Part shown: positions 1-31,547 of the stretch, one piece after another
Position numbering within the stretch: the first letter of the stretch is position 1
How the letters are laid out: each line of letters starts with the position of its first letter
IMG/VR virus record: IMGVR_UViG_3300023223_000072
Coordinates: 1 to 31,547 of that record
Source: a virus
Length of the DNA: 31,547 bases
Direction: 5' to 3' (one strand)
Program-made: the position numbers and the translations under genes
Notes under the pieces: generated by a model
Databases searched by the model: none
The model's input: only the letters and a program-made list of their open reading frames with translations
What the model was told of the DNA's origin: nothing

Positions 1-298
1 GTTGGCGCTGAATATCTTCTTCGTAATACTTCTGCTCAATTTGCATTAAGTATAAAGTATCGCCACCACCAGCAGGGACTGTTACATGCTCTCCGCGCTC
101 GTCTGTGACCTTATCCCACCATGCAGATTCCATCTGCTCAATAACACCAGGGCGATCAACTTGCCAATATTGCTGAAAACCTTCTTTTTTGAACTTATCA
201 GGTACGTGTAATTTATTACCGGCACTCATTGGAATGCGTGCAGGTCGTTGTTTATTCTGGTGAGCGTTGTCGACTCTGTTATTTTTTTGATTACTCAT
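1..298 (-). CDS. Unrecognised protein downstream of scaffold, truncated at window edge
   Basis: The frame starts at ATG 298-296 and stays open to the window edge (99 codons). Its start overlaps the scaffold stop as TAATG, so the two are translationally coupled. The visible part is hydrophilic, begins MSNQKNNR, and has a basic, Asn/Gln-rich N-terminus followed by a segment with WYQ-like aromatic spacing (QQYWQVDRPG) and ESAWWDKV. I do not recognise the family. In head operons the gene after scaffold is usually the major capsid protein, but the N-terminus does not look like a coat protein I know; a small head-associated protein preceding the coat gene is equally possible. The C-terminus lies outside the window. 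Confidence 0.75.
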   Translation of the reverse strand, partial: MSNQKNNRVDNAHQNKQRPARIPMSAGNKLHVPDKFKKEGFQQYWQVDRPGVIEQMESAWWDKVTDERGEHVTVPAGGGDTLYLMQIEQKYYEEDIQRQ

Positions 299-1131
299 TA
301 TGCTGCCCTCGTATCTTTAACGGCTTTAAGATATGCCGCTTCTGTTTTAAACATGGCTTGACCAAACTGCGCCCAATCGTTTTTTTCTGATTGAGTTAGA
401 TCGCCCATCGTTAACGCTTTACTGCCTCTTTTGCCGCGCTTAGCCGGTGTTTCATTTGTGTTTTGCTGGTTGCGTCGAGGGTTATCGTTGTTAACTGCAT
501 ATAGCTTACCCATTCTTTCATCAACATGGGCAAGAGCTTGAGCGTTTGAAGCTGCAGGGTTTTTATTTATAAACTGATTCCAAATACCTTGAGCTACCGG
601 TGTTCTTTCGTCGGCCTTGTCGTTAATCCACGGGTTTTTTAACTCCCACGCTGCAACGTCTGGATCGGTTGGGGCTGCTGTCGTAGTTTCTTCCGAATCT
701 TCGCCCTCTAACTCTGTCTTTTTATCTTTAGCATCTTTATACGCGTCGGTGTCAGATGTTCTTACAGCGTTTAACATCTCATCTTCTAAGTCTGATATTT
801 CTTTAAGCCTTCGCGCCTCGTGTAATTTGTTGGTATTATTTAAACGTTGATCAAAGTCGGTTTTTTGACTATCAATCTGTTCTTGTAGACCTTTAATGGT
901 TTCTAAGAACTTACCATCTCTGACGTACTCCTTTGCGCTTTTCCAATTATCCTCTGGACCTTCGAAATCATCTTTCGGACGCCACCCTTGATCAAAAGCT
1001 TTTTGCTCAGTATCAGATAGTTGCAGTTCCTCGCCTGCGTCTTTCTGATTATCTTCTTGATTTTCAGCATCAGCTAACGCCTGCAAATCAATAGGTTCTT
1101 CTTTAATGGTTTCTTCTGCTTCGATACCCAT
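298..1131 (-). CDS. Head scaffolding protein
   Basis: Scaffold proteins guide coat assembly inside the procapsid and then leave. This 277-aa protein fits: it is very acidic and helical, with a charged N-terminus, the phage scaffold signature DQGWRPKDDFEGPEDNW near residues 47-63, a central coiled-coil stretch (about 75-140) and a basic segment (AKRGKRGSK, about 230-238) before a short helical C-terminus that would be the coat-binding end. It follows portal and the GroES-like gene and precedes the expected capsid region, the usual place. The start is ATG 1131, just after the previous stop. The signature is family knowledge from podovirus and siphovirus head operons; the exact scaffold family is inferred from composition and position. 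Confidence 0.75.
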   Translation of the reverse strand: MGIEAEETIKEEPIDLQALADAENQEDNQKDAGEELQLSDTEQKAFDQGWRPKDDFEGPEDNWKSAKEYVRDGKFLETIKGLQEQIDSQKTDFDQRLNNTNKLHEARRLKEISDLEDEMLNAVRTSDTDAYKDAKDKKTELEGEDSEETTTAAPTDPDVAAWELKNPWINDKADERTPVAQGIWNQFINKNPAASNAQALAHVDERMGKLYAVNNDNPRRNQQNTNETPAKRGKRGSKALTMGDLTQSEKNDWAQFGQAMFKTEAAYLKAVKDTRAA

Positions 1132-1500
1132 TTATTTATCCTCTTTTACTAGTTGGTTAACAATTTCTTTGTCAAGTACGCCGATAATGTCACTGTCTGA
1201 CACATAGCGCAGGTTTTTATACTTACTATCGTATTCATGTACAGAACTAAACTTACCGTCATACCGACCGCTTAGCTCTACGGTATCACCAACAGCAACG
1301 CCCCAATCTTTAGGGCCTTCACAATCAGCAAAGCCTCGATAGCATGTAGGGCCAAATGCGAGTATTTTCGCTAAGTCTCGGCCTTTACGCTCTCGTTCGG
1401 TTTCTTTTTCAGTGGTTAATATGATGCCGCCAGTAGATTTAAAGTCGACGGGTACTATTTCAATAAGGACGTGATGCCCTAATGGCTTAACTGGTATCAT
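1132..1500 (-). CDS. GroES-like co-chaperonin (phage-encoded)
   Basis: GroES caps the GroEL folding chamber in the cytoplasm. This 122-aa protein aligns by eye over the whole GroES fold: N-terminal strand VKPLGHHVLIEI (compare IRPLHDRVIVKR), a mobile loop KSTGGIILT at residues 21-29 carrying the hydrophobic GroEL-binding triplet I-I-L, ILAFGP (compare VLAVGN), VGDTVELSGRYDG (compare VGDIVIFNDGYG) and a C-terminal strand RYVSDSDIIGVL (compare IMSESDILAIV). It is about 25 residues longer than GroES, mostly around the roof/turn region (residues 50-70). The start overlaps the preceding stop as ATGA. Sitting between portal and scaffold, it most likely helps host GroEL fold the coat protein, as T4 gp31 does. 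T4 gp31 differs in sequence; this one is closer to bacterial GroES. Confidence 0.85.
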   Translation of the reverse strand: MIPVKPLGHHVLIEIVPVDFKSTGGIILTTEKETERERKGRDLAKILAFGPTCYRGFADCEGPKDWGVAVGDTVELSGRYDGKFSSVHEYDSKYKNLRYVSDSDIIGVLDKEIVNQLVKEDK

Positions 1501-1721
1501 TCTGCAGTCTCCTCTAAGACTTCGTATGCTTCTTTCAATAAACTAACGCCTTCTATAACGCCTTCGTTTCTTGCTGCCTGCATAGCTGTTTGATCGCAAG
1601 TGTCTCTTACAACCGACTCTTCTTTTAACAATAAAATTTGCTCGTATACTTCTTTAAATATTTGTCTTGTTACAGGGTGGCTATTCCAATCCTGCAGGTC
1701 CTGCTTGGTTAGTGCTGACAT
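1497..1721 (-). CDS. Small helical protein between portal and co-chaperonin
   Basis: The product is 74 aa, acidic and almost all helical, with the motif DWNSHPVTRQIFKEV at residues 11-25. Small proteins with a W..HPVT core are common just downstream of portal genes in phages, with no known function that I can name. The start ATG 1721 has a ribosome site AGGA eight bases upstream and lies 41 bases inside the end of the portal frame; the stop overlaps the next start as ATGA. I infer a head-assembly accessory role from position only. Confidence 0.7.
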   Translation of the reverse strand: MSALTKQDLQDWNSHPVTRQIFKEVYEQILLLKEESVVRDTCDQTAMQAARNEGVIEGVSLLKEAYEVLEETAE

Positions 1722-3858
1722 TTGTTAATTCCTGTATCTCAGGTTGTTGTAATTGCTGCAAATCTTGCTCGTTTTGCAACTCTTGGCTATCCAAATCTAA
1801 CGACGCTGTGTAGGTAGATATTGAATTATTTAACTCCTCAGTCTCGGCTTTTTCCAAGTTAAGGATTGTTGCGGAGTCATTCTTTTTGACCTCGCTTTCT
1901 TCTTTGTCTAACTTACTGGCTGTTTCAGCTTCTTTTCTAGCTTCTTCGCGCTCTAGTGCGTCGGCTTGTGCTGCTGCAAGTAAGTCTAACCTTTCTGCTT
2001 CACCGCTAATTAACTCGGCTAAGTCTGGATTTTCAGACAGTAAACGCTGTAGTATTTGCTGTGGCTCTTCTTCTGGGAATATTTTATCAATGTTCTGAGT
2101 GCCAATAGCTTCATAAAAGTTTTTAACTATCTCTCTAGCATTACCGCCAGTTTCAGCAACTAAACCAACTTGGCTAAGTTCTGCTTGTGCTTGCTGAATA
2201 CGTTGTATTTTACTGGAAATTTCAGGGTTAGCAATAGGAACAATATTCATACTCTTGACGTTAAAGTCAGATTCAAAGTTAGCTTCTTGATCGTCTAATA
2301 CTTCTTTGTACTCTTCAGGGTCCAAGAATTTAGAATTCAATACAAATAGCTTGCTGAACTCTGAAGACATAGCGCGATAAATACGTAATATAACAGCGCC
2401 TGCTGATTGCTGTTGCTCTTGAACTAATGCCAATGTAGTAGTGGCTGGAGCGTTTGCACCTAGGGCTTGTGATAAGTCCGCACTTGCTGATAACTCTTGA
2501 ATTGAGCTAATCGTAAACTGCATCAAACTAAACAGCGTAGGGCTTGGCTCTTTAACCGGTAAAGGCACAACACCATTACGCAAGTCGATTGCTGCAATAC
2601 CTGTTTGCTTCCACTCGCCAGGCTTAAACGATGAATTACCCATCTTACGACGGAAGCCTTTAGCTAACCAACCGCTTTGTCTATTTGATAACGTACCAGC
2701 GTCATGTAATTGGTTTACAGTAGTGTTAACTGAATTCGTTAGCGCTCCTAGTATGTAACCATAACCGATATCTAAGAAGCCGCCTTCAGGGTCGTGCAGG
2801 AAACCGTATTTAGTAATAGTTTCAACGTCTTTGATCCTAACAACTTCACGCTCACCATCAGTAGGCGCTAATCCGTCAACAGTCATTAAGCTAGATAGTT
2901 TCGCTGCTCGACCGTTCTTTTCGTCTTTAACTAATACGTCAGAAGGTTCAAACCTTGCCATAATTCTAACAACTTTCTGTGAACTTTTAGACACAACGAA
3001 AGTATAAGGCTCTTCATAGCCATCACCGTCCAGATCAAAAAAGCCTTGCTGTTCAATAAAGTCTGTAAACTTATCTGCTTCGGCTTGGCTGTCATCACTT
3101 TCGCTTTCTTCTGGCACATCTTCATCAATCCATAACCCTTGATTTTGACGCTCAACAACTTCGTTTTTAGCAAGCCTGAATTCTTCTGAAAATCTGCGCA
3201 TTCTCACTATGCTATCAATATCATTACTGACAACAAAGTTAGGAAATAAAACTAGGTTTGATACTGGACGGCCTAAACGGTGATCGAAGAATGTTTTCTT
3301 AAATCCGCACCCGTCATAAGGAAGTTTATATAAAAGCTTTTCATGCTCGTCACGCCACTCTTTCATCTCAACGTTTAATTGAAAGTTAGAGTATTCTGCA
3401 ACACGTTCGGCTTGCTTGGCTTTCTCACCGTCTACGTCTTTACCGATAACGGCAGTTTTAACAATATCTTCTTGGCGTAATAATTCGGTAGATGCTCGGT
3501 CACTGAATTTAAGCGCTGCTTGCATAAGTGCAGGAGATTTAAAGTTGCTAGCGCCGTCCCATGGGGTAGATTTAGAGTTAGCTTCTTGCTTGACTAGCTT
3601 TAACCCTAGCTCAACAAACTCTTCCCATCCTTCCATTGATAACTTGTCAGCGTCAAAACCGTTGATGACATTAGCGCCAATCTCGGCTAGCACTTCTTCA
3701 TCAAACATGTCAGCAATATTAGGCTTAGGAATAAAAGTGGCTCGCTCGCCTTCTTCGGTATCGGTAACTATAACATCGAAAAAGCTAGCTAATAGCTCAA
3801 CTCCTTCAAGTTCAGTTTCTTCGTTTTCTTCTGCTAGTCTAACTATTGCTTCAGCCAT
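1681..3858 (-). CDS. Portal protein, P22-like
   Basis: The portal forms the dodecameric ring at one head vertex through which DNA enters and leaves. At 725 aa it matches the size of P22-like portals. Visible marks are an acidic N-terminal region, PWDGASNFKSP near residue 99, a calcium-loop-like DLDGDGYEEP at residues 275-284 that recurs in this portal family, GYGYILGALTNSVNTTVNQ near 365 (the central helix/wing region), and a long C-terminal coiled, Gln/Glu-rich barrel-like tail from about 590 on. It starts two bases after the large terminase stop. The Asp-rich loop suggests metal binding, but that is inference. The C-terminal 40 bases are shared with the next gene in another frame. Confidence 0.88.
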   Translation of the reverse strand: MAEAIVRLAEENEETELEGVELLASFFDVIVTDTEEGERATFIPKPNIADMFDEEVLAEIGANVINGFDADKLSMEGWEEFVELGLKLVKQEANSKSTPWDGASNFKSPALMQAALKFSDRASTELLRQEDIVKTAVIGKDVDGEKAKQAERVAEYSNFQLNVEMKEWRDEHEKLLYKLPYDGCGFKKTFFDHRLGRPVSNLVLFPNFVVSNDIDSIVRMRRFSEEFRLAKNEVVERQNQGLWIDEDVPEESESDDSQAEADKFTDFIEQQGFFDLDGDGYEEPYTFVVSKSSQKVVRIMARFEPSDVLVKDEKNGRAAKLSSLMTVDGLAPTDGEREVVRIKDVETITKYGFLHDPEGGFLDIGYGYILGALTNSVNTTVNQLHDAGTLSNRQSGWLAKGFRRKMGNSSFKPGEWKQTGIAAIDLRNGVVPLPVKEPSPTLFSLMQFTISSIQELSASADLSQALGANAPATTTLALVQEQQQSAGAVILRIYRAMSSEFSKLFVLNSKFLDPEEYKEVLDDQEANFESDFNVKSMNIVPIANPEISSKIQRIQQAQAELSQVGLVAETGGNAREIVKNFYEAIGTQNIDKIFPEEEPQQILQRLLSENPDLAELISGEAERLDLLAAAQADALEREEARKEAETASKLDKEESEVKKNDSATILNLEKAETEELNNSISTYTASLDLDSQELQNEQDLQQLQQPEIQELTNVSTNQAGPAGLE

Positions 3859-3859
3859 T

Positions 3860-5491
3860 TTAGTATCCCATCACACCGACTTCATTAAAGTCATCATATT
3901 CGTCGAATTCTTCTTCTGATTCTAACACATAACCACCCGCAAACCCTAAAGCCATGTATTGCTCTGCGTCTGCAGGATGTGAGTATTTATTTTTATCGGG
4001 CTTGTCTTTAAATCTTGCCTCGCCAGATACTTGCATCCGTTTATATTGATATCCGCCTATCTTACCTTTGCGAATCATAGGACATTTACGGCTTACTAGG
4101 TATCCAGGCTCACCGTCAACGAGTTTAATTATGTAAGAGTTAACAGCGTCTATTCGTTTGGTTGGGTCGTTTGTTGGCGCTGGTTCAGTCTCAAAGCCCA
4201 TGTTAAGCGGCTGAATGATATCACCGTCCATATTGTCCTCTACATAATCATCGTTAAGGATACCCATAGCGCTTTTAGCTTCAGCCTCACCTCGACCTTT
4301 ACCGGCAGGATCTATATAACTAAATGCTACCTCAATACCGTAAAAGTTTCTTTGTAAGAATGGCTTAACGATATCACGAGCAAACTGCCTAACGCCCATG
4401 TCTTCACTAACCAGTTCAGCGATAACACGTAATTGACCGCGCTTAGTCTGTTGACCAATAATACATGAAGGAGTTAGCCCACCATCCCAGCCTAGACCTA
4501 TCGGTAAATCTTCAAGTACACCTAAAGCCTTTTCAGGGCAATGTATTCTATCGTTATATTGTGGATAGACAGGCTTGCCGTCTTTGATAGTGCCATAGTT
4601 ACCCATTACCATAACGTTAATATGATCTTCAGTATTACCGGCTAACATGTCTCTGTAATATTTATAACCACCAGGTAAGAACTTAATATTCTCGGCCTTT
4701 GGATTGTCAATATATTGACCACTAACAATTGTAAAAGGTGATGGTCCACGAAAGAAATCAAATATTTCTGATACTGCTCGTTTCGCTTCACTGCTTTGAT
4801 TTGACTTTAAACATCCATCTTCGGCTAGTTGATACCACCAGTGATCATCTTCTGGGGGGTTAGTATCCATCAATAACGATTTGCGCGTACAAGGTTTATA
4901 TCTTGGCGTTTTGTCGTCATTAAATAAAACGTTGCCGTCTTTGTCTAGTTCTTTTGGTGCGTCATAGGTTAGCTTACCGTTTTTATCGTAAATATCAGTG
5001 TAACCGTCAATCTGTGAAGGGTATCGGCCTATTCTTTCTCGTGAGCCTTTAACAACTGCGTAAGGCAGCTCCTTAGACTCGTTCATAAATACGCCAGTAA
5101 CTTCTAATGATAAAAGCTTCTTAACGTCGTCAGGTCTATCTAGTGCAAGGAATATAAACTTAGCTTCTACACTTGTTCCATCTGATAAAGGGTAGCGCAT
5201 ATCTCCGCGCATTGGCTTTAAAGTGATGCCGCAAACGTCTTCAGGTATCCATTGCTTAAAGGTTGCTAAGGTTGTGGTTTCTAGCATGTCGTAGGTGTTA
5301 CGAACGATAGCCCACTTGGTTTTTCGTATGCCGTTACAGTTTGGCTCTTGTAATACTGACAGCCTGTGCATTTCATTTATACATGTGACTGACTTACCGT
5401 TTCCGACCGGACCTAAAAAACCCCTAACAATTTTATCAGAGGCGTGAAATCTTGCGCCGGTTGGTGACGCTATATAATTAATTGTTGGCAT
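3860..5491 (-). CDS. Terminase large subunit
   Basis: TerL is the ATP-driven motor and nuclease that packages DNA through the portal. The 543-aa protein has a Walker A loop GPVGNGKS at residues 27-34, a Walker-B-like VTGVFMNESKEL with acidic E for catalysis, and a C-terminal RNase-H-fold nuclease with an early Asp in GLGWDGGLTP and a later Asp in SYIDPAGKGRGEAEAKS. This layout is typical of podovirus TerL proteins. Portal follows after two bases and the small terminase lies upstream, separated only by a 45-aa gene. The start is ATG 5491, 14 bases inside that small gene. Confidence 0.93.
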   Translation of the reverse strand: MPTINYIASPTGARFHASDKIVRGFLGPVGNGKSVTCINEMHRLSVLQEPNCNGIRKTKWAIVRNTYDMLETTTLATFKQWIPEDVCGITLKPMRGDMRYPLSDGTSVEAKFIFLALDRPDDVKKLLSLEVTGVFMNESKELPYAVVKGSRERIGRYPSQIDGYTDIYDKNGKLTYDAPKELDKDGNVLFNDDKTPRYKPCTRKSLLMDTNPPEDDHWWYQLAEDGCLKSNQSSEAKRAVSEIFDFFRGPSPFTIVSGQYIDNPKAENIKFLPGGYKYYRDMLAGNTEDHINVMVMGNYGTIKDGKPVYPQYNDRIHCPEKALGVLEDLPIGLGWDGGLTPSCIIGQQTKRGQLRVIAELVSEDMGVRQFARDIVKPFLQRNFYGIEVAFSYIDPAGKGRGEAEAKSAMGILNDDYVEDNMDGDIIQPLNMGFETEPAPTNDPTKRIDAVNSYIIKLVDGEPGYLVSRKCPMIRKGKIGGYQYKRMQVSGEARFKDKPDKNKYSHPADAEQYMALGFAGGYVLESEEEFDEYDDFNEVGVMGY

Positions 5492-5615
5492 TTAAAATCT
5501 CGTCAATTACTTTTTTTGCACCCCAGCCAAAGTAAAAGGAATAGAATAAAATTATATTGTCAGGCTCTTGGGTTAGATTGCCATCGCTACTAAACTTAAT
5601 ACGTGGTTTATTCAT
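5478..5615 (-). CDS. 45-aa protein between the terminase subunits
   Basis: This short frame runs from ATG 5615 to TAA 5480-5478 and overlaps the large terminase start by 14 bases. The product begins MNKPRIKFSSDG, has an aromatic/hydrophobic middle (NIILFYSFYFGWGAKK) and ends in a helix. The frame fills what would otherwise be a 200-base hole in an operon with almost no gaps, and overlapping stop/start spacing fits the neighbours. A ribosome site is weak (GTGA about 11 bases upstream). I do not recognise it; a terminase accessory role is only positional inference. Confidence 0.55.
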   Translation of the reverse strand: MNKPRIKFSSDGNLTQEPDNIILFYSFYFGWGAKKVIDEILNANN

Positions 5616-5691
5616 AGTTTTATTCACTTTTAGAGTATATCTGCGTGTATTTTCTTACTTTGCGATTGTTTTATTCAGCAAATGAGATTAT

Positions 5692-6144
5692 TTATTCAGT
5701 TTTGTCGCCAAAAGCCATATTAAATACCACACCTTCAGGCGCAGTAATCTCTTGTTGAATCTTATCACCGTATTTTTTAGGTTTTAACTTAGATGCGAGC
5801 CACTTACGAGTATCAACCCTTAATCGACTGCGTTGGACTGAATCGCCGTTCTGCCTATAACCCTCTGAATCGCCGTTAGCTTCCATCCAATCGTTATTAC
5901 CATTGTCGGCTATATCAAGCATTTCATCGGTTAAAGCGTCGGCTGATTCGTTCTTAGCCTTTACGTATTGGTCGTTAAACTCTTCGTTGGTTCTTAACCA
6001 TTTAAAGACTGTTGCTTTGTTTGGCATGCTGTCTGGCTTACATACTGTGCGCATTGATAAACCGTCTGCAAGTTGTGAGCAGATATCATCTGCAAGCTCT
6101 TGAGTGTAATCTGTGGGTCTGCCACCTTTGTTTTTAGTCATCAC
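5692..6144 (-). CDS. Terminase small subunit, Sf6-like
   Basis: The small terminase recognises the packaging site and stimulates TerL. The 150-aa protein has the Sf6-type plan: basic N-terminus with GGRPTDYTQELADDIC, an HTH (SMRTVCK...NKATVFKWL, about 30-51), an acidic oligomerisation segment (ADALTDEMLDIADNG, about 69-83) and the conserved end RSRLRVDTRKWLASKLKPKKYGDK (written here in parts: RSRLRVDTRK, WLASKLKPKKYGDK). Two starts are possible, GTG 6144 or ATG 6141; GTG 6144 overlaps the previous stop as GTGA. The insertion around NDWMEANGDSEG between the acidic helix and the conserved end is longer than in many relatives. Confidence 0.88.
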   Translation of the reverse strand: MMTKNKGGRPTDYTQELADDICSQLADGLSMRTVCKPDSMPNKATVFKWLRTNEEFNDQYVKAKNESADALTDEMLDIADNGNNDWMEANGDSEGYRQNGDSVQRSRLRVDTRKWLASKLKPKKYGDKIQQEITAPEGVVFNMAFGDKTE

Positions 6145-6326
6145 TTACATCCATATAAAGAATTAAAATATCTTAATACAGATGTGATGTCACAAGGCTG
6201 TGTGTGTGTTTGTGTGTCATATGATTGAATAGCTAATGAAATCAATTGAATCAACTCTACTGTTGGCTCCATGCTTTCTGCTATATCAAATGTGAATTGC
6301 TTTGTTCTGACCTTTGCTTCAGTCAT
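6141..6326 (-). CDS. Unrecognised 61-aa protein
   Basis: The product is 61 aa with no clear domain. Residues 36-44 (DTQTHTQPC) are encoded by an imperfect GT/AC microsatellite at 6199-6217, so this linker may vary in length between relatives. The ribosome site is good (GAGAGGG seven bases before ATG 6326), and the stop overlaps the small-terminase start. It is part of the head operon that begins at 6688. Confidence 0.6.
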   Translation of the reverse strand: MTEAKVRTKQFTFDIAESMEPTVELIQLISLAIQSYDTQTHTQPCDITSVLRYFNSLYGCK

Positions 6327-6342
6327 TAATTAACCCTCTCAG

Positions 6343-6528
6343 TTAACGGTTTGCTATTGCCGGACTTCTACCGGTTGTATTGTCTAAATATCTACCACAT
6401 GATAGCATTTTATTACTATTTCCGCCACACGCCTTACACTCTAGCGTTTCGATGTCATCATTTACTAATCGTTCTTGTATTGCATTGCACTCGTTATCTG
6501 TGCATTTAAAGTTACGAAGCTTTCTCAT
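6343..6528 (-). CDS. Small zinc-ribbon protein
   Basis: The 61-aa product has two cysteine pairs, CTDNEC at about 9-14 and CKAC at about 31-34, spaced as a zinc ribbon, then CGRYLDNTTG. Small zinc-ribbon proteins of this sort often accompany terminase genes in phages; no precise function is known to me. The start ATG 6528 lies within the end of the 52-aa membrane gene and has GAGG nine bases upstream. DNA or protein binding is inferred. Confidence 0.7.
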   Translation of the reverse strand: MRKLRNFKCTDNECNAIQERLVNDDIETLECKACGGNSNKMLSCGRYLDNTTGRSPAIANR

Positions 6529-6529
6529 G

Positions 6530-6688
6530 CTACAGCCTCACTATTGTAATTATAACCAGCGTAGGCATTGATAAAGGGGCGAGTATAAACAGCTTAAAGA
6601 AGTCCTTTGTATCTTCAGAGAATCTAAGCGCTGATATTCCCATCCATATAAGCATTATAAAATAACTAATTAGTATGTAAGCAAACAT
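6530..6688 (-). CDS. 52-aa membrane protein, first gene of the head operon
   Basis: The frame runs from ATG 6688 (ribosome site AAAGG seven bases upstream) to TAG 6532-6530. The product has two hydrophobic stretches: about residues 2-18 (FAYILISYFIMLIWMGI) and 33-50 (KLFILAPLSMPTLVIIT), joined by a charged loop with SEDTKDFFK, which looks like a helical hairpin in the inner membrane. It does not resemble a family I know. It is the first gene after the terminator at 6725-6747, so a promoter should lie in about 6690-6725, but I see no convincing one. Confidence 0.6.
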   Translation of the reverse strand: MFAYILISYFIMLIWMGISALRFSEDTKDFFKLFILAPLSMPTLVIITIVRL

Positions 6689-6724
6689 AAATTAACCTTT
6701 TCTTAATTAAATATAGTTTTGCAT

Positions 6725-6747
6725 AAAAAAGGAGTCTTCTGACTCCC
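6725..6747 (-). terminator. Rho-independent terminator (minus strand)
   Basis: On the minus strand a GGAGTC / GACTCC stem with a four-base AGAA loop is followed by six T residues. It ends transcripts from the appendage/lysis genes to the right and separates them from the head operon. Confidence 0.88.
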
Positions 6748-6807
6748 CTATTTCCGTCTAGGCTTTTTGTTTGATTTCTTCTTTGGTTTATTGTTATAAG
6801 TTAACAT
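6748..6807 (-). CDS. Basic 19-aa micropeptide
   Basis: The frame from ATG 6807 to TAG 6750-6748 encodes MLTYNNKPKKKSNKKPRRK: ten Lys/Arg in the last thirteen residues and no acid. Its start overlaps the stop of the 108-aa gene by seven bases, so coupling is possible, and its stop abuts the operon terminator. A tiny nucleic-acid- or membrane-binding peptide is possible, but a chance frame cannot be excluded. Confidence 0.4.
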   Translation of the reverse strand: MLTYNNKPKKKSNKKPRRK

Positions 6808-7127
6808 GCGTCTAGTACGGTAAATACAGCGTCTAAGCCGATAAACTTCTTAGGTGTTGCATCTTCGTATATTCCGCAAACAGTCCATTCACCGCTTTGA
6901 TCGAAGTCTGTAGCCTCTAAAGTAAATTGCATATATTCAGAAGCATTTAACGCACCTAAATCTGGATCAGTTACCGGTACTGCAGGAGCTGTTACTCTCG
7001 GTGAAGTAATCGTCGATGTCGTACTGTCTGGTTTTGTAAAGTTTAAAGTTAGCGTTGTGCTGCTGCTCATATCGAAGCCAGTCGCATATCTAAATAACTT
7101 GCCTACTTCACCCACTGCTATTGTCAT
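6801..7127 (-). CDS. Beta-rich virion protein, Ig-like
   Basis: The 108-aa product is a beta-sandwich type protein rich in Thr/Ser, with the pattern VGKLFRYATGFDMSS, LTLNFTKPD, EATDFDQSGEWTVCGIYED and a final LDAVFTV strand. Proteins with an opening strand, a KPD turn and an S/GEW strand occur in many phage tail-tip or appendage clusters. Ribosome site AAGGG lies seven bases before ATG 7127. It follows two other appendage-like genes in the same operon. Its place in the particle is inferred. Confidence 0.65.
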   Translation of the reverse strand: MTIAVGEVGKLFRYATGFDMSSSTTLTLNFTKPDSTTSTITSPRVTAPAVPVTDPDLGALNASEYMQFTLEATDFDQSGEWTVCGIYEDATPKKFIGLDAVFTVLDAC

Positions 7128-7139
7128 GTTATACCCTTA

Positions 7140-7466
7140 TTAATTTATTGGACCGTCAACGCCTGAGCCTGTTGCATTCATTAAACCTATAACACTTACA
7201 CCCGCTTCAGTAATAGTGCCTTTAACGCTTGAGCCGTCTTCTGTAATGGTTGCAAATAAACCTTTTCCGTCGCCCGTTATAGAGCCAAGTACAGCAAATG
7301 ACAATCCAGGCGTTATTACAGGGGCGTCTGCTAGTATTCCGCTATAAATATCGACTATCGTTTGTCTAGCTTGTTGGTCTATTACCCCGCTAGGTACAAC
7401 TAAAGATAAAGCTACAACACCAGCGCTTAACGCCGATGCTCTTTTAGATGCTGAATCAATAGCCAT
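7140..7466 (-). CDS. Phage virion protein with MAIDSASKRAS N-terminus
   Basis: The 108-aa product starts with MAIDSASKRASAL, a conserved opening seen in small phage structural proteins, then a hydrophobic stretch (SAGVVALSLVVPSG), QQARQTIVDIYSGI, and a Gly/Thr-rich C-terminal part with the repeating pattern T-x-x-G-x-S/G-V-x-G (ITEDGSSVKGTITEAGVSV). Its start overlaps the upstream stop as TAATG. It is probably a virion or tail-appendage component; exact function unknown. Confidence 0.65.
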   Translation of the reverse strand: MAIDSASKRASALSAGVVALSLVVPSGVIDQQARQTIVDIYSGILADAPVITPGLSFAVLGSITGDGKGLFATITEDGSSVKGTITEAGVSVIGLMNATGSGVDGPIN

Positions 7467-8314
7467 TAGGTTTCTTTACCTTTAGTGAATGTTGTTCCGT
7501 CATCACTTACCGTTGCCGTTGCTAAATTACCAGAATCACCAGTATTTCTAACCGCTAATGTAGTGGCTGTTTGTGTTGTTTTATTGGTTGTTCGGCTAAA
7601 CGTGTAATGTATCATGTCTTTAATTGAAGCTGTTGAACTAGGAACCGTAACCTCTGCAAAAGTATCAGTAACTAATACGTCTAACATTTCAGCGTTAACC
7701 TGTGCTGATGATAAGTCATTAAAGCCCGTTACGCCTACACCTTTAGATAATACAATGTTAGTGCCTGCCGTTAGTACTCTTGTTGTTTCAGCCCATATTT
7801 GAGCGGTTGTAGGCGGCGTAGTGGTGTTTGCTCCATCTGTGCCGCGCATATCAGTATTAGTTGTGGTTATTGCTACTAAGGTAACATTTGCCACGGCATC
7901 AACAGCAGGATCAAAGTAATCAGCACTTGGTATTGTTCTAGCGTTAAATTGTGCGACTGATGGAGGCACGACAGTATTAGCTGAATCTGTCCCTCTCATT
8001 GCTGTTGTGGGGATTAATGATATTTTAGTGTCGTTATCTACAGTTTGAGGGAAATTAGTAAATAATTGAACCGTTGCAGGAATTGCGCCCGTACCGGTAA
8101 ATGTAAAAGCTATATGATCAGCGTTAGTTTCTGCCTGTGTAGGTGAATAACTATGATATCCGTTACCCTCATGTGCTGGAGCAGTTGCGCCCCCTGCCGC
8201 TTGAGTTCCGTTGTCTTTAGTTACTAATACAGCCACCGAACCAGTAAAGGCTGTGCCATCTGCCGCTGTTATCATTTCAGCGCCTATTGATTGAGAGCTT
8301 ACATTCTTTTTCAC
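7466..8314 (-). CDS. Tail appendage / fibre-like protein with internal repeats
   Basis: This 282-aa, Thr/Ala-rich protein has a beta-type N-terminal domain (about 1-95, containing SYSPTQAETNADHIAFTF), then two copies of a 21-residue unit starting MRGTD.AN...PP at residues 106 and 156, and a C-terminal domain with SSAQVNAEMLDVLVTDT (about 202-218) and ATATVSDDGTTFTKG. This C-terminal pattern is common in phage tail-appendage proteins. The start is GTG 8314 with ribosome site AAAGG nine bases upstream. It may be a trimeric fibre or a linker to the LamG-like protein encoded next door. Confidence 0.65.
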   Translation of the reverse strand: MKKNVSSQSIGAEMITAADGTAFTGSVAVLVTKDNGTQAAGGATAPAHEGNGYHSYSPTQAETNADHIAFTFTGTGAIPATVQLFTNFPQTVDNDTKISLIPTTAMRGTDSANTVVPPSVAQFNARTIPSADYFDPAVDAVANVTLVAITTTNTDMRGTDGANTTTPPTTAQIWAETTRVLTAGTNIVLSKGVGVTGFNDLSSAQVNAEMLDVLVTDTFAEVTVPSSTASIKDMIHYTFSRTTNKTTQTATTLAVRNTGDSGNLATATVSDDGTTFTKGKET

Positions 8315-8347
8315 TGTGATAGCCTTTTGTAAATTTTATTAATTATA

Positions 8348-9202
8348 TCAGTTTAGCAAAACGTTTGCACTTGTGGCCCATGCTGCTTGAAACCCCGAAA
8401 CAACACCACCAGGGGTGAAGTATAAAGACGGTGTTTTAGGCTCTAATATCTGCCAAGGGTTTTTGGTTAACTCGTGCGCTTGTATCGATCCGTTCTTGTC
8501 TGTTATATCATCGTCGAATAATATTAAATAATTATAATCCACATCACCAAATAATGCTGATGCGTTTCTTGATGCTATAAATAACGTGCTGTTGTCAAAG
8601 TTTGCAGTGTTACCAGGATCGATTAATATGGTCATTGATTGCTCTACGCCATCAACCCAACCCGTTAAACCTCCTGAAGTTCCTGCATGTCTATAAATAT
8701 AATTATGATAACCTACTGATGGTCTTGGCATAGATGTAGCGCTAACACTTGAGCCTGAGCTGTTGTTATTAACTAAATTATATCTATTACCAGCACCGCC
8801 GGCAGCGTTTGGATCTACGTTAAACCCGTTATTACTGTTTGCCGTTGCTGTGTACTCGTAAAGGAAATCATCATTAGTAGAGTAAGCATCCCAACTATGG
8901 CCAGTTAAAACTGTAACGCTATTTGTGTTGCTTAAATCTAATGCCATTAACGCTGTTTGATTTACACCGTCAAATTCTAATTGCTTACCTCTAATGTCTG
9001 CGCTGTAAGTGGGGTTATTTACCAGCGTTAACCTCTTACCCGTGACTAAATCTAGCGGCGCACCTTTACCGTCGAAAATTACAAATAATCTAATATTCTT
9101 AGCGAGAGGATGCCCTTTAATTAACCTTACTTCACCCCTTGGCTTTACTCTTGGGTTGCTAAAGTCTGGGCTGTATCTTTTTGGTAGTGCGTAAAGAGTC
9201 AT
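8348..9202 (-). CDS. LamG / concanavalin-like jelly-roll virion protein
   Basis: The 284-aa protein has the outline of a LamG-like lectin fold: DLVTGKRLTL..NPTYS then GKQLEFDGVNQTALMA (entry strands), a Ser/Asn-rich middle, VGYHNYIYRHAGTSGGLTGWVDG (strand with the W-x-D/N-G turn), and a strand with NSTLFIASRNASALFGDVDYNYLILFDDDITD. Such proteins decorate phage tails or heads and bind glycans. The C-terminal tail (FTPGGVVSG to the end) follows HELTKNPWQILEP, also typical. Glycan binding is family-based inference. Ribosome site AAGGG lies seven bases upstream of ATG 9202. Confidence 0.75.
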   Translation of the reverse strand: MTLYALPKRYSPDFSNPRVKPRGEVRLIKGHPLAKNIRLFVIFDGKGAPLDLVTGKRLTLVNNPTYSADIRGKQLEFDGVNQTALMALDLSNTNSVTVLTGHSWDAYSTNDDFLYEYTATANSNNGFNVDPNAAGGAGNRYNLVNNNSSGSSVSATSMPRPSVGYHNYIYRHAGTSGGLTGWVDGVEQSMTILIDPGNTANFDNSTLFIASRNASALFGDVDYNYLILFDDDITDKNGSIQAHELTKNPWQILEPKTPSLYFTPGGVVSGFQAAWATSANVLLN

Positions 9203-9211
9203 TTTTAACCC

Positions 9212-9667
9212 TTAAGCATGTGGGCCGAGAGTTTTAGGTGTGACTTTTAATGTCCAGTTAGCCTGTATTGTTTGCCCTGTTCCGTTTTCAATGTAAAATT
9301 CGTAAACTTGGCTTGTCACTGTGTTAGGTAGTGTAATATCAATAGCTATGTATTGGTTTGTTGTTACGTCATTAATTGGGAACGAACCTACATAAACATG
9401 CTGAAAGTTTGCGTCTGGTATATCTTGATCGTTACTTGAATCAATATTCATTAGTCGAGCATAAAGATTAACTGAGCTATTTGTATCTGGAGCAACTGAC
9501 CAATCAAACAAAGCCACAACTGAGGCTTGTGGTGCATCATCTGAGTTAGTGAATTGAACTATATCACCCGTAATACTAAAAGCCCCATCAGCGACAGTTG
9601 CCGTTGTGCCTGTAACCGTTGTTTGAGTGCCGAAAAACTCTATTGCTGCATTCGTTGAAATAGTCAT
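9212..9667 (-). CDS. Beta-rich virion-associated protein
   Basis: The 151-aa product is a Thr/Asn/Asp-rich beta protein with FTNSDDAPQASVVALFDWS, NLYARLMNIDSSNDQDIPD and YEFYIENGTGQTIQANWTL. The combination of NDDAP, LYAR.MNID and a final A.W.L strand recurs in phage appendage clusters next to LamG-like proteins. Its stop is ten bases from the next gene and its start overlaps the upstream stop as TAATG. It is likely structural; no catalytic motif is visible. Confidence 0.65.
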   Translation of the reverse strand: MTISTNAAIEFFGTQTTVTGTTATVADGAFSITGDIVQFTNSDDAPQASVVALFDWSVAPDTNSSVNLYARLMNIDSSNDQDIPDANFQHVYVGSFPINDVTTNQYIAIDITLPNTVTSQVYEFYIENGTGQTIQANWTLKVTPKTLGPHA

Positions 9668-10062
9668 TATACTTTACCTTCTGCGCGTTTCTGTAGTGCG
9701 TTCTGTACGTGCCCAGCCTTTAAACCTTGCCATACGTCAACCTGAACCGTTGCAGCTTCTAACAGTGCTGCCTTGCCATCTAGTGAGATAGGTAGCGCAT
9801 TAACAAAACCTCTTACAGCTTCTTTTCTCATATCTAAAGGTGAAACATCAATATTAACTTGCTTTAAAGCCATTTCAGCTAATACTCCGTCGTCATTTTT
9901 TAATAAAGTGTAATCAGCTTGAAAGGTTGTTGACCACTCTCTAAGGTTATTACTAGATAGCTCTTTGTATTGCGTAACCGTTTCGATTGACATGGCATTA
10001 AAGGCGGTTTGATAGTCGCCATATGGCTCTGCTGTGTCTGCTATAGCTTTATAATTTACCAT
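9667..10062 (-). CDS. Helical 131-aa protein of the appendage operon
   Basis: The product is helical and acidic in the middle, with NYKAIADTAEP, LREWSTTFQADYTLLKNDDGVLAEM and a repeated-looking C-terminal helix (GKAALLEAATVQVDVWQGLKAGHV). No family is recognised with certainty. Ribosome site ACAGGTAA lies about eight bases before ATG 10062. Position before three virion proteins suggests assembly or structure. Confidence 0.6.
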   Translation of the reverse strand: MVNYKAIADTAEPYGDYQTAFNAMSIETVTQYKELSSNNLREWSTTFQADYTLLKNDDGVLAEMALKQVNIDVSPLDMRKEAVRGFVNALPISLDGKAALLEAATVQVDVWQGLKAGHVQNALQKRAEGKV

Positions 10063-10128
10063 TATCTTGTTACCTGTTTAGTTTTACTTTGTTTGGTTTA
10101 TCTTTTAAGTTCTTAACGCGCTTGTAAT

Positions 10129-10476
10129 TTATAACTTTGCTTTAAATTTCTTGTGGTTGTCTTTGCCGTTTTTCTTTCTTAGCCAGTTGCCTTTCTTAAT
10201 GCCTAGCATTCTAGCAAACTTACTAAAGGTTCTTGCACAGCCCCTTGTAAATTCCTGTTTCTTTAATGTAAGCAACCCAGTTATATGAGCCTCGCCGTCT
10301 ATTATATCAAAATCACAAATAGAGGTATAAGGATCGCCATACTTACCGTCTAAGCCTACATTTAAAACCTTTACTGACTTGATAACGAAAACATGTTCAC
10401 CGATTTTAATGTGATACTGACCAACTAAGTTTTTAAACCCTTCATAGTCTTTGTTTTTTGGTAGTTGCTTTTTCAT
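10129..10476 (-). CDS. Unrecognised basic 115-aa protein
   Basis: The product is strongly basic, especially the last 30 residues (KKGNWLRKKNGKDNHKKFKAKL taken in parts: KKGNWLRKK, NHKKFKAKL). The N-terminal two thirds look like a small beta domain (FVIKSVKVLNVGLDGKYGDPYTSI). The start ATG 10476 has AAAGGTAAGAG upstream and lies 35 bases inside the end of the holin-like gene. I cannot name a function. Confidence 0.55.
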   Translation of the reverse strand: MKKQLPKNKDYEGFKNLVGQYHIKIGEHVFVIKSVKVLNVGLDGKYGDPYTSICDFDIIDGEAHITGLLTLKKQEFTRGCARTFSKFARMLGIKKGNWLRKKNGKDNHKKFKAKL

Positions 10477-10774
10477 TACTCTTACCTTTGCTTGTGAGTA
10501 ATTCTAAAATCTCGGTTATATGCTTATCAGTTGATTCTAGCTTAACGTTAATCTTGCTTATATCTATCTCATTTTTAGATGCTTGAGACTGCTTAAGATA
10601 GCTAATAGTATAAAAAGTTACAGCGGCAATGAATGAGCATATACCTATAATTACTGATATACCGCTCGCGTTTGCGCTAATCCAATCAAACCAGCTAATG
10701 TTATTTACGCCAGATGTGCCCACTGCTAGTAGTACTGCTCCGTGGCCTATCTGCGTTGATAATTCCTGCTTCAA
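10442..10774 (-). CDS. Holin-like single-membrane-helix protein
   Basis: Holins make inner-membrane holes at lysis. This 110-aa product has one clear hydrophobic helix (about 33-55: SGISVIIGICSFIAAVTFYTISYL), introduced by WFDWISAN and followed by a charged, helical C-terminus ending in KKQRL. This topology fits small class II/III phage holins such as the HP1-like group, but sequence alone is not decisive. The longest start is TTG 10774, whose TTGA overlaps the stop of the upstream membrane gene, with AGAAGAG just before it; a GTG at 10723 is an alternative and would remove most of the hydrophilic leader. Confidence 0.55.
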   Translation of the reverse strand: MKQELSTQIGHGAVLLAVGTSGVNNISWFDWISANASGISVIIGICSFIAAVTFYTISYLKQSQASKNEIDISKINVKLESTDKHITEILELLTSKGKSNEKATTKKQRL

Positions 10775-10922
10775 TTTCTCTTCTCACTATTTTTTTGTTT
10801 AAGTAAAAGAATATAACCTTTAATACGATGAATAAGCAGGTTATAACCCCATAATATACGAACTTGTGATGCCCTAAGTGATCTAGTAAAACCTGAAACG
10901 CTGCTTCTAATTCCACCATCAT
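10701..10922 (-). CDS. Possible overlapping 73-aa membrane protein (alternative frame)
   Basis: A frame beginning ATG-ATG at 10922 overlaps the last 152 bases of the 201-aa gene and the first 74 of the holin-like gene. The product has an amphipathic acidic N-terminus, one strong membrane helix (FVYYGVITCLFIVLKVIFFYL, about 21-41) and a basic KKIVRREIEAG segment, a sensible N-out/C-in small membrane protein. Against it: the ribosome site is weak and third codon positions in the overlap are more A/T-rich, as elsewhere in this genome, in the 201-aa frame. It could be a true nested lysis gene, the native continuation of the upstream gene after a frameshift, or chance. Confidence 0.35.
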   Translation of the reverse strand: MMVELEAAFQVLLDHLGHHKFVYYGVITCLFIVLKVIFFYLNKKIVRREIEAGIINADRPRSSTTSSGHIWRK

Positions 10923-11376
10923 AAGATACCAATAATTGTAGTATACCCACTGTTGCGATCAATTCGTCGTAATAAGTATAAAAGCCCGTAGTGAGCGTTT
11001 TTACTTCTGATAAAGTTGTTATTTTATATAATAGTAACATAGAGTGACATAAGACCGCAAAAGCTACAGTCGCCGCAAGCTTAACTGAAAGCGTAGAAAT
11101 AAACCTGTTAGATACCAATGCTAAGCCCGTGGCCATATCAACAAGTATAAGGATATGAAGCATTTCTTTAAATGATAATGGGTCGTATAAATGAAAGGCA
11201 AGTGTACAGCAATGAAAGCCCCATACAGTCGCCATGACCTTAGCTTGCTTTGTATACTTGTTGCTGGCATATATTGAGATAAATAAAAACCACAAGAACA
11301 GCACGTAAGATAAATATACGGCCATTAATTGTGGCTTTTCAAGAAGCAGAGTAAAAAGACCTGCTAAATCTAACAT
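10771..11376 (-). CDS. Multi-pass membrane protein of the lysis region
   Basis: The 201-aa product has about four to five hydrophobic segments (about 17-38 with SYVLFLWFLFISIYAS, 48-62, 70-90 with LHILILVDMATGLALVS, 97-116 with AATVAFAVLCHSMLLLY, 136-150), so it sits in the inner membrane. The stretch VGILQLLVSYDGGI near 141-154 is the last part that looks typical; the final 45 residues are basic and less convincing and share DNA with another open frame. No family is named. It is followed by the holin-like gene with a TTGA overlap. Confidence 0.65.
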   Translation of the reverse strand: MLDLAGLFTLLLEKPQLMAVYLSYVLFLWFLFISIYASNKYTKQAKVMATVWGFHCCTLAFHLYDPLSFKEMLHILILVDMATGLALVSNRFISTLSVKLAATVAFAVLCHSMLLLYKITTLSEVKTLTTGFYTYYDELIATVGILQLLVSYDGGIRSSVSGFTRSLRASQVRILWGYNLLIHRIKGYILLLKQKNSEKRN

Positions 11377-11379
11377 TGG

Positions 11380-11439
11380 CTATCCGCCGCCGCCTTCTTC
11401 TTGCTCGTCGTCTTGATCTTTATCTTTATCGCTTGGCAT
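11380..11439 (-). CDS. Acidic 19-aa micropeptide
   Basis: ATG 11439 to TAG 11382-11380 encodes MPSDKDKDQDDEQEEGGGG, an alternating Asp/Lys then Asp/Glu run ending in four glycines. AAGG lies seven bases before the start. The stop is four bases from the start of the 201-aa membrane gene, and the GGC-GGC-GGA codons double as that gene's ribosome site. It may be a real peptide or a translated leader that couples expression of the membrane gene. Confidence 0.45.
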   Translation of the reverse strand: MPSDKDKDQDDEQEEGGGG

Positions 11440-11481
11440 AGTTCTACCTTACTGGTTGATAGGAGAGTTAATTTTATCATA

Positions 11482-11901
11482 TTAATTACGAATTATCTCT
11501 AATTCATGCTCGCCACCTGCTAACAGTGCCATTAACTGATTGTATGCAGTGCCGCTTGATAGTCCCGCCCATTCATTATCGAGAATACCAAATCTACTTA
11601 CTGGAGCTATACAGCCTAATAGTTGAGACTCTTTGTTAGCTTTGTGGATTAATATATGTGTTCGCTTAGTTGGTCCAGACAGTGATACATCTAAGGCAAT
11701 ATTCTCCAGGCAATAAGTATCACCAAATTTAGGCGAGTGAGTTGGATTAAGTTTATATAAGCCTTGAGGCACACAACTAATACGGCGTTGGTTGTCTCGC
11801 CATGCTTTTTCCATGGTACAACAAAGTTCTTCACCACTCTCGGTGTATAGCTTGCCTATGGTGCAAAGATTGTTTGAGAAAGTAATTAGTTTTAATCTCA
11901 T
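11482..11901 (-). CDS. DUF5675-family protein
   Basis: The 139-aa product matches the DUF5675 outline: TLEN-like entry (here CTMEKAWRDNQRRISCVPQGLYKL), HSPKFGDTYCLENI, then the core RTHILIHKANKESQLLGCI and a closing TAYNQLMALL. The family is common in phages, often near lysis genes, and I know of no proven activity; the I.IH...GCI pattern recalls L,D-transpeptidase-like folds, which is suggestion only. With no other lysozyme-like gene visible in the window it deserves attention as a lysis-region enzyme candidate. GAGGAAA lies eight bases before ATG 11901. Confidence 0.7.
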   Translation of the reverse strand: MRLKLITFSNNLCTIGKLYTESGEELCCTMEKAWRDNQRRISCVPQGLYKLNPTHSPKFGDTYCLENIALDVSLSGPTKRTHILIHKANKESQLLGCIAPVSRFGILDNEWAGLSSGTAYNQLMALLAGGEHELEIIRN

Positions 11902-11916
11902 GTGTTCTTTCCTCTG

Positions 11917-12027
11917 TTAAAATTCTAATCTAGTTGAATGGACCATTTCGTTATATTCATGCTTTAACTTAAATAGAGCACCAAAATAATAATGGTCGGG
12001 AATTAATTTCATAAAATACTCGTTCAT
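11917..12027 (-). CDS. 36-aa hypothetical micro-gene
   Basis: The frame ends at TAA 11919-11917. Two ATG codons lie in tandem (12030 and 12027); AGGGG is placed six bases before the second, so 12027 is preferred. The product starts MNEYFMKLIPDHYYFG and is aromatic and amphipathic. It fills part of the 297-base gap before 12199 with an overlap-free arrangement typical of this operon. No function is known. Confidence 0.5.
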   Translation of the reverse strand: MNEYFMKLIPDHYYFGALFKLKHEYNEMVHSTRLEF

Positions 12028-12036
12028 CATCTACCC

Positions 12037-12156
12037 CTATAAATATAAATTAACTACTGCACAATAAGATATGTACATTAGTATAGCTGTTGTTGTGTAT
12101 ATGCCTAATAGCTGAAAGCAGTGGATACAAGGCCAGTCTTTTAATTCATCAAGCAT
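12037..12156 (-). CDS. 39-aa membrane micro-gene
   Basis: ATG 12156 to TAG 12039-12037, with AGGTGA five bases upstream, a strong ribosome site. The product has a polar N-terminus (MLDELKDWPCIHC) and one hydrophobic helix (LLGIYTTTAILMYISYCAVV, about 17-36). It lies upstream of the DUF5675 and membrane-protein genes and could belong to the lysis cluster, but that is inference. Confidence 0.55.
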   Translation of the reverse strand: MLDELKDWPCIHCFQLLGIYTTTAILMYISYCAVVNLYL

Positions 12157-12198
12157 ATATCACCTGTTAGGTTAGCCGTCCTTGGCTGCTAGTTTTAG

Positions 12199-12540
12199 TT
12201 ATCTTTGACCTTGTGCTTGACTATATCCACCTTGTTGACCACCTTGCTGGAACCCGCCGCCTTGAGATTGACCGCCTTGCTGCTGACCACCTTGAGATTG
12301 GCTATTATCGTTAGAGTTATCATAAACGCCGCACATAACCATATCGCGCTGATTTTCACCTTTGTTTAATGCCATGATGTTTTGTTTTGCCAATAGTCCA
12401 GCAATTGATATTTCAGGCTTTAATAACACATACTGCCCACCATCGTCTGAGTCGATTAATACACCGACCTCTTGATAGTCGCCGACTGTTTTACCGTCTT
12501 TCTGATACTCGCCTACTTTTACACTTAATCGTTTAGTCAT
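12199..12540 (-). CDS. RecT-linked protein with Gln/Gly-rich tail, possible ssDNA-binding protein
   Basis: The first 75 residues form a compact beta-like domain (RLSVKVGEYQKDGKTVGDYQ, then VGVLIDSDDGGQYVLLKPEIS), followed by a disordered tail of about 38 residues made almost only of Gln, Gly and Ser. Small phage proteins with this plan sit beside recombinase genes and are sometimes treated as single-strand-binding partners; the Gln/Gly tail resembles SSB linkers, though the acidic SSB tip is absent. It follows RecT after one small gene in the same operon. Binding to ssDNA is inference. Confidence 0.6.
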   Translation of the reverse strand: MTKRLSVKVGEYQKDGKTVGDYQEVGVLIDSDDGGQYVLLKPEISIAGLLAKQNIMALNKGENQRDMVMCGVYDNSNDNSQSQGGQQQGGQSQGGGFQQGGQQGGYSQAQGQR

Positions 12541-12557
12541 GTTCTATTACTCTCTCT

Positions 12558-12839
12558 TTAGTTAAGTTGGCTTGCTATACAGCTGATCATGTCATGAATT
12601 TTAGCATGCGCCTGAGCTAGTTCATTAGGCAGTTCATCCAATACGCTCACCAGTGTCGGTGCGTTTGGTTTTTTCTGCTCATCAGGTCGCGCCACCTCTT
12701 CATAAGAAACACCTAAAATGGCATGCAGTTCTTTTAAGTGTTCAATAACCGAAGTAATACCGCTCGCTTGATTAAGTAGTTCTTGAAATTTAGGCTCTCT
12801 TGTTGCGCTATTGCCTGTACATTGTGTTGCTTCGTTCAT
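12558..12839 (-). CDS. Helical 93-aa protein between RecT and the Gln/Gly protein
   Basis: The product is helical with two amphipathic helices (FQELLNQASGITSVIEHLKEL and LAQAHAKIHDMISCIASQL) separated by a proline-bearing loop. Four Cys residues are not arranged as a zinc site. AGAAGG lies about eight bases before ATG 12839. No family is recognised; position suggests a role in recombination or its control. Confidence 0.6.
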   Translation of the reverse strand: MNEATQCTGNSATREPKFQELLNQASGITSVIEHLKELHAILGVSYEEVARPDEQKKPNAPTLVSVLDELPNELAQAHAKIHDMISCIASQLN

Positions 12840-12851
12840 CGTTCTTACCTT

Positions 12852-13823
12852 CTAGTTAGTTAATCTTGCATTAATACCAGCGTTAATTACTCGCATTTCT
12901 ATTTCTGAAAGTTCGGCTCTAGCTTCATCAATCGCCAGTTGATCATCACCTTCAAATATTTTCTTATAGCTGAAAAATAAATCTCTACCATCTTTTAACT
13001 TTGCAGCTACCTTTGTTTTTTGACCTTTAGGGAAGTTTCTATAAATATACTGTGATACTTCGTCTTCTTCTCTGTACTGCTCGATATATCCCCACAATAC
13101 TAATGGCTCGCTACCTTCATCATAAAGAGAATTGAACTTCTCTGAGTACTCTTTACGGGTATCTTCAAGGCCTTCGTTGTTGTCAGTGTTTAAATGATGG
13201 ATGGCGTTGTTTAATCTTTCGATAGCAGGCCAATATTTAGCTGCACGTTTAACAACTGTCTTTCTGGCCATTTCGTTCCAGTGAGTTTTCCACGGGCCGT
13301 TTTTAGCTTTAGATGAATTCTGAATAGCAACAATATCAGCATGTGACATTTCATCGGTTAGGTAATCACCGTGACATGTTTTAACTGTACAGTAAGCACC
13401 AATAACATTACCTCTATCACCAAATGGCGTGTAGGAATGCGCAGGAGCTTTATCTAGCCCTTGGTTAGAGTAATTGTCGTTACTGTATACTAATTTACAT
13501 TGACCCCATAGAATCGAGCCTGTTGACATTGCTAGGTGCATTAGTCCCATGTAAGAGATGTCTAAACAAACCTTCCCATCTCTCGGCACTAAGTAAGCAT
13601 GTTTCTGTGCTGGGTTTAAGCTAATACCAATTGATGCAACATTAATAATTGCAGCTTGTAAGCTTGTTGGGTTTTTCTGGGCTGTAGTAAGCAAGAAGTT
13701 ATTACCATTAAAAGCTTGGATAGCGAATTGCTTTTCCTTCTCCCATGATATGCCCTTGTCAGTTATAGCAGGAAGAAATAACTCTTTCTGCTCCTCGATG
13801 TACGATACTAAATCATTACTCAT
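12852..13823 (-). CDS. recT: RecT-family single-strand annealing recombinase
   Basis: RecT-type proteins anneal complementary strands and promote strand invasion during phage replication. At 323 aa the product shows the family pattern: PTSLQAAIINVASIGISLNPAQKHAYLVPRDGKVCLDISYMG (short marks: SIGISLNPAQ, YLVPRDGKVCLDISYMG) near residues 50-105, then GPWKTHWNEMARKTVVKRAAKYWP near 177-200, the conserved basic region. The C-terminal third is charged and less conserved. Its start overlaps the preceding stop as ATGA. No RecE or lambda-type exonuclease lies beside it, which is unusual; the partner may be missing, elsewhere, or host-supplied. Confidence 0.9.
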   Translation of the reverse strand: MSNDLVSYIEEQKELFLPAITDKGISWEKEKQFAIQAFNGNNFLLTTAQKNPTSLQAAIINVASIGISLNPAQKHAYLVPRDGKVCLDISYMGLMHLAMSTGSILWGQCKLVYSNDNYSNQGLDKAPAHSYTPFGDRGNVIGAYCTVKTCHGDYLTDEMSHADIVAIQNSSKAKNGPWKTHWNEMARKTVVKRAAKYWPAIERLNNAIHHLNTDNNEGLEDTRKEYSEKFNSLYDEGSEPLVLWGYIEQYREEDEVSQYIYRNFPKGQKTKVAAKLKDGRDLFFSYKKIFEGDDQLAIDEARAELSEIEMRVINAGINARLTN

Positions 13824-14002
13824 TTTACGTCACTCCAATATATAAAACCGTCTTCATTTAGCCAGTAGATAGCATGCTCTATGTCGCTAGAATAATCGTT
13901 AGCGACTGAGATTAACTTAACTACACCTTTAGAATTCTTAACAATCATCTCGTTATTTTCTTCTGTTGGTGGGTTGATGTTAAGCGTTAGCCAGTTAATC
14001 AT
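13820..14002 (-). CDS. 60-aa protein, possibly DUF551-like
   Basis: The frame is open further upstream, but ATG 14002 is the best start: GGGAG sits nine bases before it and it overlaps the preceding stop as TAATG. The product reads W-L near the N-terminus, NPP, EMIVKNSKGVV and ends HAIYWLNEDGFIYWSDVK; the W.....PP then V....G...HA.YW arrangement resembles short DUF551 proteins of phages. Function is unknown. The stop overlaps the recT start, so expression should follow recT closely. Confidence 0.6.
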   Translation of the reverse strand: MINWLTLNINPPTEENNEMIVKNSKGVVKLISVANDYSSDIEHAIYWLNEDGFIYWSDVK

Positions 14003-14157
14003 TAGTAATCGCTCCCAGTTAAAATTATTATATGGTCGCACTCAATATCATCACATTGTAAATCGCCGTCTTTGTCATAAGTCATAGTGCCTTTACACTC
14101 AGGGCAATACTTTTCATCTTCGTCACAATGGATAGCTATTTGATTTTCGATGCTCAT
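14002..14157 (-). CDS. 51-aa zinc-ribbon protein, first gene of the recT operon
   Basis: ATG 14157 to TAA 14004-14002. The product has CPEC (about 18-21) and CDDIEC (about 36-41) preceded by an acidic helix-like start with IHCDEDEKY; the two Cys pairs fit a zinc ribbon. It is the first gene of the minus-strand operon leading to RecT and is coupled to the next gene through TAATG. Zinc binding is inferred from spacing; partner and role are unknown. Confidence 0.65.
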   Translation of the reverse strand: MSIENQIAIHCDEDEKYCPECKGTMTYDKDGDLQCDDIECDHIIILTGSDY

Positions 14158-14187
14158 ATTGTTTGCTCGTTTCGTTTTGATGACTAA

Positions 14188-14216
14188 ATCTTAGACCACC
14201 TTATAAATGATTGCAA
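14188..14216 (-). promoter_or_regulatory. Sigma70-type promoter for the recT operon
   Basis: On the minus strand TTGCAA (14216-14211), a 17-base spacer and TAAGAT (14193-14188). Start of transcription would be near 14181, about 24 bases before the first start codon. Confidence 0.6.
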
Positions 14217-14221
14217 GCGGT
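14195..14221. promoter_or_regulatory. Imperfect dyad, candidate operator
   Basis: ACCACCTT at 14195-14202 and AAGCGGT at 14215-14221 are near inverted repeats and straddle the spacer and -35 box of the leftward promoter. The HTH protein encoded at 14307 is the obvious candidate ligand (inference). Confidence 0.4.
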
Positions 14222-14245
14222 TTTGTTAATTAATTTAATATATGT

Positions 14246-14274
14246 TTGATTAAAGCCTAGCCTTTTGCTATTGT
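14246..14274 (+). promoter_or_regulatory. Possible sigma70-type promoter for the HTH operon
   Basis: TTGATT at 14246-14251, 17-base spacer, TATTGT at 14269-14274; the start would fall near 14281, ahead of ribosome site AAGG and ATG 14307. The -10 box is a moderate match. Confidence 0.5.
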
Positions 14275-14306
14275 TAGCTTAATCCAATTAATAACAAGGT
14301 ATAAAT

Positions 14307-14507
14307 ATGAACTTAGAGAAATCGTTTAACATAGCATTAGCCACTAAAGGTATGAGTAAAGGCGACCTAGCAACTAAAATGAGTTGTACGGGCGCTTATA
14401 TAACGCAGATAAGCAAAGGTGGCTCAATGTCAGTAGGTAAGCTTCAAGACGTTTGTAGCGCTCTTGGTTATAAGGTTTGGGAATTCGTTAAATTAGGTGA
14501 AGAATAA
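14307..14507 (+). CDS. Cro/CI-type HTH regulator (66 aa)
   Basis: A small XRE-family DNA-binding protein with helix-turn-helix at about residues 18-42 (KGDLATKMSCTGAYITQISKGG) and the recognition helix around GAYITQIS, ending in a short helix LGYKVWEFVKLG. It has no dimerisation or cleavage domain, so it is Cro-like rather than a full CI. It is the first gene of the rightward transcript in the 14158-14306 divergent region and should bind the operator there. Start ATG 14307 has AAGG nine bases upstream; its stop overlaps the next start as TAATG. Confidence 0.8.
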   Translation: MNLEKSFNIALATKGMSKGDLATKMSCTGAYITQISKGGSMSVGKLQDVCSALGYKVWEFVKLGEE

Positions 14508-15061
14508 TGGATAAGATTATTGGTAATGATTATATTTATAACATGAGAAAGATTCGCTTAGTGTTTATAGAAGATAAAAAGGCTGTTTATTGGTGCTATG
14601 AGAACTGTAAATATGACTGGCTATATATTGCCAATCTAAATAAGTTACATGTTATCGATAAACCGCAAGCACCTAAACCAGAGCCTAAACCTATCTATAC
14701 TCAAGCTATGACTGATCACAATATATTGCCGTTAGTAGGTATGGAGTGCCAAACATCAACAGGAAAAGTAACTGTTAGGTATATAGGTAAAAAGCTGGTG
14801 ATTACCGAGGATAATGAAGGATGCGAGTTTACACTGACAAAAAAACTAGCGCTTCATTCGCTTAAACCACTAACCCTACCTAAAACAGATGAGGAAAAAG
14901 CTTTTGATAGGCTTTATATCAGAATGACTTTGGAAATGGAACGCAGGTTTGAACTATCTAAAATAAACAATCACTCAATGGTTAATGATGATACTCAGGT
15001 TGGTGTTGAATTCGCTATTGAGTACATGAGGAAAAACATAAATATTAAGGTAAAAGCATGA
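14507..15061 (+). CDS. 184-aa hypothetical protein with Pro/Lys linker
   Basis: Residues 1-52 form one region with many aromatics, followed by a Pro/Lys linker (PQAPKPEPKPI) and then YTQAMTDHNILPLVGMECQTS, a motif found in many phage hypothetical proteins just after such linkers, leading into a small beta domain (KVTVRYIGKKLVITED). The C-terminal helix region ends with EFAIEYMRKN. I know the motif but no function. Coupled to the HTH gene and to the next gene (ATGA). Confidence 0.65.
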   Translation: MDKIIGNDYIYNMRKIRLVFIEDKKAVYWCYENCKYDWLYIANLNKLHVIDKPQAPKPEPKPIYTQAMTDHNILPLVGMECQTSTGKVTVRYIGKKLVITEDNEGCEFTLTKKLALHSLKPLTLPKTDEEKAFDRLYIRMTLEMERRFELSKINNHSMVNDDTQVGVEFAIEYMRKNINIKVKA

Positions 15062-15198
15062 ACTGGCTAGACGTAACTGTAGTTGCAATATTTACGATTG
15101 TAGGCGTTTCTACTGGTGATTTAACCGGCGCTGTTGCTGTTGGTTTATTGCTTTTAATACTAGGTAAGCTTAACGAAATTAAAAATAAGGTGAAATAA
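15058..15198 (+). CDS. 46-aa membrane protein
   Basis: ATG 15058 overlaps the preceding stop as ATGA; stop TAA 15196-15198. The product is almost one hydrophobic hairpin: VTVVAIFTIVGVSTG and LTGAVAVGLLLLILGKL, ending in a basic tail (KNKVK). No family is recognised. Confidence 0.55.
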   Translation: MNWLDVTVVAIFTIVGVSTGDLTGAVAVGLLLLILGKLNEIKNKVK

Positions 15199-15199
15199 C

Positions 15200-15361
15200 A
15201 TGATTAACAATTGCCCTTGTTGTAATAAATACCCAAAAGTAAATGTAACCGTTAGCTGTGAAAATAAAAAGTGCTTAGAGTTCGACGTAGAATATTATGT
15301 TTGGACTTGGCAAGCTAAAACTAAACCTGAACCTGGAACAGAGGAATTATGCCTTGACTGA
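15200..15361 (+). CDS. 53-aa zinc-finger-like protein, Lar-like
   Basis: ATG 15200 begins one base after the preceding stop; TGA ends at 15361. The product opens INNCPCCNK and has SCENKKC about 14 residues later, a zinc-ribbon pattern like that of Lar restriction-alleviation and related short phage proteins, then WTWQAKTKPEPG. Lar-like function is only suggested by the Cys pattern and location; other small zinc ribbons look the same. Confidence 0.55.
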   Translation: MINNCPCCNKYPKVNVTVSCENKKCLEFDVEYYVWTWQAKTKPEPGTEELCLD

Positions 15362-15387
15362 AATTATATATAAGATACTTAGACGTT

Positions 15388-15421
15388 AAAAAAACAGCCC
15401 CGATAATTGGGGCTTTAATTT
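15388..15421. terminator. Bidirectional rho-independent terminator
   Basis: AGCCCC / GGGGCT stem (15396-15401, 15409-15414) with a seven-base loop. On the minus side it is followed by seven T residues (A-run 15388-15394), on the plus side by TTAATTT. It separates the convergent HTH operon and the 15470-17177 operon. Confidence 0.85.
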
Positions 15422-15469
15422 ATCTACTATTTATTATTGGAGTGAAAACTATCAAGCCTGAGATGGTTA

Positions 15470-15676
15470 TTATATCACGTCAGCAGCTTCAAGTTTAATC
15501 TTTAGTATTGACAGGTTCTTTTCGTAAAAACTCTTTGATATCACATCTAAAGCGCCAAGCACTTCAAGCGGCGTTAAGTTATCTGTAGCTATTTCTTCTA
15601 TGATATCTTCAATAGCTGACATTAGTGCAACGGCATCAGGTTTAGCTATCTTGTTTAGTTCGGTAACGTTAGTCAT
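15470..15676 (-). CDS. 68-aa helical hypothetical protein
   Basis: The product is acidic and helical (VALMSAIEDIIEEIATDN, PLEVLGALDVISKSFYEKN). AAGG lies six bases before ATG 15676. It is the last gene of the minus-strand accessory operon before the terminator. No family recognised. Confidence 0.6.
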   Translation of the reverse strand: MTNVTELNKIAKPDAVALMSAIEDIIEEIATDNLTPLEVLGALDVISKSFYEKNLSILKIKLEAADVI

Positions 15677-15696
15677 TGTTGCCTTAAATTATTATA

Positions 15697-15720
15697 CCCC
15701 TCCAGGTAATCTGTGAGGGG
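15697..15720. other. Hairpin in the spacer before the 68-aa gene
   Basis: CCCCTC (15697-15702) and GAGGGG (15715-15720) form a six-base-pair stem with a 12-base loop. It has no T-run, so it is more likely an RNA processing or stability element, or an attenuator, than a terminator. Confidence 0.4.
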
Positions 15721-15775
15721 CTTATTATTATTAAACTTTGCTTGTCGGGCGTTAGTTCCATTAGAGATTATATCA

Positions 15776-16159
15776 TTAATCCTGTTTACTTTCTAACATG
15801 TGCAAACTGGTTTTAGCATCAAAGCATATTTTCATAAATCTACTAGCTGCTTCGTTTCCTGCTGTGTGATAGTCAGAATAAGAATCAAAAGGAAGTTTTT
15901 CTTTAGTCTCTATAATCGAATCAACACAAGCCATAGCTATATTTGCATGCCAACTATAAGCATAACCGTCATCACTGTTTATAGCTTTAGCTACCACCTT
16001 CATAGCGTCTGCCGTACTATCTGAATCGTTCAAGTGTTCAGAATTAAAGTTAACGCCTGATAGCCTGCCTATTAAATACCCTTTGCTATTTCTGATAATT
16101 CCGTTTTCTTGAATTAATACGTTTTGTATTTCTTTCGTTTCTATAAAATCACTCATCAT
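15776..16159 (-). CDS. Conserved phage protein, DGYAYSWHANIAMA type
   Basis: The 127-aa product has YAYSWHANIAMACVDS near residues 67-82 and HTAGNEAASRFMKICFDAKTS near 97-117. The pair of motifs, W-H/Q-x-N-I-A-M and N-x-A-A-x-R-F-M, is widespread in small early proteins of tailed phages; I know no function. Two tandem ATG starts exist (16159, 16156) with GGAA close upstream. Confidence 0.7.
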   Translation of the reverse strand: MMSDFIETKEIQNVLIQENGIIRNSKGYLIGRLSGVNFNSEHLNDSDSTADAMKVVAKAINSDDGYAYSWHANIAMACVDSIIETKEKLPFDSYSDYHTAGNEAASRFMKICFDAKTSLHMLESKQD

Positions 16160-16218
16160 CTTTCCTTAGTGCTGTTAAAATACTTGATTAGTTCTAAGCT
16201 GAATTCTGATTCTTTCAT
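16156..16218 (-). CDS. Possible 20-aa micropeptide
   Basis: ATG 16218 to TGA 16158-16156 encodes MKESEFSLELIKYFNSTKER. GAGAG lies about ten bases upstream, and the stop overlaps the next start codons (ATGATGA). It could be a leader peptide for the following gene or a chance frame. Confidence 0.35.
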   Translation of the reverse strand: MKESEFSLELIKYFNSTKER

Positions 16219-16254
16219 CTTGTTGTACTCTCTCTTTATTATTTATTTAGCCGA

Positions 16255-16314
16255 TCACCTGTAGGGGTCTAATCCGTCTACAGGCCTTTGTTTATCTAAA
16301 ATTTTATTGATCAC
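16255..16314 (-). CDS. Possible 19-aa micropeptide over an inverted repeat
   Basis: GTG 16314 overlaps the stop of the 67-aa gene (GTGA) and runs to TGA 16257-16255, giving MINKILDKQRPVDGLDPYR. The last residues look like the end of a folded protein rather than random sequence. The same DNA holds the inverted repeat CCTGTAG/CTACAGG (16258-16264, 16278-16284). Confidence 0.35.
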   Translation of the reverse strand: MINKILDKQRPVDGLDPYR

Positions 16315-16514
16315 TTGCGAACATAAACAAGTGCGCGGGTTAAATCCATACTAGCTCGTTTAGCTGCTCCAGTCTCTTTAGTTCCAGACCAAGCATAATC
16401 ATAATCAATTAATTTCTGCCTGGCTAACTCTGCTCTTTTGATAAATCGTTCAGCTTCTTCTATTGCATTACCTAGTACTGAATACATTGGGTAATTCATA
16501 TCTGCTATTTTCAT
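16311..16514 (-). CDS. 67-aa phage protein ending in RASMDLTRAL
   Basis: The product is a helical protein: AIEEAERFIKRAELARQKLI and GAAKRASMDLTRALVYVRK. The RASMDLTRAL ending recurs in short phage early proteins. AAGGAT lies about nine bases before ATG 16514. Function unknown. Confidence 0.65.
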   Translation of the reverse strand: MKIADMNYPMYSVLGNAIEEAERFIKRAELARQKLIDYDYAWSGTKETGAAKRASMDLTRALVYVRK

Positions 16515-16539
16515 TTGTTTATATCCTTAGTAGTTGAGA

Positions 16540-16707
16540 TTATTTAAGTTTAGATATGTAATATTCCATAAATGGCCGTAATGCGTTATCAGTAACATAC
16601 TCGTCCAATACCGCATCAACTCCATTATCTGAGCCTGAGCACTCTGCAACCATTTCATTAAAAAATAATTCTATAGCTGCTGATGTTTTGTTTAATTCGT
16701 TACTCAT
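16540..16707 (-). CDS. 55-aa hypothetical protein
   Basis: ATG 16707 with a near-perfect ribosome site AAGGAG seven to eight bases upstream; stop TAA 16542-16540. The product is acidic and helical (IELFFNEMVAECSG, AVLDEYVTDNALRPFMEYY). Its start lies eight bases inside the preceding gene. No family recognised. Confidence 0.65.
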   Translation of the reverse strand: MSNELNKTSAAIELFFNEMVAECSGSDNGVDAVLDEYVTDNALRPFMEYYISKLK

Positions 16708-16855
16708 GTTCTTGCTCCTTGGTTGATGGAGATTCAGCTTCTACGCAATCTTCGCATAAATACTCGCCGCACATTTCCCATAGATAATCACCGTCTTCTG
16801 GCGTTTCTTTACATTGACTACATTGTAGTATTCTTTGTGTTGTTCTATGTCCCAT
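16700..16855 (-). CDS. 51-aa zinc-finger protein
   Basis: ATG 16855 (GAAGGG eight bases upstream) to TAA 16702-16700. Two Cys pairs, CSQC and CGEYLCEDC, with RTTQRIL before them, fit a treble-clef or ribbon zinc site. Small zinc proteins recur in every accessory block of this genome. Confidence 0.65.
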   Translation of the reverse strand: MGHRTTQRILQCSQCKETPEDGDYLWEMCGEYLCEDCVEAESPSTKEQEHE

Positions 16856-16883
16856 CTTTCTAACCCTTCATTTATTAAGTTAA

Positions 16884-17177
16884 TTAACCGTATCTAGCAA
16901 AGTCAGCAGCTTGTTTCATATCGCAAGGCTCTTCGTCGTCATATAAGAAGCTATCTTCTCTTTCTTGCTGCTTAGTTAGCGTTGATGGTTCGTGACCTTT
17001 TGGTCTGTTATTTAATTCTTCCTGTAATTCTTTGTTATCACTAGCCAACTGTATAGCAGCGTTAAGGACTGATTCAAACTCCTCTACAGCTACGCCCATT
17101 TTGTTTGATTTGTTATTGCCAGTACCCATATAAGAGTTGTAGTCGCGTCGAATATCTTGTAATTGCTTAAGGTTCAT
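16884..17177 (-). CDS. 97-aa hypothetical protein, first gene of accessory operon
   Basis: The product begins with a helix (MNLKQLQDIRRDYNSYMG), has a coiled stretch (AIQLASDNKELQEELNN) and an acidic tail (DSFLYDDEEPCD). It is the first gene of the leftward operon that leaves the 17178-17391 control region. No family recognised. Confidence 0.6.
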   Translation of the reverse strand: MNLKQLQDIRRDYNSYMGTGNNKSNKMGVAVEEFESVLNAAIQLASDNKELQEELNNRPKGHEPSTLTKQQEREDSFLYDDEEPCDMKQAADFARYG

Positions 17178-17214
17178 CTTTCTTTACTCCGTTTCGTTTA
17201 TTTTAATACCCAGA

Positions 17215-17234
17215 AAACCGCAATTAAGCGGTTT
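17215..17234. promoter_or_regulatory. Inverted repeat, candidate operator
   Basis: AAACCGC (17215-17221) and GCGGTTT (17228-17234) are exact inverted repeats across a six-base AT centre, in the leader of the leftward operon. The half-site AAGCGGTTT also occurs at 14215-14223. Confidence 0.5.
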
Positions 17235-17330
17235 ATATGGCAAGTCTTTAGTTTGCGTTATTACATTTGTTAACCCTCGGTTGTTTTGAGTGATATATCC
17301 TATTGAGGTTTAACAATAGCTAAAATAAAA

Positions 17331-17342
17331 CTTGACGTCAAG
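17331..17342. promoter_or_regulatory. 12-bp palindrome over the -35 box, candidate operator
   Basis: CTTGACGTCAAG is a perfect palindrome that contains the -35 box of the rightward promoter. A bound repressor here would block that promoter. Confidence 0.5.
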
Positions 17343-17360
17343 CGCAAATGCAATTATATT
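17332..17360 (+). promoter_or_regulatory. Strong sigma70-type promoter for the replication operon
   Basis: TTGACG (17332-17337), 17-base spacer, TATATT (17355-17360); start near 17367, about 25 bases before ATG 17392. Confidence 0.8.
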
Positions 17361-17391
17361 TGTACTCACATTAACAAAATAGGTTTATTAA

Positions 17392-17589
17392 ATGAAAGTG
17401 TTAAATGTAAGGTTTAGCGAAGCACAACAATTAAAGATTAAAGATGTATCTAGTGTTGTTGATTTGGACTATAGCAAGGTTGCTAGAGCTGCTATGAAGT
17501 TGGGGTTGACTCAGATAGAAGCGTTAGCTGCTAGGGATTTAGATAAATCTAAAGACTTGGTTCTTATTAACGACGCTAGAGCCAAATAA
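17392..17589 (+). CDS. Small DNA-binding protein, ribbon-helix-helix-like
   Basis: The 65-aa product opens with a strand KVLNVRFSEAQQLKIKDV, then helix-like SSVVDLDYSKVARAAMKLGL, which fits the Arc/MetJ ribbon-helix-helix plan: one beta strand with basic/polar faces followed by two helices. It is the first gene after a promoter whose -35 box lies in a 12-bp palindrome, so autoregulation is likely (inference). AGGT lies about nine bases before ATG 17392. Confidence 0.6.
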   Translation: MKVLNVRFSEAQQLKIKDVSSVVDLDYSKVARAAMKLGLTQIEALAARDLDKSKDLVLINDARAK

Positions 17590-17611
17590 AAAAGCGCCCC
17601 AGCAAGAGCGC
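17588..17611 (-). terminator. Likely minus-strand terminator between the RHH-like gene and initiator
   Basis: On the minus strand GCGCTC/GGGCGC (one G-U pair) with a six-base loop is followed by six T residues. On the plus strand one pair is lost and the T-run is weak, so plus-strand transcription should mostly pass. It would stop leftward read-through into the control region. Confidence 0.5.
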
Positions 17612-17641
17612 AATTTAAGATAACCATAACAAGGTGATTAT

Positions 17642-18319
17642 ATGTCAACAGGTTGGATAAAGCTACACCGCCAACTTTTAGAATGGGAGTGGTACAGCGA
17701 CATTAATGTAACAAGATTATTCTTGCACTTAATGTTAAAGGCTAATCACAAAGATAAAAAGTATCGCGGCATAGTTATACAAAGAGGTCAATTATTGACT
17801 GGTAGAGAGTTACTATCATCTGAAACAGGCTTATCAGAGCAACAAATAAGAACGTGTTTAACTAAGCTAAAATCAACCAGCGATATAACCATCAAATCAA
17901 CCAGCAAAGGCACGCTCTTAACTGTTGATAACTATGGTATTTATCAGGGTTGTGATGATGTATCAACCAGCAAATCAACCAGCACCTTAACCAACGAGCA
18001 ACCAACGGATAACCAACGAGTAACCACTAACAAGAATGTTAAGAATGATAATAATGTAAATAATAAAGACTTGTCTGTTATCACAGACGGTTTTGATCAT
18101 TGGTGGAATCTTTATCCAGTTAGCAGAAGAATAAATAAAAAAGGTTGTTTAACTAAATTCAAAAGCAAGTGTAAGGGAATGAATGATCAAGAAGTAGTTG
18201 ACCTTATAAACTTAATCTCTAAAGATGTTATCAAGCGAGCAAATGAGGTTGAAGATTTAAAGTACATGCCAACTACCGAACCTTACCTAAACAAAGAAAG
18301 ATGGAATGATGAATCATGA
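17642..18319 (+). CDS. Replication initiator, lambda O-like plan
   Basis: The 225-aa product has a winged-helix-like N-terminal domain (about 1-100: WIKLHRQLLEWEWYSD, LTGRELLSSETGLSEQQIRTCL, VDNYGIYQG), a polar Ser/Thr/Asn linker (about 105-145) and a C-terminal domain beginning FDHWWNLYPVSRRINKKGC, near the size and order of phage replication proteins that recruit DnaB. It is directly followed by a DnaB-type helicase (ATGA overlap). Its gene holds two iteron arrays, the normal arrangement for lambda O, which binds repeats inside its own gene. Loading of helicase is inferred from family and order. AAGGTGA lies five bases before ATG 17642. Confidence 0.8.
   Translation: MSTGWIKLHRQLLEWEWYSDINVTRLFLHLMLKANHKDKKYRGIVIQRGQLLTGRELLSSETGLSEQQIRTCLTKLKSTSDITIKSTSKGTLLTVDNYGIYQGCDDVSTSKSTSTLTNEQPTDNQRVTTNKNVKNDNNVNNKDLSVITDGFDHWWNLYPVSRRINKKGCLTKFKSKCKGMNDQEVVDLINLISKDVIKRANEVEDLKYMPTTEPYLNKERWNDES
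17870..17983 (+). repeat. Iteron array A: four copies of (AA)ATCAACCAGC
   Basis: Copies of AAATCAACCAGC at 17870-17881, 17894-17905 and 17972-17983, and GTATCAACCAGC at 17960-17971. Spacings are 24, 66 and 12 bases, all multiples of 6. Confidence 0.85.
17989..18032 (+). repeat. Iteron array B: 11-bp tandem repeats AACCAACG(A/G)(G/A)N
   Basis: AACCAACGAGC (17989-17999), AACCAACGGAT (18000-18010), AACCAACGAGT (18011-18021) and a degenerate AACCACTAACA (18022-18032). The 11-base period is close to one helical turn. Confidence 0.85.
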
Positions 18320-19749
18320 TAGATTTTAACGAAAAGAGTTTAGATGTTGAACAAAGCTTATTAGGATCCCTTTTACAGCTTGGCGATACAAACACAGAAT
18401 TATTCTCAAAAACTATAAGAATGGTGAAAGAGAAAAGTTTTTACAGTGTTAGCCATAAAGCTATTTTTAGAGCTATTAAGTTAGCAGCTAATAGAAACAA
18501 CCATGTCGACATGACATTAGTTAACGAATGCTTAAAGGCTTCTGGTGACGAAGAGAGATCGGGCGGTATTATTTACCTTGCTGAGATGATGAGATCAACG
18601 CCTAGTGCTGCAAACATTATTGGCTATGCAAAAATAGTTAGAGAGTATTCAGTAGAGCGATATGCCAACTCAAAACTAAATGAGATGCTAGGAATGTTTA
18701 ACGACTCGTCAACAGGTGACGTATATCAACGCCTAGGTATGCTAGAAACGACGATAGGCGATATATTGAACCTTGGGCTTAAAGATGACAAAGCAGGCTT
18801 AAAACATATCTCTGAGAGCCTAGGAACATGGCTAGATAATATTGAGGACGTTAGAAAAGACGGAGTTGATAAGAACAAATTTACCACTGGCATTGAATCA
18901 CTTGATGATATTTTAGGAGTCAAAGGTTTAAGGCGCGGCGGTTTATACGGAGTTGGCGCACGTCCTAAGATGGGTAAAAGTGCCTTTATGATGTTAATAG
19001 CTAATCATTTTGCACTTGACCTTAATGAGTTTGTTGCGGTGTTTTCAATGGAAATGCCAGAGGAAGAAATTGCAGAGCGCTCAATAACAAACAGAACACT
19101 TTTAAATCCTTCTGAGTTTTATAGAAAGGATCCAAGCACCGAATCAACAGCTAGACTAGATACAACATTTTCAGAGTTAGTTAAATCAGGAATGCATGTT
19201 GATGACGGTACAGGATTAACCCTAGGCCATATCCAAAGAGAGGCTAGAAAGCTACGTAAAGAAAAAGGATCAATAGGTCTGATTTGTGTTGATTACCTAA
19301 CGTTGATGGAAGCTGAGAAAGCAGATAGAAATGATTTAGCTTATGGCATGATCACAAAAGCACTTAAGAACCTAGCCAAAGAATTAAACTGTGTTGTTTT
19401 AATGCTAACTCAACTTAACAGAGGTTTAGAAAGTAGAGCGGATAAACGCCCTATGCCATCAGATAGCCGTGATACTGGTCAAATAGAACAAGATGTCGAT
19501 GGATGGTTTGGTCTGTATATGGAATCTGTTTACGATGAAGAAGTAAGCTTTCCTGGATTAACAGAAGTTTTAGTAAGACTTAATCGTCATGGTGGTAAAG
19601 GTACTGCGTTTGTAGAAATGCGCCAAGGCTTTCATGTTCCTGTATCAAATAATGATGGAGCTACCGAGCTTAATATAAGAAAGCAAAAGAAAAAAGAAGA
19701 AGAACCACAAACTGAATTTACACCAAAAACTAAAAAGTACGCGAGATAA
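18316..19749 (+). CDS. dnaB: Replicative DNA helicase, DnaB family
   Basis: This hexameric 5'-3' helicase unwinds the fork. The 477-aa product has the DnaB N-domain (VEQSLLGSLLQ at 11-21, GGIIYLAEM near 83), a linker, and a RecA-like motor: Walker A GARPKMGKS (214-222), FSMEMPEEEIAERS (H1a, 243-256), Walker B LICVDYLTL (322-330), QLNRGLESRADKRP (366-379, H3) and an arginine region near the end (VRLNRHGGKGT). Length matches the family. It is coupled to the initiator upstream. The polar tail KKKEEEPQTEFTPKTKK is likely flexible. Confidence 0.95.
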   Translation: MIDFNEKSLDVEQSLLGSLLQLGDTNTELFSKTIRMVKEKSFYSVSHKAIFRAIKLAANRNNHVDMTLVNECLKASGDEERSGGIIYLAEMMRSTPSAANIIGYAKIVREYSVERYANSKLNEMLGMFNDSSTGDVYQRLGMLETTIGDILNLGLKDDKAGLKHISESLGTWLDNIEDVRKDGVDKNKFTTGIESLDDILGVKGLRRGGLYGVGARPKMGKSAFMMLIANHFALDLNEFVAVFSMEMPEEEIAERSITNRTLLNPSEFYRKDPSTESTARLDTTFSELVKSGMHVDDGTGLTLGHIQREARKLRKEKGSIGLICVDYLTLMEAEKADRNDLAYGMITKALKNLAKELNCVVLMLTQLNRGLESRADKRPMPSDSRDTGQIEQDVDGWFGLYMESVYDEEVSFPGLTEVLVRLNRHGGKGTAFVEMRQGFHVPVSNNDGATELNIRKQKKKEEEPQTEFTPKTKKYAR

Positions 19750-19757
19750 CAGTTAAC

Positions 19758-19779
19758 TAAAGAGGCATAGAGAAATGAA
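19758..19779 (+). repeat. 22-bp direct repeat, copy 1 (ribosome site and start)
   Basis: This stretch, containing AAAGAGGCATAGAGAAATGAA, is repeated exactly at 19979-20000. It holds a ribosome site and start codon of the 68-aa gene. Confidence 0.9.
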
Positions 19780-19981
19780 CAAAGTAATTATAAAAGCGCG
19801 AAAGGGTGAGTTAACAGATAATCTGTTTAATTATGCTTTATCGGCTTTAGAATGGTTCAAGGTTGACTTAGCTAGTGAAAAGTTTGGTGACGATTGGAGT
19901 AGTTGCCATTACGGATATAAAGGTTTACATGCTGTGACTAAGCTAAACAAGTCAGGGTCAATTACAATTACAGTTGAATAA
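19775..19981 (+). CDS. 68-aa hypothetical protein
   Basis: The product begins MNKVIIKARKGELTDNLF and has LEWFKVDLASEKFGDDWSS; it is a small mixed alpha/beta protein. Its ribosome site AGAGG and start codon sit in a 22-bp unit repeated before the next gene. No family recognised. Confidence 0.6.
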   Translation: MNKVIIKARKGELTDNLFNYALSALEWFKVDLASEKFGDDWSSCHYGYKGLHAVTKLNKSGSITITVE

Positions 19982-20000
19982 AGAGGCATAGAGAAATGAA
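19979..20000 (+). repeat. 22-bp direct repeat, copy 2
   Basis: Identical to 19758-19779 and placed at the same point relative to the next start codon (ATG 19996); the first bases overlap the stop codon of the 68-aa gene. Confidence 0.9.
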
Positions 20001-20226
20001 TATAGAGGAGGAGAAATTTCATATAGAGGGTAGCTGTAACTTGGTTGTTACTAAGTGGCAAGGAATAGCGCCTGATGTGACGCTTGATTATATTGAGCAC
20101 TCACCTGATTCTTGGTATAGCAACACAGAAACAAGCTGTGATATCGACAAAGAGAAAGCTATAGGAATTATTCAATTCTTAATGAAAAGCTTAAATATAA
20201 CTGATGATGATATTAAGGGTAAATGA
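19996..20226 (+). CDS. 76-aa hypothetical protein
   Basis: The product has a beta-like N-half (FHIEGSCNLVVTKW, VTLDYIEHSPDSW) and an acidic helix at the end (KEKAIGIIQFLMKSLNITDDDI). It shares its translation-start unit with the preceding gene, and its stop overlaps the methyltransferase start (ATGA). It shows no clear protein similarity to that neighbour, so only the start unit was duplicated. Confidence 0.6.
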   Translation: MNIEEEKFHIEGSCNLVVTKWQGIAPDVTLDYIEHSPDSWYSNTETSCDIDKEKAIGIIQFLMKSLNITDDDIKGK

Positions 20227-20924
20227 TGACATACCACTATGATCCAGATGAATATGAACATTTAGAATTAGAACTACAATCGAAAGAGGTTAAGCCTGCA
20301 GTCGAGGCTAGTAATTACACGCCTAAGATTGAGTTATATAACGTTGATTGCATGGAGTACATGAAAGACTGTAAAGATAATGAGTTTGATTTAGCTATTG
20401 TTGATCCTCCTTACCGTGACGAAAACCAACCGACTAAGGACATGCGAGCGAATGGCTCAATGAAGAGTTTAGAAGGCAGGCCGTCAAAAGAATACTTTAC
20501 TGAACTATTGAGGATTAGTAAAAATCAAATAATATGGGGTGCTAATAACTTTCAACTACCGCAATTCAAAGGTTTTGTAGTGTGGGAAAAAGAAACGATA
20601 GGCGAAACTTTCACTATGTCAATGTGTGAAATAGCTTCACTTTCAGAAGGATTGGCGACAACCTCTAAATTATGGAAGGGTAGACCGCAAGATAAATATA
20701 GAATCCATCCGACTCAAAAACCAGTGAGGTTGTATGATTTTTTATTAAAGCATTACGCTAAACAAGGTCAAAAAATACTAGATACTCACTTAGGTAGCGG
20801 ATCTAGTGCTATAGCCGCGCATTATTACGGCGTTGATTTTGTAGGCTGTGAGTTAGATAGTGATTATTTTAAAGCAGCATCAGAACGATTTGATAATCAA
20901 ACTAAGCAAGGAGATATGTTTTAA
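20223..20924 (+). CDS. DNA methyltransferase (N6-adenine or N4-cytosine type)
   Basis: The 233-aa product has the catalytic motif IV DPPY (61-64, in LAIVDPPYRDE), followed by HPTQKPVRLYDFLLKHY (162-178) and the AdoMet-binding motif I DTHLGSGSSAIAAH (187-200), with CELDSDYF (209-216). Motif IV before motif I is the beta-class order. It can modify phage or host DNA, for example to escape restriction or mark replicated DNA; the target cannot be read from sequence. Motif I has THL in place of the usual PF. Start ATG 20223, with a second ATG at 20226. Confidence 0.88.
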   Translation: MMTYHYDPDEYEHLELELQSKEVKPAVEASNYTPKIELYNVDCMEYMKDCKDNEFDLAIVDPPYRDENQPTKDMRANGSMKSLEGRPSKEYFTELLRISKNQIIWGANNFQLPQFKGFVVWEKETIGETFTMSMCEIASLSEGLATTSKLWKGRPQDKYRIHPTQKPVRLYDFLLKHYAKQGQKILDTHLGSGSSAIAAHYYGVDFVGCELDSDYFKAASERFDNQTKQGDMF

Positions 20925-20956
20925 CAACTAAAGCCACAGTTAAGTAGCTTATCTAA

Positions 20957-21051
20957 CCAACATCACCAGTTCAAATGAACATGGGAGGGGTTGGATTTGG
21001 GTGTAAAGGTGGAAGCGCTGGACTGCGTTTCTCTACCTTTCTCTTTTCCAC
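20957..21051. other. Structured intergenic region (possible terminator or small RNA)
   Basis: The 139-base spacer between the convergent methyltransferase and holin genes holds CCAAC/GTTGG (20957-20961, 20990-20994) with a GTTCA/TGAAC hairpin inside, a G-rich run (20983-21001, tracts of 3,4,2,3 G) and GTGGAA/TTCCAC (21009-21014, 21046-21051) around a pyrimidine-rich loop. No classic terminator is seen on either strand. Confidence 0.4.
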
Positions 21052-21063
21052 TTGATACTCCTA

Positions 21064-21447
21064 TCATTTTAAAGTGCCTTTATTAGCACCTTCTTGTTTT
21101 GCATTGGCATAATTTACACCAAAGCTTGCACTTACTATCACACCGAATAACGTAGTTATTGGAAAAAACAATTCTGTCACCTTAGTTGTTGCTACTGCTA
21201 TTTGATTTGCATCACCTAACCCGAAGCTTTCACAGATAAGCAATATAAGCGCCGTTACTATGTACAAAGTGTATAAAGCCGTAACTCTATTAGATAGGTC
21301 TCTACGCATCTTACCGTTAGGGTCTAGCGTCTTAACCATGAGAACTTTAGCCTCTGCGCTTTCCATATCAGTTTCGATCCACTCGCTTGCTATATTTTCA
21401 ATAGACTTAACTATGCCGCCGCCAAAAAGATTAGATAAGAAACTCAT
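21064..21447 (-). CDS. Holin, 3TM family (GTA_holin_3TM-like)
   Basis: The 127-aa product matches the 3TM holin outline: a soluble N-terminal helix (NIASEWIETDMESAEA), the conserved LDPNGKMRRDLSNRVTALYTLYIVTALILL (short marks: KMRRDLSNRVTALY), a second hydrophobic segment (LFFPITTLFGVIVSASFGVNY) and a polar tail. Such holins permeabilise the inner membrane for release of virions or gene-transfer agents. It is oddly placed: one minus-strand gene amid plus-strand early genes, with its own promoter. AGGTG lies eight bases before ATG 21447. Two clear membrane segments are visible; the third is weaker. Confidence 0.75.
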   Translation of the reverse strand: MSFLSNLFGGGIVKSIENIASEWIETDMESAEAKVLMVKTLDPNGKMRRDLSNRVTALYTLYIVTALILLICESFGLGDANQIAVATTKVTELFFPITTLFGVIVSASFGVNYANAKQEGANKGTLK

Positions 21448-21476
21448 GTGTTGTCACCTGTTTGTTAATTAAGGCT

Positions 21477-21505
21477 ATTCTAACACTATTTTAAATTAAT
21501 TTGAA
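21477..21505 (-). promoter_or_regulatory. Possible promoter for the antisense holin
   Basis: On the minus strand TTCAAA (21505-21500), 17-base spacer, TAGAAT (21482-21477). Start would be near 21470, about 20 bases before the holin start. Confidence 0.55.
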
Positions 21506-21522
21506 TTATATGAAAAGTAACC

Positions 21523-21551
21523 TTGACTTATCCTAATAGGACGAGTAATAT
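21523..21551 (+). promoter_or_regulatory. Sigma70-type promoter with operator in the spacer
   Basis: TTGACT (21523-21528), 17-base spacer, TAATAT (21546-21551). Start near 21558 and first start codon ATG 21583. The spacer contains TCCTA-A-TAGGA (21531-21541), an inverted repeat that could bind a repressor. Confidence 0.7.
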
Positions 21552-21582
21552 TAACTTATCAACAACGCAACGAGATAACGAA

Positions 21583-21756
21583 ATGAGCAACTACCAAGCA
21601 AGTATCACAAAAAACGCAGAAGGTTCTTTTTACGCACTAGTGGTTAGAATTGAAAATGGCTACAAGAATGTAATCGGTCACTATAAAGGTCGTCACTTCG
21701 CAACTGAAAAAGCGGCAATCAAATCAACTTCTAACTACATAGCGAAATTCTGCTAA
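21583..21756 (+). CDS. 57-aa hypothetical protein
   Basis: The start ATG 21583 is preferred over the upstream ATG-less extension, because the promoter -10 lies within the longer frame. The product, MSNYQASITKNAEGS then YALVVRIENGYKNVIGHYKG, looks like a small beta-beta-alpha protein. Its stop overlaps the next start as TAATG. No family recognised. Confidence 0.65.
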   Translation: MSNYQASITKNAEGSFYALVVRIENGYKNVIGHYKGRHFATEKAAIKSTSNYIAKFC

Positions 21757-22019
21757 TGACTCCCACGGAGAGGGCGCAGTATGATGCTGGCATAAAATGC
21801 GACCTAGCAAATGAAAGGTTTGGCCTTATTGAGGGCATGAGGATTTTGCTTGATAGCTTTAACTGTAATGATGTTGCAGACGAATACATCATAAAACTAG
21901 CTAGAGATCGTGAACTAGATAAGCTAAAAGATTTCATGCTTCACGTAGGAACTAAAGAAAGTGATATGCCTAGACATACCAGAATAAGAAACCCTTCAAC
22001 TGTAAATGGATTATATTAA
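21756..22019 (+). CDS. 87-aa hypothetical protein
   Basis: A helical, charged product (RAQYDAGIKCDLANERFG, DVADEYIIKLARDRELDKLKDF). Its start is coupled to the previous stop. No family recognised. Confidence 0.6.
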   Translation: MTPTERAQYDAGIKCDLANERFGLIEGMRILLDSFNCNDVADEYIIKLARDRELDKLKDFMLHVGTKESDMPRHTRIRNPSTVNGLY

Positions 22020-22518
22020 TATGAACGATTTAGTAAAGAATAAAAGCGGCGAGTTAATAACAACATCAAAGATTGTTTCTGATGTATTTGGCAAAGCTCA
22101 CCGCGACACTGTTAGAGCAATTAATAATTTAGATTGTAGTGAAGAGTTTAGAACTGCCAATTTTGCGCAGTCCTCTTACACCTCACCACAGAACAAAGTT
22201 TTGAAATGCTTTAATATCACTAGAGATGGATTTTCTTTTCTTTGTATGGGCTTTACTGGAAAGAAAGCTGCTAAGTGGAAAGAGAAGTACATAAAAGCAT
22301 TTAACGAAATGGAAAAGGGTCTGCTTAATGTGGATGCTGAAATGACACGCTTATCAAACCAAGGTAGAGAACTTAAACAGCTTGGTAGTGAATGGAGCGC
22401 ATTCGGGCATCAAATCAATAAGCAGAAGAAAGCCAACGACAAAGCATCAGCAGAACTTATAGATAAGGTTCAATTAACTTTGGGGTTTAACGACAATGGA
22501 AAAGCGCAGAATGGATGA
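22006..22518 (+). CDS. Rha-family phage regulatory protein
   Basis: Rha proteins are phage regulators that interfere with growth in some hosts; the DNA-binding N-domain is typical. The 170-aa product shows the family pattern: LITTSKIVSDVFGKAHRDTVRAINNL (short marks: TTSKIVSDVFGKAH, VRAINNL), CSEEFRTANFAQSSYTS, then CFNITRDGFSFLCMGFTGKKAAKWKEKYIKAFNEMEK (short marks: ITRDGFSFLCMGFTGKKA, KEKYIKAFNEME). The C-terminal half is helical. Two starts are possible, ATG 22006 or ATG 22021; neither has a strong ribosome site. Confidence 0.85.
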   Translation: MDYINMNDLVKNKSGELITTSKIVSDVFGKAHRDTVRAINNLDCSEEFRTANFAQSSYTSPQNKVLKCFNITRDGFSFLCMGFTGKKAAKWKEKYIKAFNEMEKGLLNVDAEMTRLSNQGRELKQLGSEWSAFGHQINKQKKANDKASAELIDKVQLTLGFNDNGKAQNG

Positions 22519-22612
22519 TCAAGTAAGCGACTGCTCGCATTATATATTTATATGTGTGTTAGCAATGTTAGTTATATGGGGCGGAATGGTGGTGATTTGT
22601 TATGTTAAGTGA
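22511..22612 (+). CDS. 33-aa membrane micropeptide
   Basis: ATG 22511, eight bases inside the end of the Rha gene, to TGA 22610-22612, which in turn overlaps the next start (ATG 22602). The product MDDQVSDCSHY leads into one hydrophobic helix (IFICVLAMLVIWGGMVVI) and ends YVK. Stop and start overlaps on both sides favour a real gene. Confidence 0.5.
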   Translation: MDDQVSDCSHYIFICVLAMLVIWGGMVVICYVK

Positions 22613-22967
22613 TTTAGATATTTGTAAGCGTATAGCAGAGATTGAAGGGTTAGAGGTTGTTTATTCAAAGACTTTTGATATACAAAGAATTGCTGTAAAG
22701 AAGGGTTATTACAACCGTAAAGAGTATGAATCGGGAGCGCGAAATATAGCTATCGAGGTTGAGTATTTCAAGCATAATACTTTCAACCCCTTAACAGATG
22801 ATGCTTTATGTTTTCAGTTAATGGTTAAGCATCAAATAAAATTAGAGCCTTGTGTTACTAAGGGGTGGATAGCATGGTATGAATATTTTGATTGTGGTAT
22901 GTGGGATTGTCCAAACGAATCACCTAACCGCGCTATATGCCTAGCAATAATCGAGGCTAACTCATGA
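22602..22967 (+). CDS. Phage ABA-sandwich domain protein
   Basis: The 121-aa product has the pattern of the phage ABA sandwich family: FNPLTDDALCFQLMVKHQIKLE (short mark: NPLTDDALCFQLM) near residues 62-80, W-containing middle (GWIAWYEYF) and the closing SPNRAICLAIIEA. The family is common in phage early regions and its function is unknown. Coupled to both neighbours. Confidence 0.75.
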   Translation: MLSDLDICKRIAEIEGLEVVYSKTFDIQRIAVKKGYYNRKEYESGARNIAIEVEYFKHNTFNPLTDDALCFQLMVKHQIKLEPCVTKGWIAWYEYFDCGMWDCPNESPNRAICLAIIEANS

Positions 22968-23167
22968 GATGGATAGTTAAGCAAAGGTTGTTCTTTATGG
23001 GAGTGTTAATCATCTGGTTAGTGTCTCTTACTGTGAGTTTAATATTTGAGGTTAGCAGTATTAACGATAGGCTAGAGCACCAAAAAGAATATAGCTTGTT
23101 ATGTATGCCTCCAGAAGTTAAGAGCGACCGAATTAAAATGAATTGTATAGGGAGTATAAAGCCGTGA
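22964..23167 (+). CDS. 67-aa single-pass membrane protein
   Basis: A basic start (MRWIVKQRLF) precedes one long hydrophobic helix (FMGVLIIWLVSLTVSLIF, about 11-28) and a soluble, coiled C-terminal part with two Cys, typical of an N-in/C-out anchored protein. Its start overlaps the ABA-sandwich stop as ATGA and its stop overlaps the next start as GTGA. No family recognised. Confidence 0.6.
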   Translation: MRWIVKQRLFFMGVLIIWLVSLTVSLIFEVSSINDRLEHQKEYSLLCMPPEVKSDRIKMNCIGSIKP

Positions 23168-23304
23168 AATACAATATTGTTTATAGGTTTGTTGATCATG
23201 ATGCAGATAAAAAGATTGATTATTTCAATACATGGAAGGACGCTTGCAGATTTATGAAAGGCCTTTTAGATGATGGTTACATAATATTAGAGGTTAACGG
23301 GTAA
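23164..23304 (+). CDS. 46-aa hypothetical protein, GTG start
   Basis: GTG 23164 overlaps the preceding stop (GTGA); TAA 23302-23304 overlaps the next ATG. The product starts MKYNIVYRFVDHDAD and continues KIDYFNTWKDACRFMKGLLDDG, an alpha/beta mini-protein similar in outline to other short phage early proteins. The coupled junctions and protein-like composition support it. Confidence 0.6.
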   Translation: MKYNIVYRFVDHDADKKIDYFNTWKDACRFMKGLLDDGYIILEVNG

Positions 23305-23909
23305 TGATTAGGTCAGTATATTACGATCAAACAGATATTTTAAAATCAATAATGGAGTTGTGCGGAATAGAAAGGTTTTGCGCTGATGTGACTTTTGGTA
23401 ATGGTAAGTTTTACAGTGGTATAAAAGAACCCGGGTTAAAGTTTGATATATCACCACAAGTCCCCGGGGTTGTTGAATGCTCAAGTTCTAACCTGCTACT
23501 GGATACTGGCCAGATAAATAGTTTAGTGTTTGATCCGCCATTCTTAACTTATGTCCGGGCTGCCCGGGAAGGTAACGGCAATATGATAATGGCTAAAAGG
23601 TTTGGTGGTTACTGGCGTTATGAAGAATTAGAAACTCATTACCGGGATAGTTTATTAGAGGCTCACCGGGTACTTGGTAAAAAAGGAATCATGGTTTTTA
23701 AGTGCCAAGATATTATCCATAACCATAAAATGCACTGTACACATATGAATGTTATGGAGTGGTCAAAAGGCTTGTTTAGGTTAAAAGATTTATTTATTCT
23801 GCCGGCAAAGTCACGAATGCCAATACCACAGCAAGAAGGCACTAAAAAGAAAGTACAAAAACACGCTAGAATTTTTCACAGTTATTTTATGGTACTAGAG
23901 AAGGTATAA
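23304..23909 (+). CDS. DPPF-motif methyltransferase-like protein
   Basis: The 201-aa product looks like a class I AdoMet methyltransferase of the phage type: CADVTFGNGKFYSG (about 22-35) resembles motif I, LVFDPPFLTYVRA (about 74-86) motif IV with DPPF, then HYRDSLLEAHRVLGKKGIMVFKCQD (about 112-136; marks: LLEAHRVL, KGIMVFK). The order I before IV differs from the methyltransferase at 20223. Its substrate may be DNA or a small molecule; DPPF favours DNA. Its start overlaps the preceding stop as TAATG. Confidence 0.7.
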   Translation: MIRSVYYDQTDILKSIMELCGIERFCADVTFGNGKFYSGIKEPGLKFDISPQVPGVVECSSSNLLLDTGQINSLVFDPPFLTYVRAAREGNGNMIMAKRFGGYWRYEELETHYRDSLLEAHRVLGKKGIMVFKCQDIIHNHKMHCTHMNVMEWSKGLFRLKDLFILPAKSRMPIPQQEGTKKKVQKHARIFHSYFMVLEKV

Positions 23910-23913
23910 AATT

Positions 23914-24249
23914 ATGGATTCTATATCAGATTTTATCTCGCAGAAAGAAGAGATCGAAAGGCTTAATAAGCAAATTGATATGCTTGCAGGTTTTTATCAT
24001 GGATTCTATAAGGGGCAGATTAAGAAACTAAACACTAGGCTAGGTAATCTTCATAAAGTAAAAGGTTATTACAAGCTAAAGGTTGAGGCTATATCTGGAG
24101 AAAAGATTGAAACAAGGAGCGACAAGGCTCGTTCCCTTATAGCTACTTTAAAGGGAACCGCTAAACCTATGGCGTTAATTTCTGAAATAGCAAAAAGGTG
24201 TAATTTAAGTGAGCATCAAATTCAATCATTATGGTATAAGGGTAAGTAG
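23914..24249 (+). CDS. 111-aa hypothetical, coiled coil plus HTH-like end
   Basis: Residues 3-25 form a coiled-coil-like helix (SDFISQKEEIERLNKQID), the middle is basic (GQIKKLNTRLGNLHKVKGYYK), and the last 40 residues look like a helix-turn-helix (ALISEIAKRCNLSEHQIQSLWYKG). A DNA-binding regulator is plausible. AGAAGG lies about ten bases before ATG 23914, and the stop overlaps the next GTG start (TAGTG). Confidence 0.55.
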   Translation: MDSISDFISQKEEIERLNKQIDMLAGFYHGFYKGQIKKLNTRLGNLHKVKGYYKLKVEAISGEKIETRSDKARSLIATLKGTAKPMALISEIAKRCNLSEHQIQSLWYKGK

Positions 24250-24683
24250 TGAAAAACTTTAAATTAACAGCAGGTATGCGTAGCCATGTTATCCAGCAGA
24301 TACAGCAAATGGATTTATCACAAGCTCAGAGGTTGGACATAGTTCCGTGGGTTAGCAAAAGAAGCATACCAGCTAACAAAGCTTATCAAGCATGGATACC
24401 AGCTATAAGCGATGTTCTGGGGTTAACTATCCCAGAGGCGACGTGTTACATAAAGCTTAACTTTGGTCATCCTATATTGTTTTCTAATGAGCGTATTGGT
24501 CAGGTAATGTGGCACGGCTTAAATGCTACAGGTTTCTTTCAGTTGAGCTATCAAGATAAAATGCTTGAGATGCTTGAGCTACCAGTCACAAGACTGTTTG
24601 ACACTAAGATGCATAACAGGCTTAGAGATGATTTGCAGCATCACTTTGGTGCTATGGGTTTAAATTTAGATTATAAGGGTTAG
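24249..24683 (+). CDS. 144-aa protein, possibly NinB/YbcN-like
   Basis: The start is GTG 24249, coupled to the previous stop. The product has KRSIPANKAYQAWIPAISDVLG (marks: RSIPANKAYQAW, AISDVLG), which loosely recalls the RSLDQN...W pattern of NinB, then CYIKLNFGHPIL and PVTRLFDTKMHNRLRDDLQHHFG near the C-terminus. I would call it NinB/YbcN-like only tentatively; an early recombination or regulation role fits its position. Other families cannot be excluded. Confidence 0.4.
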   Translation: MKNFKLTAGMRSHVIQQIQQMDLSQAQRLDIVPWVSKRSIPANKAYQAWIPAISDVLGLTIPEATCYIKLNFGHPILFSNERIGQVMWHGLNATGFFQLSYQDKMLEMLELPVTRLFDTKMHNRLRDDLQHHFGAMGLNLDYKG

Positions 24684-24687
24684 TTAA

Positions 24688-25092
24688 ATGTTAGATTTTA
24701 ATGAGATGGTTAAAACTGTAGAAAAAGAACATAAGATAAAATTTAGAGGTTACGGAAGAACCAAAAAACAAGATACTAATTGTGAAGGGGTTTATTTAGA
24801 CTTTTGGCATGAGATTGTTGCAACGCATGAAATTAGCAACCCTTGTGAAATTGAAATTGATTTAATTAGAATTCTAACATTTAAACAGCACTTTCCAGAT
24901 GAAGATAAATCTCTACTTAGAACTAGCGCACTAGGAAAGGAAAAGGCAGACTTATTCATAAAAGAACGTGAATGTGAGATATTAGATAGAAATGATATTT
25001 CATGGAAGCTTGATATTATATCAAATATAAACAAGTCATATCCATTTGCGATAAGTGCAGATATGAAACTCAACGTTTTCATTGAGTGGTAA
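24688..25092 (+). CDS. 134-aa hypothetical protein
   Basis: The product is mixed alpha/beta with LDFNEMVKTVEKEHKIKFRG, a polar middle and a long segment rich in charged residues (KADLFIKERECEILDRNDI). AAGG is placed about ten bases before ATG 24688. No family recognised. It precedes the zinc-finger and nuclease genes. Confidence 0.55.
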   Translation: MLDFNEMVKTVEKEHKIKFRGYGRTKKQDTNCEGVYLDFWHEIVATHEISNPCEIEIDLIRILTFKQHFPDEDKSLLRTSALGKEKADLFIKERECEILDRNDISWKLDIISNINKSYPFAISADMKLNVFIEW

Positions 25093-25108
25093 ATAAGGAT
25101 AAATAAAC

Positions 25109-25336
25109 ATGACAATCAAAAAAAACAGAACAGCTAATTTAATTTGTAACCACTGCCGTATGGATATACCTAGAGATGTTGAAAAGTTTGATTTACGCGG
25201 TAAAGGTAAAGCCTGGTGTATGACATGTAAACGCGAGCATAGTGCCTATAAAGGATTTAAAAACCTAGATAGGCCATCAGGAATGATTAAGCCTATTTAT
25301 CAATATGAGCAAGTACAATGCAGTTTACAACGCTAA
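25109..25336 (+). CDS. Zinc-finger protein before the nuclease cassette
   Basis: The 75-aa product has CNHC (about 13-16) and CMTC (about 37-40) with DLRGKGKAW before the second pair, a zinc-ribbon layout. The rest is basic (KREHSAYKGFKNLDRPSG). It may be a DNA-binding partner of the downstream Ref-like nuclease, by position only. The stop lies 27 bases before the next start. Confidence 0.65.
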   Translation: MTIKKNRTANLICNHCRMDIPRDVEKFDLRGKGKAWCMTCKREHSAYKGFKNLDRPSGMIKPIYQYEQVQCSLQR

Positions 25337-25362
25337 AAGTTAAAAATGTTGAGGATTTAATA

Positions 25363-25638
25363 ATGACTACAGCAGCAGAGAAAAGGTATTTTACTAAGGT
25401 TGCAGAGTTGGGTTGTATTGTTTGTATGAATAATATGTTTGAAGGTAGTCCTGCTGAAATTCATCATATACGTGCTGGAGCTGGAGCGGGGCAAAAGTCT
25501 AAGGAAGTTATACCGCTTTGTCATATACATCATCGAACAGGCGGGTATGGGGTTGCTTTTCATGCTGGCAAAAATGCATTTGAAGATGAGTACGGCACTG
25601 AGTTAGAATTATTAGAACAGGTTAAGGGGTTGTTATGA
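25363..25638 (+). CDS. Ref-family HNH-type nuclease
   Basis: The start ATG 25363 is preferred: GAGG lies eight bases upstream, and the longer frame begins inside the zinc-finger gene. The 91-aa product has CIVC (about 19-22), an HH pair (IHHIRAGAGAGQKS) and LCHIHHR, with FHAGKNAFEDEYG at the end, the HNH layout of Ref-like proteins (recombination enhancement functions; P1 Ref makes RecA-dependent cuts). A role in recombination or DNA repair is inferred from family. Confidence 0.75.
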   Translation: MTTAAEKRYFTKVAELGCIVCMNNMFEGSPAEIHHIRAGAGAGQKSKEVIPLCHIHHRTGGYGVAFHAGKNAFEDEYGTELELLEQVKGLL

Positions 25639-25922
25639 GTTTTCGCAGAGCCGCAAAGGTAGACGCTAATCAGCCTGAGATAGTAAAAGCGTTTCGCTCG
25701 CTAGGTTGGTATGTTCTCATTATTAGCCAGTTAAAAAATTGCTGTGATATTATCGTTAGCAAAGGTGGTCGCACTGTAGCTGTAGAAATAAAGGACGGAG
25801 CAAAACCACCTAGCCAGCAAAAGCTATCAGAAGGAGAGTTAAAGTTTAGAAACGAATGGAAAGGTGAATACGCCCTGATTAAGAGCGTATCTGATGTTAA
25901 AGCCCTAGATAGTCAGGGCTAA
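25635..25922 (+). CDS. PD-(D/E)XK nuclease-like protein (VRR-NUC/resolvase type)
   Basis: The 95-aa product fits a minimal PD-(D/E)XK core: an early acidic residue (QPEIVKAF), CCDIIVSKGGRTVAVEIKDG with D (about 38) and E-I-K (about 51-53), then a helix region. VRR-NUC and Holliday-resolvase-like phage proteins have this size and spacing. It could resolve recombination or replication intermediates (inferred). It overlaps the Ref-like stop as ATGA, and its own stop overlaps the tailspike stop on the opposite strand. Confidence 0.65.
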   Translation: MSFRRAAKVDANQPEIVKAFRSLGWYVLIISQLKNCCDIIVSKGGRTVAVEIKDGAKPPSQQKLSEGELKFRNEWKGEYALIKSVSDVKALDSQG

Positions 25923-28153
25923 CCTTGAAAATTAATAGTAACCGTCCTAGTAGAGCCTAGACGGTTTTTAATTAATAACTCGCCACCTGTTGACCAGATG
26001 TTTAAATCTCCATCAATATCATTGTTAGTCGTACCACCTGGATTAAAGTTAGCAGCAGCACCCGCACCAAAGTTTAAAGCGCCTGAACTATCAATTGAGA
26101 CTACACCGGCACTAAGTCTACTTAGGCTAGTGTGTATATGTACAATGCCCTTGTTATCTCCGTTTGGTATCTGGATTGCTATTTCCTCGTCGTCATTCAT
26201 CGACATAGAGTAAACATGTAAGCCTGTGTTAGATGATCTTGCGCCTGTCTCATCAACACCTGATAAATTGTTATTAGCAGAAGCAACACCATTTTCAGCA
26301 GTAGCCGCTACACCGAAAGCCGCATTCATATGCAAAGTTGGCTTGGCTAAACTTGCCGGTAACGTAGTCTGGAAGGTTGGTTTAACCTCTGTGCCTGAAT
26401 GAGTGAATTTATCAACTTTGATTATGGCTTTGTCTTTCAAGTTAGCAGATGAAGCAAAGCCAAACACGCCGTTTAATACGTCAATCTCTTTAATGTAAAC
26501 ACTATCCACACTAGCAAAAAACTTGCCTGTTCCCGTTAATGCAGGGCATGACATGAATGAGGCGTGTGAAGCTGTAGAGATAATACCGTTAACATTTATA
26601 ACAGAGTCAAACGATGAGGTTAAATCTGATTGTGTAGCAGTTATTAGACTTGTTCCCATTGTTCCAGACGTTGTATTGTCATTAATAGTAACGGCTGAAA
26701 CATTACTGATTCTAGGCTTTTTCAATGTACCGGCCGCGAATATACTCATCGGTGAAATAGGGCGGATAAACGTAGCCTCTCCACTTGTTGAGTCTTCATA
26801 TAAAAAGGTTGGTGAAATAATATCACCGCCATGTATTTGCAAATCAATCTCAACAGACGCGCCCGTTATGCCTGCAATATTACGATAGATAATAGGACTG
26901 GTTACCGTGGTTACATCGTTCTGAGTTTTAATCGCTCGGCCTTTACAGTTAGTAAAAGAGCAGTTAGCAATATTAGCAGTTGTCCTACGCACTAAATTAG
27001 AAGCTACATTAGCAAACACTAATAAACCATCTGCATCGGTGTTATTTGCATTGTCGCTAGTCTCACCGTTAGTCACATCAGTAAAACTACAAGCGCTTAC
27101 ATTAACGGTTTTAACGTCAAAGGTGTTTAGTTGTCTGATTGATAAGCCGCTGGTACTTGTTACGCCAGGATTGCCGTTTCCTAATGCTCTAGAGTGATTT
27201 CTAAATTCTGCATGACTAACGTTAACCTCTTCAAATCCACCGCGAATAAAACAGCCTGAGTTACCAGAATTACCACTGTTAACGAATGAGTCATTAAATG
27301 AGCCGCCGTTAATAGTTACCTTGCCTGTGCTTTCTTGGTTATCGAACACGTAAAAAGGAAAGCCAGATACACCACCGCCTGAAACATTTAAGTTATCAGT
27401 TTCAAATGAAAAGCCGTTACAGTTAATGCTTATGTTATCGCCTAAGCTACCGTTAGCGACATCAGTTAGTAATCCACCGCCGCAAGTGCTTATCAAAGTA
27501 TCTTGAGTTAACGTGATATCAGCCTTTGTTTTAATCTTGTAAGTTTTACCACCGAGATCAACCGCGCTGTTATTCTCTAAAATAAATACTAATACAGCTG
27601 AATTATCAACGTCACCTTCTAAAAATCCATACTCGGCAGCACTAGCGCAAGGTTTATCCCTGAGAACTAAAGCTAAAGTAGGTACACCAGTACAAATTAC
27701 AACATTAAATGTGTTAGGTGTTACGGTTGAAGCTAGGACAACGTCCCATATTGCGCCGCCATCGTTATTGGTAACGCGCTCTTTAATGTCAATAGATAGC
27801 CCGTCCTGTAAAGAGTCATCAATTACAGCATCGTTTAGCGTGTCACGGCTTAATACGTTAGCTAATTGACCTGAGCCGGTAACAAACTCTTCAACTGGGT
27901 CAGCTGTCCATTCTTGAGAACCCTTTTTATCCTTTAAAACTACCTTGTAAGATCCTGTAATAAATATATTAGGGAATACACCCTTTGCATTTGCGTCAAC
28001 AGGGTTTTTATTTTTAGTCGGTGTAGATAGTTGATCGCTAAAAGTGTCCTTAAGCTTGCTTGTTCCTGTCTCAAAAAAGAAAAGTTGAGCGCCTGAACTC
28101 GGATTTAAACCGCTACCAACATCATAAAAAGGTGGTACAAAACGTGAACTCAT
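25919..28153 (-). CDS. Tailspike with head-binding domain and beta-helix
   Basis: The 744-aa protein has the podovirus head/tail-binding N-domain (about 1-100: FVPPFYDVGSGLNPSSG, NPVDANAKGVFPNIF, GSYKVVLKDKKG), then a right-handed beta-helix from about 165, rich in short repeats of G, N, V, S (DNISINCNGFSFETDNL, KVTINGGSFND). A C-terminal region from about 600 forms the trimer end. Spikes bind and often cut host surface glycans; no catalytic residues can be fixed from sequence. Its stop is shared with the nuclease gene on the plus strand. Start overlaps the upstream stop (TAATG). Confidence 0.85.
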   Translation of the reverse strand: MSSRFVPPFYDVGSGLNPSSGAQLFFFETGTSKLKDTFSDQLSTPTKNKNPVDANAKGVFPNIFITGSYKVVLKDKKGSQEWTADPVEEFVTGSGQLANVLSRDTLNDAVIDDSLQDGLSIDIKERVTNNDGGAIWDVVLASTVTPNTFNVVICTGVPTLALVLRDKPCASAAEYGFLEGDVDNSAVLVFILENNSAVDLGGKTYKIKTKADITLTQDTLISTCGGGLLTDVANGSLGDNISINCNGFSFETDNLNVSGGGVSGFPFYVFDNQESTGKVTINGGSFNDSFVNSGNSGNSGCFIRGGFEEVNVSHAEFRNHSRALGNGNPGVTSTSGLSIRQLNTFDVKTVNVSACSFTDVTNGETSDNANNTDADGLLVFANVASNLVRRTTANIANCSFTNCKGRAIKTQNDVTTVTSPIIYRNIAGITGASVEIDLQIHGGDIISPTFLYEDSTSGEATFIRPISPMSIFAAGTLKKPRISNVSAVTINDNTTSGTMGTSLITATQSDLTSSFDSVINVNGIISTASHASFMSCPALTGTGKFFASVDSVYIKEIDVLNGVFGFASSANLKDKAIIKVDKFTHSGTEVKPTFQTTLPASLAKPTLHMNAAFGVAATAENGVASANNNLSGVDETGARSSNTGLHVYSMSMNDDEEIAIQIPNGDNKGIVHIHTSLSRLSAGVVSIDSSGALNFGAGAAANFNPGGTTNNDIDGDLNIWSTGGELLIKNRLGSTRTVTINFQG
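25940..25969 (+). terminator. Plus-strand terminator inside the tailspike gene
   Basis: AACCGT-C-CTAG (25940-25950) pairs with CTAG-ACGGTT (25957-25966), giving a ten-base-pair stem with one bulged C and a six-base loop, followed by TTTA. It lies about 20 bases after the nuclease stop, inside the minus-strand tailspike coding sequence. Confidence 0.75.
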
Positions 28154-30078
28154 TATTTATTTCCTTTTTTCAGTAATTCTTTAATTGATTTAAATGCGCC
28201 CGCCTCGTTTATTCCGCGCACCTTCTCCGCCCCTGCTGCTGCTAAGTCAATAGCAACATCAACAGCGCCTTGTTTCGATGTGACTGCTCCAGCACCTCTT
28301 TGTATGGCTTGATCAATCTGTCCTTGGAATGAAGTTCTAGCAACTGGGCCAAACACTCTATCTAATTCATCGACAAATAAAACCTGAGTCATTAAGTCTT
28401 CTTTTAGCTTAGCCGCGTCTGCTGCCGTACCTTCTAGTAATTTTTTACCAAACCCGCCATGCCTTCTAGATATTTCGTCAATTTCTCTAACTGAGTCAAG
28501 TAGATTTACACGAGTTTGACCATTACCCATCAAGCGCCTAAGTAATGTCCCTGTAGCCTTCGCCGCATTCTCACCAGTTAAGTTAAGCTTTTTACCTGCA
28601 GCATCTTGTAAACTGTCGATAGCGCCAATAGTTTCAGAATAAACGGTATTAACCTCGTCATAGTCTGGAAACCTCTCGTCAAGTATTCTATCTAAATTCC
28701 TCCTTAAAGTTTTCAATATTGATTCTGTTCTGCCGGTTAAGCCTTCAGCGCTCTTACCAAAAGAAACTTGCTCGTCAATAAATCTTTTAGCCCTGTGTAT
28801 AGATTGGGCGTCAGGCGTTTCAATAGATGCTAACCTGTTAACTATTCTGTTTATTGCCAGTTCGGGGCCAGATAAACCCTCAATATCTGAGCCTTTGAAA
28901 TTAGGCTTTAATGAGCCTTTTTCGTTTTTAACAAGGCTTACACCTATTGACTCTAAATCATCAATAAAGCTATTCATTGCAGGGCTGTGGTCAACAAACT
29001 GACCGCTTAACGAATTAGCAACATCATCAAGCCTTTTACCTGCTTCTTTATTCGCTTCTAGTACGATACCAAACCTATTCATTAGCGTGTCACCCGCGAC
29101 ATCACTAGGCCTATTATCTAAAGCAAATAACTTGTTTTTCTTGGCCTTTTCCATTATCTCGACCATTTGCGTTAACTTGATCCTATCAGCATCAGAAGCG
29201 CCTTTAATTGCCGCTATAACACCTTCATCAAAGCCTTGTTTAATGGTTTCGTTTGCAGCCTTATCAAGAACAACTTTAGCTTTACCGGTAGAAATGAACT
29301 CACCTAATTTAGTTGTAGGCTCAAAAACATCACCCTCGGCTAATTTAAATTTAGCTGTTTCCGCGTCCTTAGAGCCTTCTTTTATTAACTCTGAAATTCG
29401 TTGCTTAGTAGGTGATTGAAAAGCAAACAAAGCCTTAGAGACGTCTTTTGTCGTCTCTGCCACCTCTTTTACTGCAGGAACTACATCTTTAGCAACTTGT
29501 AAAGCCTTTCCTGGAGCCTTAGCAACTTCTTGTGCTACTTTAGTCGCAGGCCTTGCTGCTGTCAGTGAAAGAACGAATTGCGGGAAAACTTCGCCAATAG
29601 TTGCTTGTAGTGGACTGCCTGTTTCTTCAAACGACCTACCCCCTAACGTTTTACCTAGTCCTTCTTCTTGTACGTTTTTGACAGTTTCAACAGCTTTATC
29701 TATGCCCTCACCGCTAATGAGCTCAGATAGCCCAAATATTCCAGATATAGGAAAGTTAACAACGTCAACACCCTTCTGAACAAGTTCACCAAATATTTTT
29801 AAATTCTCTTTACCTTCTGGGGTTTCAGGCCTAAAAGCGCCTTGTCTGAATTCCTCGACTACTTCAGCACCCGCACCAGGCTCAGAAAAAGGGTTAATTG
29901 CTTGACCCAAACCAAGTAATCCCCCTGATATTTCCCTGCCTATAGATGAGGCTATAGCGCGAACAGGTTCAATTATACCCGCACCCGTAAAGCTTTCTGT
30001 TGGTTGTTCAATCTGAAAGCCTTCAGGTAAAGCTGTAGATGATTTTTCTACTGTAAAACCTTCTGGTAATGTTGCCAT
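28153..30078 (-). CDS. DNA ejection / internal virion protein
   Basis: The 641-aa product begins with repeated LPEGF units (LPEGFTVEKSS, LPEGFQIEQPT), followed by hydrophobic, Gly-rich stretches (GREISGGLLGLGQAINPF, VDVVNFPISGIFGLSEL) and long charged helices to the end. This mix, and the place between another such gene and the tailspike, fits proteins packed in the head and injected with the DNA to form a channel across the envelope. ATG 30078 is chosen over ATG 30096 because AGAGG lies eight bases before it and it forms TAATG with the upstream stop. Confidence 0.75.
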   Translation of the reverse strand: MATLPEGFTVEKSSTALPEGFQIEQPTESFTGAGIIEPVRAIASSIGREISGGLLGLGQAINPFSEPGAGAEVVEEFRQGAFRPETPEGKENLKIFGELVQKGVDVVNFPISGIFGLSELISGEGIDKAVETVKNVQEEGLGKTLGGRSFEETGSPLQATIGEVFPQFVLSLTAARPATKVAQEVAKAPGKALQVAKDVVPAVKEVAETTKDVSKALFAFQSPTKQRISELIKEGSKDAETAKFKLAEGDVFEPTTKLGEFISTGKAKVVLDKAANETIKQGFDEGVIAAIKGASDADRIKLTQMVEIMEKAKKNKLFALDNRPSDVAGDTLMNRFGIVLEANKEAGKRLDDVANSLSGQFVDHSPAMNSFIDDLESIGVSLVKNEKGSLKPNFKGSDIEGLSGPELAINRIVNRLASIETPDAQSIHRAKRFIDEQVSFGKSAEGLTGRTESILKTLRRNLDRILDERFPDYDEVNTVYSETIGAIDSLQDAAGKKLNLTGENAAKATGTLLRRLMGNGQTRVNLLDSVREIDEISRRHGGFGKKLLEGTAADAAKLKEDLMTQVLFVDELDRVFGPVARTSFQGQIDQAIQRGAGAVTSKQGAVDVAIDLAAAGAEKVRGINEAGAFKSIKELLKKGNK

Positions 30079-31376
30079 TATTGAACCTCTACCCATTGAC
30101 CATTAACGAGCTGCAGTCTTTGGCCTTCTGCGTTTACTGCAAAAGTACCTTCTGGCTGTTCTTTGTTTTGATCTCTTAATGCTTGCTCTTCATCAACAGT
30201 AACAACTAATTGAGATGCTAATTTCTCTCTTATTTTACCAACATCTGACGTAAATCTTTCAAGAGATCTGGTTCTTATTAATCCACCACCAGCAAGGTTT
30301 TTCAATATCTTAATGTCTGACTCACTTAATACACCTGACATTAAACTAAGGTTATCAGCGGTTAATATGTTGCCAGCCTCTTCGATATCGGCTATTAACT
30401 CCGCTTCTGAGTCCTGCAATCTAAAATCAATAGCGCCTTCAACAGAGCCTAAAACGTCATCTAGTTCATCATTACCTAATATGCTATCAAGCAATTCAAT
30501 AGCTCTAGTTTGAAAGCCTTGAGCCTTTTTGTCTCTGCGTTGCTCTTCTCTAACCTTACCAGCAGCTTTTAACCCTGCTTCAGTGTCTTTTGCTGCATCC
30601 ATAGCAGATTGAAGCTGAACAGTTTCAGCCTCTGAAGCTTGAGGGAAACTAGACTTAATGATCGCTGGAGATGCTAAGCGTCTTTCTTGCTCAGTGCCTT
30701 TGTCTATAATATCCTGATAAGCCTTTAATCCATCTTTACCACCACCTGCAGCAGTAAACGCCGCTGAAGCTTTAGGGGCTAATTCAGGCGATAAACCCTC
30801 TAATAATATTTTAGGTATTTCTATACCGCTAACCGCTGATGATACTCCGCCAGCAATTAGCTTACCGTCTGGTCCAAATCTTTGTTGATCTTTTCCTAAT
30901 GTAAATGACTTATCTGCCGGTGCTGAAATATCACCTTGACGAACACCAACTTCAATCAAGTTTTTAGCTCCACGTCTAACGCCTTCAAAGTCACCATCAA
31001 GCGCTAATTGTAAAGCGCCTTGAGATGATGAAGGATCGCCACCTAACTCAGTAACTCTTTTTATTTGAGCCTGTAAGATAGGTATGATTTCAGTATCAAG
31101 CGCACTATCAACCTGTAAAGCAGTATTAAATAACGACTTGTTTTTCTGCGTATCAGTACGTTGATCAATCTGTTGCTGCACATCTGTTATTTTTAACTCA
31201 CCCAAAGCTTGCGCCTGATCTTCTCGGCGCTGTCCAAACTGTAAAGCTTGTTCTTGACCTTGAAGCCCTAACCTAGCGCTTTCTTGCTGCAAAGGTCGCA
31301 ACTGTTCAGCCTGTCTAAATTGACGACCTCTTGCGAATGCGCCTGCTACGTCTGCTACTGCTAAACCGTTAGCCAT
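30078..31376 (-). CDS. Internal virion / ejection protein
   Basis: The 432-aa product is Gln/Ala/Arg-rich and helical (RQFRQAEQLRPLQQESARL, QFGQRREDQAQALGEL), with GDFEGVRRGAKNL and a C-terminal QRLQLVNGQWVEVQ beta-type end. These features are typical of injected head proteins that precede the tailspike in podovirus late operons. Start overlaps the upstream stop as TAATG. Its exact family is not identified. Confidence 0.7.
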   Translation of the reverse strand: MANGLAVADVAGAFARGRQFRQAEQLRPLQQESARLGLQGQEQALQFGQRREDQAQALGELKITDVQQQIDQRTDTQKNKSLFNTALQVDSALDTEIIPILQAQIKRVTELGGDPSSSQGALQLALDGDFEGVRRGAKNLIEVGVRQGDISAPADKSFTLGKDQQRFGPDGKLIAGGVSSAVSGIEIPKILLEGLSPELAPKASAAFTAAGGGKDGLKAYQDIIDKGTEQERRLASPAIIKSSFPQASEAETVQLQSAMDAAKDTEAGLKAAGKVREEQRRDKKAQGFQTRAIELLDSILGNDELDDVLGSVEGAIDFRLQDSEAELIADIEEAGNILTADNLSLMSGVLSESDIKILKNLAGGGLIRTRSLERFTSDVGKIREKLASQLVVTVDEEQALRDQNKEQPEGTFAVNAEGQRLQLVNGQWVEVQ

Positions 31377-31547
31377 TATGCTACCCTCGCGAATGGATCT
31401 ATATTTGCCGCTGGTAGCGTTTGACCGCCACCACTTTGATCGAATATGCCTGATTGAGCTAAACCTGTTGTTACACCCGATATTCCTGCCTGTATTGCTT
31501 GGTTTCTACCTGCTATACCCGACGCTCTAGCCTGTCCAGACTGTAAA
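31376..31547 (-). CDS. Ejection protein, C-terminal fragment at window edge
   Basis: Only the last 57 codons and the stop are visible. The sequence has the Ala/Gly/Gln repeat style of P22-type injected proteins (SGQARASGIAGRNQAIQAG, GVTTGLAQSGIFDQSG) and ends PFARVA. Its stop overlaps the next start as TAATG, so three such genes would stand in a row before the tailspike. The N-terminus lies outside the window. Confidence 0.75.
   Translation of the reverse strand, partial: LQSGQARASGIAGRNQAIQAGISGVTTGLAQSGIFDQSGGGQTLPAANIDPFARVA

Follow-up and report, generated by a model that had tools for sequence, protein, structure and literature searches.

The locus studied here raises the question of what reads a cluster of short repeats lying within the gene of a predicted phage replication initiator, and to what end. 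The window (the whole stretch of DNA analysed, 31,547 nucleotides, which is an entire virus record) had been described in an initial annotation as holding two distinct iteron arrays with different units, suggestive of two binding proteins or of two domains of one protein. We find that the repeats are one family and not two arrays, and we consider it very probable that they belong to a lambda/P22-like in-gene origin built of helically phased iterons, which the initiator would bind and from which replication would start. The features on which this reading is built are collected in Table 1.

Table 1. Features of the initiator locus, with positions numbered from the first letter of the window
Feature	Position	Strand	Description
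Replication initiator gene	17642..18319	+	ORF; 225 aa: N-terminal wHTH domain, disordered linker, C-terminal helical domain
R55 codon	17804..17806	+	Start of helix 55–62; state predicts core base 4
Q67 codon	17840..17842	+	Start of recognition helix 66–78; state predicts core bases 1–2
Proximal iteron trio	17875..17903	+	AACCA at 17875, 17887, 17899; 12-bp steps, in frame; codes residues 78–88
Distal iteron array	17965..18026	+	Six AACCA (17965, 17977, 17989, 18000, 18011, 18022); all linker reading frames
A+T-rich stretch	18027..18076	+	Candidate unwinding element; 78% A+T
AAGAATG, two copies	18032..18047	+	9-bp spacing; first copy 10 bp after start of last core
DnaB-like replicative helicase	18316..19749	+	Presumed partner; Pfam DnaB_C E 1.2e-56, DnaB E 2.3e-23; phrog_19 E 4e-101

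The initiator gene and its repeats

The initiator matches the DnaD-like helicase loader family phrog_2514 (E 6.6e-34, residues 2–142 matched) as well as initiation-protein and O-like PHROG families, and tblastn aligned it with the O-like proteins of phages HK022, HK620 and Sf6 (E 1e-8 to 1e-10). No Pfam model matched it, DnaD included, a sequence search of the PDB with the initiator gave no match, and a PDB fold search returned only generic wHTH proteins (CodY, CzrA and CggR), at E values of at least 0.01. The start of the helicase gene overlaps the initiator stop. Elsewhere in the window, two DNA methyltransferase-like genes lie in the early region (20223–20924 and 23304–23909), a RecT-like annealing protein is encoded at 12852–13823 (PHROG search) and a Rha-family regulator at 22006–22518 (Pfam); most of the large minus-strand ORFs otherwise tested had no PHROG match.

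The AlphaFold2 model of the initiator (from a 61-sequence alignment; mean pLDDT 79, pTM 0.49) has a confidently modelled wHTH domain extending to about residue 102 (pLDDT about 95), with helices at residues 55–62 and 66–78 and wing strands at 82–87 and 90–95. Residues 113–139 have pLDDT below 50, the polar linker being modelled as disordered, and the C-terminal domain is modelled as helical.

Nine copies of the core AACCA occur within about 150 bp of the initiator gene, at successive steps of 12, 12, 66, 12, 12, 11, 11 and 11 bp, and, runs of A or T aside, no other 5-mer in the window clusters as strongly as AACCA (nine within 160 bp). When the same protein was recoded synonymously according to phage codon usage, AACCA appeared 2.2 times on average as against nine observed (P = 5e-5), and the number of cores having a neighbour 11 or 12 bp downstream, seven in the gene versus 0.19 expected, was seen in 0 of 20,000 recodings. 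These recoding nulls rule out simple codon bias as the cause of the repeats.

The four copies of ATCAACCAGC reported earlier are indeed present (at 17872, 17896, 17962 and 17974, with spacings of 24, 66 and 12 bp, and no others in the whole window), and the 11-bp tandem units are located at 17988–18026. That the two sets constitute different arrays is contradicted by the core, which is shared by all units and recurs at 17887, 17989 and 18022, outside or between the claimed units yet in phase with them. The case for two arrays, each with its own protein or its own domain of one protein, draws on the fact that units of the first kind are in frame at 12-bp steps and those of the second step by 11 bp, and on the 66 bp between the proximal and distal groups; against it, AACCA is common to all nine copies, and in one relative (L004) AACCAGC, the unit of the first kind, is itself found at 11-bp spacing.

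Both arrays had also been placed in the polar linker, which is correct for the distal six copies, these alone sitting between the wHTH and C-terminal domains, and incorrect for the first three, which lie in wHTH-coding sequence and, in the model, encode the C-terminal end of the recognition helix together with the first strand of the wing. An 11-bp step is not divisible by three, so the distal array passes through all frames and would therefore dictate the TN-QPT-NQ residues of the linker. A disordered linker may well tolerate residues dictated in this way, and the in-frame 12-bp trio would impose its own codons on the wHTH domain.

Constraint on the DNA of relatives

Since megablast of 10 kb against phages gave no match, relatives were gathered via protein and profile searches, for which the window and its relatives served as queries; they are mostly environmental viral contigs, and their initiators form one broad wHTH family. 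With periods of 5 to 24 tested, the best repeat period was 11 in 56 of 78 non-redundant homologues and, in a larger set, 11 bp in 114 of 166 non-redundant relatives, about a quarter of relatives having a best period other than 11; in control segments, taken from the ORF downstream of the initiator, it was 11 in 2 of 61. Period-11 similarity exceeded that of synonymous recodings (p<0.05) in 63 of 78 genes versus 0 of 61 control segments. The intervals between cores are mostly 11 (344) or 12 bp (71), with about six copies per linker, and in 124 of 136 genes the cores of a single gene occupy each of the three frames. Core sequence varies among lineages (AACCA, AACAA, GACCA, GGCAA, GACAA, GTCCA and others, all in the one register N1 N2 C N4 A), while period and position are kept. 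A distant relative, L012, has another repeated word, CGAAAGCAACG, in wHTH-coding and linker sequence alike, and both L012 and the likewise distant L013 retain a downstream element, AACAAGAATGT, whole or partial.

It had been argued from the window that DNA function shapes the protein, and that iterons should be conserved among relatives at the DNA level beyond what the protein requires. Both expectations are borne out: among relatives the DNA repeats persist while the amino acids change, and, at codons whose amino acid is shared with a relative, third positions differ in 1 of 135 cases inside cores versus 336 of 769 outside (1 of 89 versus 234 of 513 when three contigs repeated in this list are each counted once). 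The converse, a conserved linker over freely varying repeats, is not what we observe, since synonymous positions within cores are near-invariant. One element of the earlier argument has to be given up, namely that STS units are a fixed feature of the linker; in a relative whose linker has no STS (L003) the 11-bp array is unbroken.

The same data bear on a different explanation, in which the linker is a low-complexity segment rich in S, T, N and Q and the DNA repeats are its by-product. It is true that the polar linker is disordered in the model and that part of the signal survives in the amino acids alone (period 11 is best in 19.5% of recodings); however, the repeat unit is not a multiple of three, cores are found in all frames, the recoding nulls are exceeded and the cores hardly change at synonymous positions. 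Frame, recoding and synonymous-position tests refute this explanation, to which we attach practically no probability.

Covariation of the core with residues 55 and 67

Among 136 genes, residue 67 shares 0.99 bit with core bases N1N2 (next column 0.33) and residue 55 shares 0.76 bit with N4 (next column 0.30). At residue 67, Q goes with AA at bases 1–2, R with GA and K with GG; at residue 55, R goes with C at base 4 and any other residue with A. Genes with R55 and Q67 have AACCA in 37 of 40 cases, the window (R55, Q67, AACCA) showing the same combination, and those with Q67 and a residue other than R at 55 nearly always have AACAA. R55 with R67 is accompanied by GACCA (16 of 18 genes), non-R55 with K67 by GGCAA (11 of 12) and non-R55 with R67 by GACAA (3 of 4), and the one gene with R55 and K67 has the core GGCCA. 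Serine at residue 67, found in few genes (e.g. L017, L018 and L115), marks a candidate additional specificity class, with cores such as CGCAA or GACAA.

Together, the two residues predict the core among six choices in 113 of 120 scorable genes (46 of 50 in the first set and 67 of 70 added later), a figure to be read with the residue-67 rule having first been seen in the first gene set, and with the test of residue 55 not being independent, since its rule was derived from the combined set on which it is tested. A further 46 genes are unscorable, either because residue 67 is other than Q, R or K or because the phased copies number fewer than two. Contrasts on supported branches of the tree are not numerous enough to reach significance, none of them running in the opposite direction, and the 78-column tree is weak, so that matched nearest pairs and control columns were used instead. 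Nearest pairs differing at residue 67 differ in N1N2 in 34 of 42 cases, and pairs sharing residue 67 agree in 54 of 59; where the members of a pair differ in R55, N4 changes in the direction expected in 42 of 46. Control pairs differing at nine other columns differ in N1N2 in about 35–54% of cases and in N4 in 23–54%.

In the model, residues 55 and 67 are the starts of the two HTH helices, the latter that of the recognition helix, and in wHTH proteins the starts of both HTH helices generally face the DNA. Because the core co-varies with two residues of its wHTH domain, the initiator itself is, judging from this covariation, most likely the one protein that binds all copies. The earlier suggestion of two binding proteins or two domains is at odds with these results: residues 55 and 67, on one surface, predict proximal and distal cores alike, and in relatives the proximal and distal cores change together. 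Considering these points along with the common core, we regard two separately bound arrays as highly improbable.

The proximal trio follows the same rule. The site at codons 82–84 is identical to the gene's own linker core in 94 of 136 genes (permuted mean 27.6, maximum 43). Its neighbours at 12 bp on the upstream and downstream sides show this identity in 68 and 52 of 136, respectively (permuted 21 and 19); elsewhere in the gene, the own core shows no enrichment in codons 1–73 and downstream stays within the permutation range. The codon for Leu82 is CTA or TTA in AA-class genes (19 of 20) and TTG where the core starts with G (15 of 16), and that for residue 83 is ACC or GCC when N4 is C (59 of 59) and ACA or GCA when N4 is A (49 of 52). 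Since synonymous choices there track the core, the wing-coding sequence is a candidate site of its own domain; that is, the DNA encoding the wing of this DNA-binding domain looks like a binding site for the domain.

A putative origin and its relation to known systems

The A+T-rich stretch noted earlier behind the repeats is confirmed (65% A+T for the gene as a whole), and its order relative to the iterons, likened before to that of the lambda origin, stands as an in-gene origin arrangement. In relatives, mean A+T content is 74% over the 50 bp that follow the array, versus 65% for the gene. AAGAATG occurs 225 times in relatives versus 50 +/- 5.7 under synonymous recoding, an excess of about 4.5-fold; in most core classes the first copy is mostly placed 10 bp past the start of the last core, with more following at 9-bp steps. 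The stretch with its AAGAATG copies is a candidate for an unwinding element or for a single-strand site, and the reader of AAGAATG would be a factor that stays the same when the core changes.

We suggest that positions 17875–18076 constitute a phage replication origin that lies within the gene of its own initiator, the protein that would read it. Each AACCA core, a non-palindromic direct repeat, would be bound by the N-terminal wHTH domain, with bases 1–2 read by residue 67 and base 4 by residue 55, with which the helix before the recognition helix begins. With steps of 11–12 bp, bound copies would lie on nearly one face of the helix and could form a nucleoprotein filament, straining the adjoining A+T-rich stretch until its strands open, after which the C-terminal domain would deliver the phage's own DnaB-like helicase, encoded just downstream. 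Binding, filament formation, strand opening, helicase delivery and origin activity are all steps that we infer, and the locus is called an origin on the basis of its arrangement, of homology and of annotations that are themselves predictions.

Considering that the two-residue code points to a binder and not to a purpose, it is formally conceivable that the initiator sites act in autoregulation or copy control and do not mark a replication start, since sites within the gene could block transcription or titrate the initiator. We judge a purely regulatory role to be unlikely, given that an A+T-rich stretch with conserved AAGAATG adjoins the array in most core classes, that the helicase gene is directly next, that homologues are annotated (putatively) as origins, and that this arrangement functions as an origin in lambda and Stx phages (PMC7466680). 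Autoregulation might be a function of the sites alongside initiation or in its place.

An origin inside an initiator gene is an already known concept. In the open-access literature searched, we found no description of the phased 11-bp design, of the trio embedded in the wHTH-coding sequence or of the two-residue code. We think it probable that a broad family of phage initiators has a self-encoded, phased origin with a modular two-residue code that has been switched repeatedly, the in-gene sites, wing-coding ones included, being rewritten each time. If this is true, origin specificity would be predictable from protein sequence alone, and origins and specificity groups could be called from sequence in uncultured phages. 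One rule, comprising 11-bp phasing, the proximal trio, AAGAATG and the two-residue code, would then apply to phages of Gram-negative and Gram-positive hosts and would replace scattered notes of repeats in phage initiator genes. The locus also illustrates clearly how DNA function dictates the sequence of a protein via all reading frames, and presents a DNA-binding domain that seems to have one of its sites in the very DNA encoding it; moreover, the code is amenable to ordinary binding assays on natural homologues.

Lambda iterons are about 18–19 bp long and have dyad symmetry. In contrast, the window has a 5-base non-palindromic direct core at 11–12 bp steps, with a trio in wHTH-coding sequence, and so lacks the palindromic, O-dimer-binding iterons of about 19 bp by which a lambda ori is strictly defined. 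In lambda, iterons are bound by dimers of O, while plasmid iterons are bound by monomers and are generally in helical phase (PMC5043065). The ori of lambda and Stx phages lies in gene O, where, as in the window, repeats in the initiator gene that are bound by the initiator (putatively so here) precede an A+T-rich tract; additional iterons in Stx phages lengthen the O protein by further residues, and synonymous changes were used to test the iterons (PMC7466680). Of the marks of a lambda-O/P22-gp18 in-gene origin in the wider sense, the window has in-gene direct repeats that the initiator would bind, an A+T-rich tract and O/gp18 homology.

The P22 gp18/gp12-type modules of Sf6, HK620 and phage L have initiator homologues in which 11-bp repeats are visible, as in the window; the gene after the initiator encodes a DnaB-like helicase in phage L and is a replication gene in Sf6 and HK620, and in the homologues of all three a rep_origin, itself putative, is annotated in the corresponding stretch. 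They differ from the window in their cores (TACCA and GTCCA), in having other residues at 55 and 67, and in having fewer phased copies. The DnaD-like loaders and replisome organizers of phages of Gram-positive hosts have a PHROG family in common with the window protein, and members from Staphylococcus, Listeria and Lactobacillus phages also have 11-bp linker arrays, but with other cores; the named phages with such arrays include Sf6, HK620 and phage L together with phages of Vibrio, Cellulophaga, Staphylococcus, Listeria and Lactobacillus. RepA_N initiators bind iterons via an N-terminal domain resembling that of DnaD, their sites being mostly semi-palindromic, and the iterons of PLE satellites lie in a non-coding region (PMC7145576). 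Unlike those of the window, the sites of RepA_N systems and PLE are not inside the initiator gene. The design seen in the window resembles that of plasmid iterons placed in a lambda/P22-like gene.
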